Positions 1 through 64,000 of a DNA stretch of 64,000 nucleotides are shown one piece after another. The stretch is taken from the NCBI RefSeq assembly GCF_900114435.1, contig NZ_FOZK01000002.1:620001-684000 (forward strand), given 5' to 3'. The notes beneath the pieces were generated by a model that searched no databases, had not been told where the DNA came from, and worked only from the letters and a program-made list of their open reading frames with translations. The position numbers and the translations under genes are program-made. Position 1 is the first letter of the stretch, and every line of letters starts with the position of its first letter. Origin of the DNA: Halomicrobium zhouii (GTDB lineage: Archaea > Halobacteriota > Halobacteria > Halobacteriales > Haloarculaceae).

Positions 1-153
1 CTTCCAGCACTATCCCACCCAAACACCCGAGCAATTCACACTCACAGGGACCAGAAACGTCGACGAAACACCGACCAGAAGAACACCTCGACAACTGTCA
101 CCATCACACTCGCGAGCGCGGCAGTTTTACCGCGCCCCGTCCAATCACGGGCC

Positions 154-1677
154 ATGACGACAGACGCCGAGTCAGAGTCGGACACAGACGCCGACGCACC
201 GGGCACCTACGAGCGCTTCGAGAAGCACGTCAAACGCTACCACTACGTCGGGGACGCTGGCGGGGTCCTCCAGTGGGACCAGGAGGTGATGATGCCCGAC
301 GAGGGGACGCCCGCCCGCGCAAAGCAACTCTCGACGCTGTCGACTGTCTCGCACGAGATGCTCACCGACGACGACCTGTCGGGGTGGCTCGACGAACTCG
401 ACGGACAGAATCTCGACGAGGGCCAGCGGGCCAACGTTCGGGAGACCCGCCGGGAACACGAGCGCGCGGTGAAGGTCCCCTCGGACCTCGTCGAGCGGAT
501 CTCCGAGACCACCTCGAACGCGCTGCCCGTCTGGAAGGAGGCCAAGGCGGAGGACGACTTCGACGCCTACGCCGACACCCTCGAAGAGATCATCCAGCTC
601 AAGCGGGAGTACGCCGAGGCCATCGACTCGGACCGGGACCCCTACGAGGTGCTGTTCGAGGAGTACGAACCCTACCTCGGCCTGGACACCGCCGAACAGA
701 TCCTCGAACGCCTGCGCGACGAACTCGTCCCGCTGATCGACGACATCGACGACAGCGACGTCGAACTCGCCGACCCGTTCTCGGGGGCGTACGACGAGGC
801 CGACCAGGAGGAACTCGTCCGGGCCGCCCTCGACACGCTGGGCTACGACTGGGACCGCGGCCGCCTCGACACCGCGCCCCATCCCTTCTCCACTGGGACG
901 CAGTTCGACGCCCGCGTGACGACGCGGTTCCAGGCCGAGGACCCGCTCGACGCCGTCGGGTCGACGATTCACGAGTTCGGCCACGCGACGTACACCCAGG
1001 GCCTGCCCCGCGAGCACTACGGCACGCCGCTGGGCGACTCCCGTGACCTCTCCGTCCACGAGTCGCAGTCGCGCCTGTGGGAGAACCACGTCGGCCGATC
1101 CCGGCCGTTCTGGGAGCTCTTTGCCGACACCGTCGACGACCATCTGGGAGTCGACGCGGCACCTGGTGCGTTCTACGAGGCCGCGAACACCGTCCACCCG
1201 GACAACCTGATCCGGGTCGAGGCGGACGAGTTGACGTATCACATGCACATCGTCCTGCGCTTCGAGATCGAGCGCGACCTCATCCACGGCGACCTCGACG
1301 TCGAGGAAGTGCCGCAGGTGTGGAACGAGAAGATGGAAGAGTACCTCGGCGTTCGCCCGGACACCGACAGCGAGGGCTGCCTGCAGGACATCCACTGGAC
1401 CCACGGCTCCTTCGGCTACTTCCCGACGTATTCGCTGGGCTCCGTGCTGGCCGCGCAACTCTACGCCGCCGCCGAGGACGACCTCGGTAGCCTCGACGGC
1501 CAGATCCGCGAGGGCAACTTCGACCCGATCCACGACTGGCTCACCGAGAACGTCCACGCCCACGGCAGCCGCTACACGACGGACGACCTGATCCGGGAGG
1601 CGACTGGCGAGGAGTTCACCGCCGACTACTTCCTCGACTACGCCGACGCGAAGTACCGCGAGCTGTACGACTGCTGA
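154..1677 (+). CDS. M32 family metallocarboxypeptidase
   Basis: Cytosolic zinc carboxypeptidase of family M32 (thermostable carboxypeptidase 1, Taq/Pfu type), which removes C-terminal residues from peptides. The 507-aa length matches the family. The zinc motif HEFGH is at residues 273-277 (His273, Glu274, His277), and the third ligand is probably the Glu of HESQSR (Glu303). There is no signal peptide. A TTTTA box at 125-129 lies about 27 nt before the ATG, consistent with a leaderless transcript and this start. The N-terminal 20 residues are very acidic. Family assignment is firm; substrate preference is not visible. Confidence 0.95.
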   Translation: MTTDAESESDTDADAPGTYERFEKHVKRYHYVGDAGGVLQWDQEVMMPDEGTPARAKQLSTLSTVSHEMLTDDDLSGWLDELDGQNLDEGQRANVRETRREHERAVKVPSDLVERISETTSNALPVWKEAKAEDDFDAYADTLEEIIQLKREYAEAIDSDRDPYEVLFEEYEPYLGLDTAEQILERLRDELVPLIDDIDDSDVELADPFSGAYDEADQEELVRAALDTLGYDWDRGRLDTAPHPFSTGTQFDARVTTRFQAEDPLDAVGSTIHEFGHATYTQGLPREHYGTPLGDSRDLSVHESQSRLWENHVGRSRPFWELFADTVDDHLGVDAAPGAFYEAANTVHPDNLIRVEADELTYHMHIVLRFEIERDLIHGDLDVEEVPQVWNEKMEEYLGVRPDTDSEGCLQDIHWTHGSFGYFPTYSLGSVLAAQLYAAAEDDLGSLDGQIREGNFDPIHDWLTENVHAHGSRYTTDDLIREATGEEFTADYFLDYADAKYRELYDC

Positions 1678-1722
1678 GAACGGACCCCGACGTTCGCCGT
1701 CCGTGCGGACTCGCCCGTTCGC

Positions 1723-2262
1723 TCAATCGCCGTCCGGTTCGTCGTCCGTGTACGGTCGTTCGATGCCGGCGTCGACGCCGAGGACGCCGCTGGCCCGGCG
1801 CGTCAGCCCGTCGAAGACGATCACGAGCGGGAGCAGGAGGAGGCCGACGACGCGGATGGGGCGCGCCACGGCCAGCGACACCTTCTCGGCGTTGCCCAGC
1901 CCGTACGCCTTCGGCAGGATTTCTCCGAACAGCAGGACGGTGAAGCTCGCGCCGATGGTGGCCGCGGCCACCGCCTGTCCCGCGGGCAACCGGTCGACCA
2001 GGACGACCGTGATGATGCTGGAGATGGCCACGTTCACGACGTTGTTCCCGACGAGCAGCGTGACGAGCAGGCGGTGGGGGTCCTCGCGGAGGCGAGCCAG
2101 CGTCTCGCTCCGCCGGTCCGGCGCACTCTCCCGCGTGGCGTCGGTGTCCGCCTCCGCGGACAGCGAGAAGATGGCGATCTCGCTGCTCGAGAAGAAGGCG
2201 CTACACCCGAGCAGAACCGCCACGGCCCCGACCGCCAGCCAGGTCGTCTCGAGGAGAGTCAT
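1723..2262 (-). CDS. DUF21 (CNNM-type) membrane protein without CBS domains
   Basis: A 179-aa membrane protein matching the DUF21/CNNM transmembrane domain of the HlyC/CorC (CNNM/MpfA) family, whose members are linked to Mg2+ or Co2+ transport. It has about four hydrophobic segments, with the family-like FFSSSEIAIFS near residue 25 and LFGEILPKAYGL near residue 110. The CBS pair and CorC_HlyC domain found downstream of DUF21 in longer relatives are absent, and the protein ends in a short acidic tail. An A-rich box at 2284-2288 lies about 26 nt upstream of the start codon. The family is clear; transport activity is inference. Confidence 0.85.
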   Translation of the reverse strand: MTLLETTWLAVGAVAVLLGCSAFFSSSEIAIFSLSAEADTDATRESAPDRRSETLARLREDPHRLLVTLLVGNNVVNVAISSIITVVLVDRLPAGQAVAAATIGASFTVLLFGEILPKAYGLGNAEKVSLAVARPIRVVGLLLLPLVIVFDGLTRRASGVLGVDAGIERPYTDDEPDGD

Positions 2263-2355
2263 GACTGGTGGTCACGGTCCGGCGGCAAAGGACTGGTGCT
2301 GTCGCGCAGGACATTGGACCGTAGACCTTTGGCGTCCGCCCGCGAACGCTCGCGC

Positions 2356-2796
2356 GTGCCGGTCGACCTGCCAGTCGGTGACCACGCCGCCTTCCTCTGG
2401 ATGGCTGTCGCCACACACGCGCTCGTGGGATACACCCTCGGGAAAGTGCTCGTCGACGAACCGGCCTGGGGCCTGCTGGGCGGCGTCGCCGCCGACCTCG
2501 ACCTGCTCTTCCCGCTGGCGTGGCAGCCGCCGCTGGTCCACCGGGGCGTCACGCACACCGTTCTCGCGGCCGCCCTCCTGACGCTACTGGTCGCACGCTG
2601 GCGCCGGTCTGCCGGCCTGGCCGTTGGTACCGCCTACGCCTCCCAACTGGCCATCGATGCGACGACGCCCGCGGGCATCCCGCTCCTGTATCCCATCACG
2701 ACGGCTCGCGTGGGCGTCGAACTCGGCGGTCACTCCCGTTCGGCGACGGTACTCCTCTGGGCTGGCTGCCTCGCGGCGCTGTATCGGTGGCAGTGA
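2356..2796 (+). CDS. YdjM/DUF457-like membrane-bound metal-dependent hydrolase
   Basis: About 146 aa with several hydrophobic segments. It resembles the DUF457/YdjM 'metal-dependent hydrolase' family: an early ATHALVGY motif, an Asp-rich DLDLLFP, then HRGVTHT and a later AIDATTPAGIPLLYP. The conserved His/Asp residues at membrane edges are the presumed metal ligands. I chose the GTG start because a TTT box at 2328-2330 lies 27 nt before it, the spacing seen at neighbouring leaderless genes. The alternative is ATG at 2401, which would give 131 aa. It is divergent from the DUF21 gene. Substrate unknown. Confidence 0.75.
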   Translation: MPVDLPVGDHAAFLWMAVATHALVGYTLGKVLVDEPAWGLLGGVAADLDLLFPLAWQPPLVHRGVTHTVLAAALLTLLVARWRRSAGLAVGTAYASQLAIDATTPAGIPLLYPITTARVGVELGGHSRSATVLLWAGCLAALYRWQ

Positions 2797-2829
2797 GACG
2801 CGAGAACCGGTGGGCGGGACCTGTGGTCG

Positions 2830-3144
2830 TTAGTCGACCGTCACACAGACGGTCTCCCCGCCGCGAACAGTGACCAGGTGGTCCGCGTACGAGAACTCGA
2901 TGGAGACGGTGTCTCCGGGGCCGGCACACCCGGATTCGACGATACAATCGAGCGCCTCGGGGTCGATGCTCTCTGCGAGCGGTTCGAGCGAGTCAGTTCT
3001 TGCGCCCGCCCCGACGGGGTCGAGCCCGGACGCCGCAGCGACGGCACGCACGACGGCGAGTGAGGGCGTCTCGTCCGGTCTAACTCGGCACGTCGTGGTT
3101 CCGTCTGTCAGTTCAGCGGCTGGATCGTTACAATCAACAGTCAT
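2830..3144 (-). CDS. HalOD1 output-domain protein
   Basis: A 104-aa acidic protein whose whole length looks like the haloarchaeal HalOD1 output domain. That domain is usually found in signalling proteins or alone and has no established biochemical role. Typical features are the central VVRAVAAASGLDP stretch, the L.PLAESIDPEALD segment and a C-terminal beta strand FSYADHLVTV. The protein is soluble. It lies tail to tail with the hydrolase gene at 2356-2796. The start is the first ATG; I see no strong box at the usual upstream spacing, so the N-terminus is less certain. Confidence 0.7.
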   Translation of the reverse strand: MTVDCNDPAAELTDGTTTCRVRPDETPSLAVVRAVAAASGLDPVGAGARTDSLEPLAESIDPEALDCIVESGCAGPGDTVSIEFSYADHLVTVRGGETVCVTVD

Positions 3145-3205
3145 CTACTACCGCTGGATACGTCCCACAGGCACGAATGGGTGCGTGTTGTTCCAGGTCA
3201 ACCCT

Positions 3206-3868
3206 TTAAGTGCTACTCCTCCCGAGTGTGTGTTCCAGCAGGTTCTTCTCTCCGCGGCGGAGCAGGGTCGATACCGCCTGTCCCGAGACGTCGAGTGCTG
3301 CGGCGATCTCGCTCACTGAAGTCTCACGGGGAACCTCGAAGTAGCCCAGTTCCAGTGCCTTGCTCAGCGCCTCGTACTGGGATTCGGTCAACCCGTACTC
3401 CGTTCCACCACTCGCGTCCTCAGACGTTCCGTCCTCGTACAGCCGGGTCAACTGAAATCCGACGCCCCGATCCCCGCAGGCCTCCGCGTAGGCCCGCAAC
3501 GCCTCGCGCGAAGGCACCCGAGCGACGAACCGCATGCCGTCAGCCGAGACAGTCAGGTCGAGGATGACGATGTCCGCCTCGGCGGCGGCCAGGTACGTCG
3601 AGACGTCCTGGCCCGTCTCCGAGAGCGTGAGCCGGTAGAGCCGACGGTCCTCGGTGCGAGTGAGGTGCCGGAACGACCGGACCGTCTCGTCGGTCGCCAC
3701 CGCCGCCTCGAACCCGGGGAGGTGTCGTTCCGCCACCCACACGAGAAATCTGAGTCGCTCGTCGGGAATCGACCGTATCTCCTCGAGTCGTAACTCCGCG
3801 TCGTCGAGTTCGGCGACCGTCGCCGAGAGGATGGGTGTGGCGAGGACGCCTTCGCCGACGAGTGCCAT
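3206..3868 (-). CDS. HTH_10 (bacterio-opsin activator-type) transcriptional regulator
   Basis: A 220-aa haloarchaeal regulator with a C-terminal HTH_10 domain: LTESQYEALSKALELGYF, then SVSEIAAALDVSGQAVSTLLRR and EKNLLEHTL. The N-terminal part resembles the BAT/GAF-like region that precedes HTH_10 and probably senses a ligand or partner. The reading frame stays open upstream, but I chose the ATG at 3868 because a TAAA box (3892-3895 on the plus strand) lies 26 nt before it and the upstream residues are basic and uncharacteristic. Targets are unknown. Confidence 0.85.
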   Translation of the reverse strand: MALVGEGVLATPILSATVAELDDAELRLEEIRSIPDERLRFLVWVAERHLPGFEAAVATDETVRSFRHLTRTEDRRLYRLTLSETGQDVSTYLAAAEADIVILDLTVSADGMRFVARVPSREALRAYAEACGDRGVGFQLTRLYEDGTSEDASGGTEYGLTESQYEALSKALELGYFEVPRETSVSEIAAALDVSGQAVSTLLRRGEKNLLEHTLGRSST

Positions 3869-3992
3869 TGGCGACTCTGTGCCTGCCACTCTAAAGCCGG
3901 TTGTGGCCAGTTGCGTACGCCGTAGACGGCAATCGTCGGCATCGACGCCACGGACCCACACCCCTTTTGGCCCTCGACAGCGACGCTCACGC

Positions 3993-4802
3993 ATGGTCGA
4001 CCTCGACGCCACGCAGCTCGACCGCTACTCGCGTCACGTCATCATGGACGACGTGGGGCCGGCGGGCCAGGAAGCCCTGCTCGAGGCGAGCGTTCTCGTC
4101 GTCGGTGCGGGCGGACTGGGGTCGCCGGTCCTGCAGTACCTCGCGGCCGCCGGCGTCGGCACCCTGGGAATCGTCGACGACGACGTCGTCGAGCGCTCCA
4201 ACCTCCAGCGCCAGGTGATCCACGGCGACGCGGACGTCGGCCGGCCGAAGGTCGAGAGCGCCCGCGAGTTCGTCGCCGACCTGAACCCCGACGTCACCGT
4301 CGAGACGTACGAGACGCGCTTCGACAGCGACAACGCCGCCGATCTCGTCGGACAGCACGACCTCGTCGTCGACGCCTCGGACAACTTCCCGACGCGCTTC
4401 CTGGTCAGCGACGCCTGCACCGTCGCCGGCGTTCCGTTCTTCCACGGCGCCGTCTACCGCTTCGAGGGGCAGGTCACCACCTTCTCCGGCGACGGACCGT
4501 GCTACCGGTGTCTGTTCCCCGAGGCCCCGCCGGAGGGCGCCGTGCCCGACTGTTCGACCGCCGGCGTGCTCGGCGTGCTCCCCGGCACCGTCGGCTGTCT
4601 CCAGGCGACGGAGGTCGTCAAGTGGGTCGTCGGCGAGGGCGAGTCGCTGGAGGGCCGCCTGCTGGCCTTCGACGCCTCGGCGATGTCGTTCGACGAAGTG
4701 CCGGTCAATCGAAACCCCGACTGCCCGGTCTGCGGCGACGACCCCAGCGTGAACTCCGTCGATGGCGTCTCCTACGAGGGCCGCTGCTCGCTGTCGGATT
4801 GA
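3993..4802 (+). CDS. ubaA: UbaA-like E1 ubiquitin-activating/MoeB-ThiF enzyme
   Basis: A 269-aa ThiF/MoeB/HesA-family adenylyltransferase. In haloarchaea the single E1-like UbaA activates SAMP ubiquitin-like modifiers and sulfur carriers for protein conjugation, tRNA thiolation and molybdopterin synthesis. Visible features are the nucleotide-binding GAGGLGSP at residues 38-45, SNLQRQ near 69-74, the zinc cysteine pairs CYRC (170/173) and CPVC (244/247), and the likely catalytic Cys187 in PDCSTAG. The start is supported by a TTTT box at 3965-3968, 27 nt upstream. The UbaA assignment rests on family and length; other MoeB-like roles are possible. Confidence 0.88.
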   Translation: MVDLDATQLDRYSRHVIMDDVGPAGQEALLEASVLVVGAGGLGSPVLQYLAAAGVGTLGIVDDDVVERSNLQRQVIHGDADVGRPKVESAREFVADLNPDVTVETYETRFDSDNAADLVGQHDLVVDASDNFPTRFLVSDACTVAGVPFFHGAVYRFEGQVTTFSGDGPCYRCLFPEAPPEGAVPDCSTAGVLGVLPGTVGCLQATEVVKWVVGEGESLEGRLLAFDASAMSFDEVPVNRNPDCPVCGDDPSVNSVDGVSYEGRCSLSD

Positions 4803-4832
4803 CCGGCGAGCGACGCAGGCCGCCCCCACTAA

Positions 4833-5756
4833 CTACCGTTGCGCCGTCGCCAGCGACTGCACCGCGTCCGCCGGGGGCCGGTCGAACCTCTCTGGATGGA
4901 TCAGCGCCGCCAGGAACTCCAGCGTGTCGACGAGGCGCGGTCCCGACCGGTTGACGTAGTGGTGGCCGTCGACGAGGTGGACCCGGCCCTCCTGGACCGC
5001 GCTCAATTCGCCCCATCCCGGTCGGTCGGTCACGTCGGCGAGGTTCTCACGGGTCTGGTCCAGGTCGAAGCCGCAGGGCGCGACGACGAGCACCTCGGGG
5101 TCGTACTCGCGGACCTCCATCCACTCACGCGGGCGTGAGTGTGCACCGGCGTCTTCCATGTCGTACGCTCCGCCCGCTTTCTCGACCATCTCGGGAACCC
5201 AGTGGCCCGCGACCATCACGGGGTCGAGCCAGTCGAGCACCGCGACGCGGGGACTTTCGTCGTCGCCCGCGGACGCCTCGGCCGCCGTCTCCTCGACCGC
5301 CTCGACGCGGTCGCGTAGGCTCGCGACCAGTCCGGCGGCGGCCTCGCGCTCACCGAGGGCGTCGCCGAAGCGCTCGATGGTGTCGAACAGGTCAGCCAGG
5401 CTGTGAACGTCCATCGTCAGCACCTCGGCGTCGAGTCCCAGGTCGGCGACGGCCTCCTCGACGAGGACGTGGTCGACCGCGCAGACGTCGCAGACGCCCT
5501 GGGTGACGATCAGGTCCGGGTCGACGGCAGCGAGGGCGTCCTTATCGACCGCATAAACACCGTCGCTCGCCTCCGCCTCGGCCACCTGATCGTTTATCTC
5601 GGCGCTGGAGGCCTCCGGATCGACGCGGGAGCGGTTGACCGACGGCAACGCCGCGGCCTCCGGCGGGTAGTCGCACTCGTGCGAGACGCCCACGGGTTCG
5701 ACGCCGAGCGCGTACGCGATTTCGGTGGCTGAGGGAAGCAGCGTGACTACGCGCAT
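4833..5756 (-). CDS. Corrinoid (BtuF-like) periplasmic-binding-fold protein
   Basis: A 307-aa member of the BtuF/PBP helical-backbone family that binds cobalamin or cobinamide. It begins MRVVTLLPSATEI and contains DLIVTQGVCDVCAVD, HSLADLFD.I and EWMEVREYDPEVLVVAPCG, all typical of the family. There is no signal peptide or lipobox, so the protein appears cytosolic, unlike classical BtuF. Such leaderless BtuF-like proteins are common near corrinoid metabolism in archaea, and the role may be salvage or sensing rather than import. A CAAAAG box at about 5778 lies 26 nt upstream of this ATG, which favours it over the earlier one at 5783. Confidence 0.82.
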   Translation of the reverse strand: MRVVTLLPSATEIAYALGVEPVGVSHECDYPPEAAALPSVNRSRVDPEASSAEINDQVAEAEASDGVYAVDKDALAAVDPDLIVTQGVCDVCAVDHVLVEEAVADLGLDAEVLTMDVHSLADLFDTIERFGDALGEREAAAGLVASLRDRVEAVEETAAEASAGDDESPRVAVLDWLDPVMVAGHWVPEMVEKAGGAYDMEDAGAHSRPREWMEVREYDPEVLVVAPCGFDLDQTRENLADVTDRPGWGELSAVQEGRVHLVDGHHYVNRSGPRLVDTLEFLAALIHPERFDRPPADAVQSLATAQR

Positions 5757-5873
5757 ACGTGGGAGTGAGGCGGCCGCGGTCAAAAGCGCTCCCGTCGCGA
5801 CCCCTCCGGTGTGATCGTTCTATCCGCGAGCCGATGGGGGAAATATTATCCGTCGCGGTCGTGGACGGCTGCT

Positions 5874-7328
5874 ATGGACCGCCCAGATCCGTCCTCGTTC
5901 GTGGTCTCCATCCTCCGCGGCGTCGGGGTCGCGGCCTGGACGTGGGTCGCCTTCGCCGCAGTGTCGGCCACCATCCTCGTCCGGGTGGACGACGAGATGC
6001 AGGCCGCACTCGACGGCGCGGTTTCCTCGTCCTTCGTCGAGTCGTTCCTCGGCGTGCTGACCTTCGACTTCGGCCTGTCGATCTTGTACCAGGAGCCGGC
6101 GATCGACATAGTGTCTACCGCCCTGCCGACGACGCTTCTGCTCCTCGGACAGGTCGCAGTCGTGGCGGCCGTCCTCGGCGGCGCGCTCGTCGCGCTCTCG
6201 CGGAACGGCCCCGGCGCTCGCCGGCTCGTGGAGGTGTTCGGGTACCTCGGCGCGTTCCCGGTGCCCGTCGTCCTGTTCGGCTGCTACGCGCTAGGTACCT
6301 CGACCGGATGGGCGTGGCTCTCGCCCGGTGCAGGTGGCTCCCTCGGAAACTGGCTCGAAGCGACCGCCCTGGCCCTTCCCATCGCCGCCGTGACCGGTCG
6401 AGTCGTCGTCCGTGAGCCCCGAAACCGCGGCTGGCTGATCGACGCCTGGCTCTTCGGGATGTGGATCCTGGGAACGGTCGTCTTCGTGGAGAGAGCGGCC
6501 GAAATCCCCGGCCTGGGATACTTCTACATGGATGCGAACAGGGCTTTCGACGTCCCCCTCACCTTCGCGATCGGGGCGGCGCTCGTCCTGCTCGGTCTCG
6601 TCGGCGTCGTCGCCCGCGAACTCGCGGTCTCCGCCGGGTCGAGCGACCGGTTCGGAAGCGCGGACGCGGGACCCGGCCCCGCTGTGCCCGACGGCGGTAC
6701 AGGCGTCAGCGACCTTGACACCGTTCTCCGGGACGATCGGCGCGTCCAGGCCGGTCTCGCCGGCTTCGGCGTGTTCCTGGCTATCGGCGTCGTCGGCAGC
6801 GTCCTGCTGGATCCGGTGCCAGTCGGGCAAATACCGCAGTCACCGATCCGTGCGACGGTCGAGGCCCTCGGCGTCGTCACGTTCGCAGCGGTCGGCGTGG
6901 CGACCGTCGCCAGCGTCCTCGGCGTCGCGTTCGGCCTGCTCTCGGCCCGCGTTCGGTACGGTCGGGCCGCGACGGCGCTCACCGTCGGGCTCGCGGCGAA
7001 CGTCTCGTTTTTCGTCTGGATGCAGTTCGCACGGGCTGCGATCGACCTGCCGCTGCCGGACTCGGTCTGGCTCGGGGTCGCCGTCACGCCACCGGTCGCG
7101 CTGGTCGCGAGGCGGAAACTGGCCGGTCGTGCGGGGATACCCGTCGCGGCCCTGTGGCGCCCTCTCGGCGTCGCCGTGACCGGCGCTGCCGTGGCGGCTC
7201 TCGTCGTCGTCCAGATCCAACTGGTGGGCAGTGCGAGCGGACACGTTCTCGAACCTCCCACTGGAGTCGCGGTCGGGCTCCCGGTCCTCTCGTTGTTTCT
7301 GCTCGGCGAGGGGCTCCGGCGTCGGTGA
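5874..7328 (+). CDS. DppB-like ABC permease with extended membrane C-terminus
   Basis: A 484-aa polytopic membrane protein. The N-terminal 240 residues resemble a dipeptide/nickel-type permease (binding-protein-dependent transport inner membrane component): an FDFGLSILY segment, then TTLLLLGQV and a late GYFYMDANRAFDVPLTFAIG that matches the end of DppB proteins. A polar linker around residues 260-290 is followed by about six more membrane segments weakly like the partner permease DppC. It could therefore be a fused, diverged DppB-DppC. The ABC ATPase gene at 7415 follows on the same strand, but that ATPase is of the exporter type. An AATATTAT box at 5841-5848 supports the start. Substrate unknown. 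Confidence 0.65.
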   Translation: MDRPDPSSFVVSILRGVGVAAWTWVAFAAVSATILVRVDDEMQAALDGAVSSSFVESFLGVLTFDFGLSILYQEPAIDIVSTALPTTLLLLGQVAVVAAVLGGALVALSRNGPGARRLVEVFGYLGAFPVPVVLFGCYALGTSTGWAWLSPGAGGSLGNWLEATALALPIAAVTGRVVVREPRNRGWLIDAWLFGMWILGTVVFVERAAEIPGLGYFYMDANRAFDVPLTFAIGAALVLLGLVGVVARELAVSAGSSDRFGSADAGPGPAVPDGGTGVSDLDTVLRDDRRVQAGLAGFGVFLAIGVVGSVLLDPVPVGQIPQSPIRATVEALGVVTFAAVGVATVASVLGVAFGLLSARVRYGRAATALTVGLAANVSFFVWMQFARAAIDLPLPDSVWLGVAVTPPVALVARRKLAGRAGIPVAALWRPLGVAVTGAAVAALVVVQIQLVGSASGHVLEPPTGVAVGLPVLSLFLLGEGLRRR

Positions 7329-7414
7329 TCGGCGGATGAGCCGACGACCCGACCGCCGTCGGCCCCATCCCCTCCACGCGAAGACATTTGGGCCTGGCAG
7401 GCGCCTCGTCTAGC

Positions 7415-8200
7415 ATGTGTCCGCCGGCAATCGCGACCGAGGGGCTCCGCAAGGAGTTCGACGACGCGGTCGCGGTGCGCGACCTCGATCTGTCGATCCC
7501 ACGGGGGGAAATCTACGGGTTTCTCGGGCCGAACGGGGCGGGAAAGACGACGACGCTGCGGATGCTCACGACGTTGACGACGCCGACGGCGGGGACGGCT
7601 CACATCGCCGGCGAATCGGTCGGCGACCGGGCGGCCGTCGTCGAGCACCTCGGCTTCCTGCCGGAGCAACCGCCGGTGTACGGCGAGTTGACGGGCCGAG
7701 AGCAACTGGAGTACGTCGCCGGGCTGCGGGACGTCGACGACTGGGACCACGTCGAGGACCTGCTGGAGCGCTTCGACCTCGCCGGCGACGCCGACCGGCG
7801 CGTCGAGGCGTACTCGAAGGGGATGAAACAGAAGCTCGGGCTGGTCCAGGCGCTACTGCACCGGCCCGACGTCCTCTTCCTCGACGAGCCGACCAGCGGG
7901 CTAGACCCACGGGCGGCCCGGACCGTCAGGGACGTCATCGCCGAGGTGGCCCGCGAGGAGACGACCATCTTCCTCTCGACGCACATCCTCCCGGTCGTCG
8001 AGGAACTCGCCGATACGGTAGGCGTGCTCTCGGACGGCCGCCTCGTCACCGAGGGCAGCCCCGCGGAGCTGACCCGCCGCGCCGAAGACGGTGCCGAGGC
8101 CGGTGACGGCTCGCTAGAGGACGTCTTCCTCGACGTGACTGCCGAGGCGCCGTCGGGGGACAGCGCGGTCGAAGCGGACGCGCCAGGCACCCAGCGATGA
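7415..8200 (+). CDS. ABC transporter ATP-binding protein (ABC-2 exporter type)
   Basis: A 261-aa ATPase subunit that would power the membrane protein encoded immediately downstream. Walker A GPNGAGKTT is near residue 40, the signature region YSKGMKQKLGL near 130, Walker B LFLDEPTSGLDP near 155, and the switch-region His in STHILP. The short C-terminal region EDVFLDVTAE is typical of drug or antigen exporter ATPases (CcmA/NatA-like). The ATG at 7415 follows a TTT box at 7387-7389 by 27 nt; an earlier in-frame ATG exists at 7388. Its stop overlaps the next start by 4 nt (ATGA), indicating translational coupling. Confidence 0.92.
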   Translation: MCPPAIATEGLRKEFDDAVAVRDLDLSIPRGEIYGFLGPNGAGKTTTLRMLTTLTTPTAGTAHIAGESVGDRAAVVEHLGFLPEQPPVYGELTGREQLEYVAGLRDVDDWDHVEDLLERFDLAGDADRRVEAYSKGMKQKLGLVQALLHRPDVLFLDEPTSGLDPRAARTVRDVIAEVAREETTIFLSTHILPVVEELADTVGVLSDGRLVTEGSPAELTRRAEDGAEAGDGSLEDVFLDVTAEAPSGDSAVEADAPGTQR

Positions 8201-9819
8201 GCCGGCGGCCGAGCGGCCGTCACGCCGCTCTCGTCGCCCGGGTGGAGCTCCGCCGGAGCTGGCGCAATCTCACCGACACGAGGCGCGGGCTGCTTATGCT
8301 GACTGCCGGTGGTATCGTTCTGCCGCTGTACGGGCTGGGACTGGGCGCCGGTGCGTTCTTCTTCGGTGGCGCGCTCGTGGACGGATCGTTCTCGCTCGCC
8401 CGTCCGATCGTCGGTGCCGCGCTCGCCGGGCTGACTGGGCTCGTATTCGCCGTGACCGTCCAGCGGGCGATCAAGCACACCGGCGAACCCGACGCCCCCG
8501 ACGGGCTGTTGACGACCGCGCCGTACCGGGACGTCCTCGCGGGGCTCCTGCTGGCCGAGTTCGTGCGCATCGGCGCCACGGGATTCTTCCCGGTCACGGG
8601 AATCGTCGTGGGGTTCGGGCTGGGGACCGGCTCGGTCCTGGCCGGGACGGTCCTGCTCGCGCTCCTCTTCGCGCTGGCGGTCGCCGGGCTGCTCGCGGGA
8701 TACGCGCTCGGCCTCGTCGCGAAGTACGTCGCGGGTCGGTCCGAGTTCGTCTCGCGCCACCGCGCCGGTATTGGGCTCGTGCTCTCGGTGGGCGTCCCGG
8801 TGGCGTACATCTCGCTGAACGCCGTGCCGGCGGTCCAGTACGCCGCGTTCCGGGCCGCCGCGGCGACCCCGTTCGCGTGGTACGCCGACGTGACGTTCCT
8901 CGCCGTCCCGGAGATGGCGGCGCGACCGCTGCCCGTGGTCGGTGGCGTCGCCTCGCTGTTCGTCGGTATCCCGGTGATCGTCGTCGCCGTCGACGTGCTC
9001 GCCGAGCGGGTGTGGTACCTGGACCGGGTCCAGCCAGACCACGCGTTCGACCCGCGGGCGACGACGCTGTCGGACCGGCTACTCGCCGGTCGCGTCCCCC
9101 GCCAGACGCGCGTCGTCGCCCAGAAGAGCTGGCGACGCGCCCGCCGGTCTCCCTTCACCGTCCAGTTCGCGATCTTCCCCTTTTTCCTGCTCGTCCTCCA
9201 GGTGCAGGTCGCCCTGATAGAGCGGACCGTCCCGTCGTCGCTCCCCCTCCTGGCCGCGCTGGCGAGCGGAACCGCGGGTGGCGCGGCGTTCTCGCTCAAC
9301 CCGCTCGGCGGCGAGGGCGACGTGTTGCCCGCGACGCTGACGTCGACGGTCTCAGGGGCGCAGTTCGTCGCCGGCCTGGCCCTCGCCGGCGGGCTCCCGG
9401 CCGCCGGCCTGGCGGTCGCGCTCGCCGTCCCACTGGGCGTCGCTGCCGGACTGGACGTTTCGGCCATCGCCGCCGCCGCTGGCGCCGGAATCGTCGTCGC
9501 GGTCGGTGCGCCGGCCGTCGCCGCCGGCGTCGGCGTCGTCTTCCCGCGGTTCGAGACGACCACGGTCCGGAGCCACGCGGTGGTCGTCCCGAGCACCTGG
9601 GCGTTCGTCGGCTACATCCTGTTGCTGGGGGTCGCCGTCCTCCCGGTGCTGGTCACGCAGCATCCAGTCCTCGCCTCACTCGTCAGACCGAGCGTCCCGT
9701 ACGGAGATGGGGGCCTCGCCGCGCTCGGTCTCGTCGGGACGGCGGTGCTGCTCGCTTTCTTCGGTGGTGTGAGTGGCGGCTACGCCGCACGGACTGTCGG
9801 GACGTACCGACTGGACTGA
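8197..9819 (+). CDS. ABC transporter integral membrane subunit
   Basis: A 540-aa polytopic membrane protein with roughly a dozen hydrophobic segments, starting within the 4-nt ATGA overlap with the ATPase gene. The pair should form one exporter. The first cytosolic stretch (RVELRRSWRNLTDTRRG) is typical of haloarchaeal ABC-2 permeases, and a long central loop with RTRVVAQKSWRRARRS separates two membrane halves. I do not recognise a specific substrate class. The gene is unusually rich in Ala, Val and Gly, as expected for membrane helices in this genome. Confidence 0.85.
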   Translation: MSRRPSGRHAALVARVELRRSWRNLTDTRRGLLMLTAGGIVLPLYGLGLGAGAFFFGGALVDGSFSLARPIVGAALAGLTGLVFAVTVQRAIKHTGEPDAPDGLLTTAPYRDVLAGLLLAEFVRIGATGFFPVTGIVVGFGLGTGSVLAGTVLLALLFALAVAGLLAGYALGLVAKYVAGRSEFVSRHRAGIGLVLSVGVPVAYISLNAVPAVQYAAFRAAAATPFAWYADVTFLAVPEMAARPLPVVGGVASLFVGIPVIVVAVDVLAERVWYLDRVQPDHAFDPRATTLSDRLLAGRVPRQTRVVAQKSWRRARRSPFTVQFAIFPFFLLVLQVQVALIERTVPSSLPLLAALASGTAGGAAFSLNPLGGEGDVLPATLTSTVSGAQFVAGLALAGGLPAAGLAVALAVPLGVAAGLDVSAIAAAAGAGIVVAVGAPAVAAGVGVVFPRFETTTVRSHAVVVPSTWAFVGYILLLGVAVLPVLVTQHPVLASLVRPSVPYGDGGLAALGLVGTAVLLAFFGGVSGGYAARTVGTYRLD

Positions 9820-9902
9820 GTCAATCGGCGGGTGGACGGCGCGACGGCTACCAGGACACTGTGCGCGCAGTGATTCGACGCGAATGGCCCGCGATCGGTC
9901 GG

Positions 9903-10196
9903 TTACAGCGGCAGTCGGCGCCGGAGCGCATCCAGCAGTGATTCCTCGTCGTCGACGTCTGCCGGGCCGACGACGCCGTCTTCGGGGACGATGACGGTTC
10001 GCTCGTTCTCGTGGTTCACCAGGATCAGGTCGTCTTCCTTGAGTTCGGCGAGCGCGTCTTCGAGACGGTCGATGTCGGCGTCGACGCGCGACCGGATCTC
10101 GAACACGGTCATCCCCTCCTCGCGCCGGTCGGCGAGTGCGTCGAGAACCGCGACCTCCGTCTCGTCACGGTCGCGATACGCCGGCTTCACTCTCAT
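9903..10196 (-). CDS. Small winged-helix-like haloarchaeal protein (DUF6432-type)
   Basis: A 97-aa soluble protein conserved in haloarchaea; I believe it belongs to the family annotated DUF6432. The segment TEVAVLDALADR..GMTVFEIRSRVD.DIDRLEDALAELKEDDLI looks like a compact winged helix, so DNA binding is plausible but not shown. It ends with an acidic C-terminus. I chose the ATG at 10196 because this is where family-like sequence (MRVKPAYRDRDE) begins; the frame is open upstream. It is divergent from the zinc-finger protein gene at 10349. Confidence 0.8.
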   Translation of the reverse strand: MRVKPAYRDRDETEVAVLDALADRREEGMTVFEIRSRVDADIDRLEDALAELKEDDLILVNHENERTVIVPEDGVVGPADVDDEESLLDALRRRLPL

Positions 10197-10348
10197 ATCC
10201 TCCAGATACACGTGGACCACTCTTGTGCTTATCCCTCGAACCAGTGACTGGCCGGCGCCATTGGGCCGTCCGGCGACCGCGGGCAAACGTATCAGATCGC
10301 GGGGGGCAAGCAGTAGGCTTATGTTTCGCAGCGAATCATGACGTGACA

Positions 10349-11215
<867 letters not shown>

Positions 11216-11241
11216 GGCGGGTCCCACACAAACCGATTTGC

Positions 11242-11634
11242 ATGCGAGAGTACAAGATGCGTCGGGGGGAACACCTCGAAGACCGCGTTCCTGACATGGA
11301 GGCATTTGTCGAGGATTACTTCGGTGAACCGACCGACACGGAGGAGTACAAGGGGAACGACCTCCTGGTCGTCGAAGAGCCCGAGAATCCGGTGTTCGAA
11401 CGCGTCGTCGCCGGAACTATCGAATTCAGTGGCAAGAAGAACAAGCTGGCGCTCAACATCACCGAGCGGCCGGCCGAGGACGTCATCGCCGAGGGCCACG
11501 TCGACGCCGCGGAGGACGCCGTCAACGCCAAGAACGACTTTCTCGAGGAGGCGACCGGCCGTGACGCCAAGGCCCGCCGCGACTCCATGAAACGCGACGT
11601 CGAGGACGACGCCGACGCGCCCGACGACGTCTAG
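11242..11634 (+). CDS. DUF5611-type conserved haloarchaeal/euryarchaeal protein
   Basis: A 130-aa soluble protein starting MREYKMRRGEHLEDRVPDME, which I recognise as the DUF5611 family of unknown function. The body has an alternating strand pattern (LLVVEEPENPVFERVVAG, then KLALNITERP) and ends in a helical, charged, acidic tail. It follows the zinc-finger gene by 26 nt on the same strand and may be co-transcribed. No function can be assigned from sequence. Confidence 0.8.
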   Translation: MREYKMRRGEHLEDRVPDMEAFVEDYFGEPTDTEEYKGNDLLVVEEPENPVFERVVAGTIEFSGKKNKLALNITERPAEDVIAEGHVDAAEDAVNAKNDFLEEATGRDAKARRDSMKRDVEDDADAPDDV

Positions 11635-11751
11635 GCAACTCCTGTCTCCGTCAAGCGATTCGAACTGGCCCGAACAGTCGTCACTCCTAAGTACGTGTGT
11701 GACATACGTTATCACACGCCTGGCCCGGAGGCGGCTCGTAAATATCCGGGT

Positions 11752-11864
11752 CACGAGCCCGGCTCGTGCGGCTGCCGACCGGCTGGGTACCCGGTCGGCG
11801 TGCGCCCTGTCATAGTTTGTCCCGCCCCGCCGGTGGCGGACAGTGCCTGGCGGCCGGCCGCCAG
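11752..11864. repeat. Cluster of perfect inverted repeats
   Basis: Three perfect inverted repeats lie between the DUF5611-type gene and an AT-rich island: CACGAGC/GCTCGTG at 11752-11768 with a 3-nt loop, GCCGACCGG/CCGGTCGGC at 11774-11799, and an 18-bp palindrome at 11847-11864. They could be terminators, protein-binding sites or remnants of small palindromic elements. Confidence 0.6.
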
Positions 11865-11910
11865 CACAACCCGGCATTCCGGTTTTCGATCCGTGTTCTA
11901 GCGCTAGCTT

Positions 11911-12114
11911 TTATTCGCCTAAAACGAGGAGATACACGATCACAGTAGTGAACGTTGTAATCGCTACTACCACAAACGCCACGAGCCGATATACGACTCC
12001 TTCTTCAGGGATGAGACCGCGATCTGCCGTCCATTGTATTAGCCCAAACCCCAGAACCACTGAAACCGTCACTCCGACCGGAAGCGTGAACCAGAGTAGC
12101 TGAAACAATTTCAT
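11911..12114 (-). CDS. Small two-helix membrane protein in an AT-rich island
   Basis: A 67-aa predicted membrane protein with two hydrophobic helices: residues about 5-26 (LLWFTLPVGVTVSVVLGFGL) and about 43-64. A short polar loop WTADRGLIPEEG lies between them, and there is almost no soluble part. The surrounding DNA (about 11880-12260) is much richer in A/T than the flanking core genes, suggesting transfer or relaxed composition. An AT-rich box around 12134-12146 on the plus strand sits about 27 nt before the start, which supports expression. No family recognised. Confidence 0.5.
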   Translation of the reverse strand: MKLFQLLWFTLPVGVTVSVVLGFGLIQWTADRGLIPEEGVVYRLVAFVVVAITTFTTVIVYLLVLGE

Positions 12115-12269
12115 ACACTAAATAAATGACATTAGATAATAAACATCGTCATCTGAAAGTATCCCGTTCGAAGTACCAATACGAATCGTCGAAATGCTAT
12201 ACTCTCGGAATGGCTGGCAGTGAGCAAGCAGAGATCGAATCCACTCTAAGTTGCTAAGTTGGTGTTCCT

Positions 12270-13064
12270 CTACTCCACGAGCCCGTAGCCGCGCTTGACG
12301 AGCGCGATATCGAGGGCGACCACGGCGACGGTCAGCCCGGTCAACACCGCCAGCGAAACGTCCGGCGCGACGTCCACGGCGCCGGGGACGACGCCGTACC
12401 GGACGCCGTTGACCATGTACACCATCGGGTTGAAGTACGACACCGTCAGCGCGATGCCGTCCAGGGCCTCCAGCGGGTAGAACACGGCGCCGAAGAAGAC
12501 GAGCGGCCGGATGATGAACTGGTTCATCACCGTCAGGTAGTCGAAGTCTTCCGCCCAGAGGCCGCCGATCAGGCCGAAGCCGGCGAACAGGACCGGGATG
12601 ACGACGGTGAAGGCCAGCAGGTAGAACGGGTTGACCAGCGGCACCGGGGCGAACAGCCAGCCGATGGCCCAGATGATGCAGCCGACGACGACGCCGCGTA
12701 GCGCCGACGCCGTGACGTAGGCCAGCACCATCTCGGTGTGGGACAGCGGCGAGGTGAGCACCTCGTGGATGTACTCGTTCCAGCGCCCGTGGAAGATGGA
12801 GAACGACGCGTTCTCGAAGGCGTTGGAGATCATCCCGAGCACGACGAGGCCAGGGAGGATGAACAGGATGTACGCCTCGCTGGGCGAGAGGCCGGTCTGC
12901 TGGAGGCCGACGTCGCCCAGGTCGATGCGCGCGCCGAGGACGACGCCGAAGACGGTGAAGTACAGCAGGTTGGTGATCACCGGCGGCAGGAAGGTGTTGC
13001 GCGGCCGACGGACGTACCGGAGGATCTCCCGGCGCAGCAGCGTCCGGAAGCCCGTACTTCTCAC
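12270..13064 (-). CDS. ABC-2 type transporter permease
   Basis: A 264-aa membrane subunit with six hydrophobic segments and the ABC-2 family pattern: an N-terminal RREILRYVRRPRNTFLPPV, a conserved YIHEVLTSPLSHTEMVLAYV cytosolic segment, and FFGAVFYPLEALDG before the last helices. Such proteins export drugs, polysaccharide precursors or unknown substrates (NodJ/DrrB-like). It overlaps the upstream ATPase gene by 4 nt, so the two form one operon and almost certainly one transporter. Confidence 0.92.
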   Translation of the reverse strand: MRSTGFRTLLRREILRYVRRPRNTFLPPVITNLLYFTVFGVVLGARIDLGDVGLQQTGLSPSEAYILFILPGLVVLGMISNAFENASFSIFHGRWNEYIHEVLTSPLSHTEMVLAYVTASALRGVVVGCIIWAIGWLFAPVPLVNPFYLLAFTVVIPVLFAGFGLIGGLWAEDFDYLTVMNQFIIRPLVFFGAVFYPLEALDGIALTVSYFNPMVYMVNGVRYGVVPGAVDVAPDVSLAVLTGLTVAVVALDIALVKRGYGLVE

Positions 13065-14014
13065 TGTGCCACCTCCGTCTCGACGCTCTGTGTGCGCTCC
13101 GCCCTCGTGAGGTCGACGAACACCTCCTCCAGTGACGCCCGGCGGACGTCCAGCGAGGTGACGGTGTACCCCTGCGATTCGAGGTCCCGCATCACCGCGG
13201 GGGCGAGGGTGCTCCCGCCCGCGGCGGTCACCAGCAGCGTGTCGCCCTCGACCGTCACGCCGTGGACGCCGTCGACGTCGAGCGTCGGCGCGGTGGTCGG
13301 GGCCGACGCCAGTCCCACTTCGACGGTGTCGGTGCCCCGCTCCATCAGGTCCTGGGGCGTCGCGACCTCCACCTTGTTCCCCTCGTTCATGATGGCGACG
13401 CGGTCACAGAGGCGCTCGGCCTCCTCGATGTAGTGCGTCGTCAGCAGGATGGTGGTCCCGTCGTCGTTCAGGTCGGTGATGAGCTCCCAGAGGTCCCGGC
13501 GGAGTTCGACGTCCACGCCCGCCGTCGGCTCGTCGAGAATGAGCAGGTCCGGGTCGGAGACGAGCGCGCGGGCGAGGACGAACCGCCGTTTCATCCCGCC
13601 CGAGAGCCAGTCGAAGCGCGTATCGCGCTTGTCCCAGATGCCGACAGTCTTGAGCGCGTCGGCCGCCCGCTCTTCGGCGACGTCGTGGGGAACGCCGTGG
13701 TAACCGGCCTTGTGCTCCAGAACCTCGTGAATCGGGAAGAACCGGTCGACGTTGTACTCCTGGGGCGCCAGACCGATGCGGTCCCTGGCCTCACGGTAGT
13801 CGGCCTCCACGTCGAAGCCGAACACCTCCGCGGTCCCGCCGTCGGCGTGGACCAGCCCGACCAGCGAGTTGATGAACGTGGTCTTGCCCGCGCCGTTCGG
13901 CCCGAGCAACCCGAAGAACTCCCCCGACTCCACGGTGAGCGAGAGGCCGTCGAGGGCCTGCACGTCACCGTAGGATTTGCGTAGCTCGCGGACGTCGATG
14001 GCGGGTGCCGTCAT
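13061..14014 (-). CDS. ABC-2 transporter ATP-binding protein
   Basis: A 317-aa ATPase of the DrrA/CcmA exporter group. Walker A GPNGAGKTT is at residues 38-46, the Q-loop LAPQEYN near 87, the signature LSGGMKRRF near 145, Walker B LLILDEPTAGVD near 165, and the switch His in LTTHYIEEAE near 200. The C-terminal 80 residues form the extra beta domain common in DrrA-type ATPases (TVEVGLA..., then LDVRRASLEEVFVDLT). It is the first gene of a two-gene operon with the permease. An AAAA box at 14041-14044 on the plus strand lies about 28 nt before the start codon. Confidence 0.94.
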   Translation of the reverse strand: MTAPAIDVRELRKSYGDVQALDGLSLTVESGEFFGLLGPNGAGKTTFINSLVGLVHADGGTAEVFGFDVEADYREARDRIGLAPQEYNVDRFFPIHEVLEHKAGYHGVPHDVAEERAADALKTVGIWDKRDTRFDWLSGGMKRRFVLARALVSDPDLLILDEPTAGVDVELRRDLWELITDLNDDGTTILLTTHYIEEAERLCDRVAIMNEGNKVEVATPQDLMERGTDTVEVGLASAPTTAPTLDVDGVHGVTVEGDTLLVTAAGGSTLAPAVMRDLESQGYTVTSLDVRRASLEEVFVDLTRAERTQSVETEVAQ

Positions 14015-14115
14015 TGGCTATGCGAAACCGATGGCCACGCAAAAGGGTGCTGAAACGGCTCTCGTCGTGGAATTCCGTCGACAAAACCGGCGTCGATAAG
14101 TCGTCTAACGTCGCG

Positions 14116-14475
14116 TTACTGGCCGAGGCGTTCGCGGCTGATCGCCACGCCCGCCGGCGTGATGAGCAACTGGTCGTCGTCCTTCTGGACGATGTCGCCG
14201 CCGACCTCGTTGACGACGCGCTTGAGTTCGTCGCTTATCTGTTCCATCGTCCGGTCCTGCGTGCTGTGGCGCGTGATGTCGGCGACGACGATGTCACCGT
14301 CGTAGACGGCGTCTTTGATCTCGATGACGTCCTGCTTGTTCCCGATTCGGGCGATCCGGACCTGTCGCTCTGCCTCTTCGGAACCCAGGTCGAAGTCGTC
14401 CGCGTGCAGTTCGACGTAGTCCTCGGTCTGGCGAGACGACCCGCCCTCTCCCAGAATCTTGCTCATCAATCCCAT
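14116..14475 (-). CDS. sepF: Archaeal cell-division protein SepF
   Basis: A 119-aa protein matching archaeal SepF (formerly DUF552/DUF1621-type). In haloarchaea SepF anchors FtsZ1/FtsZ2 to the membrane at the division site. It begins MGLMSKILG, the short amphipathic membrane-targeting helix, followed by a polar linker with SRQTEDYVEL and a compact alpha/beta core (VIEIKDAVYDGDIVVADI, TMEQISDELKRVVNEVGG). The open frame extends upstream, but the ATG at 14475 has a TATAGG box about 27 nt before it and begins with the targeting helix. Cysteine is absent. Confidence 0.9.
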   Translation of the reverse strand: MGLMSKILGEGGSSRQTEDYVELHADDFDLGSEEAERQVRIARIGNKQDVIEIKDAVYDGDIVVADITRHSTQDRTMEQISDELKRVVNEVGGDIVQKDDDQLLITPAGVAISRERLGQ

Positions 14476-14546
14476 GTTCCCCAAGGTGGGTGGAATCCGT
14501 ATAGGTCTTACGTCAGACGCGACCTTTTTCGTCGTCGGGTGTCCTC

Positions 14547-14717
14547 GGACCGCTTCGCGGTCCTGCGGGCACCACTCCTCGAAAATCACCCTCAGACGCG
14601 CTTCGCGCGTCTGATGGGCTCGCAAGTGCTTCGCACTTGCGACCGTCGGTGAAAAAGGCCGGTCGCTCGTTTCACTCGCGACCGGTAGAAACCGCGGCTC
14701 CCTGCGGTCGCCGCGGT
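14547..14717. repeat. Array of five consecutive perfect hairpins
   Basis: The gap between sepF and the PUA-protein gene holds five hairpins in a row. Three have TTC triloops: 14547-14563 (7-bp stem GGACCGC/GCGGTCC), 14593-14613 (9 bp, CAGACGCGC/GCGCGTCTG) and 14621-14641 (9 bp, CGCAAGTGC/GCACTTGCG). Two have longer loops: 14659-14685 (8 bp, CCGGTCGC/GCGACCGG) and 14691-14717 (8 bp, ACCGCGGC/GCCGCGGT). Stems differ in sequence but share geometry. They would lie in the 3' region of the PUA gene transcript and upstream of sepF. Confidence 0.75.
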
Positions 14718-14734
14718 ATGCTCTTCCGCCCCGC

Positions 14735-15214
14735 CTACACCGTGAACTCGAAGAGGTCGTCGCCGACGTGGTGGATGGACTCGACGACCTTGCCGGAGTC
14801 GCCGACCATGTCGTCGCCGGAGGCCTTCGCGCGGCCGACGGCGAGGAACTTGCCGTGGGACTCCTCGTTGATGGCCACCAGGTCGCCCTCGGAGATGTCG
14901 TCGTCGGCCTCGGTGATGCCCGGGCGCATCACGTCCGCACCGTCGGAGACGAACGAGACGGCGCCGGCGTCGACGGTGACGATGTGCTCGGTCGGCGGGA
15001 AGGCGTTGAGTCCCTGGACGGTGAGGAACGGCTCGTCGTCCACGTAGAGGACGAGCGGTTCGCCGTCGACGAGGACGACTTCCCAGTCGCTGTCGTCGAA
15101 CTCGACTTTCTCGTAGCTGTCGGCCTCGACGTCGACGCCGAGGTTCTCCGACACGGCCGTCTCGATGTCGTCGATTGCGTCCGCCCGGAGGTGGTGGCGC
15201 GACTTGACGTTCAT
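14735..15214 (-). CDS. PUA-domain RNA-binding protein
   Basis: A 159-aa archaeal protein with a C-terminal PUA domain (roughly residues 80-155: EHIVTVDAGAVSFVSDGADVM, PGITE, EGDLVAINEESHGKFLAVGRA). The N-terminal domain (MNVKSRHHLRADAIDDIE...) is like that of the MCT-1/Tma20-related archaeal PUA proteins. Relatives bind structured RNA and in eukaryotes assist ribosome recycling or initiation; the archaeal role is inferred. The ATG at 15214 is preceded at 28 nt by a GATAAATC box (15239-15246), so the earlier in-frame ATG at 15310 is not used. Confidence 0.85.
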   Translation of the reverse strand: MNVKSRHHLRADAIDDIETAVSENLGVDVEADSYEKVEFDDSDWEVVLVDGEPLVLYVDDEPFLTVQGLNAFPPTEHIVTVDAGAVSFVSDGADVMRPGITEADDDISEGDLVAINEESHGKFLAVGRAKASGDDMVGDSGKVVESIHHVGDDLFEFTV

Positions 15215-15378
15215 ACCCTGACTGTGCAGTGGCCCGGAGATAAATCGCCCGCTCTCGCGGTACTGGTGCGCGACGCGTGCTCGATTCGACCGTCCTGATG
15301 GACTGTTCACGGACGATCGGACGTGCTGTCGCCGACGTGCGAAAAACGATAAATAGGTAGGCGAACCAACTAGTTCCC

Positions 15379-15660
15379 ATGCTGGGATCCCGGCGCTCCC
15401 GGGACGTCGTCACCTGCATCGCCTGCGGTGAGTCCGTGGACCGGACCGACGCCCGAGAGTACGACAAACACGGCGACCGGTGGAATCGCCGCGACAAAGA
15501 GTTCGAGTACCTCTGCAAGCCCTGCCATCGCGACCTGACCCACCAGCCCCGGAGCGGCCTCGAAGATACCCTCGACGACGCCGGCGCCGGCGAACTCGAC
15601 CAGGCCCGCTTCCTCCAGCAGTACCACGACCTCGTGCGGGGGCGCGACTCGCCGAAGTAA
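15379..15660 (+). CDS. Small zinc-binding protein (CxxC...CxxC, DUF7562-type)
   Basis: A 93-aa protein with two cysteine pairs, CIAC near residue 13 and CKPC near residue 46, which would bind one zinc. Between them lies an HNH-like basic/acidic stretch (SVDRTDAREYDKHGDRW) but no complete HNH nuclease motif. I think it belongs to a haloarchaeal family named DUF7562; function unknown. An ATAAATAGG box at about 15350-15357 precedes the ATG by 27 nt, a textbook leaderless arrangement. The start codon follows a divergent promoter region shared with the PUA gene. Confidence 0.75.
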   Translation: MLGSRRSRDVVTCIACGESVDRTDAREYDKHGDRWNRRDKEFEYLCKPCHRDLTHQPRSGLEDTLDDAGAGELDQARFLQQYHDLVRGRDSPK

Positions 15661-15740
15661 GGCGTCACACCGCCCGTAGACCGCGTTTTCTTCGCTCGGC
15701 CCTTCGCTGCACGCCTGTCGCTCCCTGCGGTCGCTCCCCG

Positions 15741-15858
15741 CCAGCTCACGGCTCGCTTCACTCTCACGGTTCTCTTCGTTCACCGTTCGAGCACTGTGGC
15801 GCGTAGCGCCACTCGTTCCCCGTTCGCCGTGAGCTGGTTTTCGCTGCGCTCGAACCAG
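15741..15858. repeat. Nested inverted repeats between the small zinc-protein and RNB genes
   Basis: A 12-bp perfect inverted repeat has arms at 15741-15752 and 15826-15837 (CCAGCTCACGGC/GCCGTGAGCTGG). It encloses a perfect hairpin at 15796-15812 (GTGGCGC, loop GTA, GCGCCAC), and a further hairpin CTGGTT/AACCAG spans 15834-15858. The intergenic gap 15661-15899 otherwise holds no open frame with coding character. Confidence 0.6.
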
Positions 15859-15899
15859 CCTCCCGACACTCCTAACTACACACCCTCCGTAGCCGGCGT

Positions 15900-17210
15900 A
15901 TGACCACAGACGACGCGCAGGCCGCGGCAGGCACCGTCGAGGGCCAGGGTCCCGTCGAGATCGACGAGGACGTGGCCCGGCACCTCGCCAACAAGCGCGA
16001 GGAGCTCTTCGAGAAGTTCGAGATCCGCGACGAGTTCCCCCCGGCCGTGATGGAGGAGGCCGAAGAGCGCACAACCGACGTCCAGCAGGAGATCGCCGAG
16101 GAGATCGACGAGCGCGAGGACCTCCGGGAGATGACGACCTGGACGACGGACCCCATCGACGCCCAGGACTTCGACGACGCCATCTCCGTCGAGGAGCGCG
16201 AGGACGAGTACGTCCTCTGGGTCCACATCGCCGACGTGACCCACTACGTCAACCCCGACACGGCGATGTGGGACGAGGCCGTCGAGCGGGCCAACACCGT
16301 CTACCTCCCGGATTACACCATCCACATGCTCCCGCCGATGCTGGCCGAGACGGTCTGTTCGCTGGTCCCCAACGAGGACCGCCTCGCCCACACCGTCGAG
16401 ATGCACCTCGACAAGGAAGACCTGGGCTACGAGACCATCGACATCTACAAGTCCGTCATCCGCAGCGACGCCCGGCTCACCTACTCCGAGGCCGAGACGC
16501 TGCTGGACGAGCCAGAGAGCGCCGCCGACTTGCTCGAAGACCAGAGCGTCGACCTGGCGGAGAAGACGGACCTCGTCTGGCACCTCGCCGACGCGATGCA
16601 CGAACAGCGAAAAGAGGAGGGGTCGCTCGTCCTGAACCCCAGTCGCGACCGGGCCCACACCATCATCGAAGAGTGCATGCTCAAGGCCAACAAGGCCGTC
16701 ACGCACGAACTCATGTGGGGTCGCGGCGTCGAGGCGATGTACCGCGTCCACCCACAGCCCAGCCCAGAGGAGTGGGACGAGGCCCTCGTCGAGATCCAGG
16801 AACTCGACGGCGTCTCCATCCCCGGCAGTTCGTGGGACGACCCGCGGATGGCCGTCAACGCCACGCTGGAACAGGCGCCCAAGCGCCAGCTCGACCAGAT
16901 CCAGTGGGCCGTGATGAAGGTCATGCCCCGGGCGAAGTACATGAACGACCCCTTCGGCGGTCACCACGCGCTGAACTTCGAAATCTACGGTCACTTCACC
17001 TCGCCCATCCGCCGGCTCTCGGACCTGATCAACCACTGGATCGTCTACACCAACGACGTCCCGGAGGACCTCGTGGCCCTGTGTGACCGGGCCAGCGACA
17101 AGCAGAAAGACGCCGAGCAGTGCGAACGCGAGTACAAACAGTTCCTCGAAGAGGTCGGTCTCGACCCCGCCGCGGTCAACAATCGCGGGATCGAAGTCGT
17201 AGAGGAATAG
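15900..17210 (+). CDS. RNB-domain (RNase II/R family) exoribonuclease, minimal form
   Basis: A 436-aa 3'-5' exoribonuclease catalytic domain. The RNB active-site motif TDPIDAQDFDDAIS carries the metal-binding aspartates (Asp84, Asp90, Asp92, Asp93), followed by WVHIADVTHYV and, near the C-terminus, the Tyr-containing EIYGHFTSPIRRLSDLINHW. Bacterial RNase R (about 800 aa) has cold-shock and S1 domains on either side; here both are missing and only about 80 charged residues precede the RNB core. Haloarchaea are among the few archaea with such enzymes and combine them with an aRNase J system. Cytosolic; substrate scope unknown. Confidence 0.92.
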   Translation: MTTDDAQAAAGTVEGQGPVEIDEDVARHLANKREELFEKFEIRDEFPPAVMEEAEERTTDVQQEIAEEIDEREDLREMTTWTTDPIDAQDFDDAISVEEREDEYVLWVHIADVTHYVNPDTAMWDEAVERANTVYLPDYTIHMLPPMLAETVCSLVPNEDRLAHTVEMHLDKEDLGYETIDIYKSVIRSDARLTYSEAETLLDEPESAADLLEDQSVDLAEKTDLVWHLADAMHEQRKEEGSLVLNPSRDRAHTIIEECMLKANKAVTHELMWGRGVEAMYRVHPQPSPEEWDEALVEIQELDGVSIPGSSWDDPRMAVNATLEQAPKRQLDQIQWAVMKVMPRAKYMNDPFGGHHALNFEIYGHFTSPIRRLSDLINHWIVYTNDVPEDLVALCDRASDKQKDAEQCEREYKQFLEEVGLDPAAVNNRGIEVVEE

Positions 17211-17217
17211 GGAGCCG

Positions 17218-17592
17218 TCAATCGGCAGCGGGATCCGTGCCGTGCGCGTCGAGGTACCGCTTTCCCCACTCGTCCATCGCCGTCACGACGAGTTCGAGTT
17301 GTTCGCCCCACTCGGTGAGCGAGTACTCGACGCGGACCGGTTTGTCGTCGATGACGGTCCGGTCGACCAGGTCGCGTTCCTCCAGGTCGTCGAGGCTCTC
17401 GGAGAGCACTTTGTCAGAGATGCCCTGGACTCGCTCTTTCAGTTCGTTGAATCCCAGGGCGCCCGCTTCGAGCAGCACGGACACGATCAGCGGATGCCAC
17501 TTCTTTCCGAGTACTGTCGCCGTCACGGACAGTGGCCGACGTCGTCTCCGCCCGGTCCCACACCCCGGTGCGTCGTTCCCCGTCAGGTCCAT
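17218..17592 (-). CDS. HxlR/MarR-type winged-helix transcriptional regulator
   Basis: A 124-aa regulator with an HxlR-like winged helix: TVLGKKWHPLIVSVLL, GALGFNELKERVQGISDKVLSESLDDLEERDLV, then the wing RTVIDDKPVRVEYSLTEWGEQL. The N-terminal Cys in DAPGCGTGRR may be redox-sensitive, as in some family members, but this is speculation. The frame is open upstream. I chose the ATG at 17592 because the GATAAAT box (plus strand 17615-17621) lies 26 nt before it; an ATG three codons earlier (17601) has poorer spacing. It ends 8 nt from the convergent RNB gene. Confidence 0.87.
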   Translation of the reverse strand: MDLTGNDAPGCGTGRRRRRPLSVTATVLGKKWHPLIVSVLLEAGALGFNELKERVQGISDKVLSESLDDLEERDLVDRTVIDDKPVRVEYSLTEWGEQLELVVTAMDEWGKRYLDAHGTDPAAD

Positions 17593-17804
17593 AGCTCGCA
17601 TATAAAATTCCTCACAGATAAATGCTGCAGAACCCGACTTGCCCCACCTCGTCACAGTCAAGATCATTTCGGAGATAATATTTAAATATTCGAGTTAGGT
17701 AACAGCAAACCACGGAAACACGGCGGTGTGTGTTCGGAAAAGTTGATTAACATAACATTTTAGTGGGATGGGCCCGGAGTTCCGGGCGGAGGTGAGAACG
17801 AACG

Positions 17805-18035
17805 ATGGCCAGTGACATCGACGACACGGCGGAACGAACGGACGTTCGACGGGTTTCGCGATACGACCTCGTTCTGGCCGTCATTCCGACGGCGTTCCTG
17901 CTCGCCGGGATCGCGAGCCTGTTCGTCTCGGCCCCGACGCGGGTCGTCCTGACGGGGGCGGCGGCCGTCGGGCTGCTCGCGCTCGTCGACGGCATGTTCG
18001 TCAACCCGCCCCGTTCCGGGTCTGGAACTCTCTGA
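17805..18035 (+). CDS. Small two-helix membrane protein
   Basis: A 76-aa protein with a charged N-terminus (about 22 residues), two hydrophobic helices (LVLAVIPTAFLLAGIASLFV and a second of similar length ending near residue 64) and a short polar tail NPPRSGSGTL. It resembles many unnamed haloarchaeal small membrane proteins; no function recognised. This gene appears to have a leader: an ATTTTAG box at about 17756 lies 45-50 nt upstream, and a Shine-Dalgarno-like GGAGGTGA at 17789-17796 sits 8 nt before the ATG. Confidence 0.65.
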   Translation: MASDIDDTAERTDVRRVSRYDLVLAVIPTAFLLAGIASLFVSAPTRVVLTGAAAVGLLALVDGMFVNPPRSGSGTL

Positions 18036-18199
18036 GGCCGTCGCGTTCAGTTCGTCCACGGGTACCGGTTCATCGCGTCACACCGCCCAGAATTCTCTCC
18101 ACGGACTCACTGGACGTCCAGCCGGTGCCCGGAATGCGTAGCGAGCGCTCACCGGCTGCTAGTAGACAGTCGCAAACGACGGAAGAACGGCCGCGTCGG

Positions 18200-18793
18200 T
18201 TACTTGCCGCGTCCTCGGTTCGAGCTGAGGCTGGGGCGGGTGTGTTCGCTACCCTTGCCCTTCTTGCCGAGGCCCCGGTTCCGCTGGCCGGCGCCGGTGA
18301 GGCCGCGGAAGACGCGGTCGGTCTGGGCCGGGTTGCAGATCCAGTTGAGGTCGTCGTCGTTCTGGATGGCGGGGTGGTTCGGGTCGACGAGGACGACTTC
18401 GTGCCACTTCTGGCTGCCGTCCTGGCCGACGGAGTAACTGTTGAGCACCTCGAGGTTGGGGAAGGTCCGCGCGGCGCGCTCTTCGGCGACGCGCTGGATG
18501 TTCTTCCGCCGGGTGACGCGGGTGACGCCCTGTCGTTTCGACCGGCGACCGGCCTTGTGCCGGACCTTGCGGGCCCCGCCCTTGCGGACGGAGACGCGCG
18601 CCACGATGACGCCCTGCTTGGCCTTGTAGCCGAGCGAGCGGGCCTTGTCGAGGCGGGTGGGGCGCTCGATACGTTCGACGGCGCCCTGTTCGCGCCAGTC
18701 CTGTTTCCGCTGCCACTGCAGTTCCGCGAGCTTGTCGTCGTCGTCCTGGTTCTTCCAGGCGTCCCTGATGTGGGAGTAGAAGCTTCGTGCCAT
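18200..18793 (-). CDS. rpl15e: 50S ribosomal protein L15e
   Basis: A 197-aa ribosomal protein eL15 of the large subunit, present in archaea and eukaryotes. It starts MARSFYSHIRDAWKNQ and has the family-diagnostic QWQRKQDWREQGAVERIERP, RARSLGYKAKQG-like region and a basic SKRQGVTRVTRRKNIQRVAEERA, ending with a Gly/Arg/Lys-rich tail. It stands alone rather than in a ribosomal operon, as is usual for eL15 in haloarchaea. The 5' region (plus strand 18814-18849) contains two perfect inverted repeats that could affect expression. Confidence 0.97.
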   Translation of the reverse strand: MARSFYSHIRDAWKNQDDDDKLAELQWQRKQDWREQGAVERIERPTRLDKARSLGYKAKQGVIVARVSVRKGGARKVRHKAGRRSKRQGVTRVTRRKNIQRVAEERAARTFPNLEVLNSYSVGQDGSQKWHEVVLVDPNHPAIQNDDDLNWICNPAQTDRVFRGLTGAGQRNRGLGKKGKGSEHTRPSLSSNRGRGK

Positions 18794-18813
18794 GTGTGTT
18801 CACCACGGGCGTT

Positions 18814-18849
18814 GCGTGGTTCAAGCCACGCCGCGGTCGACTCGACCGC
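18814..18849. repeat. Two adjacent inverted repeats upstream of L15e
   Basis: GCGTGG/CCACGC at 18814-18831 (6-nt loop) and the palindrome GCGGTCGA/TCGACCGC at 18833-18849 lie about 20-55 nt before the L15e start codon. They overlap the place where the promoter or 5' leader should be, so a regulatory role for ribosomal protein expression is possible but unproven. Confidence 0.5.
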
Positions 18850-19021
18850 TCGCGGCTCACATCCCGACCTGTACAGACAGGTGCCCGCTGGTGCCCGTCG
18901 TCCAGCGAGTTACCCCACAGTATCCCGTTCGTCCCCTTAAGCGATTCGAACTCTGCTAGCTCCCGGGCGGGTATCGCCCGGTCACGGGTCGGAGGCCGCG
19001 CTGGTACCGGCCGTTTCAAAA

Positions 19022-19076
19022 TTTAATATTATAGTTATCACACGCATTATTAAGGGGGGTGACGCTATATAGATAA
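19022..19076 (+). promoter_or_regulatory. AT-rich promoter region of the TrmB gene
   Basis: After GC-rich DNA the sequence turns sharply A/T-rich with three TATA-like stretches: TTTAATATTATA (19023-19034), CATTATTAAG (19045-19054) and CTATATAGATAA (19065-19076). The middle one is best spaced for transcription starting about 12 nt before the ATG at 19089. Overlapping candidate boxes may mark an autoregulated promoter, common for TrmB-type regulators. Confidence 0.5.
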
Positions 19077-19088
19077 TGAACGATACTT

Positions 19089-20162
19089 ATGGATAGGCGG
19101 ACCCTGTTGGACGGACTCGTAGACGGTGGGCTCTCGGAGTACCAGGCCGACGCGTACCTGACGCTGCTCGAACGCGGTACGTCGCCGGCCGTCGACGTGG
19201 CGAAGAACTGCTCGATCCCGGTCCCGCGCATCTACGACATCCTGAACGAACTGGAGCAGATGGGATACGTGGAGACGCTCGATAGAGACAAACTGCACGC
19301 GCGTGCGTGCGACCCAGTCGAGTTCATCGAGGACCTCCATCACAAGAGCGCACGCCTCTCCGACGTCGCCTCGGAGATCGAGGACCGGTGGGAGCACTCC
19401 CCCCTCGGCGAACACGAGATCAACGTGACCAAACACGCCCAGACGGTCCTCGACCACGCGGAGGCCAAGATTCGGGACGCGGAGTGGGTCGTCGACCTCG
19501 CCGTGACCGACCGGCAACTCGCCGACCTGGAGGGGGCGCTGGAAGCGGCCGTGGCGAACGACGTCGTCGTCCGCGCGTCGGTGTACTCGGAGGCCGGGGA
19601 GTCGTCCATCCTCGACGACCATCCGGTGACCGACGTCGTGACCGAGATCAGGGCCCGTTCCATCAGCGGCCCGTTCCTCGCGGTGATGGACCGGACGGTG
19701 GCCTGTCTGGCCCCGACCGAGCGGATGCCGGACCCCTACGGCGTCGTCGTCAACGACGAACTCATCTCCTTCATCTTCCAGTGGTACTTCCAGACCTGTC
19801 TCTGGGCGGTGTGGGAGACCCACGACCAGCGCCGCCGGTATCCCGTGCGGTACGTCTCGCTCAAGGAGTTCGTCTGTGACGTCTACCCGGTCTGGTGGGA
19901 GGACGCGGTCATCTCCGTGACGGTGGAGGGGATCGACACGACCTCGGGCGAGCAACGGGTCGTTTCGGGCGTCATCACCGACGTTCTCTTCCCCGGCAAG
20001 GACCTGACCGGTACCGCCCCCGGCCTGATTCAGCTGGCGGGACAGGCGACGGTAGTCGTCAAGACGCCGGATCGGGTGTGCACGGTCGGTGGATGGGGCG
20101 CGCTCATCGAGGACGTCGAGGCACGTCGTATCACTATCGACGCGATCGAGTGGCCTGCCTGA
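19089..20162 (+). CDS. TrmB-family sugar-sensing transcriptional regulator
   Basis: A 357-aa regulator. The N-terminal winged helix (residues 1-75: GLSEYQADAYLTLLERG, VAKNCSIPVPRIYDILNELEQMGYV) is followed by a short coiled region and a C-terminal TrmB sensor domain (about 110-357) containing the PLD-like part and beta-rich ligand-binding part (LDHAEAKIRDAEWVVDLAV, GVVVNDELISFIFQWYF, then PGKDLTGTAPG). TrmB proteins bind maltose, glucose or other sugars and switch between activation and repression. It lies directly before and on the same strand as eight secreted polysaccharide-degradation genes, so control of that locus is the obvious inference. The ligand cannot be read from sequence. Confidence 0.9.
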   Translation: MDRRTLLDGLVDGGLSEYQADAYLTLLERGTSPAVDVAKNCSIPVPRIYDILNELEQMGYVETLDRDKLHARACDPVEFIEDLHHKSARLSDVASEIEDRWEHSPLGEHEINVTKHAQTVLDHAEAKIRDAEWVVDLAVTDRQLADLEGALEAAVANDVVVRASVYSEAGESSILDDHPVTDVVTEIRARSISGPFLAVMDRTVACLAPTERMPDPYGVVVNDELISFIFQWYFQTCLWAVWETHDQRRRYPVRYVSLKEFVCDVYPVWWEDAVISVTVEGIDTTSGEQRVVSGVITDVLFPGKDLTGTAPGLIQLAGQATVVVKTPDRVCTVGGWGALIEDVEARRITIDAIEWPA

Positions 20163-20572
20163 TCCGGTTGGTTCACTCGCCACTTCCGTTTCTCGACGCA
20201 CCGCGCCCGACCGCGAGCGGCGCCTACGTGCGACGCCAGTTACCTGCGAATTGCGTGTCAGGGAGACACTTTTACGCGAGTTAAAATGATGGTGAAACTG
20301 ACAGTGTGCCCACTTTCGTCCACGATGTGGCTGGAATTCGAACTCTCGAACTCATATATGAATAATTACCTGTGGGGAAAACAATAGTAAACTACCAGAT
20401 TGCTTATAGCAGGTGTGGAAAACACAATACTGCTAATAACGGCGGTTAGAGCGTTTTTAGGACGTTTTTAATATTCTAAAATAATTAACCCGTCAGTATA
20501 GGAAAGTATTTTATATGGTCCTGTATATAGTATGGCAACACGCACCGTCGGGTGCGTGTAGAAGGGGTCACA
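20163..20572 (+). promoter_or_regulatory. Regulatory region upstream of the exoenzyme locus
   Basis: A 410-bp gap without a gene, whose last 270 bp are strongly A/T-rich compared with the surrounding coding DNA. It contains a direct repeat CGTTTTTA (twice around 20450-20470), an inverted repeat GTGT/ACAC (around 20413-20426), repeated AGTAT words around 20495-20508, and TATA-like boxes TATTTTATATGG (around 20505) and GTATATAGTATGG (around 20523). A start site about 27 nt after the first box would give a leader of roughly 35 nt before the ATG at 20573. The most likely job is TrmB-controlled transcription of the cellulase genes. Confidence 0.55.
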
Positions 20573-22306
20573 ATGACAGACCGAGAAACTCCCCCGAAAG
20601 GGGATAGAGAGGCATCGCTGTCCGACCAATCGAAGCCCGGAGGGAGCGCCCTCAGGCGGGACTTCCTCAAGAGCAGCGCCGTGGCCGGCGCGCTCGCGCT
20701 CGGGGCGGGATCGTTCGCCACCGGTGGCGCGTCCGCCGGTATTCCGACGCCGCGGCTCCATCGAGACGGGAACCTGATCAAGGATCCCGAGGGGAACACC
20801 GTCACGCTGCGCGGGGTCAACATCGCCGACCCGAAGCGCATCAACGTCACCTCGCAGGCGCGCGGGATGACGGCGACGCAGGTCATCGACATGCTCACCG
20901 ACGAGAGCGATGGCTGGTACAACCGGGTGATCCGGGTACCCGTACAGCCCGTCGATATCGGTGAGTTCGAACCCGGTTCCGGCCCGCCGGTACCGGCGTT
21001 CGACGAGAGCCAGCTGGAGAGCTACCTCACGAATCACCTCGACGAGGTCGTCCAGCACTGTGCGGACCGTGGCGTCTACTGTATCATCGACTATCACCGC
21101 CACCGGGACGTCCAGTGGGCCGAGGGCCAGGACGGGCCGGTCAACACCGAACTCCAGGACGAGGTCGACATGTTCTGGGACATCGTCGCGCCGCGCTACG
21201 CCGAGGATTCCCACGTCCTCTACGAGGTGTACAACGAGCCCACCGAGCCGGGGATGTGGGAGGACCCGACGACGACGGACTGGGTCGCCGACATCTGGCG
21301 TCTCTGGCTCGAGATGGCCCAGCCGTGGGTCGACACCATCCGCTCGCACGCGGACAACCTGATCCTGATGGGGTCGCCCAGCTGGTCACAGAGTCCGGAA
21401 GGCGCCCTCGTCGAGGAGTTCGACGGCGAGGACATCGCCTACACCTTCCACATCTATCCGGGGCACAACTCCAGTCAGAACAACGACTGGGAGGACGCCT
21501 CGACCAACGGTGAGGGCGTCGCCGGCGTCTACGAGCAGGCGCCCCTGTTCGTCACGGAGTTCGGCTGGGAGGAGAACGCCGGCCAGTACATCGGCGGGAC
21601 CGACTCTGGCTACGGCGAACCTATCCTCGACTGGCTCGAAACCAGCGAAGCGATCCACTGGACGGCCTGGTGTGCCGACCCCGTCTGGCGGCCCGTGATG
21701 TTCAGCCGGCCGTTCACCGAGAACGCGAACGATTCGGTCGGCGACCCGTACAACGGGTCCGTCCCCGAGGCCTGTTCGGACCTGCCCTGTGAGTGGGAGC
21801 TCACGACCGGCGAAGGCGGCATGGGTGACAACATCAAGAACGCCCTGGAACAGTACCGCAACGACGGGCTCCCGGGCGGCGGCTCCGGGACGCCGCCTGA
21901 GACGGACACCGAGACTGACACGGAAACTGACACCGAGACCGAGACTGACACGGAGACGGAGACGGACACCGAGACCGACACGGAGACGGACACGGAGACG
22001 GAGACGGACACCGAGACCGACACGGAGACTGAGGATCCGCCGGACGATGGCGACCTGATCGCCTCCATCGATCCGGGGACGACGTCGGCGTCGACCGGCG
22101 ACCTGGTCCAGTTCTGGATCACCGACGAGACCGGCAACAGCACGTGGATCACCGACCTCCAGTGGGAGCTGGGTAACGGCTCGACCGGCAGTGGCTGGTA
22201 CACCGACGAGCGCTACCAGTCCGCTGGCACGTACACGGTGACGCTCACCGCCACCGACAACGAGGGCAACACGAGCACGGATTCGGTGGAGGTCACCATC
22301 TCCTGA
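20573..22306 (+). CDS. Secreted GH5 glycoside hydrolase (endoglucanase-type) with PKD domain
   Basis: A 577-aa Tat-exported GH5 enzyme, predicted to cleave beta-1,4-glucan or a related beta-glycan outside the cell. The signal has a 28-residue polar n-region, RRDFLKSS (28-35) and a hydrophobic stretch to about 55. The catalytic (beta/alpha)8 domain spans about 57-430: LRGVNIADP, IIDYHRHRD, acid/base Glu222 in YNEPTEPG and nucleophile Glu329 in FVTEFGW. A Thr/Glu/Asp linker (443-487) leads to a C-terminal PKD domain (about 493-577). No family CBM is visible. It is the first exoenzyme after the TrmB gene, behind an AT-rich promoter. Starts MTDRE; an in-frame GTG/ATG 7 codons upstream is less likely. 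Confidence 0.92.
   Translation: MTDRETPPKGDREASLSDQSKPGGSALRRDFLKSSAVAGALALGAGSFATGGASAGIPTPRLHRDGNLIKDPEGNTVTLRGVNIADPKRINVTSQARGMTATQVIDMLTDESDGWYNRVIRVPVQPVDIGEFEPGSGPPVPAFDESQLESYLTNHLDEVVQHCADRGVYCIIDYHRHRDVQWAEGQDGPVNTELQDEVDMFWDIVAPRYAEDSHVLYEVYNEPTEPGMWEDPTTTDWVADIWRLWLEMAQPWVDTIRSHADNLILMGSPSWSQSPEGALVEEFDGEDIAYTFHIYPGHNSSQNNDWEDASTNGEGVAGVYEQAPLFVTEFGWEENAGQYIGGTDSGYGEPILDWLETSEAIHWTAWCADPVWRPVMFSRPFTENANDSVGDPYNGSVPEACSDLPCEWELTTGEGGMGDNIKNALEQYRNDGLPGGGSGTPPETDTETDTETDTETETDTETETDTETDTETDTETETDTETDTETEDPPDDGDLIASIDPGTTSASTGDLVQFWITDETGNSTWITDLQWELGNGSTGSGWYTDERYQSAGTYTVTLTATDNEGNTSTDSVEVTIS
21899..22033 (+). repeat. Thr/Glu/Asp linker-coding hexanucleotide repeat
   Basis: In-frame imperfect repeat of units such as GAGACGGACACC encoding a (Glu-Thr-Asp-Thr) linker between the GH5 and PKD domains. 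Units vary at synonymous sites (acc/aca/act, gag/gaa), so the protein repeat is better conserved than the DNA. Such tracts can change length by slippage or recombination. Confidence 0.85.
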
Positions 22307-22367
22307 CCGGACCGGCGCGATTCGGCTCGCATAGCGACGCAACTGAACGACTACGAACGACAACACA

Positions 22368-24203
22368 ATGTCACACGACAACGCGAACGGCGGCGGAGAA
22401 TCGACGAACAACAACGGACGGCGGATCGACAGCGTCTCGCGACGGGACGTACTGAAGGCGGCGGGCGCCACGGCACTGACGGCCGGGATGGCGAGCAACC
22501 TCATCGGCTCGGCAGCTGCAGTCGGCATTCCGACGCCGCGGCTGGAGCGCGATGGCAACGAACTCGTCGACCCGAGCGGCAACCAGGTCATCCTTCGCGG
22601 CGTGAACATCGCCGACCCAGCCCGGACCGCTCGTAGCTGGCGGAGCAAGGACGCGATGGGCATCTTCGACAAGGCGACCAACACCGACTCTTCGAACGAC
22701 GGCGGCTGGCACAGCCACATCATCCGTGTGCCGACCCAGCCCCAGGACATCGCAGACGGCGGGTCCGGCAGCGTCGGATCGATGCCTCACGGCGACGACT
22801 GGGGCCCGCTCCTCCCCGGCCAGTTCGACGAGTCAGACCTGGAGACGTACTTCACCAACTACGTCGACCCGCTCGTCGACGCCGCCGAGGAGAACGGCAC
22901 GTACATGATGATCGACTATCACCGGCACTTCCCCATCTTCCACCAGCCACAGCACGAGGAAGACATCGGTGAGTACGAGTGCGGTGAGGAGTCCTTCGAG
23001 AACGACCTGGGCTTCTGTGGCGAACGCGGCGTCCTCTGGCACGGTGAGGACCAGGCCGACCAGCTCGACGGCTACACCGAGGAGTACGCCGCCGAACTCA
23101 ACCAGGAGCTCGAGCTGTACTGGAACTTCGTCGCGCCCCGCTATGCCGACCGGGAGCACGTCATCTACGACATCTTCAACGAGCCGACCGGCCCGTACGC
23201 CGGCGACTGGGGCTCGCCGACCTCGCTTCCAAACACTGGCGAAGAGGGTTCGGAGAACCCCTCCTACGACGCCGACGAGAACCAGCAGTACTGGGACATG
23301 TGGGTCGACCGAGCGCAGCCCTGGGTCGACATCGTCGAGGAGAACGCACCCGCGAGCGTCAAGACCATCGGCTCCCCGCGGTGGAGCCAGCTGACCTACT
23401 GGGCGCCGACCAACGAGTTCGACGGGACCAACATCTGTTACACGGGCCACGTCTACACCCACGAGGGAATGCGCCCGCTGTCGGACTCCTTCGGTACGGC
23501 CGCCGAGGAAGTCCCCGTGTTCTTCAGCGAGTTCGGCTGGGCGATCGACGGCGGTCGCGACGGGTTCAACTTCCTCGACGGGACGGCGACGGGTGAGCCT
23601 GAAGGGTACGAGGTCGCCTACGCCGACGACTTCGAGAGCTTCCTCGACGAGTACCCGGTCCACCCCATCTGCTGGAACTTCGACCACACCTGGGAGCCGT
23701 CGTTCTTCGTCCACGACGAGAGCCAGGACGGCAACTGGGTCATCCACGACTACGAAGACCGACCGGCCCAGTGGTGGCAGGAGTACCTCGCGGCCAACGC
23801 GGAGAACGACCTCCCCGGCCAGAGCGACGACGACACGACGACGGAGCCGCCGACGACGACAACGACGACGTCGACGCCGGAGACGGACACGCCGGACACC
23901 GACACGCCGGAGACGGACACGCCAGACACCGACACGCCGGACAGCGGCGACCTGGTCGCCTCTATCCGTCCCAGCACGACGTCGGCGTCGACCGGCGACC
24001 TGGTCCAGTTCTGGATCACCGACGAGACCGGCAACAGCACGTGGATCACCGACCTCCAGTGGGAGCTGGGCGACGGGTCGACGGACAGCGGCTGGTACGC
24101 GGACAACCGGTACAGCTCCAGCGGCAGTTACACCGTCACCCTGACCGCGACGAACAACGAGGGGACCTCGAGCACGACCTCGGTGGAAGTCTCGATCTCC
24201 TGA
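22368..24203 (+). CDS. Secreted GH5 glycoside hydrolase with PKD domain
   Basis: A 611-aa Tat-exported GH5 enzyme, 61 nt after the previous gene and on the same strand. The signal is VSRRDVLKAAG (23-33) with a hydrophobic core to about 52. The catalytic domain spans about 54-465: LRGVNIADP, MIDYHRHFP, acid/base Glu272 in FNEPTGPY, and nucleophile Glu388 in FFSEFGW. It has an insertion of about 60 residues after the MIDYHRH strand (rich in Glu and with two Cys), not found in the first GH5, which may shape the substrate cleft. A Thr/Pro linker (about 472-525) precedes the PKD domain (about 528-611). Beta-glucanase activity is inferred from family; mannanase or other GH5 activities are possible. 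Confidence 0.9.
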   Translation: MSHDNANGGGESTNNNGRRIDSVSRRDVLKAAGATALTAGMASNLIGSAAAVGIPTPRLERDGNELVDPSGNQVILRGVNIADPARTARSWRSKDAMGIFDKATNTDSSNDGGWHSHIIRVPTQPQDIADGGSGSVGSMPHGDDWGPLLPGQFDESDLETYFTNYVDPLVDAAEENGTYMMIDYHRHFPIFHQPQHEEDIGEYECGEESFENDLGFCGERGVLWHGEDQADQLDGYTEEYAAELNQELELYWNFVAPRYADREHVIYDIFNEPTGPYAGDWGSPTSLPNTGEEGSENPSYDADENQQYWDMWVDRAQPWVDIVEENAPASVKTIGSPRWSQLTYWAPTNEFDGTNICYTGHVYTHEGMRPLSDSFGTAAEEVPVFFSEFGWAIDGGRDGFNFLDGTATGEPEGYEVAYADDFESFLDEYPVHPICWNFDHTWEPSFFVHDESQDGNWVIHDYEDRPAQWWQEYLAANAENDLPGQSDDDTTTEPPTTTTTTSTPETDTPDTDTPETDTPDTDTPDSGDLVASIRPSTTSASTGDLVQFWITDETGNSTWITDLQWELGDGSTDSGWYADNRYSSSGSYTVTLTATNNEGTSSTTSVEVSIS

Positions 24204-24554
24204 CGACCGACGCGATAGCAGTGACGACGCCGCGCCACGTGACGCGCGGGCCGTTCGGCCCAGGCAGGGGGACTCGGTCCCGACCACACCGGTCGGACCC
24301 GAGCGCTAGTGGCCGAACCGACGCGGCGGCTGGCCGCCCAGTCCGGCGGTCGCCCGCCACGGGGTAGCGAACTCCGGTTCGCCGGTTCCGGGGCGACCGA
24401 CTCGCCGCCGTTCGATGGCGGCACACGTCGGGCCCCGGTCACCGGAACGAATCACGCGACCGACCACGCCGCTCCCGGCTATCGTCGGGCACGTTACGGG
24501 GGTAACTGCCGCCCGACGACCACTGGGGCTGGCCGACGCAGACACGAGACGACG
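24204..24554 (+). other. Gene-free gap before the Tat relic
   Basis: A stretch of 351 bp of GC-rich sequence with no frame that shows haloarchaeal codon bias. It contains small inverted repeats such as GACTCGGTCCCGACC/GGTCGGACCCGAG around 24268-24303. I see no RNA gene or promoter that I can support. Confidence 0.4.
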
Positions 24555-24989
24555 ATGACAGAAAACGATGCGACCGGACCGAGATCCGACGCGAGCGGAC
24601 CGACGAGGGGACACAGATCGCACGGCGAGCAGCGGGACGGGAGCGCCGGCGAATCCGACACCACGAGCAGACGGGCGCTCCTGCAGGCCGTCGACACTGG
24701 AACCCTCGTCGGGAGCGTCGCTCCGTCGGAGGACCGGGCGCACGCCGACGACTTCGCGACTGCCTGCGAGACACTCGATTTCGATCTCGCGTCCCCGCGG
24801 GCTTGCTGCTCGGACGAGGGCAGTCACTACCGCCAGCAGGACCCGGACGTCTACGACGAGGTGGGGTTCCAGCACGCACGAAATCGACGGGATACGACTC
24901 GAATTGCTACACGACTGCTCGACGCACCTGCGACGCCGCCCCGGCGGTCGGGGCCGACCAGGCGGGCGACGCGAACGAACATGACATGA
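24555..24989 (+). pseudogene. Probable decayed Tat-exported protein (N-terminal relic)
   Basis: A 144-codon frame that begins like the neighbouring exoenzymes: a polar, charged n-region of about 40 residues, then SRRALLQA and a short apolar stretch TGTLVGSVAP. The apolar core is interrupted by Asp and is too short for a good signal. Codon bias is haloarchaeal up to about 24870. After that this frame becomes Arg/Pro/Thr-rich while the +2 frame (reading HEIDGIRLELLHDC) looks more coding-like, suggesting a frameshift. The stop overlaps the next ATG (ATGA at 24986-24989), which could also mean a functional small coupled protein. Not recognised. Confidence 0.4.
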
Positions 24990-26833
24990 CACGACGGACA
25001 GACAGCACCGACGAATGGGGCGAGGGACCGAGTAGCGACGCCGACCACGGCGGAACGAACGAGCGGGACGAGACCGGGGGAACCCAGCATCGACGCGACT
25101 TCCTGAAGGCCGGTGCGACGGTCGGCGCGGGCACGTTCGCGCTCGGACTGGGCGAAGAGGCGTCCGCGGCCACCGAAACCGACCCGTCGGACCTCGACAT
25201 CTACCTGCTGTTCGGCCAGTCGAACATGGAGGGGGCGGGTCCGATCGAGGAGCAGGACCGGGAGACGCATCCGCGGATACACGTCCTCGCGGACCTCGAC
25301 TGTTCGAACCTCGGGCGCGAGTACGGCGAGTGGTACCTGGCCGAACCGCCGCTCAACCGATGTAACGCGGGGGTCGGTCCCGGTGATTACTTTGCGAAGA
25401 CCGTGATCCAGGAGATGCCGGAGGACAGGGGTATCGGCCTCGTCCCCGCGGCCGTCGGGGGCGCCGACATCGCGCTCTTCCAGAAGGGAGCGCCCATCGG
25501 CCGGAACGACCGCAACATTCCGTCGCAGTTCGACGGCGGCTACGAGTGGCTGCTGGACCTGGCCCAGACGGCCCAGCAGGTGGGGACGATCAGGGGCATC
25601 CTGTTCCACCAGGGTGAGACAGACACCGGCGACCAGGAGTGGACGTCGGACGTGGCCGGTATCGTCGAGAACCTCCGCTCCGACCTCGGGATCGGCAACG
25701 TCCCGTTCCTCGCCGGCGAGATGCTCTACGACTCCCAGGGCGGGTGCTGTGGCTCGCACAACACCGAGGTCAACGAACTTCCGGACGTGATCCCGAACGC
25801 CCACGTCGTCTCGGCCCAGGGACTGGCGGGCCAGGATTACGCCCACTTCACGACGGAGGCGTACCGTGAGTTCGGCCGGCGCTACGCCAACGAGATGCTG
25901 GAACACGTCGACGTCGGCGGTACCGGCGGCACTGGTGGCACCGGCGGCGATTCGGGCGGCGATTCCGGCGGTGACTCCGGCGGAGACAGTGGCGGTGGCT
26001 CCGCCAGCCAGCAGCCCTACGACGGCTCGCCCCACGCCGTCCCGGGGACCATCCAGGCCGAGGAGTACGACGAGGGTGGCTCGGGCGTGGCCTACAGCGA
26101 CAACACGTCCGAGAACGAGGGCGGTGCGATGCGGACCGACGAGGCCGTCGACATCACCTCCAACAGCGCCGGGTCGGGTTACGGTATCGGCTACATCGAG
26201 TCCGGCGAGTGGGTCGAGTACACCGTCGACGTCCAGCAATCCGGCGAGTACACCCTCGAGGCCCTCGTCGCCTCCGACTCCGGTGGTGGCTCGTTCCACC
26301 TCGAAGTGAACGGCCAGGACGTCAGCGGGACCGTGGCCGTTCCCGCCACCGGTGGCTGGGATTCCTGGGAGACCGTCTCCACTTCCGGCGTCTCGCTCGA
26401 CGCCGGCCTGCAGGTCGTCCGCGTCTCGATGGACGAGAGCTGGTGGGACCTGAACTACATCGACCTCTCGCTCGCCAGCTCCGGCAGCGGCGGTAGCTCC
26501 GGCGGCGACGACGGCGGTGGTTCGGGAGACACCGGCGGTTCCGGGGACTCGACTGTCGAACCCCCCGAGAGCACCGGCGATCTGATCGCCGAGATGGAGC
26601 CGAGCACGGCCACGGCGGGCGTCGGCGAGCGCGTCACCTTCAGCGTCACCGACACGACCGATTCGAGCACCTGGATCGACTCGCTGTCGTTCGACTTCGG
26701 CGACGGTGCTTCGGCTACCGGCTGGTGGGCCGAACACGCCTACGACTCGGCGGGGAGCTACACCGTCGCACTGACCGCGACCAACAACGAGGGCAGTTCG
26801 ACGACCCACGAGGTGACGATAACGGTGTCGTGA
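24986..26833 (+). CDS. Secreted SGNH/CE6-like acetylxylan esterase with CBM6 and PKD
   Basis: A 615-aa Tat-exported esterase. The signal has HRRDFLKAGA (36-45) and a hydrophobic core to about 62. The catalytic domain (about 68-305) matches the SASA/CE6 sialate-O-acetylesterase-like group: GQSNMEG with nucleophile Ser79, HQGETD at 208-213, and the C-terminal Asp/His pair in QDYAHF (Asp284, His287). A Gly/Asp/Ser linker (311-340) is followed by a CBM6-like domain (about 345-495: TIQAEEYDEGG, YIESGEWVEYTVDV, SWWDLNYIDLSLA), a second Gly/Ser linker, and a PKD domain (about 530-615). Deacetylation of xylan fits the GH10 gene downstream; other ester substrates are possible. The cysteine pair GGCCGS near 254 is unusual for a secreted haloarchaeal enzyme. 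Confidence 0.85.
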   Translation: MTRRTDSTDEWGEGPSSDADHGGTNERDETGGTQHRRDFLKAGATVGAGTFALGLGEEASAATETDPSDLDIYLLFGQSNMEGAGPIEEQDRETHPRIHVLADLDCSNLGREYGEWYLAEPPLNRCNAGVGPGDYFAKTVIQEMPEDRGIGLVPAAVGGADIALFQKGAPIGRNDRNIPSQFDGGYEWLLDLAQTAQQVGTIRGILFHQGETDTGDQEWTSDVAGIVENLRSDLGIGNVPFLAGEMLYDSQGGCCGSHNTEVNELPDVIPNAHVVSAQGLAGQDYAHFTTEAYREFGRRYANEMLEHVDVGGTGGTGGTGGDSGGDSGGDSGGDSGGGSASQQPYDGSPHAVPGTIQAEEYDEGGSGVAYSDNTSENEGGAMRTDEAVDITSNSAGSGYGIGYIESGEWVEYTVDVQQSGEYTLEALVASDSGGGSFHLEVNGQDVSGTVAVPATGGWDSWETVSTSGVSLDAGLQVVRVSMDESWWDLNYIDLSLASSGSGGSSGGDDGGGSGDTGGSGDSTVEPPESTGDLIAEMEPSTATAGVGERVTFSVTDTTDSSTWIDSLSFDFGDGASATGWWAEHAYDSAGSYTVALTATNNEGSSTTHEVTITVS

Positions 26834-27023
26834 ACCGAGCTACCGCTCGCCTGGACGGCTCCCGGTCTCCCGGACCGGACGCCGTGGCTGGGCGGGTGAT
26901 TCGAACGAGAACCGACGACCCATCCCACGCTCGACCGTCGCGGGACGAACCGCCGCTCGGCGGTACGTTCCCGACGCTGACGACCGGGATCACGAGATAA
27001 ACGAACGCAGCTGATTCACACCA

Positions 27024-28304
27024 ATGACACGAGACACGACCGACGACGGAATCGACGAACGACAGACCGACCCGGCCGACGAACGACCGGCCGACGGTGA
27101 CGGCCGAACCCCGCTCGCGAACCCCGCACGCCGCGACGTCCTGAAGGCGAGCGCCGCGGTCGGCGCCGCCGGCCTCGGACTCGGCCTGGGCAACTCCGCC
27201 ACGGCGGCGACGGCCGAGGAGATCTGCGACTCGGAGTTCGGCCAGATTGAGGTCGGCGACGGCTACACCCTGATGGACAACCAGTGGAGCATGTCGAATG
27301 TGGCCCAGTGCGTCTGGTTGAACGACGACGGGAGCTACGGCTACGACTTCGACGCCTCGAACGGTAGCGGCGGCCCCAACTACCCGGAGGTGTTCATCGG
27401 GACGCGCCCGTGGGGCGAGGACACCGGGGTCGCGGAGTTCCCGATCCAGCGCCGCGACGTCGACCAGCTAGAGATGGCGGTCGACGCCGACTACAGCCAG
27501 TCAGGCGGCGAGTGGAACTGGGCCGAGGAGTGGTGGCTGATGGAGCAGCCACCGGGCCAGGAGGCCGAAACCCACGTCTACGAGATTATGTTGCTGCTTG
27601 ACTGGAACGGCCAGCACGACCACGGCGGGATGGAGAACGAGGCCGCCTGGACCGACCAGTACGGCAATACGATCGACCACTGGACGACGTACAACTCCGG
27701 CGGTACGAGCGCCACGTTCCCCATCTTCCGCGTCCAGGGCGGCTACGACGGCGGCCCCATCGACATGACCGAGATCATCGACTACGTCAGCGCCGAACTG
27801 GGCGCGAGCGAGGACCTGTGGCTCTCCGGCATCGAACTCGGCAACGAGTACTGGGGGGGTTGCGTCGGCGAGACGACGTACAACTCCTTCGAGGTCACCA
27901 TCAACGGCTCGACGTACACCAGCGGGAGCGGTGGCGGTGGTAACGGGACCCCGACGACCGAGCCGCCGACGGACACGCCGGAAACCGACACGCCCGACAC
28001 GGAGACGCCGGACACGGACACGCCCGACACCGAGACGCCGGACAGCGGCGACCTGATCGCATCGATCGATCCGGGGACGACGTCGGCGTCCGTCGGCGAC
28101 ATGGTCCAGTTCTGGATCACCGACGAGACCGGCAATAGCACCTGGATCACCGACCTCCAGTGGGAGCTGGGCGACGGGTCGACTGACAGCGGCTGGTACG
28201 CGGACACCCAGTACGACTCGGCGGGCACCTACACAGTCACCCTGACCGCGACCAACAACGAGGGTGCCACGAGCACCGACGAGGTGGATATCACGGTCTC
28301 GTAA
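27024..28304 (+). CDS. Secreted GH12 endoglucanase with PKD domain
   Basis: A 426-aa Tat-exported GH12 enzyme, a beta-jelly-roll retaining endo-beta-1,4-glucanase family. The signal ARRDVLKASA (35-44) is followed by an apolar segment ending near 62. Diagnostic segments in order are YPEVFIGTRPWG (120-131), the nucleophile strand HVYEIMLLLD with Glu187, and the acid/base strand LWLSGIELGNEYW with Glu275. A Thr/Pro/Asp linker (about 312-340) leads to a PKD domain (about 343-426) nearly identical to those of its neighbours. GH12 together with several GH5 enzymes suggests activity on cellulose, mixed-linkage glucan or xyloglucan. The start is the ATG directly before the acidic n-region. Confidence 0.9.
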   Translation: MTRDTTDDGIDERQTDPADERPADGDGRTPLANPARRDVLKASAAVGAAGLGLGLGNSATAATAEEICDSEFGQIEVGDGYTLMDNQWSMSNVAQCVWLNDDGSYGYDFDASNGSGGPNYPEVFIGTRPWGEDTGVAEFPIQRRDVDQLEMAVDADYSQSGGEWNWAEEWWLMEQPPGQEAETHVYEIMLLLDWNGQHDHGGMENEAAWTDQYGNTIDHWTTYNSGGTSATFPIFRVQGGYDGGPIDMTEIIDYVSAELGASEDLWLSGIELGNEYWGGCVGETTYNSFEVTINGSTYTSGSGGGGNGTPTTEPPTDTPETDTPDTETPDTDTPDTETPDSGDLIASIDPGTTSASVGDMVQFWITDETGNSTWITDLQWELGDGSTDSGWYADTQYDSAGTYTVTLTATNNEGATSTDEVDITVS

Positions 28305-28483
28305 CCGAGCCACTGCGCTCCATCACTCCGGCTCTGCCGGTCCCCGCACGCGCCCACCGGGAACCGGACCGACCGACGATCGGCCGATCCACCACGCGAC
28401 GACGAACGACGGCTTCGACGCCTCGTTCTCGTCGGTGTCGATCGAGATCGACGAGATCAACTCACCCGACTGACAGTACGCCC

Positions 28484-31400
28484 ATGACCACAGACGAATT
28501 CGACGACGACCGCACCGACGACCGACCGACTGACGCCGCCGAACCGTCGGCGACGAGCGGCGCGTCCACTGGGCCACTCGGGGACGCGTCGCGCCGCGAC
28601 TTCCTGAAAGCGGCGGCCACAAGCGGCGCCGTCGCAGCCGGTCTCGGCGGCGGCTTCGCGGGCAGCGCCGCCGCGGCGGTCATCGACACGCCGCCGCTGC
28701 ACGTCGACGGCAACCTGATCAAGGACCCCGACGGCGCCACGGTGACGCTCCGCGGCGTGAACATGGCCGACCCGAAGCGGATCAACGTCACCGCGCCGGC
28801 CAGGGGCAAGACAGCGACGGACGTGGTCGACCTGCTGACGAACACCGACGAGGACTGGTACTCGCGAGCCATCCGCATCCCGGTCCAGCCCGTCGATATC
28901 GGCGAGCACACGCCCGGCGAGGGACCGCCGCCGGTCGCCTTCGACGAGGGGCAACTGGAGACGTACCTGGAGGAGCACCTCGACCCGGTCGTCGAGCGCT
29001 GCCTCCAGCGTGGCGCCTACGCCATCGTCGACTACCACCGCCACCGGGACGTCCAGTGGAACGACTCCACGCTCGACGAGGAGGTGCGCACGTTCTGGGA
29101 CGTCGTCGCGCCGCGGTACGCCGACCAGCCTCACGTGATGTACGAACTGTACAACGAACCCACGGAGCCCGGGATGTGGGGCGACCCGACCCAGAGCCAG
29201 AACTGGGCCGACGTCTGGCGTGACTGGAAGGCCGTCGCCCAGCCGTGGGTGGACATCATCCGCGAGCACGCGCCCGAGAACCTGGTCCTCGTCGGCTCGC
29301 CGAGCTGGTCCCAGAGCCCGGAGGGCGCGCTGGTCGAGCCTTTCGACGGCGGGAACCTCGCCTACACCTACCACATCTACCCCGGCCACGACTCCAGCCA
29401 GGCGGGGGACTGGGAGGACGCCACGAACAACGGCGAGGGCGTCGCCGGCGTCTACGAGGAGTACCCGCTGTTCGTCACGGAGTGGGGCTGGGAGGAGGGC
29501 GGCGGCGAGTACATCGGCGGGACGACGTCGGGGTACGGCGAGCCGTTCCTCGAGTTCCTCGAGCAGAGCGAGGCGATCCACTGGACTGCCTGGTGTGCGG
29601 ACCCGGTCTGGCGCCCGGTCATGTTCGACCGCGCGTTCGCCGAGGCGGACTTCGAGGACAACATCGGGAACCCCTACGAGGAGGACGTCCCTCAGGACTG
29701 CACCGACCTCCCCTGCGAGTGGGAGCTGCTCGGCGGCGACAGCTACATGGGCGAGACGGTCAAGAACGCCCTGATCGAGTACCGGGACCACAACCCGCCG
29801 ACGGTCCCCTACGACACCCAGGCCCCGCCCACGCCGACGAACCTCAGCGCGGAGGGGGTCGCCGAGACGACGGTGGATCTCTCGTGGGACGCCGCCAGCG
29901 ACGAGGGCGAGGCGGGCCTCTCCCACTACGCCGTCTCCGTCGACGGCGAGCAGACCGCGGAGGTCCCCGAGGGAACCACGACCACGACCGTCGAGGGACT
30001 CGAATCGGACACGACGGTGACTCTCGGCGTCACCGCCGTCGACCGCGCGCGCAACGAGTCCGGGACGGCGACGGTCGAAGTGACTACCGACGCCTTCGAG
30101 GACTCGACGCCGCCGTCGGTCCCCGGGAACCTGTCGTCGCCGGCCCGAACCTGGCAGTCGGTGACGATCTCGTGGGACGCCGCGACGGACGCGGGCGACG
30201 CCGAGACAGCCGGTATCGACGGGTACAACGTCTACGTCGACGGGGAACGCGATCGCCGGGTCGCCGCCGAGACGACCCAGGTCCAGATCGGCGACCTCGA
30301 CGCGGACACGACCTACGAGTTCGGCGTCAGCGCCGTCGACCGCGCGGACAACGAGTCCGAGCAGGCGACGCTCAGCGTCGCCACCGACCTGGCCAGCGCC
30401 GGGCCGAACGACCTGCTGATCAACGACTACGACGGCGACCCGGCCTGGCCCGACTCGAACGACCTGGGTAACTGGGTCGGGAGCAGCGGCTTCGAGAGCA
30501 TCGGGGTCGTCGACGGTGCCCTGGAGATCGACTACGACGGCAGTGGCTGGTACGGCACCGGCGTCTCGCAGGACATCACCGACTACCCGACGCTCCGGAT
30601 CAAGGTCTCCGGCGAGAACGGCGGGGAAGAGCGCGGGATCGAACTGGAGTTCGCGGGCATCGACCCGCTGCTCTCCGAGGTGACCGACGGCACGATCGGA
30701 ACGGGCGAATCGATCCTGTCCGTCGACCTGGAAGCCGCGGGCGCCGACCTCGAAGCGCCCGGCCAGATCACCTTCCGGTTCTACGACGCGGGCGACAGTT
30801 CGATCGCCATCGACGAGATCTGGCTGGACAGCGGCGAACCGGCCGAGACCGGTGATACGACGGCGCCATCGGCCCCGTCGAACCTCACGTCGCCGAGCCA
30901 GACGGAGACGGCCGTCGAGGTCGAGTGGGACGCCTCGACCGACGAGGGCGGCTCCGGCCTGGACCACTACAACGTCTCCGTCGACGGCGAAATCGACCAG
31001 CAGGTCGCCGCGGGCACCACGTCGGCGACGGTCGAGGACCTGACCGCCGGCACGGCCTACGATATCGCCGTCTCCGCCGTCGACGGCGCGGGCAACGAGT
31101 CCGCGCAGGCGACCGTCGCGGTGACGACGGCCGGCGCGACCGACGAACAGGCACCGACCGCTCCGGCGAACCTCACCTCGCCGGCCCAGACCGACTCGAC
31201 GGTGGAACTGGCGTGGGACGCGTCGACCGACGAGGGCGGGGCCGGCCTCGACGGCTACGTCGTCTCCGTCGACGGCGAGGAAGACCACACCGTGGACGCC
31301 GGGACGACGAGCACGACCGTCGAGGGGCTCGAACCCGAGACGACCTACGAGTTCGGCGTCAGCGCTGTCGACGGCGTCGGCAACGAGTCCGGGACGGCGA

Positions 31401-31885
31401 CCGTCGAGGCGACGACCGAAGCGGGTGAGACGGAACCGCCCGCGGACGACGCGCTCGTGATCAACGATTACGACGGCGACCCGGCGTGGTCGAGCAATCA
31501 GAACGACCTCGGCCAGTGGTGCGGGGCCGGGTCCTTCGAGAACGGCGGCGGGGAGGTCCAGGACGGCGCGCTCGTCCTCGAGTACGATAACGGCGGCTGG
31601 TTCCAGGAGCAGATCAACCAGTCCGTCGAGGAGTACTCGTCGCTCGTCTTCGCAGTCAGCGGCGCGAACGGCGGCGAAGAATCCGAGGTCCAGTTCAACA
31701 TGGGCGGCGTCACGTCGCTCCTTTCCGACGTGACCGGCGACTCCATCGGGACGAGCACGGGCGACGTCGCGGTCGACCTGGAATCGGCCGGCGTCGACAC
31801 CGCTTCCCCGGGGCTCTCGGTCCGCCTGAACTTCTGGCAGGGGGGTGCCAGCACGCTCGAAATCGACGAGATCCGACTCGAATAG
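28484..31885 (+). CDS. Secreted multidomain GH5 enzyme with four FnIII and two unnamed modules
   Basis: The largest protein of the locus, 1133 aa. Order: Tat signal (SRRDFLKAA at 36-44); GH5 domain about 68-435 with acid/base Glu225 (YNEPTEPG) and nucleophile Glu333 (FVTEWGW); FnIII 1 (about 448-536) and FnIII 2 (541-636); unnamed module A (643-782, LINDYDGDPAW to IDEIWLD); FnIII 3 (793-882) and FnIII 4 (889-979); unnamed module B (988-1133). The GH5 domain is close to that of the 20573 gene (same ADPKRINVT, VQPVDIG, WTAWCADPVWRPVMF). There is no Thr-Glu linker; FnIII domains act as spacers. The paired modules suggest a bivalent substrate-binding tail. No PKD domain. Confidence 0.9.
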   Translation: MTTDEFDDDRTDDRPTDAAEPSATSGASTGPLGDASRRDFLKAAATSGAVAAGLGGGFAGSAAAAVIDTPPLHVDGNLIKDPDGATVTLRGVNMADPKRINVTAPARGKTATDVVDLLTNTDEDWYSRAIRIPVQPVDIGEHTPGEGPPPVAFDEGQLETYLEEHLDPVVERCLQRGAYAIVDYHRHRDVQWNDSTLDEEVRTFWDVVAPRYADQPHVMYELYNEPTEPGMWGDPTQSQNWADVWRDWKAVAQPWVDIIREHAPENLVLVGSPSWSQSPEGALVEPFDGGNLAYTYHIYPGHDSSQAGDWEDATNNGEGVAGVYEEYPLFVTEWGWEEGGGEYIGGTTSGYGEPFLEFLEQSEAIHWTAWCADPVWRPVMFDRAFAEADFEDNIGNPYEEDVPQDCTDLPCEWELLGGDSYMGETVKNALIEYRDHNPPTVPYDTQAPPTPTNLSAEGVAETTVDLSWDAASDEGEAGLSHYAVSVDGEQTAEVPEGTTTTTVEGLESDTTVTLGVTAVDRARNESGTATVEVTTDAFEDSTPPSVPGNLSSPARTWQSVTISWDAATDAGDAETAGIDGYNVYVDGERDRRVAAETTQVQIGDLDADTTYEFGVSAVDRADNESEQATLSVATDLASAGPNDLLINDYDGDPAWPDSNDLGNWVGSSGFESIGVVDGALEIDYDGSGWYGTGVSQDITDYPTLRIKVSGENGGEERGIELEFAGIDPLLSEVTDGTIGTGESILSVDLEAAGADLEAPGQITFRFYDAGDSSIAIDEIWLDSGEPAETGDTTAPSAPSNLTSPSQTETAVEVEWDASTDEGGSGLDHYNVSVDGEIDQQVAAGTTSATVEDLTAGTAYDIAVSAVDGAGNESAQATVAVTTAGATDEQAPTAPANLTSPAQTDSTVELAWDASTDEGGAGLDGYVVSVDGEEDHTVDAGTTSTTVEGLEPETTYEFGVSAVDGVGNESGTATVEATTEAGETEPPADDALVINDYDGDPAWSSNQNDLGQWCGAGSFENGGGEVQDGALVLEYDNGGWFQEQINQSVEEYSSLVFAVSGANGGEESEVQFNMGGVTSLLSDVTGDSIGTSTGDVAVDLESAGVDTASPGLSVRLNFWQGGASTLEIDEIRLE

Positions 31886-31912
31886 CGACGAAACTGGCGG
31901 AACTATCCAACG

Positions 31913-34465
31913 ATGACAGCAAACGACTCACCACGCGACGCGACGGGGGGCACAGGGGACGAACAGACGCGAGCCGCGGAGACGACGGACCGCGGGCTCG
32001 GTAGCGGAACGACCAGGCGGACCGCGCTGAAGACCATCGGCGCGACCGTCGGGGGCCTGGCGCTGGCGGGCGACGTCAGCGCCGGCATCCCCACGCCGCG
32101 GCTCCACACCGACGGGAAGTGGATACGGGACCCGAACGGGAACGAGGTCCAGCTCCGCGGCATGGCGCCGGCTGACCCGGCGTTCTACCGGCGGACCCAC
32201 TCGAAGAGCTTCGAGGAGGTGCTCCGGTGGGCGACCGACGAATCTCGCGGGTGGCACCCGAACGTCGTTCGCCTGCCGTTCACCCAGGACAACGTCGACC
32301 ACTACGGCATCGACACGCTGGTCGAGGAGTTCATCCGGCCGTCGGTCGACCTGCTGGCCTCCCGTGACGTGTACGCCCTGGTCGACTTCCACCTCATCAG
32401 GCCCTACACCCAGGACGCGACCGAGACGTACAACTCGGAGAACGACGAGGAGCTGGCGCCCATCGACGACGTGATGCGGACCTTCTGGAACGCGGTCGCC
32501 CCGGAGTTCGCCGACGACGAGCACGTCATCTACGAGCTGTTCAACGAGCCGACCCGGCCGGGGATGTACGGCGACGACGCGGGCGCCTGGCAGGCCTGGC
32601 GCGACGCGGCCCAGCCGTGGGTCGACCTCGTCCGTGACCACGCGCCCGAAACGCCAATCATCGTCGGTTCGCCCCGGTGGACGTCGCTGACGCACATGGC
32701 GCCGGAGTACCCCTTCGAGGGTGACAACCTGATCTACGCGGCCCACATCTATCCGGACAACGGCGCGCCCTCCGAGTTCGACCAGTACTACGGCGAGCCG
32801 GCCAACGACGTGCCGGTCGTCGTCACGGAGTTCGGCTGGGACCCTGCTGGAGGGAACATCGACCAGGGAACCAACTCGGAGTGGGGCCAGCCCTTCCGCG
32901 AGTGGGCCGAGGGCTACGAGAACATGGGGTGGATCTCGTGGTGCTTCGACGACAGCTGGGCACCGACGTTCTTCGATTCACCGGGCGAGGGCGCGAACGA
33001 GCCCTGGACGCTCAAGGACGGCGACGAGGAGATGGGCGGCTTCATCAAGACCTGGCTGGCGGAGACCCGGGACGACAGTATCCCGGAGAACACGATCGAC
33101 GACACCATCGCGCCGCCCGCTCCCTCGAACCTCACCGTCACCCGGACCTCGGAGATTAGCGTCGAGGTGTCCTGGGACGCCGTGACCGACGAGGGCGAGG
33201 CCGGCCTCTCCCACTACGTCCTCTCCGTCGACGGCGAACCGAACCAGGAGGCCCTGCCCGACACCACGTCCGCGTCGGTCACCGACCTCGACCCGGCGAC
33301 GACCTACGAGATCGCCGTCCGGGCCGTGGACGACGCCGGCAACGAGTCCGGCCCGGCGACGGTTATCGCCGAGACCATCGCGACCGACGCCGAGCAGTCC
33401 GCGTTCAACGGTCCGCACGTGATCCCCGGCCGGATACAGGCCGAGGACTTCGACGAGGGCGGCCAGGGCATCTCCTACTACGACACCACCTCGTCGAACC
33501 AGGCGGACGGCTCCTACCGCGATACTGCCGTCGACATCGGGACGTCGGCCGAGTCCGGCTACAACGTCGGGTACATCGACACCGGCGAGTGGCTGGAGTA
33601 CACCGTCCAGGTCGACTCGGGCGACGGGCTGGTTACTCACGTCAACGCGGCGGCCGGCGAGGGTGGCGGTGGCGCCCTGCGCATCGACGTGGACGGCGAG
33701 ACGGTCGCCACCCAGGACGTCTGGCAGACCGGCGACTGGACGAACTGGGAGGCGATCCGGGTCGGCAGCCTCGACCTCCCCGAGGGCGAGCACGTCGTCC
33801 GGATCACCGCCGAGTCCGGCGCCTGGAACTTCGACTGGATCGAGTTCGGCGACGGCGACGGTGACACGGGGACTGAAACGGAGACAGAGACTGAAACGGA
33901 GACAGAGACTGAAACGGAGACGGAGACCGAGACGGAGACCGAGACAGAGACGGAGACTGAAACGGAGACGGAGACCGAGACGGAAACGGAGACTGACACT
34001 GAGACAGAGACCGATGACCCGTCCGGAGGGACGCTGATAGTCAACGACTACGACGGCAGCCCGTCGTGGTCGTCCGGCTGGAACGACCTCGGTCAGTGGT
34101 GTGGGGCCGGGTCCTTCGAGAACGGTGGCGGCGAGGTCGAAGACGGCGCACTGGTTCTGGAGTACGACAACGGCGGCTGGTTCCAGGAGCAGATCAATCG
34201 GGACGTGAGCGAGTACTCCTCGCTGGTCTTCTCGGTCAGCGGCGCCAGCGGTGGCGAGGAATCGGAGGTCGAGTTCAGTATGGGCGGAGCAAGCGGCCTG
34301 CTCGCCGACGTTACCGACGATTCGATCGGCACGAGCACCGCCGACGTGGCGGTCGATCTCGATTCGGCCGGGGTCGACACGTCCTCGTCGAGCCTGGCCG
34401 TCCGCCTGAACTTCTGGCAGGGCGGGAGTAGCACGCTCGAAATCGACGAGATCCGACTCGAATAG
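31913..34465 (+). CDS. Secreted GH5 enzyme with FnIII, CBM6 and unnamed module
   Basis: An 850-aa Tat-exported enzyme, 27 nt after the previous gene. Signal TTRRTALKTIG (33-43); GH5 domain about 58-390 with acid/base Glu212 (FNEPTRPG) and nucleophile Glu306 (VVTEFGW); FnIII about 400-488; CBM6-like domain about 500-645 (RIQAEDFDEGG, YIDTGEWLEYTVQV, WNFDWIEFG); a long Glu-Thr linker (about 652-702); and one unnamed module (705-850). The first active-site strand differs from its paralogues: LRGMAPADPAF and VDFHLIRPY replace LRGVN and DYHRH, so substrate preference may differ. Family assignment is secure; exact activity is not. Confidence 0.89.
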   Translation: MTANDSPRDATGGTGDEQTRAAETTDRGLGSGTTRRTALKTIGATVGGLALAGDVSAGIPTPRLHTDGKWIRDPNGNEVQLRGMAPADPAFYRRTHSKSFEEVLRWATDESRGWHPNVVRLPFTQDNVDHYGIDTLVEEFIRPSVDLLASRDVYALVDFHLIRPYTQDATETYNSENDEELAPIDDVMRTFWNAVAPEFADDEHVIYELFNEPTRPGMYGDDAGAWQAWRDAAQPWVDLVRDHAPETPIIVGSPRWTSLTHMAPEYPFEGDNLIYAAHIYPDNGAPSEFDQYYGEPANDVPVVVTEFGWDPAGGNIDQGTNSEWGQPFREWAEGYENMGWISWCFDDSWAPTFFDSPGEGANEPWTLKDGDEEMGGFIKTWLAETRDDSIPENTIDDTIAPPAPSNLTVTRTSEISVEVSWDAVTDEGEAGLSHYVLSVDGEPNQEALPDTTSASVTDLDPATTYEIAVRAVDDAGNESGPATVIAETIATDAEQSAFNGPHVIPGRIQAEDFDEGGQGISYYDTTSSNQADGSYRDTAVDIGTSAESGYNVGYIDTGEWLEYTVQVDSGDGLVTHVNAAAGEGGGGALRIDVDGETVATQDVWQTGDWTNWEAIRVGSLDLPEGEHVVRITAESGAWNFDWIEFGDGDGDTGTETETETETETETETETETETETETETETETETETETETETDTETETDDPSGGTLIVNDYDGSPSWSSGWNDLGQWCGAGSFENGGGEVEDGALVLEYDNGGWFQEQINRDVSEYSSLVFSVSGASGGEESEVEFSMGGASGLLADVTDDSIGTSTADVAVDLDSAGVDTSSSSLAVRLNFWQGGSSTLEIDEIRLE
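33870..34014 (+). repeat. Long Glu-Thr linker-coding repeat
   Basis: About 145 bp of GAGACN-type hexanucleotide units encoding (Glu-Thr)n between the CBM6-like domain and the unnamed module. It includes an exact 24-bp block repeated in tandem near 33877-33920, a sign of recent expansion. Confidence 0.85.
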
Positions 34466-34497
34466 TGGAACAACCGACAGACGTTCGAGACAATCCA

Positions 34498-36444
34498 ATG
34501 ACGAACGACGACACACGCGACGACGGGGAACTGACGGACGAACAGACGGGGATCGAAACGGCGAACGAGCCGATCGATACCGACGACGCGGACGACCCGA
34601 CGGCGGCCGAGGTCACGGCGGAGGCGGACGGCGTCCTGGAGTCCATAGACCGGCGGGACTACATGAAGGCGGTCGGCGCAGCGGCAGCCGCCAGCGCCAT
34701 CGGCGGCGCGGCGTCCTCGCCCGCGACGGCGGAGACCGCCGACACCTCGCTGAGCGTCGACGAGCGAATCCAGGAACACCGCACCGGTGACCTGGAGATA
34801 ACGGTCCAGAACGCCGACGGGTCGACGGTCTCCAGTGCCGACGTGACGGTCGAACAGCAGTCCCACGCGTTCGACTTCGGGACGGCGGTCAACGCCAACA
34901 CCCTGATCAACAGCTCCAGCGAGGGGGACAACTACCGGGAGTACATCCCGGAGCTGTTCAACACCGCGGTGATGGAGAACCGCCACAAGTGGGACTTCTG
35001 GGAGAACGAACAGCAACTGGCCGACGAGGCGACCCAGTGGATCCTCGACCAGGGGCTGGACATGCGCGGGCACGTCTGCCTCTGGGGCCGTGAGGACGTC
35101 GCCGCTATCCCTTCCGACATACAGACGGCCATCGACAACGAGGACGCCGAGACGATCCGCACCCGGACGATGGACCACATCGAGGAGATCATCACCCACT
35201 ACGGCGACGACCTGACCGAGTGGGAAGTCGTCAACGAGGTGATGCACGTCTACCAGATGCAACTCGGCGTCTACGGCGACCAGATCGACACCGAGGAGCC
35301 CTGGACCGGCGAGGTTATCCCGTGGACCTCGGACCTGCTGGCCGACTGGTACAGCCAGGCGGCGGACGTCATCGAGCAGAACGGCTACGACCTGGACATC
35401 GCGGTCAACGACTTCAACCAGTTCGCCTACGGCTACACCGACGACCGCTACGTCAACCAGATCCAGCACCTGAACGACAACGCCACGGACATCGACATCG
35501 TCGGCCTGCAGGCCCACGTCGGTGCCCGCCAGGGCGAGTACAACTCAAACGACGACCCGGACGGCCGCATCTCGGCCAGCCAGGTCGTCCAGGAGATGAA
35601 CAAGTGGGCCGACCTCGGTGCCCGCCTGAAGATCACGGAGTTCGACACGTACAACGGCGACGACTGGAACAGCGACCAGGAGCGCGCCGACATGCTGGAG
35701 AACTACCTCCGTGGCGCGTTCTCGCATCCGGGCTGTGACGCCTTTATCATGTGGGGCTTCTGGGACGGGCGCCACTGGGAGAACGAGGCGCCCCTGTTCT
35801 ACGACGACTGGTCGGAGAAGCCGGCCTACGACGTCTGGACCGGCCTCGTCTTCGACGAGTGGTGGACCGACGAGAGCGGGACGACCGACGGGTCGGGCGC
35901 CTACTCGACGACGGCGTTCCTCGGTGAGCACGAAATCACCGTCAGCACCGACAGCGACTCGGCGACGACGACGGTCTCGGTCACCGACACCGGCACGACG
36001 TCGGTCACCGTGGACGTCGAGGGCGATGGCACCGGGACCGAGACGGAGACTGACACCGAGACGGAGACGGAGACTGATACGGAGACGGAGACTGACACCG
36101 AGACGGAGACGGACACAGAGACGGAAACCGACACCGAGACGGAAACCGACACCGAGACGGAAACCGACACCGAGGAACCGCCCTCTGGCGACCTGATCGC
36201 CTCGATCGATCCGGGGGCGACGTCCGGGTCGACCGGCGACCTGATGCAGTTCTGGATCACCGACGAGACCGGCAACAGCACGTGGATCACCGACCTCCAG
36301 TGGGAACTGGGTAACGGCTCGACCGGCAGTGGCTGGTACACCGACGAGCGCTACCAGTCCGCTGGCACGTACACGGTGACCCTCACCGCGACCGACAGTG
36401 CGGGCAACACGTCCACGGACGAGGTGACCGTCCAGATCTCCTGA
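34498..36444 (+). CDS. Secreted GH10 endo-beta-1,4-xylanase with PKD domain
   Basis: A 648-aa Tat-exported xylanase. Signal IDRRDYMKAVGAAA (50-63); a small beta domain about 95-125 (LEITVQNADGSTV) resembling the N-terminal carbohydrate-binding extension of some GH10 enzymes; the GH10 barrel about 125-455 with acid/base Glu247 in EWEVVNEVMH and nucleophile Glu381 in LKITEFDTY; a beta-sandwich-like segment (about 468-508); a Glu-Thr-Asp linker (513-559); and a PKD domain (about 563-648). The PKD DNA is almost identical to that of the first GH5 gene 14 kb away. The start is the ATG at 34498 rather than the in-frame ATG at 34465 that overlaps the previous stop. Xylan backbone cleavage is well supported by the family. 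Confidence 0.93.
   Translation: MTNDDTRDDGELTDEQTGIETANEPIDTDDADDPTAAEVTAEADGVLESIDRRDYMKAVGAAAAASAIGGAASSPATAETADTSLSVDERIQEHRTGDLEITVQNADGSTVSSADVTVEQQSHAFDFGTAVNANTLINSSSEGDNYREYIPELFNTAVMENRHKWDFWENEQQLADEATQWILDQGLDMRGHVCLWGREDVAAIPSDIQTAIDNEDAETIRTRTMDHIEEIITHYGDDLTEWEVVNEVMHVYQMQLGVYGDQIDTEEPWTGEVIPWTSDLLADWYSQAADVIEQNGYDLDIAVNDFNQFAYGYTDDRYVNQIQHLNDNATDIDIVGLQAHVGARQGEYNSNDDPDGRISASQVVQEMNKWADLGARLKITEFDTYNGDDWNSDQERADMLENYLRGAFSHPGCDAFIMWGFWDGRHWENEAPLFYDDWSEKPAYDVWTGLVFDEWWTDESGTTDGSGAYSTTAFLGEHEITVSTDSDSATTTVSVTDTGTTSVTVDVEGDGTGTETETDTETETETDTETETDTETETDTETETDTETETDTETETDTEEPPSGDLIASIDPGATSGSTGDLMQFWITDETGNSTWITDLQWELGNGSTGSGWYTDERYQSAGTYTVTLTATDSAGNTSTDEVTVQIS
36037..36174 (+). 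repeat. Glu-Thr-Asp linker-coding repeat
   Basis: Imperfect hexanucleotide units encode the linker between the GH10 and PKD parts. Near the end an 18-bp unit (GACACCGAGACGGAAACC) is repeated three times almost exactly at about 36111-36164. Confidence 0.85.
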
Positions 36445-36615
36445 TCTGAAGGGGACGGATCCGTCGGCGGCGACGGCGTTGCGGGCGCTACCGCTCGCCG
36501 TCGACGGACGCCGACGGCCCCCCAGCCCTTCGTTCACGAGGGGCCCGCGGTTCCGAGACGACGGGCGACACCGAGAACCGGCGAACGACTGCTCGACGAC
36601 GCGGAACGCAGACAA

Positions 36616-38514
36616 ATGACACGACCGACGGACGACGCCGACGGCACGGGAGAACAGGACGACAGAACGAGCGCGGATAGCGACACCAGCCCGCGGGGAG
36701 GCGAGCGAAGTGCGCTCACTGACTCCATCAGCGGCGGCTCCCGGCGCGACTTCCTGAAGGCGACCGCCGGAGCCAGCGCGGTCGCTGCGGGGATCGGCTT
36801 CGGCGTCAGCGGCTCCGCGTCGGCGGGCATCCCGACGCCGTGGCTCGAACGAGACGGGAACCTTATCCGCGATCCGAGCGGGAACGAGGTGATCCTCCGC
36901 GGGGTGAACATCCCCGACCTGAAGCGGCTGAACTCGGACAACTACTACTCCTACTCGGTCGACGAGTACATCACCTGGGCGACGAACGGCAACTCGCCGC
37001 CGGGGACGGAAGAGGAGAACGGCTGGTACTCGCGGGTGATCCGCCTGCCCGTCCAGCCGGTCGACATCGGCGGGCACGACCCCGGCGCGGCCCCGCCGGC
37101 GCCCGGCTTCGACCAGGGACAGCTCGACAGCTACCTCGAGAACCACCTGCGGCCGGCCGTCGAGAAGTGCGCCGAGCAGGGCGTCTACGCCATCGTCGAC
37201 TACCACCGCCACCGCGGCGAGCACGACGAGACGCTCCACTACACGAGCGACGAAATCGACGAGGAGATCCGGATGTTCTGGGAGACGATCGCGCCCGAGT
37301 TCGCCGAGGACTCCCACGTTCTCTACGAACTGTACAACGAGCCGACGGCGCCGTACGCCGACGAGACCGACCCCACGTCGGACTCCGAGGCCGCACAGGA
37401 GACCTGGACCACCTGGAAGGAGACGGCCCAGCCGTGGGTCGATCTGATCCGCGAGCACGCGCCGCGGAACCTGGTCCTCATCGGCTCGCCACGCTGGAGT
37501 CAGTGGACCGCTCAGGCGCCCAACGACGAGTTCGAGGGCGACAACCTGGCCTACACCGGCCACGTCTACGGCCAGGAGAACATGCGGCCCCTGTCGGCGT
37601 CCTTCGGTGAACCCGGGGAGGAAGTCCCGGTGTTCATGACCGAGTGGGGGTACAAGAACGGCCGCGCGCCGTACCTCTCGGGGACGACCGACGAACAGGG
37701 CCAGCAGTTCCAGGAGCTGTTCGAGAACTACCCGCTCCACCCGGTGCCGTGGATCTTCGACTTCCGGTGGACGCCGCAGTTCTTCAATCGGGAGTCCCGG
37801 GACGATTTCGAACTGCTCCGGAACAACGACACCCACGGTGGGCTGGTGAAGGACCTGCTGTACGAGAACCGCAACTCGGACCTGCCGAGCGGCGACGGCG
37901 GCGGCTCGACCACGACGGAGCCGCCGACGACGACCACGACGGAGCCACCGACGACCACCACGACCGAACCGCCGACGACCACGACCACGGAACCGCCGAC
38001 GACCACCACGGAACCGCTGACGACCACGACGGAACCACCGACGACGACCACGACCGAACCACAGACGCCGGACGGCACCGCACTCCTCGTCAACGACTAC
38101 GACGGGGACCCGGCGTGGTCGGGCGAGAACGACCTGGGTAACTGGAACGGTGCGGGGTCGTTCGCGAACGACGACGGCGAGGTGGTCGACGGAGAACTCG
38201 TCCTGGAGTACGACGGCGGCGGCTGGTTCGTCGAGCAGGTCAACCGGGACGTCTCGAACTACGACCAGCTGGTGTTCAGCGTCCGCGGCGCCAGCGGCGG
38301 CGAGGGGAGCGACTTCGTCCTCGACGTCGGCGGCGCGCGCGCCCAGTTCAGCAGCGTCGCTGGGTCGGCCATCACAACGAGTACCGCCGACGTCGCCGTC
38401 GACATGGCAGCCGCAGGGATCGACCGCTCCTCGCCCGGTGAGCTCCGATTCGACTTCTGGGGAGGTGAGAACGGGACGAGTACGCTCTACCTCGACGAGG
38501 TGCGTTTCGAGTAA
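36616..38514 (+). CDS. Secreted GH5 enzyme with Thr/Pro linker and unnamed module
   Basis: A 632-aa Tat-exported GH5 enzyme. Signal GSRRDFLKATAG (41-52) with an apolar core to 70; GH5 domain about 72-425 with LRGVNIPD, VDYHRHRGEH, acid/base Glu242 (YNEPTAPY) and nucleophile Glu343 (FMTEWGY); a (TTTTEPP)n linker (about 434-488); and one unnamed module (494-632) ending TLYLDEVRFE. Its GH5 core resembles the 22368 gene near the C-terminal half (YTGHVYGQENMRPLS). It is preceded by a 171-bp gap in which I see no clear TATA box, so read-through from upstream is likely. Confidence 0.9.
   Translation: MTRPTDDADGTGEQDDRTSADSDTSPRGGERSALTDSISGGSRRDFLKATAGASAVAAGIGFGVSGSASAGIPTPWLERDGNLIRDPSGNEVILRGVNIPDLKRLNSDNYYSYSVDEYITWATNGNSPPGTEEENGWYSRVIRLPVQPVDIGGHDPGAAPPAPGFDQGQLDSYLENHLRPAVEKCAEQGVYAIVDYHRHRGEHDETLHYTSDEIDEEIRMFWETIAPEFAEDSHVLYELYNEPTAPYADETDPTSDSEAAQETWTTWKETAQPWVDLIREHAPRNLVLIGSPRWSQWTAQAPNDEFEGDNLAYTGHVYGQENMRPLSASFGEPGEEVPVFMTEWGYKNGRAPYLSGTTDEQGQQFQELFENYPLHPVPWIFDFRWTPQFFNRESRDDFELLRNNDTHGGLVKDLLYENRNSDLPSGDGGGSTTTEPPTTTTTEPPTTTTTEPPTTTTTEPPTTTTEPLTTTTEPPTTTTTEPQTPDGTALLVNDYDGDPAWSGENDLGNWNGAGSFANDDGEVVDGELVLEYDGGGWFVEQVNRDVSNYDQLVFSVRGASGGEGSDFVLDVGGARAQFSSVAGSAITTSTADVAVDMAAAGIDRSSPGELRFDFWGGENGTSTLYLDEVRFE
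37909..38061 (+). repeat. (TTTTEPP)n linker-coding repeat
   Basis: About seven imperfect 21-24 bp units (ACCACGACGGAGCCGCCGAC type) encode a Thr-rich linker. Unlike the Glu-Thr linkers elsewhere in the locus it is Pro-rich, probably stiffer, and a possible O-glycosylation target. Confidence 0.85.
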
Positions 38515-38602
38515 GTCGACTCATCCGCACCTGGGCCGCTTTCAGCCCGGGCCGTTTTCAGCCCACCCGCCGCAGGCCGGCTCGGCCGAGCGGCACGCTT
38601 AC

Positions 38603-38645
38603 TAGATTATAAAATTTATTTACTAATCCGTTAAATTTATTTTGC
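38603..38645 (+). promoter_or_regulatory. Separate promoter of the last exoenzyme gene
   Basis: A sharply AT-rich block with GATTATAAAATTTATT and TTAAATTTATTTT, a direct repeat of AAATTTATT about 20 nt apart. The second box lies about 27 nt before a start site just upstream of the ATG at 38669, giving a leader of only a few nt. This suggests the last gene is transcribed independently of the preceding enzymes. Confidence 0.6.
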
Positions 38646-38668
38646 CCGAGGAGTTATTGTCACGTGCA

Positions 38669-40504
38669 ATGGTAAAAAGACGAACCATACTCAAAAGTAG
38701 CATCGCGTTCGGGAGCCTCGGGCTGGCGGCGACGGCGCTCGGTCAGGAGTCGTCGCTCGTCGTCCACTCCTTCGACGGCGGCACGTATCCGGGATCGAAC
38801 GACCTGGGCAACTGGGCCGACGCGGGGAGTTTCGCCAACGGTGACGGGTCGGGCGAGGTTTCGGACGGCGCCCTCCGCCTCGAGTACGACAACGCCGGCT
38901 GGTTCGGCAGCAACGTCCAGCAGTCGGTCGCCGACCAGTCGACGCTCAATCTGGTGGTTCGGGGCGACAGCGGCGGCGAGGAGAGCGACTTCGTCGTAGA
39001 CGTCGGCGGCGCCAGGGGTCTTCTTTCGGATCTGACCGACGACACCATCGGGACGGAATGGTCGACGGTGTCCGTGGACCTCTCCGCGGCCGGCGGCGAC
39101 CCCGAGAACCCGCGCGCCGTCCGGTTCAACTTCTGGCAGGGCGCCTCCGGCGCGATCGAGATCGACACCATCGCCTTCACCGCTGGCTCGGAGCCCCCGA
39201 CGGACACGCCGACGACGACCGCGCCACCGACGACCACAGACACCGAGACGGAGACCGAGACGGAGACGGACACCGAAACAGAGACGGAGACCGAAACCGA
39301 GACCGGCAACGGCGAGGAGCCCACGTGGGACGTCCCGTTCCCGGACCGACCGCCGGAGCCGGACACACTTCCGTCGGACATCACGGGCAGCACGACGGTC
39401 GCCGAACTGTACGAGCACTTCGACGACCCGTACTACGTCCCGCGTGACTTCCTGGACTACCTGCCCGGCGAGACGTCCTCGACCGGGCAGACCTGGACCG
39501 ACTCCGAGAAGGCCGAGGAGTTCGACTACGACGTCGCGGCCGTCCAGGACAACGTCCAGGACGGGTCGCTGACCCTCGACCAGCTCGGCACCCAGGCGTT
39601 GCCCTACGTCCAGCAGCTCGCGGACAACGACTTCCCCGCGCACGCGACGGTGAAGCTCCTCCCCCGGCTGGCGTTGCTGCCCGACGAGACGGAGGACCCC
39701 GGCACGCACGACGACCCCGATAACGTCTGGAGCGAGACGGCGGGCCCGACGGCGGCGACGAACGGCCCCGGCCAGTTCATCCAGGACCGCTGGCCGACGG
39801 ACGCGCGGTCCTACCAGCCCGACGAGGTCCGGGTGCGCGACCGGGTCCACGACCAGCCGGAGTACGACGACAGCCGCGAGTGGGGAAGCTCCGCAGACCT
39901 GCCCGACGACGTCGTCAACAACCCGGACAATCCCATCCACGACATGGTCGCCGACAAGGTCGACCCGCGGACGGGTAGTTCGCTCGGTGGGGACGGCTTC
40001 ACCGCCAACGCGCCGATGGAGGCGAGCATCGAGATCCACGAGAACGGCGGCAGCTACTGGAACCAGTACATCGTCCTGAAGAACACCAGCGAGGTGCCCT
40101 ACTTCCAGGACGGCATGGTCATCACGTGGCTCGGTCCGTCGGGCGACGCCGCGAACCTCGCCGACGGCCACTGGAACAACCCACACCGGCCCGCCCAGTC
40201 GCTGGGTCACCCCCAGCGCGACGTTATCGAGGTCATCCACCCCGACTACGAGGGCCTCTCGTCGTACGCCGTCCGCTGTGCGAACCACGACGAGCCGTAC
40301 CACATGCGGACCATCTACCCGAACCAGCAGGTCGCGATGGAGGTCGGCACGCCCGCGAACCCGGACCAGTGGTCCTCGTCCTCGGCGCGTCAGGACCTCG
40401 TCGACACGATGCTCGACTCGCTCCACGTCGAACTGGAGACGAACCTCAGCCGGAACGACCGGCTCATCGACGAGATCGACCTGAAGTACCGCGTGCCCAA
40501 CTGA
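38669..40504 (+). CDS. Secreted protein: unnamed module plus large domain of unknown function
   Basis: A 611-aa exported protein. It has a very short Tat-type signal with RR at residues 4-5 (KRRTILKSS) and an apolar stretch to about 23, cleaved near ALG-QE. The unnamed module of this locus follows immediately (28-170), here at the N-terminus instead of the C-terminus. A Glu-Thr linker (175-212) leads to a domain of about 390 residues that I do not recognise. It has a helical first half (VAELYEHFDDPYYVPRDF, LGTQALPYVQQLAD) and an aromatic and His-rich beta-type second half (SYWNQYIVLKNTSEVPYF, ADGHWNNPHRPAQ, ANHDEPYHMRTIYP). There is a single Cys, no GH, LPMO or esterase motif, and no free N-terminal His. 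It is the last gene of the locus with its own promoter. A new enzyme or glycan-binding protein is possible. Confidence 0.8.
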   Translation: MVKRRTILKSSIAFGSLGLAATALGQESSLVVHSFDGGTYPGSNDLGNWADAGSFANGDGSGEVSDGALRLEYDNAGWFGSNVQQSVADQSTLNLVVRGDSGGEESDFVVDVGGARGLLSDLTDDTIGTEWSTVSVDLSAAGGDPENPRAVRFNFWQGASGAIEIDTIAFTAGSEPPTDTPTTTAPPTTTDTETETETETDTETETETETETGNGEEPTWDVPFPDRPPEPDTLPSDITGSTTVAELYEHFDDPYYVPRDFLDYLPGETSSTGQTWTDSEKAEEFDYDVAAVQDNVQDGSLTLDQLGTQALPYVQQLADNDFPAHATVKLLPRLALLPDETEDPGTHDDPDNVWSETAGPTAATNGPGQFIQDRWPTDARSYQPDEVRVRDRVHDQPEYDDSREWGSSADLPDDVVNNPDNPIHDMVADKVDPRTGSSLGGDGFTANAPMEASIEIHENGGSYWNQYIVLKNTSEVPYFQDGMVITWLGPSGDAANLADGHWNNPHRPAQSLGHPQRDVIEVIHPDYEGLSSYAVRCANHDEPYHMRTIYPNQQVAMEVGTPANPDQWSSSSARQDLVDTMLDSLHVELETNLSRNDRLIDEIDLKYRVPN

Positions 40505-40588
40505 ACGGGACGTGACGCCGGTCGACCCCGGAGCGATAGCGGTCGACTGCCCCCACATCATTTCTTTGCGGCGCTCGAGTACTCTCCC

Positions 40589-41437
40589 ATGGAGAGCACA
40601 GACGCTGCGATGCCGGCGAGTGCCCACGTCGGCCGCGTCGGACTGACCGTGAACGACCTCGACGCAGCAGTCCGGTTCTACGCCGACGTGGTCGGCCTCC
40701 GGGTCCAGTCCCGCGAGGACGACCAGGCCACGCTGGGGGCGGACGGCGACCCGCTCGTCGTCCTTCGCGCCGACCCGGACGCTCCGGAGCGCGGCCGCGG
40801 GGAGGCGGGCCTCTTCCACACCGCGTTCCGCCTGCCTACGCGTGGGGCCCTTGGGGACGCACTAGACCGAGTGCAGGAACGGTGGCAGTTGTCGGGGGCG
40901 TCAGACCACCTCGTGAGCGAGGCGCTGTACCTCTCCGATCCGGCGGGCAACGGCGTCGAGATATACTGGGACCGCCCGCGCGAGGAGTGGCCAGTCACCG
41001 ACGACGGCCGCGTCGGGATGGACACGCTGCCACTCGATCTCGACGACCTGCGGGCGGCAGCGGCCGGTGGCGACGCCGCGCCGGACGGAACCGACGTCGG
41101 GCACGTCCACCTGGAGGTGACGGACCTGGCCGCCGCCCGGGAGTTCTACGTGGACCGCCTCGGATTCGACGTTCGCCAGCGGTTCGGCGAGTCCGCGCTG
41201 TTCGTCGCTGCGGGCGAGTATCACCATCACGTCGGCCTCAACACCTGGAACGGCCGGTCTGAACCGGCATCGGCCGGCACACGGGGGCTCGACTGGTTCG
41301 AACTCGTCGTGCCCGACGACGAGGCGTTCGAGGAGGTCCGGTCTCGGCTCGACAGCGGTGGAGCGTCCCTCGAGTCGACCGACGACGGCCTGGCAGTCTC
41401 CGACCCCGACGACATCGGGCTTCGACTCCGTCGGTAG
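40589..41437 (+). CDS. VOC/glyoxalase-fold dioxygenase-like protein (CatE-type)
   Basis: A 282-aa protein with two vicinal-oxygen-chelate modules: residues about 14-125 (HVGRVGLTVNDLDAAVRFYADVVGL ... LYLSDPAGNGVEIYWDRP) and 165-280 (DVGHVHLEVTDLAAAREFYVDRLGF ... HHHVGLNTWNG). This matches CatE-type catechol-2,3-dioxygenase-like proteins, whose His/His/Glu triad would come from HV, HH and GVE-type positions. Real substrate unknown. A TTTCTTT box at about 40562 precedes the ATG by about 25 nt. The gene is not obviously linked to the exoenzyme locus. Confidence 0.85.
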   Translation: MESTDAAMPASAHVGRVGLTVNDLDAAVRFYADVVGLRVQSREDDQATLGADGDPLVVLRADPDAPERGRGEAGLFHTAFRLPTRGALGDALDRVQERWQLSGASDHLVSEALYLSDPAGNGVEIYWDRPREEWPVTDDGRVGMDTLPLDLDDLRAAAAGGDAAPDGTDVGHVHLEVTDLAAAREFYVDRLGFDVRQRFGESALFVAAGEYHHHVGLNTWNGRSEPASAGTRGLDWFELVVPDDEAFEEVRSRLDSGGASLESTDDGLAVSDPDDIGLRLRR

Positions 41438-41743
41438 TCCTGAACGTCGGTAGCGCCGAACGTCGGTAGCGCCGATACCCGGGCTTCGAGAGTCGACTCC
41501 GGCCGCCGAATCGCCGCGAACCCCCGGGGGTGGCCGCCGCTACAGTCGAATTTCTCGCTCGAAATATCTGAATCGCACGATTTCGGGAGCCACAGCACTT
41601 CTTTCGACGGTTCGGGAACAGCCGGTACCGTTCTGATCAGTACTGATTTCCTATAGCGTTATATAGTTTATAAGTAGTGACAGATCCGCCCCAGTCGTGG
41701 CGGTCGCTAGTCGCAGATCATCGAAATTCGAGGAAAAGCGGCC
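41438..41743. other. Intergenic region with tandem repeat and an unassigned TATA box
   Basis: Between two convergent genes. The 5' end has a 16-bp tandem repeat (GAACGTCGGTAGCGCC at 41442-41457 and 41458-41473), preceded by a partial unit that includes the stop codon of the VOC gene. At about 41655-41675 there is a strong AT box (GTTATATAGTTTATAAG) that serves no recognised gene in either direction. No open frame with coding bias follows it. Confidence 0.5.
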
Positions 41744-42652
41744 TCAGCTGCGGTGGTCGTCCAGCGCGTCGAAGCTGTCGTCGGCGATGGCGGCGGCCAG
41801 GCCGGGGACGTCGACTTCGTCGACGAACTGGGGGTATTTCCGGCGGAAGTAGCCGACGACGTTCGTCACGTCGCGTTCCAGGAGTTCGCGGGCGTTCTCG
41901 TGGTCGGTGGGGACGGCCTGGGGCCAGTCGAAGACGGTGACGCCCTCGCTGTTCACGAACACGTTGTACTCGCTCATGTCGGCGTGGACGAACCCCTCGG
42001 CGTAGGCCGTCTGCATCTCGTCCAGGACGAGTTCGAGGACGGGAACGACCTGCTCGTCTTCGAGTTTCGTCCGCGCGAGTTCGACGCCGTCGATCTTCTC
42101 CATCACGATGGCGTGGCGGTTCTGGTCGATCGGCTGGGGGACGCTGACGTCGGGGTACAGCGTCTCCAGGGCCTCGTACTCGCGTTCGGCGGCCTTGCGG
42201 GCAGTGTACTGCCAGGAGACGTGGTCGCGGTCGGAGGTGTACTCCCGCTCCTTCTGGACCTCGCGGAAGTTGGTGTACCCCTCGCGGTGGAACTTCAGCG
42301 CGAGTGGCTTGTACGAGCGCACCTCGTAGACGTCGCTCTCCTTGCCGACGCCGAGCGGGGCGCCGAATCCCTCTATCGTCCCGCGTTCGACCAGCGTGTG
42401 CAACGCCAGGGCGTCGTACCCCTCGAAGGTGAGCTTGAACCCCTCGTACTGGATGGTCTTCCGTTCGAGGAAGCCCCGGTCCTCACAGCGGTCCAGCCGG
42501 TAGTCGACGTTCTCGGCGGTGAGCCGGGAGAACTTCGGAATCTTCTCGCGGTCGACGTACTCCGAGAAGCGCATCCCCTGCTCGACGCCCGAGAGGAGGT
42601 GGAAGTCCTCCGCCTCGAGGTCCGCCATCTCGCTGGCGACGTTCTGGACCAT
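41744..42652 (-). CDS. rio2: Rio2-type serine/threonine protein kinase
   Basis: A 302-aa atypical kinase of the RIO2 family, involved in small-ribosomal-subunit maturation. The N-terminal winged helix (1-95, with EYVDREKIPKFSRL and YEGFKLTFEGYDALAL) is diagnostic of Rio2 against Rio1. The kinase core has a P-loop GVGKESDVYE (101-110), catalytic Lys120 in LALKFHREG, the loop HADMSEYN (223-230) with Asp225 and Asn230, and the metal-binding Asp242 in FDWPQ. A TAAAAAC box (about 42678 on the plus strand) is 27 nt before the start. Very confident. Confidence 0.96.
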   Translation of the reverse strand: MVQNVASEMADLEAEDFHLLSGVEQGMRFSEYVDREKIPKFSRLTAENVDYRLDRCEDRGFLERKTIQYEGFKLTFEGYDALALHTLVERGTIEGFGAPLGVGKESDVYEVRSYKPLALKFHREGYTNFREVQKEREYTSDRDHVSWQYTARKAAEREYEALETLYPDVSVPQPIDQNRHAIVMEKIDGVELARTKLEDEQVVPVLELVLDEMQTAYAEGFVHADMSEYNVFVNSEGVTVFDWPQAVPTDHENARELLERDVTNVVGYFRRKYPQFVDEVDVPGLAAAIADDSFDALDDHRS

Positions 42653-42767
42653 TAGCCCCCCGTAATCGCCCGACTCGTAAAAACGCAGTGAGACCGTCTG
42701 CGTACCAGTAGCGACCCCTCCGGCGACGGTTTATACGATCACCTGCCGTACTGTCAACGGAACAGCA

Positions 42768-43457
42768 ATGAACGACTCACTCCAGGGGAACGCCCTCGAC
42801 GAACTGATCCACGAGGGTCGGTACCTCTACCCGACGAACGTCGTCGAGATCGTCGAACGGTACCACGCCGGTGGCGAACCCGGCGTTCCCCGGTCGCTGG
42901 TCCTCTCGTACGCCGACCACGTCCTGTCAGACCTCGGCAACCGCGCGCCCTACTCCCTGACGCGGTTCTCGGCGCTGCTCGACGACCGCGTGACCGACGC
43001 GGCGTTCTGGCTGCCCAACGCGCTGTATCGGACGGGACCCGACCGGATTAGCGTCTACCCTCTGTCGTGGCACCAGCGTCTCGACGGCGTCACGGATCCG
43101 GTCGAGTACGCGACCGTCGTCGGTGCAGACCTCGACAGGGCACGGGGGATCGCGGACGCCGGTGTTGCTTCGGCCGTCCCGAAGCAGCTACTCCTCGACG
43201 CGATGACCGTCATGGGTCCGATGGACCGCCGTACCGCGGGTGGCCTGCTCCGGGACGCGAGGCTGTCGGGGCGGATCCGCGTCGACCCGGTGCAGAATCC
43301 CGACGCGGACGTCAGAGTGGTCCCAGCGCCGGCACCGGCGTCGTCTGGTCGGTCCGAACCGACGCGCTCGACCGCTTCCGGTGCCGCTTCCGGGATCCCC
43401 GACCGTCGGCCTCGGCCCGGCACGTCACCGGCCCCGGGGCACGGCCGCTCTGGATGA
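42768..43457 (+). CDS. Unrecognised haloarchaeal protein, probably frameshifted at its 3' end
   Basis: The first 180 residues are a normal soluble sequence: VVEIVERYHAGGEPGVPRSL, LTRFSALLDDRVTDAAFWLPN, and a helix-turn-helix-like MTVMGPMDRRTAGGLLRDARLSG that could bind DNA. From about 43320 the frame becomes Pro/Ser/Thr-rich and its third positions lose the GC bias, while the +2 frame (reading VVWSVRTDALDRFRCRF) takes it over and runs into the next ORF. I therefore think this and the following ORF were one gene of about 360 aa broken by a frameshift near 43315-43325. A TTTATA box lies at 42730-42735. Family not recognised. Confidence 0.7.
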   Translation: MNDSLQGNALDELIHEGRYLYPTNVVEIVERYHAGGEPGVPRSLVLSYADHVLSDLGNRAPYSLTRFSALLDDRVTDAAFWLPNALYRTGPDRISVYPLSWHQRLDGVTDPVEYATVVGADLDRARGIADAGVASAVPKQLLLDAMTVMGPMDRRTAGGLLRDARLSGRIRVDPVQNPDADVRVVPAPAPASSGRSEPTRSTASGAASGIPDRRPRPGTSPAPGHGRSG

Positions 43458-43855
43458 TCGAGGACGACCGATCGGAGGGACTCCGTCTCGTTCGCCGTCT
43501 CCGGGAGGGACTGGTCCGGAACGATGGGTCCACTCCCCGATTCGACGTCGACCACGAGACTGCGATCGACCCGACACCGGACGGGACGCTCGCGGCGACC
43601 CTCGCGGCCGACGGGCGGTCGCTGGCCGCCGTGTACGCCCAGCCGACGCGCGCCTACGTCGAGTTCGAGGCTGCGCCGACCGTCGCGGCGGCGTCCGCCG
43701 ACGCGGCGGGCTTGCGGGTTCGACCGAAGGCGAGCAGGCCACCGAAGACGCTCGTGTTCGTCGAATCCGTGGGCGACGTGGAGCCCGCACTCGGCGTGAT
43801 CGCGGCCGTCCACGCCGCATCCGAGTCTCCGCGGGGGGCGGACGAGTCTCCCTGA
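43454..43855 (+). CDS. Downstream part of the frameshifted gene
   Basis: If translated alone from the ATG at 43454 this gives 133 aa and overlaps the previous stop by 4 nt (ATGA). The content (EDDRSEGLRLVRRLREGLVRNDGS, AATLAADGRSLAAVYAQPTRAYVEFEA, KTLVFVESVGDVEPALGVIAAVHAA) looks like the C-terminal alpha/beta domain of a larger protein. The same frame has good GC3 codon bias for about 130 bp upstream of this ATG, to about 43322, which argues for a continuous original gene. Function unknown. Confidence 0.6.
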   Translation: MIEDDRSEGLRLVRRLREGLVRNDGSTPRFDVDHETAIDPTPDGTLAATLAADGRSLAAVYAQPTRAYVEFEAAPTVAAASADAAGLRVRPKASRPPKTLVFVESVGDVEPALGVIAAVHAASESPRGADESP

Positions 43856-43939
43856 GGCCCGACCGGCTCCGGAACGGGCCGTCACGGTCAGGGACGAGGC
43901 CGTGCCCGGCCCCGGCCGATTCACGGCGGCCGCTCCCGC

Positions 43940-44206
43940 TCAGTTCGCGGTGGGGCGCTGACTGGCGGCTCGTTCCGCGGCGTGTCCGACACAGAGTATC
44001 TCGCCGGTGTCCGTGTCGAAGGCGAACGGGTCGCCGGGGCGGATCCGTTCCCCGTCGACGCCGCAGCCGTCGGCGTGCTGGAGGAAGTACCGCCCCTCCT
44101 CGCGGCCGGTCTCCAGCCGTCCGGCTTTGACGGCGAAGCGGACGAGTCCTTCGCCGATCTGCGTGCGTTCGGTGGTGTCGGCCGCTTCGAATCGGAGTAT
44201 CGGCAT
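43940..44206 (-). CDS. Small hypothetical protein with His/Cys residues
   Basis: An 88-aa protein starting MPILRFEAADTTERTQIGEG. It contains FLQHADGCGVDGERI and GDPFAFDTDTGEILCVGHAAE; the two Cys and nearby His could bind a metal, and the compact beta-rich pattern suggests a small single domain. The ATG at 44206 is preceded at about 28 nt by a GATAAAC box (plus strand 44231-44237), which argues against the earlier ATG at 44269. It is divergent from the sulfite-oxidase-like gene. Family not recognised with certainty. Confidence 0.65.
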   Translation of the reverse strand: MPILRFEAADTTERTQIGEGLVRFAVKAGRLETGREEGRYFLQHADGCGVDGERIRPGDPFAFDTDTGEILCVGHAAERAASQRPTAN

Positions 44207-44298
44207 GCGGGTGACTAGCACCTCGGGACCGATAAACGCACGCCCGGAACCGGATCGCAGGGCTGTCATTTACCGTGATGGCGGACGAACTCACAGGT

Positions 44299-44901
44299 AT
44301 GTCAGTGACAGACGTCACCGACGTCCACGAGGAGTTCGGCGGGGAGCGCCTGCCGCCCGGACAGCGCCGCACCGAGCGGTATCCGGTCCTCTCCAAGAGC
44401 GGGACGCCAGAGTGGGACCCCGAGACGTGGGAGTTCACCGTCTCGGGCGCCGTCGAGGACGAACTCAGGTTCTCGTGGGACGAGTTCCGTGACCTCCCCA
44501 GCGAGACCCAGCGCCAGGACTTCCACTGCGTCACCGGGTGGAGCAAGTTCGACAACGAGTTCACCGGCGTCACGTTCCCGGAACTCGCCGAGCGGGCCGG
44601 CGTCACTGACGACGCCGTGCACGTGATGTTCCGTGCGCTCGACGGCTATTCGACGAACCTGCCGCTGGCGGAGTGCACGCGCGAGGAAGTGCTGTTCACG
44701 TACGACCTCGACGGCCGGCCGCTCCCCTCGGACCACGGCGGACCGCTCCGGGTCGTGACGCCCCACAAGTACGCCTACAAGGGAGCGAAGTGGGTGACGG
44801 GCGTCGAGTTCCTCACCGAACCCGAGCGAGGGTACTGGGAGAAACGCGGCTACTCCAACACGGCGAATCCCTGGAACGAAGAGCGATACGACACGTTTTG
44901 A
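44299..44901 (+). CDS. Sulfite-oxidase-fold molybdopterin oxidoreductase (cofactor-binding domain only)
   Basis: A 200-aa protein matching the oxidoreductase molybdopterin-binding domain (SUOX/MsrP fold). The Mo-ligating Cys is in FHCVTGWS near residue 77, followed by VMFRALDGYSTNLPL and the late HGGPLRVVTPHKYAYKGAKWV. There is no dimerisation domain, no haem domain and no Tat or Sec signal, so a cytosolic soluble enzyme is predicted. Its substrate (sulfoxide, sulfite or another) cannot be told. An ATTTA box at 44268-44272 sits 28 nt before this ATG; an earlier ATG at 44278 is too close to the box. Confidence 0.87.
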   Translation: MSVTDVTDVHEEFGGERLPPGQRRTERYPVLSKSGTPEWDPETWEFTVSGAVEDELRFSWDEFRDLPSETQRQDFHCVTGWSKFDNEFTGVTFPELAERAGVTDDAVHVMFRALDGYSTNLPLAECTREEVLFTYDLDGRPLPSDHGGPLRVVTPHKYAYKGAKWVTGVEFLTEPERGYWEKRGYSNTANPWNEERYDTF

Positions 44902-44963
44902 GTCTCGTCGGTTCGGTCCCGTGCTATCTCAGCCTTCAAGGGCCCGCTGATCCAAGTACCGGC

Positions 44964-45320
44964 GTGCCCGGACCAGACGACGATTCCCGACCGACGCCCC
45001 CATCGGACCCCGAACCTGACGACATCATCGTCTCCTGCGAGCGATGCGACCGCGAGTGGGACCTCTCGGACGAACTCGCGACCGTCGGCAACCAGGCCTT
45101 CGAACAGTTCGCGCTGGACCACCGCCGCCACACCGGCCACTTCCCGGACTCAATCGAGACCTGGCGGACGAGTTGCCGGAACTGCCCGGAGGAGGCCGAG
45201 CGGTTGGACGAGGACGCGGCCCACCGCTGGGCAGCGACCCACGCCCGCCACACGCGCCACGACGTCGAGATACGGCACGCGACGGCGGACGAGGTCTCGG
45301 TCATCGAGGGCGAGAAATAG
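44964..45320 (+). CDS. Zinc-binding small protein with GTG start
   Basis: A 118-aa acidic protein with cysteine pairs CERC near residue 25 and CRNC near 70, separated by about 45 residues rich in His (LDHRRHTGHFPD, HRWAATHARHTRHD). A zinc site is likely. The GTG at 44964 is chosen because a TTCAAG box at about 44934 lies 28 nt upstream and no ATG is suitably placed; longer readings run into the previous gene. Conserved-hypothetical in style; no function recognised. Confidence 0.6.
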   Translation: MPGPDDDSRPTPPSDPEPDDIIVSCERCDREWDLSDELATVGNQAFEQFALDHRRHTGHFPDSIETWRTSCRNCPEEAERLDEDAAHRWAATHARHTRHDVEIRHATADEVSVIEGEK

Positions 45321-45333
45321 CGTCGCTGGCGGC

Positions 45334-45789
45334 TCAGAGTCCCTCGAACGAGGCGATTCGCTCCCGCCAGCTGTCGGGCAACGGTCGGGACTTGCCCGCC
45401 TCGCGGTCGTAGGCGACCATCGTGGTCGTCCCCTCGGCCGCCACGTCGCCGTCCGATCTGATCTCGTACTCGATGGGGAAACTGGCGTCGCCGAGCCGCG
45501 GGACGCGGACGCCCACCGACACCGAGTCGACCAGGCCGACGGAGTGGCGGTACTGGATGTCCAGGCTGGCGACGACGACGCCGACGGCCGCCCCGCCCCC
45601 GTCGCCCTCGGCCGACTCGGCGGCGAGCGACCGCGCCTCGTCGCCCAGTACCTCCTCCAGGTAGTCGATGCGGGCCTCTTCCAGGTAGGTCGCGTACGTC
45701 GCGTTGTTGACGTGGCCGTAGGTGTCGACGTCCGAGTAGCGGACGGCGACCGTGGTCTCGAACTCGAAGGCCGGATCCTCGGAGCTCAC
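45334..45789 (-). CDS. Acyl-CoA thioesterase (4HBT hotdog-fold)
   Basis: A 151-aa single hotdog-domain protein of the 4-hydroxybenzoyl-CoA thioesterase/YbgC-FadM type. The family motif is clear: VAVRYSDVDTYGHVNNATYATYLEEAR, with the catalytic Asp in YSDVD and the following HVNN. It hydrolyses acyl-CoA thioesters; chain-length preference unknown. Its start overlaps the end of the msrA gene by 4 nt, so the two form an operon. Confidence 0.88.
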   Translation of the reverse strand: MSSEDPAFEFETTVAVRYSDVDTYGHVNNATYATYLEEARIDYLEEVLGDEARSLAAESAEGDGGGAAVGVVVASLDIQYRHSVGLVDSVSVGVRVPRLGDASFPIEYEIRSDGDVAAEGTTTMVAYDREAGKSRPLPDSWRERIASFEGL

Positions 45790-46319
45790 GCCGCCATCAG
45801 CTCCTGGAACTGCTTGCGGACCTTCTCGACCTTGGGGGCGGCGTTGACGGAGCAGTAGGCGTCGTTCGGGTTCTTCTCGAAGTAGTCCTGGTGGTACTCC
45901 TCGGCCTCGTAGAACGTCTCCAGCGGCGCGATCTCGGTGACGATGTCGTCGTCGTACCCCGACTGGATCTCGTCGACGAACGCCTCCACGGCCTCGCGCT
46001 GGGCCTCGTCGTGGTAGAAGACAGCCGAGCGGTACTGACTCCCCACGTCCGGTCCCTCCCGGTCCTTCGTCGTCGGATTATGCGTCGAGAAGAACACCGT
46101 CAGCACGTCCTCGTAGGAGAGCACGTCCGGGTCGTACTCGACCTGAACGCACTCGGCGTGGCCCGTCTCGCCCCGACAGACGGCCTCGTAGCTCGGGTCC
46201 TCGACGTGTCCACCGGCGTAGCCCGACGTGACGCGTTCGACGCCCGCGAGCTCCTTGAACACGGCCTCGGTGCACCAGAAACAGCCGCCCGCAACTGTCG
46301 CGGTCTCTGTGTCGGTCAT
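45786..46319 (-). CDS. msrA: Peptide-methionine (S)-S-oxide reductase
   Basis: A 177-aa MsrA that repairs oxidised methionine. The catalytic motif GGCFWCTE is at residues 11-18 with nucleophile Cys13, followed by TSGYAGGHVEDPSYEAVC and EYDPDVLSYEDVLTVFFSTHNPT. Further Cys residues (C16, one near 48 and one near 158 in NDAYCSV) could resolve the disulfide. The TAAA box at 46345-46348 on the plus strand is about 27 nt before the ATG at 46319, so the ATG two codons earlier is less likely. First gene of a two-gene operon with the thioesterase. Confidence 0.95.
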   Translation of the reverse strand: MTDTETATVAGGCFWCTEAVFKELAGVERVTSGYAGGHVEDPSYEAVCRGETGHAECVQVEYDPDVLSYEDVLTVFFSTHNPTTKDREGPDVGSQYRSAVFYHDEAQREAVEAFVDEIQSGYDDDIVTEIAPLETFYEAEEYHQDYFEKNPNDAYCSVNAAPKVEKVRKQFQELMAA

Positions 46320-46562
46320 TACCACCGGTTGGGCGCCTGGCCACTAAACCCTCACTCTCGACGGATCGTTCTTGTTGGACGTCTGTCAATTCCGTTACCT
46401 GATGGCTGGTCGGTACAGATCAGCTACGTAGCGTTTGGTGGGTACTGGGGTTGTCGCTGTTAGCACGACGTCTTGCTGTCGGCATTCGTTTCACTGGCCC
46501 AACCGAGAACCACCCACTCAGTTCAAAACTCTACCGAGCAATCACCTCGAATCGCGTCACGT

Positions 46563-46772
46563 TCAGGACGTCGACGGGTAGCCGGCCGCTTCGACGGCGT
46601 CGAGCAGATCGTTCAGCTCCGTCATCGCGGGGTCGAACCGGATGCCGACGACGCCGGTGGGCGAGGACGTCGCCGCCCACTGGACGCCCGGGAGGTTGAT
46701 GAGCGCCGACGTCACCGCCCGTTCCGCCTCCCGTGGGCGGACGCCGGGCACGTCGAGCGCGACCTGTTGCAT
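46563..46772 (-). CDS. HMA-like small protein lacking the CxxC metal motif
   Basis: A 69-aa protein with the beta-alpha-beta-beta-alpha-beta pattern of heavy-metal-associated domains: QQVALDVPGV, REAERAVTSALINLPGVQWAATS, TGVVGIRFDPAMTELNDLLDAVEAAGY. The position where copper-binding HMA domains have CxxC reads GVRPRE, so it probably does not bind copper in the usual way. A TATAATATTTT box at about 46796-46806 on the plus strand precedes the start by about 27 nt. Confidence 0.75.
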   Translation of the reverse strand: MQQVALDVPGVRPREAERAVTSALINLPGVQWAATSSPTGVVGIRFDPAMTELNDLLDAVEAAGYPSTS

Positions 46773-46834
46773 GCGAAATACAACGCCGTTCTCAGCTATA
46801 ATATTTTGGGAACCACGGGAAGACGGCGTGGTAA

Positions 46835-48469
46835 CTACCTGTCGACTTCACCCATGATTGTGTCGAGGCTACCGATAGTGGCCACCAGGTCGGCGACGAA
46901 CTCGCCCCGGCCCATCACGGGGAGGGCCTGGAGGTTCGAGAACGACGGCCCGCGGATCTTGAAGCGAGCGGGCGTGTCGGTGCCGTCTGAGCGGACGTAG
47001 ATGCCGAGTTCGCCCTTCGCCCCCTCGACGGCGCTGTACACCTCCCGGTCCTTGTCGGGCCGGAGCGTTCTGGGGACGTTCGACTGGAGCGTGCGCTCGT
47101 CGTCGGGCCACGATTCCAGCAGGTCGACGCACTGTTCGACGATGCGGGCCGACTGCTCGACCTCCCGCATCCGGACGAGCAGGCGGGCGAGGTTGTCACA
47201 GCCGTCCTCGGTGACGACGTCCCACTCCAGTTCGTCGTAGTAGCCGTACGGGTCGTCCCGGCGGAGGTCGTAGTCGATGCCCGACCCGCGGGCGACGGGG
47301 CCCGTGCAGCCGAACTCCTTCGCACGTTCCGGCGGGAGAACGCCCGTGTCGAGCGTCCGTTCCTGCAGGATCTCGTTGTTCGAGAGGAGGTCGTGGTACT
47401 CGACGACTTTCTCGGGGAGGCCGTCGACGAACTCGCGGATCTTCTCGAAGAACTCTGCGCGCGGTTCGGGGACGTCCCAGGCGACCCCGCCGAGCCGGAA
47501 GTAGTTGAACATCAGGCGCTGGCCGGTCAGGTCCTCCAGGACGTCCTGGATCAGCTCCCGGTCGCGGAAGGCGTACATCCACGTCGCGTTGAACTCGCCG
47601 ACGACGTCGAGCGCGTACGCCCCGAGCGCCAGGAAGTGCGACAGCATCCGGGACAGCTCCGCCGACATCGTCCGGAGCACCTGTGCGTATTCGGGCACCT
47701 CGATGTCGGCCAGTCGCTCGGCGGCGCGGGCGTACGCCCACTCGTTACAGAGGCCCGCGCCGCCCCAGTCCCACCGGTCTGGGTAGGGCATGATCTGGTG
47801 GCGGTAGGTCCCCTGCTGGCACATCTGCTCCTCGCAGCGGTGGATGTAGCCGATGTCCGGTTCGACGTCGGCGACCACCTCGCCGTCGAGTTCGACCAGC
47901 AGGTGGAGCACGCCGTGGGTCGAGGGGTGGTGCGGGCCCATGTTCAGCAGCATCGTGTCCGGCCCCACCTGTCGGTCTTCCATGATACGCTCGTGCTCGC
48001 GGTAGGTGACTATCTGTGGCTGGTCCTGGTCGTAGTCCTCGGTCAGCGGGTGGCCCTGCCACGTCTCTGGCAGGAGGATCCGCCGGAGGTCGGGGTGGTC
48101 GTCGAACCGGAGCCCCAGGAGGTCGTAGGCCTCGCGCTCGTGCCACTCGGCGGTCTCGTACACCGGCGCCGCCGACTCGTTGCCCGGGTCGTCTTTCGGG
48201 GACGGGACGACGACGGACACCTCGTCGGTCGGGGCGTCGTACTTCTTCAGGTGGTAGATGGCCTCGAACCGGTCGCCGTACTCCTGGGCCGTGACGCAGG
48301 CGCAGTGGTCGTAGCCCGCGTCCGCTTTCAGCGCGGAGAGAACCTCCTGGACGGCGTCGGCCCGGACCACCACCGCCGGCGCGTTGACGTGCTCTTCGTT
48401 CCCCACCACGGCGTCGTCCGGTAATACGTCGAAAACGCTCCCCTCACCGGTTGTAAGCTGTCGTTGCAT
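46835..48469 (-). CDS. nuoCD: Fused NADH dehydrogenase-like subunit NuoCD
   Basis: A 544-aa fusion of the 30-kDa (NuoC, about 1-160) and 49-kDa (NuoD, about 165-544) subunits of complex I, as is normal in haloarchaea, where the complex lacks the NADH module and its electron donor is uncertain. NuoC part: YETAEWHEREAYDLLGLRF. NuoD part: LLNMGPHHPSTHGVLHL near 175, DIGYIHRCEEQMCQ, and the conserved C-terminal DLVATIGSLDTIMGEVDR. It is oriented away from any other nuo gene; neighbours are an HMA-like protein and an HTH_10 regulator. Either the operon is split or this is a paralogue. Confidence 0.92.
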   Translation of the reverse strand: MQRQLTTGEGSVFDVLPDDAVVGNEEHVNAPAVVVRADAVQEVLSALKADAGYDHCACVTAQEYGDRFEAIYHLKKYDAPTDEVSVVVPSPKDDPGNESAAPVYETAEWHEREAYDLLGLRFDDHPDLRRILLPETWQGHPLTEDYDQDQPQIVTYREHERIMEDRQVGPDTMLLNMGPHHPSTHGVLHLLVELDGEVVADVEPDIGYIHRCEEQMCQQGTYRHQIMPYPDRWDWGGAGLCNEWAYARAAERLADIEVPEYAQVLRTMSAELSRMLSHFLALGAYALDVVGEFNATWMYAFRDRELIQDVLEDLTGQRLMFNYFRLGGVAWDVPEPRAEFFEKIREFVDGLPEKVVEYHDLLSNNEILQERTLDTGVLPPERAKEFGCTGPVARGSGIDYDLRRDDPYGYYDELEWDVVTEDGCDNLARLLVRMREVEQSARIVEQCVDLLESWPDDERTLQSNVPRTLRPDKDREVYSAVEGAKGELGIYVRSDGTDTPARFKIRGPSFSNLQALPVMGRGEFVADLVATIGSLDTIMGEVDR

Positions 48470-48564
48470 GCCTTCGATCGTCCGTAACTCCGGCCGGAAC
48501 GCTCCTCGCGTTTCTGCCTCAGCTGTGAGGTAGGTTTATGTGGTGCGCCCCTCAGCCGTCTCGC

Positions 48565-49257
48565 ATGAAGTACGTCCGCCTGGCACTGGACCAGGACCCC
48601 GAGGTGCGCCACCCGATGCACCAGTTCGTCGTCGCCCACGACGGCTACGAGGTGTCGCGCCTGCTGGAGGTGAGCTACAGCCAGCCGGGCACCGACGCCG
48701 GCGAGGGGTTCGGCATCCAGACCGCGCTGTTCCACGTCACCGGGTCGCCCGTGGAACCGTACGAGGCCGCACTGCGCGAGACCGAGGAGGTCATCGAGTA
48801 CGAACTCTCCCGCCGGGACGACGACTCCTTCTACCTCTACGTCCGCGGCGAGCACACCGACGCCGACGACCGCCTCGTGGAGGCGTTCAGCCGTCAGGGG
48901 CTCGTCCTCATGATGCCCGTCGAGTTCCACGCCGACGGCACGATGCGCGCCACCGTCATCGGCCCCGGCGAGACGGTCCAGCGCGCCGTCGAAGCACTCC
49001 CCGAGGCGTTCACCGTCGACGTCCGCTCCGTCGGCGAGTACGACGCCCGCTACTTCGTCACCGGCGGCCGACTGACCGACCGCCAGTACGAGGCCGTCGA
49101 CGCCGCCGTCGACTGTGGCTACTACGAGGAACCACGCAGCGGGAGCGTGGCCGACGTCGCTGAGGTACTGGGCTGTTCGCCCGGGACAGCGGCGGAACAT
49201 CTCCGGCGGGCCGAGGCGTCCGTGATGGCGGACGTCGTATCTGAGAGGTTCTCGTAA
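48565..49257 (+). CDS. HTH_10 (bat-type) transcriptional regulator
   Basis: A 230-aa regulator with the C-terminal HTH_10 domain (LTDRQYEAVDAAVDCGYYEEP, GSVADVAEVLGCSPGTAAEHLRRAEASVM) and an N-terminal alpha/beta sensor-like region starting MKYVRLALDQDPEVRHPMHQ. The start at 48565 has a TTTATG box (about 48535-48540) 27 nt upstream; the in-frame ATG at 48538 lies inside that box. It is divergent from nuoCD and could regulate it. Confidence 0.87.
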   Translation: MKYVRLALDQDPEVRHPMHQFVVAHDGYEVSRLLEVSYSQPGTDAGEGFGIQTALFHVTGSPVEPYEAALRETEEVIEYELSRRDDDSFYLYVRGEHTDADDRLVEAFSRQGLVLMMPVEFHADGTMRATVIGPGETVQRAVEALPEAFTVDVRSVGEYDARYFVTGGRLTDRQYEAVDAAVDCGYYEEPRSGSVADVAEVLGCSPGTAAEHLRRAEASVMADVVSERFS

Positions 49258-49299
49258 CCACCGACCGCGTTCGTGAGAACGCCGGGAACCGGGACAGGG

Positions 49300-50670
49300 C
49301 TACTCCCGCCCGGACTGGACCCGAACTGCCAGAACCGCGAGCGGAACGGTAGCGAGGACCGAGACGACTGCGCCGGCGACAATCATCAGGATCAGGGGTC
49401 CGAACGGCCGAGTCGCGACGGGAACCCGGACGACTGCGGCCAGGAAGAACGTAAACACGGAGCCAAGGTACCCATATGCGACTGCCCGTGCGGTCCGGGC
49501 CGACCGTGGCCCCGCGACAGCGAGCCCGAACGCTGGCGCGACCGCCACGGGGAGGTGGTACGCGGTCTGTTCGAGCACGGTCCGGGCGGAACTGCCGTTT
49601 GTCCAGGCGGCAGGCTCGATGGTGGTGGCGACGACCCCGGCTCCGAGAGCAGCGACGACGGCCACTCCGAGTGCGTCACGCACCGACACGAGGCGGTCGG
49701 GCCGGCGCCAGGCGACGAGGCCGGTCACGAGGTATATCGCCGCCAGCCCGCCATACCAGGCCGGTTCGTGGAGGTGCTGTGCAAGTACCGCCGCGACGAT
49801 ACCGACGAGACCGAGACCGGCGAGGAGTGGGGCGAGCCGGTCCGAGTCACCGCTCTCGGCTCTCCGTACCGCCGCTACGGCACCGAGCAGCAGGGCTCCG
49901 TAGATGGCCGTCGGTGGGAGGACGTACCACTTGACGTTCTCCAGCCAGAGGGGCGCGGTGGCGAGCGCGACTGCGCCATCGGCGTGGTACTCGCTGGTGT
50001 CGGGCGGTCCGTACACGAGATAGACGTTTTCGCTAACGAACTGTCCCCAGTCGGTCTCCGGCCCGGTCCAGGTCACTCGCCGACCGTCCACGTCCGGAAC
50101 GCCCGGTGCGTCGGCGTCGTCGGCGTGGATGGTCTCGTTCGGCTCGTTGACCAGCTCCGTCCCCGGCGGACCGACGACGGTGAACCGGTCGGCGTTGAGG
50201 AGCCAGCCGCCCATGACGCTGCCTCTATGCAACGTGCCCGCGACGGTGAGACCGAGTCGTGATTCGCTGGCGTCGCGCTCTCGGAACTGGAACGTGACGT
50301 TCCGGCCGTCGACCGACGCGGTGACGGACGTTCTCGGCACTCTCGTACCGGCGGGGTGTCCATACCCCTCCGTCGTGGTGGCCCGGGCGACGCGGTGGAG
50401 CGCGGCGGGCGACGCGGCGAGTTGATCGGCAGCAGACTCGTTGACGCGATTGGTCACGACCCACGTCGCCGATCCGTTCTCGTGGACGTACACCGTCGCC
50501 GTGCTGTGAGTCACCTCGACCGGAACTCCCTGCTCGCTGGCCACATCCTCGAAGACGTCTCCGCAGGCGCCACAGACGTTGTCTGGAGAGGGACTCGCCA
50601 TCGCCGTGCCGGCGACCGCCAGGGCGACGACTGCGAGGAAGACCAGCGTGCGGCCGGCGACCCGTTTCAT
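49300..50670 (-). CDS. Signal-peptide-bearing polytopic membrane protein
   Basis: A 456-aa protein with a Sec-type signal (KRVAGRTLVFLAVVALAVAGTAMA, cleaved after about residue 25) and an external domain of about 200 residues with CGACGD near 33. The external beta-rich region (TATVYVHENGSATWVVTNRVNES) resembles the N-terminal domains of haloarchaeal DUF-type membrane proteins. About seven transmembrane helices occupy the C-terminal half. Function unknown. A CCTATATG box at about 50693-50700 on the plus strand is 27 nt before the start. It is convergent with the HTH_10 gene. Confidence 0.75.
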   Translation of the reverse strand: MKRVAGRTLVFLAVVALAVAGTAMASPSPDNVCGACGDVFEDVASEQGVPVEVTHSTATVYVHENGSATWVVTNRVNESAADQLAASPAALHRVARATTTEGYGHPAGTRVPRTSVTASVDGRNVTFQFRERDASESRLGLTVAGTLHRGSVMGGWLLNADRFTVVGPPGTELVNEPNETIHADDADAPGVPDVDGRRVTWTGPETDWGQFVSENVYLVYGPPDTSEYHADGAVALATAPLWLENVKWYVLPPTAIYGALLLGAVAAVRRAESGDSDRLAPLLAGLGLVGIVAAVLAQHLHEPAWYGGLAAIYLVTGLVAWRRPDRLVSVRDALGVAVVAALGAGVVATTIEPAAWTNGSSARTVLEQTAYHLPVAVAPAFGLAVAGPRSARTARAVAYGYLGSVFTFFLAAVVRVPVATRPFGPLILMIVAGAVVSVLATVPLAVLAVRVQSGRE

Positions 50671-50787
50671 TGCCCACGTGTGTTCTCGACCGGCCTATAT
50701 GTCTTCTGACGTGACACGGCACCGTGGCAACTCCTCACCCGCCGCGGCCCGCAATCCATTTCCACGGTTCTCGCCAACCCACGAGTA

Positions 50788-51627
50788 ATGACCGAGCTGG
50801 CGGACGAGGAGTGGCGGATCATCGCCGAGGAGTCCCACGAAGGGCCGCTGAACATGGCGCTGGACGAAATCGCCGCGGAGACGGCGGCTGCCGGCGGGCC
50901 GCGCACCCTCCGCGTCTACCGCTGGGAACCTAGCACGCTGTCGCTGGGGTACAACCAGGACCCCGAGACCGTCGACTGGGACGTTTGCGAGCGGGAGGGG
51001 ATCACCGTCACCCGGCGGCCGACCGGCGGCGGCGCCATCTACCACGACTCGTGGGGCGACGTCTCCTACTCCATCGTCGTCCCGGCCGACGAGGTGCCCG
51101 GGGACCTGATGGACTGCTACGAGCTGCTCTGCGAGCCGGTTCTCGAAGCGTTCTCACGGATGGGCGTCGACGCGGGCTTCGCCGACGAGGAGCGCCCCGC
51201 GGTCTATCAGCCGGCCTGCTACTTGCGGGCGCTCCATCCCGCTCACGACGTCGTCGGACCGGACGGCCGGAAGGTCTCCGGCAACGCCCAGTATCGCCAG
51301 CGCGACGCCGTCGTCCAGCACGGCTCGCTCACGTTCTCGACGAACCCCGAGCGTCACTGCGCGTGTTTCACGGGAGCGGGCGGCGACGCGGACCAGCGCG
51401 ATAACGGCCCGGATCCGGCCGCCTTCGCCGACCGCGTCGGTGGGATCGACGAGTACGTCGACGTCGACCGAGCGGGAGTCGTCGACGCGCTCGCGACGAC
51501 GCTGGCCGAGTGGGTCGACGCCGACGAAGGCGACTGGACCGACGACGAACTGGCCCGCGCTCACGACCTGGCCGAACGAAAACACGAGACCGAGGCCTGG
51601 ACGCGGGACGGGACGGATCCGACCTAA
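50788..51627 (+). CDS. lplA: Lipoate-protein ligase A family protein
   Basis: A 279-aa BPL/LplA-fold protein. The lipoate/ATP-binding motifs are RRPTGGGAIYHD near residue 73 and KVSGNAQYRQRD near 165, with VQHGSLTFS after them. LplA attaches lipoate (or octanoate) to E2 and glycine-cleavage proteins; in archaea two-part LplA-LplB systems are known, and the C-terminal region here (about 220-279) may stand in for the small partner. A CATTTCC box (about 50758-50764) lies about 27 nt upstream. Some relatives act as octanoyltransferases, so the exact reaction is inferred. Confidence 0.85.
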   Translation: MTELADEEWRIIAEESHEGPLNMALDEIAAETAAAGGPRTLRVYRWEPSTLSLGYNQDPETVDWDVCEREGITVTRRPTGGGAIYHDSWGDVSYSIVVPADEVPGDLMDCYELLCEPVLEAFSRMGVDAGFADEERPAVYQPACYLRALHPAHDVVGPDGRKVSGNAQYRQRDAVVQHGSLTFSTNPERHCACFTGAGGDADQRDNGPDPAAFADRVGGIDEYVDVDRAGVVDALATTLAEWVDADEGDWTDDELARAHDLAERKHETEAWTRDGTDPT

Positions 51628-51638
51628 AATTCGGCGAA

Positions 51639-53273
51639 TCAGAGAAGCATCGCGACGCCGACGCCGACGACGAGGCCGATGGTCAGCAACATCACTGCGA
51701 CGATGATGCCGACGAGCGGGCGATTGTCGCTGGCGGGCTGGCTGGTCGAACTGGCCGTTCCGGTGTTCGTACCGAGCACCGAGCCGATGGCCCGCTCGAC
51801 GGTGAGGCCGAGGTTGACCGTCGCGGCGCCCAGCGAGCCGATGAGGTAGGCGACGAACTCGGCGACCTCCCAGACGGGATCGTCGGCCGGGTCGGGATCT
51901 GGGCTGGGCCGGCGTGCGCGGCGATTGACGCCGCCGTCGGACTTGGCCGACGCGGTCCCCTTGCTCGCCTGCGACCTGCCGCTCGCGTTGCCGGCGGACG
52001 CACTGACGTCGCCGGCGGAGACGTTTCTGGCCGCTCGTTCGAGGGCGTCCTCCGTCGTCTCCGCTGCAGGTTCGTCTGACTGCGACTGGGTGCTGGACTG
52101 GGACTGCGATTCGCTCGGCGAAACTTCGTCCGGGTCGGGTTCGTCCAGTTCGTCGAGTTCCGAGGGGTCGCTCGACGTTTCCTGGGATCCGCTGGTCGAT
52201 TTGGAAGCCTGCTGGGAGTCCCTGGCCGCCGCGTCGGCGGCGGGTTCCCCGGCGGCCGCTCCCTGGCCGCTGGGCTCGCGAGGCGCCGTGTCGGCGGGCT
52301 CCGGGTCCGCTGCACCACGCTCGGGGTCCTCGGCGACGGCGTCGACGGCGCTGGAGGTCGCGGCGGCCTCGTCCTCGGCGTCCCAGTCCTTCTGCTCGCC
52401 CTTCTCGGTGAGGCTCGCGCCGGCGTCTTCGAGTTCGTCGACGATGTCCGAGCGGACCGACTGGGTCTCCGGGTCGTCGATGCCGTCGAGGTCAGGCGTC
52501 GCGCCGGCGTCTAGCGTGCGCTTCCGGCGGAACTTCACCCGGATCTTGTCGTCCTCCCAGTCGGCCATGATGATGGCCTCGCCGGGTTCGAGGCTCTGGA
52601 CCTCGTCGGCGGTCTGGGAGCCCATGATGGAGGAGACGACCTGGGTGTCGTTCTTCCAGGTGAGGCGGTGCCAGACGAGCCAGTCACACTGGGTGATGAA
52701 GTCCTTCGAGACGGAGGCGGGGCGCTGGGACATCGCACAGACGCCCAGGCCGCGCTTCCGGCCGCGCTTGGCGACGCGGACGAGCATCTCACCCACCTCG
52801 TCCAGGCCGCCCGATTCGGGGATGAACTCGTGGGCCTCCTCGATGAGCAGGAGGTACGGAACCTTGGCCTTCTTCTCCTTGATGAACAGCTCCCGGACCA
52901 CGTCGTGGACCAGGCGCTTGGAGTCGGACTCCTCGATGAACCCCGAGACGTCGAGGATGATGGGGACGTTGCTCCCCAGGGTGATGTCGGCGATCTTCTC
53001 GGCGTGTTGCGGACCGATGCGCAGGTCGCAGCGCTCGTCGCCACCGACGTGGAGCATCTCGTACTCCTCCTTGAGGCCGTAGTACTCCCCGTCGGTGTCG
53101 ACGATCATCAGCGGGACGCCCTCGTCGAGCAACTCCTCGCAGAGCACGCTCGCGGTGTTGGACTTCCCGCTCCCGGACTTGCCAGTGATGAACCCTCGCC
53201 CCGTCACCACGTCCGCGATGGGCATGGGCTTGTGTTCCTCCGTCAGTATCATCGTCCGGTCCGCGCTCGACAT
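51639..53273 (-). CDS. HerA-like (DUF87) ATPase with C-terminal transmembrane anchor
   Basis: A 544-aa protein. Residues 1-275 are a HerA/VirB4-type ATPase: RGFITGKSGSGKSNTASV (Walker A Gly31-Ser38), VPYLLLIEEAHEF (Walker B, 138-150), then RVAKRGRKRGLGVCAMSQRPASVSKDF and sensor residues. Residues about 290-470 are low-complexity, Ser/Gln/Glu-rich and disordered, and the last 22 residues form one transmembrane helix (IIVAVMLLTIGLVVGVGVAMLL). HerA with NurA resects DNA ends, but no nurA is adjacent, and a membrane anchor would tether this hexamer. It may instead translocate DNA at the membrane, like FtsK. ATPase family certain, biological role open. Confidence 0.85.
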   Translation of the reverse strand: MSSADRTMILTEEHKPMPIADVVTGRGFITGKSGSGKSNTASVLCEELLDEGVPLMIVDTDGEYYGLKEEYEMLHVGGDERCDLRIGPQHAEKIADITLGSNVPIILDVSGFIEESDSKRLVHDVVRELFIKEKKAKVPYLLLIEEAHEFIPESGGLDEVGEMLVRVAKRGRKRGLGVCAMSQRPASVSKDFITQCDWLVWHRLTWKNDTQVVSSIMGSQTADEVQSLEPGEAIIMADWEDDKIRVKFRRKRTLDAGATPDLDGIDDPETQSVRSDIVDELEDAGASLTEKGEQKDWDAEDEAAATSSAVDAVAEDPERGAADPEPADTAPREPSGQGAAAGEPAADAAARDSQQASKSTSGSQETSSDPSELDELDEPDPDEVSPSESQSQSSTQSQSDEPAAETTEDALERAARNVSAGDVSASAGNASGRSQASKGTASAKSDGGVNRRARRPSPDPDPADDPVWEVAEFVAYLIGSLGAATVNLGLTVERAIGSVLGTNTGTASSTSQPASDNRPLVGIIVAVMLLTIGLVVGVGVAMLL

Positions 53274-53611
53274 GTACTGAACACGGCTATGTGCTGGGGG
53301 GATAAATGCTTCCTGTCCCTCGGTCGTTCGTCAGACGCATTCGCCTGAGATGATAGATACGGGTGTGATACGTCCGACGCGAGAGTGTGGAACCTGTTCG
53401 TGTGCGGGTAATTTAGCGTCAACTTGCGTGAACTGAAGCACCGCTTCCGTCGACGGTGGCGTCGGTACCCGTTCGGACGTCGCCGATTCTTCACGACCGA
53501 CCCTCAGCCATCACACTTGCGACAGTGTCACGATACCCCCACTCATCACCAACGCGTCACTCGAATCCGATTTCCCAGTAACCTTTTATCGGCCTGTACT
53601 CACCAGCTACT
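53274..53611. other. Promoter region between divergent genes
   Basis: A 338-bp gap. A GATAAATGC box (53301-53309) probably serves the HerA-like gene on the minus strand, and a CTTTTATC box (53583-53590) lies about 26 nt before the membrane-protein ATG at 53612. Between them I see no coding frame with GC3 bias and no RNA gene. Confidence 0.5.
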
Positions 53612-54061
53612 ATGAGCGTTCGAGAACGGACAGTGGGGTTCCTGCGGCAGCGGGTGCTGACGCCGATGGCGCTGGGGGTCATCATCCTCTCGCTGACGCT
53701 GACGGCGGCGTTCCTCGGCCTCGTGGGGCTGATCAGTGGGGCAGATCTCAACGTGATCGCGCGCTTGCCGGCGTACTCGCTGGTGATGGGCATCGTCTTC
53801 GTCGTGGCCATCCTGCGACTCGACTCGCCGAACCGCGACGGCATGATGGTGCTCGTCTCGACCAGCGGCATCGCCGTGCTGGCGTTCGTCCTCGTCGGCC
53901 TCGCCACCGAGGGCGTGATGTACACGTACAATTCCCCCGAGGAGGTCGTGATGTCGAACCTCATCTTCTACTTCGCTGCAGCTGGCATGGTGTGTACGGG
54001 CGTCGTCTTCTGGGCGTTACACCACTGGCGCGAGTTCGCGACGAACGACTCGCGGCTGTAA
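53612..54061 (+). CDS. Four-helix membrane protein, function unknown
   Basis: A 149-aa membrane protein with four hydrophobic segments: MALGVIILSLTLTAAFLGLVG, LVMGIVFVVAILRL, MVLVSTSGIAVLAFVLVGL and LIFYFAAAGMVCTGVVFWAL. The N-terminal 15 residues are basic (SVRERTVGFLRQRV), placing the N-terminus in the cytosol. It looks like a conserved haloarchaeal family, but I cannot name it. Confidence 0.75.
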   Translation: MSVRERTVGFLRQRVLTPMALGVIILSLTLTAAFLGLVGLISGADLNVIARLPAYSLVMGIVFVVAILRLDSPNRDGMMVLVSTSGIAVLAFVLVGLATEGVMYTYNSPEEVVMSNLIFYFAAAGMVCTGVVFWALHHWREFATNDSRL

Positions 54062-54164
54062 GGGACGAGTCTCGACGTCCGTCCCGACGGGGCGTTCGGT
54101 TTCGTCCGGCCGACCGGTCGCGGCTATCCGGCAAGCTAAATAGTTTGGCAGAATACTGCGTGCA

Positions 54165-54623
54165 ATGACGACGGCGGACGACCGGGACGGTGACCGGATC
54201 GAACTGTTACTGGTGGAACCGAATCCCGGAGACACGCGACTGTTCACCGAGTCGTTCAGGGACGGAAAGCTGGCGAACAACCTCCACACGGTCTCGGACG
54301 GCGAGTCGGCCATCGACTTCGTCCGTCAGCGCGGCGAGTACGCGGACGCGCCGCGTCCCGACCTCGTCCTGCTCGAACCGGAGCTTCCCGGGGTCGGTGC
54401 CAGCGAGGTTCTGTCGGAACTGCGGGGCGAGCCTGCGGTCGCGGACGTCCCGGTGGTCGTCCTGTCGAGTTCGGACGCCGGCGAGCAGATACTCAGGTCT
54501 CGCGGCCTGGACGCGGACCACATCATCCAGAAACCGATCGAACCCGGCGAGTTCATCGAGTTCGTCCAGTCGGTCGAGGACTTCTGGCTCGCGATCATCG
54601 AGCAGCCGTCCGCGGACGACTGA
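54165..54623 (+). CDS. Degenerate response-regulator receiver protein (pseudo-receiver)
   Basis: A 152-aa stand-alone receiver domain of the haloarchaeal HoxA/Rcp1-like type: LLLVEPNPGD, LHTVSDGESAIDFVRQRGEYADAPRPDLVLLEPELPG, VPVVVLSSSD and HIIQKPIEPGEF. The phospho-accepting Asp of the DLVLLD strand is Glu71 here, and one acidic-pocket residue (usually D in VEDNPGD) is Pro19. Lys123 and Ser101 are kept. Phosphorylation by the normal route is therefore unlikely; Glu may mimic the phosphorylated state. A TAAATAG box at 54137-54143 precedes the ATG by about 25 nt. Its stop codon is part of a 20-bp tandem repeat. Confidence 0.88.
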   Translation: MTTADDRDGDRIELLLVEPNPGDTRLFTESFRDGKLANNLHTVSDGESAIDFVRQRGEYADAPRPDLVLLEPELPGVGASEVLSELRGEPAVADVPVVVLSSSDAGEQILRSRGLDADHIIQKPIEPGEFIEFVQSVEDFWLAIIEQPSADD

Positions 54624-54673
54624 CCGCCGGCGTGGACGACTGACCGCCGGCGTAAACGACTGAGCACCGGCGT
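54614..54673 (+). repeat. Three 20-bp tandem repeats spanning a stop codon
   Basis: Units GGACGACTGACCGCCGGCGT at 54614-54633 and 54634-54653 are identical. A third at 54654-54673 differs at a few positions (AAACGACTGAGCACC...). The first unit contains the last codons and TGA stop of the pseudo-receiver gene, so the 3' end of the gene has been duplicated in tandem downstream. Confidence 0.8.
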
Positions 54674-54749
54674 GATGCCTTCCGGTCAGGCTGCTCCGCT
54701 CGCGCCGCGCTTCGAAGCCCCTATGGTCGCGCTCGCGTAGGCTCGTGGT

Positions 54750-55583
54750 ATGAGAGTGGGCGCACACACCTCCATCGCTGGCGGCGCGTACAACGCGGTC
54801 GACGAACAGGTCGAGTACGGCGGCAACTGCGGGCAGATATTCAGCCACTCGCCGCAGGTCTGGCAGGACCCGAACATCGACGACGACGAGGCCGAGCGGT
54901 TCCGCGACCTCACCGACGAGAACGGCGTCGGGCCGTGGGTCATCCACTCCTCCTATCTCGTCAATCTCTGTACCCCCAAGGACGACCTGCGCGAGAAATC
55001 CATCGACTCGATGCAGAAGGAGGTCGACGCCGCCGACAAGCTCGACGTCGAGTACGTCAACGTCCACCTCGGCGCCCACACTGGCGCCGGCGTCGACGGC
55101 GGCCTCGACAACGCCGCCAGCGCGCTGGACGAACTGGACATCCCCGACGGCGTCACCGTCCTCGTCGAGTCCGACGCCGGGAGCGGCACGAAGCTCGGCG
55201 GCGAGTTCGAACACCTCGCCGAGGTGCTGGATCGGTCCTCACAGGACCTGGAAATCTGCGTCGACACGGCCCACGCGTTCGCGGCGGGATACGACCTCTC
55301 GACGGTCGAGGGCGTCAACGAGACAGTCGCGGAGTTCGACGAGGTCGTCGGCCTCGACAAGCTCGCGTGCATCCACCTCAACGACTCCAAGCACGAGTGC
55401 GGGACGAACAAGGACGAGCACGCCCACGTCGGCGAGGGCGAAATCGGCGTCGAGGGGATGCAGACGATTCTGACGCACGAGGCGCTCGCAGACGTCCCCT
55501 TCGTCCTGGAGACGCCCACCGAGGACGGCAAGAGCTTCGCGTGGAACATCGAGCGAGCCAGAGAATTAGCTGGAGCGGAGTAA
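54750..55583 (+). CDS. nfo: Endonuclease IV (AP endonuclease)
   Basis: A 277-aa Nfo-family enzyme that cuts at abasic sites in base-excision repair. It is a TIM-barrel with three-zinc motifs: [12 protein letters not shown] at the start, [11 protein letters not shown] near 66, [12 protein letters not shown] near 98, [33 protein letters not shown] near 170, [24 protein letters not shown] near 210 and [11 protein letters not shown]. All expected His/Asp/Glu ligands appear present, and the length is typical (about 280 aa). Confidence 0.96.
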
Positions 55584-55619
55584 CGCGACGAGGCGGCTCA
55601 CGGCTCCCGCTGGTCGCCG

Positions 55620-55671
55620 GAAGACTCACTCCGTTCGTCTTCCGAGCCTTGCGTCGTTTCACTCCGCAAGA
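55620..55671. repeat. Two consecutive hairpins after nfo
   Basis: GGAAGAC/GTCTTCC at 55620-55644 and CTTGCG/CGCAAG at 55649-55671, both with loops containing an ACTCCGTT- or TTTCACTCC-like sequence. A GAACGGAGT at 55698-55706 is complementary to the first loop. They may end nfo transcription or belong to the hairpin-rich intergenic class seen at 14547-14717. Confidence 0.55.
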
Positions 55672-55760
55672 CGCCGTTCGCCAACAGCCGGCGCGTGAAC
55701 GGAGTGAGCGGGCCGGCCGCGTCAGAAGATTTTTCGCCATGATTCGGTTATAGTAACCCA

Positions 55761-56405
55761 GTGGATTCCCCGTTCGACGTCCTCCACCTCGACCCCGACG
55801 CCGACGACGAGGCGGTCAAGCAGGCCTACCGCCGGCGGGTGAAGGAGGCCCACCCGGACCACGGCGGGTCCAAGGCGGAGTTCCAGCGTGTGCGAGCCGC
55901 CTACGAGGCGATCAAGGCCGGCGAGACGCTCCCCGAGTCCTGGCCCGAACCCGAAGTCGAGCAGGCGACCGAGCCCGAGGACCAGGACCCCCTCGTCGAG
56001 TACCTCGACTACGAGGTGCTGGCCGACAACGGCTGGGAGCTGACCGACGAGGACCTCTTCGAGAAGGCCGCCGCCGCGAACCTCGACGGCGAGGACTACG
56101 GCCAGTTCCGCGTGGAGGAGCGGGATACGCTGCTCGAAGCCGCGGAGGAACACGGGTTCACCTGGCCCTTCTCCTGTCGCGGCGGCGCCTGCGCCAACTG
56201 CGCCGTCGCCGTCGTCGAGGGCGACCTCTCCCTGCCCGTGAGCCACGTTCTCCCCTCCGAAATGACCGACCGAGGGATTCGCCTGTCGTGTGTGGGGGAG
56301 CCGATCACTGACGACCTGAAGGTCGTGTACAACGTCAAACACCTCCCCGCGCTGGACGAGTTGCGGCTTCCGCCCGGCCCCTACGAGTGGGCCTCTGATG
56401 ACTAG
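55761..56405 (+). CDS. fer: 2Fe-2S ferredoxin fused to a DnaJ-like N-terminal domain
   Basis: A 214-aa protein starting with GTG. Residues 1-55 are a J-domain-like segment (SPFDVLHLDPDADDEAVKQAYRRRVKEAHPDHGGS, with the HPD tripeptide), then an acidic linker, then a plant-type [2Fe-2S] ferredoxin domain (about 105-205) with the cluster cysteines in FSCRGGACANCAVAV and the later LSCVGEP. This J-domain plus ferredoxin arrangement is known in haloarchaea. The GTG start has a TTTTT box at about 55730-55734, 27-29 nt upstream. It probably carries electrons in a reaction coupled to a protein partner recruited by the J domain. Confidence 0.9.
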   Translation: MDSPFDVLHLDPDADDEAVKQAYRRRVKEAHPDHGGSKAEFQRVRAAYEAIKAGETLPESWPEPEVEQATEPEDQDPLVEYLDYEVLADNGWELTDEDLFEKAAAANLDGEDYGQFRVEERDTLLEAAEEHGFTWPFSCRGGACANCAVAVVEGDLSLPVSHVLPSEMTDRGIRLSCVGEPITDDLKVVYNVKHLPALDELRLPPGPYEWASDD

Positions 56406-56468
56406 GTGATGGATTTCTTGGCTGGATTTGCGCCAATGACCGCTTCTAGTCGACGTCAGCCAACACTA

Positions 56469-56575
56469 CGAAAGCCCTCGGCGCGCTCCAGTCCCGGGGC
56501 TTGCTGCGCGCCTCACTCCGTTCGGTGCTTACTGCGCCCGGGTTCCCGGACCGCGCCTCGCCCTTTCAGTCCACC
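56469..56575 (-). repeat. Dispersed intergenic element, copy A (inverted)
   Basis: Read on the minus strand this begins GGTGGACTGAAAGGGCGAGG and ends CGCGCCGAGGGCTTTCG. It is the 3' part of the family shared with 56718-56910 and 62484-62687. The inner stem is GGCGCG/CGCGCC, different in sequence from copy C but still paired. On its 5' side lies a perfect hairpin GTCAGAGC/GCTCTGAC (56577-56594 on the plus strand) in place of the 5' half found in copies B and C. Confidence 0.7.
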
Positions 56576-56717
56576 GTCAGAGCAAGCTCTGACGAGCCCT
56601 CGTTCGCTTCGCTCACGAGGACTCCGAGGTAAGCACAGCACCGCTGCCCTGCCCTTCCCCTGGTCGCGCGCCCCTCGCGTCTGCTCGGGGACGTGCTCCC
56701 GGCCGGGTGGTTGCCGA

Positions 56718-56910
56718 GCGGTCAGGAAGCGTGTCGCGCCGCCAGGCGCGACCGGGGAGGGGTGGGGAGTCAATCGCGAGCGCCTCCGTGCGCGAGCGAG
56801 GCTGTCCCTGGAGGACTGAAAGGGCGAGGCGGGGTCGGCGACGCCCGAACCCGTAAGCACCCATGGCGCGCAGCGGGTTCGCGCGAGTCGAGCGCGCCGA
56901 GGGCTTTCGA
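56718..56910 (+). repeat. Dispersed intergenic element, copy B
   Basis: Full-length copy of about 193 bp. It starts GCGGTCAGGAAGCGTG, has a hairpin CGCGCC/GGCGCG near 56735-56750, then CCGGGGAGG, CGCGAGCGCCTCCGTG, the conserved GGACTGAAAGGGCGAGG at 56813-56829 and the end box CGAGGGCTTTCG at 56898-56909. No coding frame matches it. With copy A it forms a large inverted pair before the methyltransferase gene. Confidence 0.7.
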
Positions 56911-57046
56911 GTTGTTTGCTGTATCAATTCTGGCTCCAGAGGCCGCGCCGAGGGCTTCCGGGCTCCTTTCCCTGTCTCCCGCTCTCACACGAACTCACTC
57001 ACCAGATGATCGACCCGTTTTTTCCGATCCGTGCGCAACCACGGGT

Positions 57047-57835
57047 GTGCGACAGTTCAGCGCCGACTACCTGGAGACGACGCGGGAGGGGATGTGGGAG
57101 GGGTCCCGGGAGGCCCTCACAGACCTCGATCTCGCCGAGCGGGAGTCGGTCCTCGACGTCGGCTGCGGCACGGGCGTCCTCACGCGCGTCCTCCGGGAGG
57201 AGTGTCCCGGGGAGGTCGTCGGCCTCGACGCCGACCCGGCGCTCCTCCAGGCCGTCGACCCGCCGGTGGTCAGGGGTGACGCGACCCGCCTCCCCTTCCG
57301 CGAGGACGCCGTCGATCTGGTGGTGTGCCAGGCGCTGCTGATCAACCTGCCAGACCCCTCAGTCGCAGTCCGGGAGTTCGCCCGCGTCGCCGCCGACGCC
57401 GTCGCCGTGGTCGAGCCCGACAACAGCGCCGTCACGGTCGAGTCCACCGTCGACGACGAACCGGCACTGGCCCGGCGGGCCCGCGAACGCTACCTCGACG
57501 GCGTGGACACGGACGTCGCGCTCGGCGCCAGCGCCGCGGCCCTCCTCGACGACGCGGGCCTCGACGTGGTCTCGACCCGGCGCTACGATCAGGTGCGGCG
57601 GACGGGTCCGCCGTACTCCGAGAGCGCTATCGAGGCGGCCCGCCGGAAGGCGACGGGCGAGGCGCTGGCCGACAACCGGGCGGAGATCCTCGCCGGCGAC
57701 GCCAGCGAGGCCGACTACGACGCGCTCCGCCGGGAGTGGCGGTCGCTCGGACGCGACGTCGTCGAGCAGATGCAAAACGAGGCGTACGAGCGCACCGAGA
57801 CGGTCCCCTTCTTCGTCACCGTGGGCCGGGTTTGA
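57047..57835 (+). CDS. Class I SAM-dependent methyltransferase
   Basis: A 262-aa Rossmann-fold methyltransferase. SAM-binding motif I is VLDVGCGTGVLTRVL near residue 40, followed by VVGLDADPALL (motif II), RGDATRLPF and DLVVCQALLINLPDP (motif III/IV). The N-terminal helix VRQFSADYLETTREGMW and C-terminal helices are specific to a haloarchaeal group with unknown substrate. I place the start at the GTG 57047 because a TTTTTT box at 57018-57023 lies 26 nt upstream; the longer open frame runs back through the repeat element and is not credible. Confidence 0.85.
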   Translation: MRQFSADYLETTREGMWEGSREALTDLDLAERESVLDVGCGTGVLTRVLREECPGEVVGLDADPALLQAVDPPVVRGDATRLPFREDAVDLVVCQALLINLPDPSVAVREFARVAADAVAVVEPDNSAVTVESTVDDEPALARRARERYLDGVDTDVALGASAAALLDDAGLDVVSTRRYDQVRRTGPPYSESAIEAARRKATGEALADNRAEILAGDASEADYDALRREWRSLGRDVVEQMQNEAYERTETVPFFVTVGRV

Positions 57836-57850
57836 GGCGCCCGAGCAGGT

Positions 57851-58396
57851 TTAGCTCCGCTCGCCGACGCGGTCGGACTCCGGCGTGGCGTCGGCGGCTA
57901 TCGGATCGGACCCGCTTCCGTCTGGAACGGCCACGGCTGCGACGCGGACGGCGGCCAGGTCCAGCAGCGTGAACACCAGACCGAACGCGACGCCGACGGC
58001 GGTGGCGATGCCTGCACCGATCGCGAAGATCAGGACGACCGACGTCAGGTCCGCACTGCCGGTCACGAGGTCCGGAAGCGACAAGAGCAGCAACGGCCCG
58101 ACTAAGGTTCCCAGACCGACCAGCCCGCCGCCGGCGCTCCCCCGGAGGATCACGGGCCGCACTGCTCCCGCGAGCGTCGCTTCGAACACCTCGTCGGTGA
58201 GCACCCAGCGCGTCGCCAGCCAGGAGAGTACCCAGAGGTAGGCGTAGCCGAGGACGCCCGGAATCGTCCCGAACTCCGGGAGGACGTCGCTCAGTCCGCC
58301 GGAGGCGTACGCCGGAATTACAAATCCGATCGTGAGTCCGGCGACGTGGAACGAGGCCAGCGTCCAGACCAGGAGTCGCCGGTCGACCTCAGCCAT
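57851..58396 (-). CDS. Polytopic membrane protein of unknown function
   Basis: A 181-aa membrane protein with about four to five helices (LLVWTLASFHVAGLTIGFVIPAY, YAYLWVLSWLATRWVLT, VGLGTLVGPLLLLSLPDL, VVLIFAIGAGIATAVGVAFGLVFTLLDLAAV) and a short acidic tail. The start overlaps the end of the upstream CopD-like gene by 8 nt, so the pair is translationally coupled and probably works together. No family recognised. Confidence 0.7.
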   Translation of the reverse strand: MAEVDRRLLVWTLASFHVAGLTIGFVIPAYASGGLSDVLPEFGTIPGVLGYAYLWVLSWLATRWVLTDEVFEATLAGAVRPVILRGSAGGGLVGLGTLVGPLLLLSLPDLVTGSADLTSVVLIFAIGAGIATAVGVAFGLVFTLLDLAAVRVAAVAVPDGSGSDPIAADATPESDRVGERS

Positions 58397-58835
58397 GGGC
58401 GAGCACCTCCGCGAGGACGACCAGGGCCAGAAGTACGACCGTTGTCGCGCCGTAGGCCCGGCGGTAGAAGGGAGCGTTCGTAACGCCAGCGCGGTCACTC
58501 CAGGCGTCCATCCTGGCAACCGCCACGGTCCGGACGAGCGAACCGAGGACGAACGCGGCCACGACGGCGAGTTTGACCAGCAGAATGCTCCCCCAGCGGG
58601 TCTCGGGACCGGGCGCCCCGAGCGCGCCGAGGTTGCCGACGCCGGTGACCACCATCACGCCGAGCGCGCCCCAGAACGCCCACTCGTAGCCGCTGGCGAG
58701 CGACGACGCCGTGTCACCGCCACCGCCAGGATCATCGCGACGAGCCACGTACCACACCGTGCCCGCGCCGCCGAGCAGGACGACCATCCCGAGGACGTGC
58801 AGCGTGCGAACGGCGACGTGGAGGGTTTCGGCCAT
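58389..58835 (-). CDS. CopD-like membrane protein
   Basis: A 148-aa membrane protein resembling the CopD copper-resistance/DUF2269 group: four hydrophobic helices with HVLGMVVLLGGAGTVWYVARR, GALGVMVVTGVGNL, WGSILLVKLAVVAAFVLGSL and a final VVLLALVVLAEVL. His6, His13 and Met near the membrane surface could bind a metal or haem. The ATG at 58835 is preceded at about 27 nt by a TAGAAATAG box (58858-58866 on the plus strand), which favours it over the ATG at 58880. First gene of a two-gene operon. Confidence 0.7.
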   Translation of the reverse strand: MAETLHVAVRTLHVLGMVVLLGGAGTVWYVARRDDPGGGGDTASSLASGYEWAFWGALGVMVVTGVGNLGALGAPGPETRWGSILLVKLAVVAAFVLGSLVRTVAVARMDAWSDRAGVTNAPFYRRAYGATTVVLLALVVLAEVLAHG

Positions 58836-58904
58836 CGGTCGGGGTTCACCCGCCGGGTAGAAATAGACTGTCGCTGTCACCGGCGACAGGGGCTGTCACA
58901 CCCT

Positions 58905-59570
58905 TCAGACCACGTCGCCGCGGACCGTCGCGCCGTCCTGGCGCTCGCGGTAGGCCTCGACGACGTCGGCGGCCTCGCTAGCCTCGTCCGCCTCCATCCC
59001 GAGCATCTCCAGCGCACCGGAGAGCGTCGGGAAGACGAGTTCGCCCTCTCTGAGTTTGCGGAACGCCTCGTCGCTACGCTGGCCGCCGGAATCGTCGTCG
59101 ACCCACAGGCAGACGCCCCGCGGATCGAGGATCTGTTCGTAGTTCTCGCGGGCCTGGGCGCCCTTCAGCCGCTGTCGCACGTTGTCCTCGAAGGAGGCGT
59201 TGCACACCTCGAGGTGGACCGGTTCGTCGTCGTCGAGCAGCTGGGCCGCCAGACACTGCTCGGGCGCGGCGTGGCCGTTCGAATTCGCCCGGACGTGCTC
59301 TGGATACTCGTCGGCCCAGTCGGCCCGGACCGTCTTGCCGACGCCCTGGACGCCGAGTTCCGCCTCGAACGCCTCGGCGCGCTCCGGCGCGTCGCGCATC
59401 AGGATGTCCTTGGTGAGGTAGACGTCCAGCCGTTCGACGGGGTCGAGACCGAGCGCGACGTCGCCGTACACCCAGACTTCGCGGACCGGGACCGGCATCG
59501 GCTCACTCGCGACGGTCGAGACGATCTCCGCGACGCGGTCGATGGCTTCCGCCCGACCGAACTCGTTCAT
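58905..59570 (-). CDS. Conserved haloarchaeal protein with nucleotidyltransferase-like N-terminus (DUF7095-type)
   Basis: A 221-aa acidic soluble protein. The N-terminal part (VREVWVYGDVALGLDPVERLDVYLTKD) resembles a nucleotidyltransferase fold in which GD.ALG and D.Y stand in for the usual GS...D.D, so activity is uncertain. The remainder (HLEVCNASFEDNVRQRLKGAQARENYEQILDPRGVCLWVDD) is family-specific; I believe it is called DUF7095. The ATG at 59570 has an AAAA box (about 59594-59598 on the plus strand) at 26 nt, so the longer frame is rejected. Confidence 0.75.
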   Translation of the reverse strand: MNEFGRAEAIDRVAEIVSTVASEPMPVPVREVWVYGDVALGLDPVERLDVYLTKDILMRDAPERAEAFEAELGVQGVGKTVRADWADEYPEHVRANSNGHAAPEQCLAAQLLDDDEPVHLEVCNASFEDNVRQRLKGAQARENYEQILDPRGVCLWVDDDSGGQRSDEAFRKLREGELVFPTLSGALEMLGMEADEASEAADVVEAYRERQDGATVRGDVV

Positions 59571-59681
59571 CGGTCCTCTCTTGACGACTGGGAAGGAAAA
59601 CGGTTTCCAGTCGGCCCGGACGGTCACGGACCGCTCGACACCGACGCAACCATTAAGCGACGGCTGGCGGTACCCGGACGT

Positions 59682-60137
59682 ATGGACGACGCCAGTCCGG
59701 CCCAGCGGGCCCGCGAGAACGCGACGGGGATCGTCTCGATGCTCGTGACCGGCATCTGGCTGGCCGCGCTCTTCCTCGGGTTCGACTGGTGGCTCCCGTT
59801 CATGCTGTTCGGGTACATCGTGCTCATCCCCCTCACCGCCATCCTGTTCGGCGACGAGGACGACGTCGAGGAGTGGGTCGGCGAGGACGTCGACGTCGGA
59901 TCGACGACCGACGAGTCGGCCGATGCGGACGACGCCCGCACCGACCACACCCACACCGACGCGGCCGACGACGAGGCGCTGGCGCGACTGCGCGAGCGCT
60001 ACGCGAACGGCGAACTCACCGACGAGCAGTTCGAGCGCAAGGTCGAGCGACTCCTCGAAACCGACACCCTGGAGAACGTCGAGGACCGCCAGCGTGACCG
60101 TGACCGGAGTCGAGAGCGGGAACCCGAATTCGAGTAG
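59682..60137 (+). CDS. SHOCT-domain membrane protein
   Basis: A 151-aa protein with two membrane helices (ATGIVSMLVTGIWLAALFLGF and WWLPFMLFGYIVLIPLTAILFG), an acidic/His-containing linker, and a C-terminal SHOCT motif (DEALARLRERYANGELTDEQFERKVERLLE, residues about 103-132) followed by an Arg/Glu-rich tail. SHOCT domains mediate oligomerisation. A TTAA box at 59653-59656 is 27 nt before the ATG. A typical haloarchaeal family without known function. Confidence 0.85.
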   Translation: MDDASPAQRARENATGIVSMLVTGIWLAALFLGFDWWLPFMLFGYIVLIPLTAILFGDEDDVEEWVGEDVDVGSTTDESADADDARTDHTHTDAADDEALARLRERYANGELTDEQFERKVERLLETDTLENVEDRQRDRDRSREREPEFE

Positions 60138-60206
60138 TCCACCGGCGAGTCCGCCCCCGGACTGCGAACGTAAACACTACCGGCACTCCGCTCCGACAGT
60201 TCGTCG

Positions 60207-60524
60207 ATGTCCTGGCTCCTGCTGTTCGTCGCCGGACTGTTCGAGGCGGTGTGGGCCATCGGCCTGGAGTACTCCGACGGGTTCACGAGGCCGGTGCCCA
60301 CTGCAATCACTGTCGTCGCTCTCGCCATCAGCATGGTCCTGCTGGCCCGGGCCGTCCGTGACCTGCCCATCGGCACCGCATACGCCGTCTGGACTGGCAT
60401 CGGCGCCACGTCGACGGCCATCTACGGCCTGACGGTGCTCGACGAGCCAGCCAGTCCCGCCCGACTGTTCTTCCTCGGGTTCATCGTCGTCGGTATCGTC
60501 GGACTCCACAGCACGGGAGCCTAA
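60207..60524 (+). CDS. SMR-family exporter (SugE/Gdx-type)
   Basis: A 105-aa small multidrug resistance protein with four transmembrane helices. The proton/substrate-binding Glu13 lies in [20 protein letters not shown], followed by the family pattern [22 protein letters not shown] and [14 protein letters not shown]. The IGLEYSDGF stretch resembles the Gdx (guanidinium) subgroup more than EmrE. It acts as an antiparallel dimer in the membrane, but a single gene is present and no guanidine riboswitch is visible upstream. Confidence 0.9.
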
Positions 60525-60556
60525 CACTTACTGCCACGCTGGCAGAAGCGGCGGGC

Positions 60557-61648
60557 ATGGTGGACGACGTGGACGCTCACGAGGGGGTGGACGACGTGCC
60601 GGCGCAGGAAGGGGTGGCCGAGGCGTTTACGGACCTGGCCGGGTGGGCCGCCGACTCCTCGCCGCTGTACGAACGCATCAGTCGCATCGTCGCCGACGAC
60701 CCCGACCTCCTCGAACTCGCCGCGGCGGTCCCCGAGGACCGCTCGACGGCCAACGTCTTCCTCGCCGCGGTGCAGTGTCTCCTCTTGCGCGGCACAGACC
60801 ACCCGCTGGCCGATTACTACCCGAGCGTGACCGAGACCCCACGCGAGCCGGACGACGCGCTCAGCGACCGACTTCGCGACTTCTGCGAGACGTACGAGGA
60901 CGACCTCCGCCCGCTGCTCACGACCCGGCGAACCCAGACGAACTCGGTCCGTCGTACCGCGGCGCTGTATCCCGCAATCTCCCACGTCGCCCGGCAGGTC
61001 GACGGCCCGCTCGCGCTCGTCGAACTCGGCCCGAGCGCGGGCCTGAACCTCCTGTTCGACCGCTACCGCTACGAGTTCGGCGACCGCACCGCCGGGCCGG
61101 CCGACGCCCCTGCGACCGTGCGGACGACGGTCCGCGGGGACGAGGACCCACCGCTCCCCGACGACCCGCCGGCCGTCCACTCCCGCGTCGGTATCGACCT
61201 GAACCCGATGGACGTGACCGACCGGGACGATGCGGACTGGCTGCGGGCACTCGTCTGGCCCGAACACGACGAGCGTCGTCGGACGCTGGAGGGGGCCATC
61301 GAGACCGCCCAGCGAGATCCACCCAACCTCGTCACAGGGGATCTCCTGGAGGACCTCCCGGCCGTCCTCGCCGACGTCCCCGACGACGTACCGGTCTGCC
61401 TCTTCGACACGCTGGTGCTGTACCAGGTCCCCGAGGCCGTGCGCGAGCAACTTGACGAGACCGTCCGCGAGTTCGCCGCGCGGCGCCCGCTCCACTGGCT
61501 CGCCGGCGAGACGGTGTTCGGCGATCAGGACGGCATCCGCCTGGAGTGGACCCGCGCCGAGGATGGCACGGTCAGGACCGACCTCCTGGCCGCCTTCGAA
61601 CAGCACGGCGACTGGGTCGAGTGGCGGCCGGACGACGACGCCGCGTAG
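60557..61648 (+). CDS. DUF2332 family protein
   Basis: A 363-aa soluble protein matching DUF2332: an N-terminal helical domain (FTDLAGWAADSSPLYERISRIVADDPDLLEL, NVFLAAVQCLLLRG), TQTNSVRRTAALYPAI, and VELGPSAGLNLLFDRYRYEFG, which looks like a Rossmann-type glycine loop. A C-terminal segment (LFDTLVLYQVPEAVREQL, HWLAGETVFG) follows. The ELGPSAGLNL loop hints at a methyltransferase-like nucleotide site, but no activity has been assigned to the family that I know of. Confidence 0.85.
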   Translation: MVDDVDAHEGVDDVPAQEGVAEAFTDLAGWAADSSPLYERISRIVADDPDLLELAAAVPEDRSTANVFLAAVQCLLLRGTDHPLADYYPSVTETPREPDDALSDRLRDFCETYEDDLRPLLTTRRTQTNSVRRTAALYPAISHVARQVDGPLALVELGPSAGLNLLFDRYRYEFGDRTAGPADAPATVRTTVRGDEDPPLPDDPPAVHSRVGIDLNPMDVTDRDDADWLRALVWPEHDERRRTLEGAIETAQRDPPNLVTGDLLEDLPAVLADVPDDVPVCLFDTLVLYQVPEAVREQLDETVREFAARRPLHWLAGETVFGDQDGIRLEWTRAEDGTVRTDLLAAFEQHGDWVEWRPDDDAA

Positions 61649-61698
61649 TTCTCCGGAATCGGCGCCCGTTTTTTCCCGCTCGCGGCAGATGCTCGTCC

Positions 61699-62469
61699 AT
61701 GGAGTTCGACGTGTTCGGGTCGGCGGACGCCGCGGCCGACGCTGGTGGAGACGCGGTCGTCGACGGCGAATCTGACACCAGCGACGGCGCGGCCGAGCGT
61801 GACTGCCTGTTCGTCCTCGGTTGGGGGAATCGACCGGACCACGAACCCGTCCGCTGGCTGATCGACCGCCTCGTCGCGGACGGCTGGCGCGTCCACACCG
61901 CCGCCCTCCCGGTCCACGTCACGAACGTCCGGCACGAGTGGGTGGCTCCGGTCGAGCGCTACGCCGCGGACCTCGACGAGTTCGCCCTGCTGGGCCACTC
62001 TGCCGGCGGATTGACGGCCGCCCACGCCCGCGTCTCCGGCGCGACGACGCGGACCTACCTCAGTCCCTGGTGGGGGTATCCCCCGGCGACGAGCGGCCCG
62101 CTCCCGTCGCTCCTCGCGAAGATTCCCGCCGACGCGAAGGTCCTTCCCAGCGGGATGGCGGGGCCGCACCTCCTCGGGGAGTACGCCACCGAGCGGCAGG
62201 TCGCCGCGACGCCAGACCGCGTCTCGCCCCGCTTTTTGCGGGCGACGCGCGAGGCCCACGACCGACTCCCCGCTATCGACGACGACGCCGTCGTCTTCTG
62301 CTCGCTCTCGGACCGCGTTGTCTCGACGCGCGCCATCGGCGACCGCGTCGACTCTGACCACGTCGTCCTCTACGACGGCGGCCACGAACTGTTCTCGTCC
62401 GTCTCGCGGGATGACCACCTGGAGACGTTGCTTGGTGTGCTTGGCCAAGGCCCTGATGCGCTCGATTGA
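61699..62469 (+). CDS. Alpha/beta hydrolase
   Basis: A 256-aa alpha/beta-hydrolase-fold protein. The nucleophile elbow GHSAGG places Ser101; likely partners are the Asp in SLSDRVVS and the His in YDGGHELF. The N-terminal 35 residues are acidic and not part of the fold. A TTTTTT box at 61669-61674 precedes the ATG by 27 nt, so the open frame that overlaps the DUF2332 gene is not used. Substrate unknown; the WWGYPPATSGPLPSLLAKIP cap segment is unusual. Confidence 0.85.
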   Translation: MEFDVFGSADAAADAGGDAVVDGESDTSDGAAERDCLFVLGWGNRPDHEPVRWLIDRLVADGWRVHTAALPVHVTNVRHEWVAPVERYAADLDEFALLGHSAGGLTAAHARVSGATTRTYLSPWWGYPPATSGPLPSLLAKIPADAKVLPSGMAGPHLLGEYATERQVAATPDRVSPRFLRATREAHDRLPAIDDDAVVFCSLSDRVVSTRAIGDRVDSDHVVLYDGGHELFSSVSRDDHLETLLGVLGQGPDALD

Positions 62470-62483
62470 TTGTACCATGCTAT

Positions 62484-62687
62484 GCGGTCAGGAAGCGTGA
62501 TTCTCGCCGAACGGCGCGAATCCGGGGAGGTATGGTGGTGTAACCGCGAGCGCCTCCGTGGCGCGAGCTATACGGTGCCTGGTGGACTGAAAGGGCGAGG
62601 GCGGTTCCGGGAACGCGGGCGATGCAAGCACCGAACGAAGTGAGGAGCGCAGCGAGCCCCCGGACCGGAACCGCCCGAGGGCTTTCG
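62484..62687 (+). repeat. Dispersed intergenic element, copy C
   Basis: Full-length copy of about 204 bp filling most of the gap between the hydrolase and ncsA. It starts GCGGTCAGGAAGCGTG like copy B and contains a hairpin CGCCG/CGGCG near 62503-62514, GGGGAGG, CGCGAGCGCCTCCGTG, GGTGGACTGAAAGGGCGAG at 62581-62599, and the end box CGAGGGCTTTCG. A 12-bp perfect stem GGGCGGTTCCGG (62599-62610) pairs with CCGGAACCGCCC (62665-62676). Confidence 0.75.
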
Positions 62688-62778
62688 GGTTCGTGCCGTT
62701 CCTTACTGTCCAGCGATCGATCGGTGATCCACATCCAGAACGAAACCCTCACCCTCGCGCGTTCACAACCACACGCCA

Positions 62779-63810
62779 ATGGAGTGCGACAAGTGCGGCG
62801 ACTCGGCGGCGGTCCACGCCGAATACAGCGGCCTCCACCTCTGCGAGGGCCACCTGTGCCAGGCCGTCGACAAGCGGGTCCGCCGCCGGGTTCGCGAGGA
62901 CGGGCTCGTACCCGACGACGCGACGCCGGAGGACCCCGACACCTGGGTCGTCGGGCTCTCCGGCGGGAAGGACAGCGTCGTCCTCACGCAGATCCTCCAC
63001 GAGACGTTCGCCGAGGACCCCCGCATCGAACTCGTCGCGCTGTCGATCCACGAGGGGATCGAGGGGTACCGCGACGAGAGCCTGGAGGCCTGCGTCGAAC
63101 TCACCGAGGACCTGGGGATTCGCCACGAGGTGGTCCACTACGAGGACGAGTTCGACGTCCGGATGGACGACGTCGTCGAGGACGACCCGGAGAACATGGC
63201 CGCCTGCGCGTACTGCGGCGTCTTTCGGCGAGACATCCTCTCCCGCTACGCCGAGGAACTCGGGGCCGACAAACTGCTGACGGGCCACAACCTCGACGAC
63301 GAGGCCGAGACGGCGCTGATGAACTTCCTCGAGGGCGACGTCGGCCAGATGGCCAAGCACTTCGAGGCGTCGCTGGGCCCCTTCGACGACGAGTCGCGGG
63401 GTGACGGCGAGGACGGCGCTGGCGACGGCGACGCCGCCACGGACCACGCCCGCGAAGACCAGGACCACCACGTTCCCCGGGCCAAACCCCTCCGCGACGT
63501 TCCCGAGAAGGAGGTCGCCCTCTACGCGCGCTTCCGGGACCTGCCGGCCCACATCACGGAGTGTCCCCACGCCGAGGAGGCCTACCGCGGCGAAATCCAG
63601 CAGTTGATGCTCAAGCTGGAGGAGAACCACCCCGGAACGCGCCACTCGATCATGGCCGGCTACGAGGAACTCGCGTCGCTGGCCTCCAGCGCCCAGGACC
63701 CCGACGACGAAGACACGCCGGACTTCGGCGAGTGCGAGCGCTGCGGCGCGCCGACGGCCCGCGACGTGTGCCGGAAGTGCGGGCTGCTCGACGCGCTGGA
63801 AGCGGTGTAG
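62779..63810 (+). CDS. ncsA: NcsA/TtuA-like tRNA 2-thiolation protein
   Basis: A 343-aa PP-loop ATPase of the TtcA/TtuA/NcsA family that thiolates U34 of tRNAs using a ubiquitin-like sulfur carrier (SAMP2 in Haloferax). An N-terminal zinc site (MECDKCGDS, HLCEGHLC) is followed by the PP-loop GLSGGKDSVVLT with Ser61-Ser66, the central CAYCGVFRRDIL near 143, LLTGHNLDDEAETALMNF, and a C-terminal zinc finger (CERCGAPTARDVCRKCGLLD). A His/Asp-rich insertion lies near residues 210-235. UbaA, encoded at 3993-4802, would activate its sulfur carrier. Confidence 0.92.
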   Translation: MECDKCGDSAAVHAEYSGLHLCEGHLCQAVDKRVRRRVREDGLVPDDATPEDPDTWVVGLSGGKDSVVLTQILHETFAEDPRIELVALSIHEGIEGYRDESLEACVELTEDLGIRHEVVHYEDEFDVRMDDVVEDDPENMAACAYCGVFRRDILSRYAEELGADKLLTGHNLDDEAETALMNFLEGDVGQMAKHFEASLGPFDDESRGDGEDGAGDGDAATDHAREDQDHHVPRAKPLRDVPEKEVALYARFRDLPAHITECPHAEEAYRGEIQQLMLKLEENHPGTRHSIMAGYEELASLASSAQDPDDEDTPDFGECERCGAPTARDVCRKCGLLDALEAV

Positions 63811-63832
63811 TCGAAAAGCAGCGGAGAGTTTG

Positions 63833-64000
63833 TCAGCCTGCGGTCTGGTTCGTGTGCTCCTGCGTGAGCCACGGGTCGAAGTGAACGCCGCTGGAGACGG
63901 GCGCGCCGTCACCGTCGGCGGCCGCACCCGTTATCGGGTCACTCACGTTCTCACCGGTCGGACTCGACGGCCCGTTCTCGGCGCCCCAGTAGTTGTTCGT
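63833..64000 (-). CDS. C-terminal fragment of a probable right-handed beta-helix protein
   Basis: Only the last 55 residues are in the window; the gene continues beyond the right edge. The visible sequence contains NNYWGAENGPSSPTGENVSD and SSGVHFDPWLTQ, the pattern (N-YWG..GPS...., then V.F.PWL) that ends many parallel beta-helix repeat proteins of the NosD/pectate-lyase-like type, usually secreted. It ends EHTNQTAG. Catalytic function cannot be judged from the fragment. Confidence 0.6.
   Translation of the reverse strand, partial: TNNYWGAENGPSSPTGENVSDPITGAAADGDGAPVSSGVHFDPWLTQEHTNQTAG

Follow-up and report, generated by a model that had tools for sequence, protein, structure and literature searches.

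An array of GNA-capped hairpins at a haloarchaeal sepF locus: a candidate repeat family defined by its DNA fold

The window, which is the whole stretch of 64,000 nucleotides that was analysed, covers G000:C2:620001-684000 in a haloarchaeal genome of 4.25 Mb in 6 contigs. Five hairpins form an array in the intergenic DNA between a gene for a PUA-domain protein and sepF, both of which lie on the minus strand. This location, proposed in an earlier note made from the sequence alone, was confirmed by Pfam matches. We distinguish two layouts: type A, a stem of at least 6 bp with a GNA loop, and type B, an outer stem of at least 5 bp followed by a GA/GA mismatch, 2 bp and a GNA loop. The features of the locus are as follows.

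14116-14475, minus strand: sepF (PF04472, E 7.2e-14), downstream of the array on the minus strand
14538-14544 and 14567-14573: arms of the outer frame of hairpin 1, a longer imperfect stem with a GCA/GA internal loop, of which hairpin 1 is the cap
14547-14563, minus strand: hairpin 1, type A, GGACCGC-GAA-GCGGTCC, 7 bp, loop TTC on the plus strand
14592-14614, minus strand: hairpin 2, type A, 10-bp stem TCAGACGCGC, GAA loop (TTC on the plus strand)
14620-14642, minus strand: hairpin 3, type A, 10-bp stem TCGCAAGTGC, GAA loop (TTC on the plus strand)
14652-14656, minus strand: T5 tract, read as AAAAA on the plus strand, lying between hairpins 3 and 4
14659-14685, minus strand: hairpin 4, type B, CCGGTCGC-GA-GT-GAA-AC-GA-GCGACCGG, 8-bp outer stem, 11-nt apparent loop
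14691-14717, minus strand: hairpin 5, type B, ACCGCGGC-GA-CC-GCA-GG-GA-GCCGCGGT, 8-bp outer stem, 11-nt apparent loop
14735-15214, minus strand: PUA-domain gene (PF01472, E 3.6e-19), upstream of the array on the minus strand

The array hairpins have no stem sequence in common. On the minus strand, all five carry a GNA loop, which is GAA in hairpins 1-4 and GCA in hairpin 5, and hairpins 4 and 5 follow the layout stem-GA-NN-GNA-N'N'-GA-stem', that is, a tandem G.A mismatch, exactly 2 bp and a GNA triloop. The five hairpins of the earlier note are real and lie where it had placed them to within one base pair, with 14547-14563 forming 7 bp and a TTC loop as claimed. The stem lengths of 7-9 bp given there hold for hairpin 1, but hairpins 2 and 3 have 10 bp and are one pair longer. 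A shared TTC triloop is likewise correct for the plus strand of hairpins 1-3, although the feature that is really shared is GNA on the minus strand. The last two hairpins, which had been set apart by their longer loops, both fit the GNA rule through the GA/GA mismatch and two base pairs. The T5 tract between hairpins 4 and 3 may possibly be the terminator of the PUA transcript.

Folding drew the type B layout of hairpin 4 exactly with both DNA and RNA parameters. The layout of hairpin 5 was exact with RNA parameters, and DNA parameters gave a close variant with a 4-nt loop. For both strands, and with RNA as well as DNA energies, the 206-nt array region had z = -5.6 to -5.9, and 0 of 200 shuffles were as stable. 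The two strands were little separated, with folding energies by DNA parameters of -64.7 kcal/mol (minus) and -63.0 kcal/mol (plus).

For the genome-wide counts, genes were called with our own simple hexamer gene finder, and the borders of the intergenic regions are therefore approximate, with miscalls at least at 15370-15783 of the window. Expected counts were obtained from dinucleotide shuffles of intergenic DNA (464-kb set), and related copies were counted one by one in all element totals. In 464 kb of contig C2, we found 35 perfect intergenic triloop hairpins with a stem of at least 7 bp, as compared to 7.6 in the shuffles. The GNA loops among them were GAA (9, 0.25 expected), GGA (5, 0.3 expected), GTA (3, 0.05 expected) and GCA (3, 0.1 expected). 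Altogether, 20 of the 35 had GNA on one strand, where about 0.7 were expected, and the 15 hairpins with other loops were also in excess (about 6.9 expected). GNA-loop hairpins with one internal loop and an outer stem of at least 6 bp numbered 28 in the same 464 kb, against 2.35 expected; the internal loop was GA/GA two pairs from the loop in 18 of them (0.0 expected), and every other internal loop was seen at most once. The excess was weak for tetraloops of the RNA type, both GNRA (5 vs 2.25) and UNCG (6 vs 1.4). Hairpins with CTTG/CAAG tetraloops were observed 3 times in this set, a small count, with 0.1 expected.

We also examined intergenic triloop hairpins in which two inner pairs separate a 2x2 mismatch from the loop. 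In this genome the mismatch was GA/GA in 21 of 21 of them, 18 with a GNA loop; in 80 other haloarchaeal loci it was GA/GA in 11 of 16, 7 with GNA. When the number of inner pairs was one, three or four, GA/GA was found 0 times in this genome and once in the 80 loci. Across 864 kb of this genome, of which 149.5 kb are intergenic, we counted 43 intergenic type A elements (6.5 expected) and 48 of type B (0.05 expected), the latter rising to 51 when all 864 kb are included. The palindromes are thus more frequent than composition predicts, a question on which the earlier note had made its observation depend.

The 48 type B elements contain 25 distinct outer 5-mers, and the related copies among them are therefore not independent. 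The pair that closes the loop is C-G in 43 of the 48, a pyrimidine precedes GA in 42 and a purine follows it in 46, which is the context of sheared tandem G.A pairs in DNA. Within 50 nt on each side of these 48 cores there was no strongly conserved position outside the core, the highest being two isolated G positions at just over 60%. The 80 haloarchaeal loci held 68 perfect triloop hairpins with a stem of at least 7 bp (18.7 expected), of which GAA, GGA and GCA together made up 25. Other loops were enriched there as well, such as CCG (7, 1.2 expected) and AAA (6, 0.5 expected), and the preference for GNA is weaker outside this genome.

Base pairing was also analyzed without being assumed, by taking every intergenic GA-NN-GNA-NN-GA as a site together with 15 control letter designs, two of which are reverse complements of each other. 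At the 273 sites in this genome, both inner pairs were complementary in 46.9% and three outer pairs in 23.4%, with both present in 55 sites. The control designs gave 2.0-16.3%, 0-7.7% and 0-9 sites, respectively, the count of 9 belonging to GC-NN-GNA-NN-GC, itself a perfect palindrome. For the other haloarchaea pooled (8 genomes and the 80 loci, n = 367), the values were 27.8%, 11.2% and 36 sites, with controls of up to 17.4%, 9.4% and 11 sites. We then scored each pair position by re-dealing the 3' letters 500 times among distinct sites (264 here, 378 elsewhere). In this genome, 10 of 10 pair positions lay above 500 of 500 shuffles, and the four Watson-Crick pair types occurred at every position. 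In the other haloarchaea, the two inner and first three outer positions beat every shuffle, and outer positions 4-8 failed to beat all of them at the 378 distinct sites. Some slid controls of this test were high because the fixed G and A letters fall into register. That five unrelated stems end in one kind of loop, two of them with matching G.A contacts, suggests that it is the folded shape, not the letters, that evolution has kept.

One version of the type B core, YGAACGNAGTGAR, has 158 sites in this genome and its reversed control 1, in counts that take in coding DNA and do not require the outer stem. On the same basis, it was found in 194 of 194 Halobacteria, including the own genome, at 5,275 sites (reversed control 106), with a median of 22 per genome and fewer than 5 sites in 7 of the 194. 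It was rare in 53 other genomes of the phylum, with 70 sites (reversed 21) and at most 7 per genome. The unpaired variant YGAACGNACAGAR, which differs from YGAACGNAGTGAR in composition, occurred twice in the own genome and between 0 and 9 times in each of the 194. For GAGCGNAGCGAG-type patterns, the control counts read backwards were contaminated and left unused, since a one-base offset lets the reversed pattern hit the motif itself; the control for YGAACGNAGTGAR is free of this fault.

Eight other haloarchaeal genomes were sampled for 60-160 kb each; the intergenic DNA of 5 contained whole type B hairpins and that of 3 did not. None was found in 377 kb from 4 non-haloarchaeal members of the phylum. 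The own genome was the richest of those sampled for whole hairpins, several of the other haloarchaeal genomes having been sampled for their frequent core pattern. In one genome (G136), four type B hairpins lay outside the called intergenic DNA. Type B was also present in 11 of the 80 named loci, with 11 elements in intergenic DNA and 2 inside predicted genes; these loci include Halomicrobium, Salinibaculum, Halomarina, Natrinema and Haloarchaeobius.

Changes in the array can be read from copies of its parts. The block with hairpins 2 and 3 occurs again at C2:514088 (L002, 91% identity) and at C1:718420 (L003, 87%). The stem of hairpin 2 is kept in both copies, with a TTC loop here and at C2:514088 and a GAA loop at C1:718420. 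The stem of hairpin 3 is also kept in both, and its loop is TTC here and GGA there on the plus strand. Between paralogous blocks, the GNA cap flips strand while the stem is unchanged. In the near relative HArc-gm2 (L033), SepF and hairpin 4 are identical, and hairpin 5 has inner GC/GC instead of CC/GG, a GTA loop instead of GCA and one weakened outer pair. Hairpins 2 and 3 are absent there, and an unrelated GCA-capped hairpin with near-identical flanks occupies the place of hairpin 1. The earlier note had proposed that either structure is under selection or a small unit that makes hairpins has been inserted repeatedly, which pointed in the right direction: the letters of loop and mismatch are constrained, the stems are compensated and the block of hairpins 2 and 3 stands at two other sites.

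Hairpin 1 is surrounded by a repeat unit at about 14520-14577 on the minus strand, with T-rich and A-rich ends. This unit has about a dozen dispersed relatives of roughly 77-84% identity, some of which are oppositely oriented, and in two of its copies (L003 1985 and L004 1515) the stem of the cap is quite another one, as though caps could be swapped. We rejected the frame GGTGCCC-GCA...GA-GGACACC as a frequent fixed element, a strict pattern having matched no other copy in 864 kb and its relatives being looser. A role in sepF regulation was also rejected, the array not being conserved at orthologous sites. Plasmid or phage records held no similar sequence at E <= 1e-3.

We interpret the array as part of a family of extragenic hairpins that is REP-like, including in its spread, and that has a non-canonical DNA fold as its defining feature, and assign this reading, including a presumed mover and function, a rough probability of 0.55. 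According to the available part of PMC2817692, REP elements and BIMEs follow a single consensus in each genome, carry a conserved 5' tetranucleotide of the GTAG type and are accompanied by a RAYT gene. The haloarchaeal elements are likewise short extragenic palindromes that are clustered and present in high copy number. Moreover, several of the REP consensus tips reported there from Citrobacter, Enterobacter and Klebsiella can be read as two G-C pairs with a GAA, GGA or GCA loop. The haloarchaeal elements differ in having no stem consensus, conserved flank or solitary RAYT, and since a fixed flank and a solitary RAYT are missing, the array is not REP by definition. Repetitive hairpin-forming and double-hairpin elements of organelles resemble it in comprising many small intergenic hairpins that are patchy among close relatives and thought to be mobile, but the abstract and outline of PMC2800124 give no GNA or tandem G.A rule for them.

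The Y1 transposase family PF01797 matched three loci in the genome, each beside a TnpB-like gene and one of them broken by a stop, and no solitary Y1 transposase (RAYT) was among these matches. IS200/IS605 was rejected as the mover, given three loci of which none is solitary. The stop-interrupted transposase of the IS200/IS605 type at G000:C2:344478-344836 adjoins an oppositely oriented TnpB-like gene. More small hairpins, one of them GAA-capped, were seen at L191 2010-2100, directly upstream of a tnpA/tnpB pair.

The placement of the elements bears on a different explanation, in which the host cell selects the fold because cruciforms around transcribed gene ends absorb supercoiling or hinder read-through. 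Of the intergenic regions of at least 100 nt, an element was present in 27 of the 214 between co-directional genes, 7 of the 56 between convergent genes and 5 of the 121 between divergent genes (co-directional plus convergent vs divergent, p = 0.0099), and type B elsewhere was found 10 times in 66 kb of convergent, 11 times in 146 kb of co-directional and twice in 86 kb of divergent DNA. Both distributions are consistent with such a topology element, and the strand symmetry described below fits a cruciform. However, the site is not conserved, relaxed criteria giving an element upstream of sepF in 6 of the 77 gaps that could be evaluated among the 80 loci. Further, the 85 elements considered (37 type A with a stem of at least 7 bp and 48 type B) occupy only 40 of 554 intergenic regions, with two or more in 27 of the 40, and type A elsewhere shows no deficit between divergent genes (13 in 86 kb, as compared to 20 in 146 kb co-directional and 11 in 66 kb convergent). 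We regard a host topology element as rather unlikely.

Complementary arms could also arise without selection if a nascent strand folds back at a very stable GNA mini-hairpin and, by template switching, uses its own arm as the template. The GNA cap is described in the available part of PMC4686876 as the tightest hairpin turn in DNA, and a mutational product of this kind would account for perfect arms, diverse stems and compensated changes alike. The same process would convert GA/GA to paired letters, yet GA/GA is the sole mismatch class kept here (21 of 21), and type B, with its 11-letter core, is no rarer than type A (48 vs 43). This origin is distinctly unlikely in our judgement.

Hairpins acting in transcripts, as 3'-UTR elements or terminators, are suggested by the sepF locus itself, where GNA is sense with respect to both neighbours, and by the fact that RNA folding also draws the hairpins. 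In addition, hairpins near RNA 3' ends have been reported from Haloferax volcanii, one of them tested (PMC7237163, in the part available). These are haloarchaeal and close to transcript ends as well, but they were found from RNA ends, whereas the GNA rule of the array is independent of the transcribed strand; the comparison is by description and not by sequence. Selection on RNA would be expected to place GNA on the transcribed strand. In co-directional intergenic regions of this genome, GNA was sense in 28 and antisense in 33 elements (p = 0.61), or 10 vs 14 with 4 ties when counted by region. The numbers in other haloarchaea were 10 sense and 10 antisense for type A and 5 and 6 for type B. 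The GNA strand is independent of the transcribed strand, and DNA is therefore favoured over RNA.

A link to transcription termination, raised in the earlier note, finds no support in these counts or in the tracts. A T4/A4 tract lay within 20 nt of 17 of the 85 elements, hardly more than the 16.1% at random places in the same regions. Within 120 nt after the stop, a tract of T4 or longer preceded the element 22 times and followed it 6 times, and was absent 33 times. A search with Rfam covariance models gave 0 matches up to E = 1 in window positions 13900-16100. With the orientation, the weakly enriched RNA-type tetraloops and the zero Rfam matches all against it, an RNA-level element, whether terminator, 3'-UTR element or Rfam family, is improbable. 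Chance palindromes in GC-rich DNA, which the 82 triloop hairpins with a stem of at least 7 bp in 384 kb of coding DNA might bring to mind, are refuted by the shuffled intergenic DNA (0.05 type B vs 48) and can be dismissed.

Strand does have order at short range. Neighbouring elements in clusters had the same strand in 56 pairs and different strands in 16, and for sites of two core variants within a 2-kb cluster, 122 pairs were on the same strand and 16 on different ones. Replication-strand polarity was considered and rejected, the clusters of the two core variants on C1 being without long runs (39, as compared to a shuffled mean of 41.2; p = 0.35).

Returning to the reading of the array as a REP-like family with a non-canonical DNA fold, we consider it probable, and with good confidence, that the fold is constrained and acts at the level of DNA. 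As far as sequences can establish it, the letters of loop and mismatch are constrained, the stems compensated and the GNA strand independent of transcription; the sequences likewise show few type B elements in divergent intergenic regions, blocks that reappear at scattered places and an array content that varies among close relatives. In the mechanism that we propose, one strand of each unit would fold into a stem with a GNA cap, reached directly in type A and, in type B, by way of two base pairs that follow a tandem G.A step. Such units may spread and persist in the manner of REP elements, with arrays copied via a single-stranded or cruciform stage. Copies would be retained only while the GNA-capped fold can form, presumably because some protein or repair process recognises the shape. 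The scarcity between divergent genes would then mostly reflect exclusion from promoters. More tentatively, and as a possibility that we hold below even odds, the elements may constitute a shape-coded DNA repeat without fixed sequence, copied and retained throughout the haloarchaea by recognition of a folded single strand with sheared G.A pairs.

GNA mini-hairpins and tandem G.A steps are known mainly from synthetic DNA work. To our knowledge, the mini-hairpins have been described in the form of oligonucleotides and as tools, and not as a class of elements found across a genome. A GNA or GNNA loop on at least two G-C pairs forms an 'extraordinarily stable' DNA mini-hairpin (PMC4686876, in the part available). 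The d(GC-GNA-GC) mini-hairpins cited there follow the same rule of GNA on at least two G-C pairs, and in all five array hairpins the GNA loop sits on two base pairs or more; the type B hairpins of the array differ by adding a tandem G.A step two pairs below the loop. A survey of perfect inverted repeats in 118,019 genomes found peaks after stop codons that were weaker in archaea, and its available text covers perfect arms only and contains no word beginning 'halo' (PMC13155455). The available text of PMC1590033 gave no match in a term search. In the open literature, searched by title and the start of the abstract, no GNA-capped or GA/GA hairpins of haloarchaeal genomes were found, most subscription journals lying outside this coverage.

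The natural genomes of a whole archaeal class thus appear to keep letters that stabilise DNA, on either strand and in any direction of transcription. If true, this would provide a large natural data set for the secondary structure of DNA, as opposed to RNA, in cells, and hairpin formation in a high-salt cytoplasm would become directly testable. It would also supply a rule for a type of intergenic sequence that is common in haloarchaea and apparently unnamed in the literature covered.

A second and more degenerate array was observed at 15690-15860 of the window, where a perfect GTA-capped hairpin at 15796-15812 is accompanied by several type B cores with extra mismatches.
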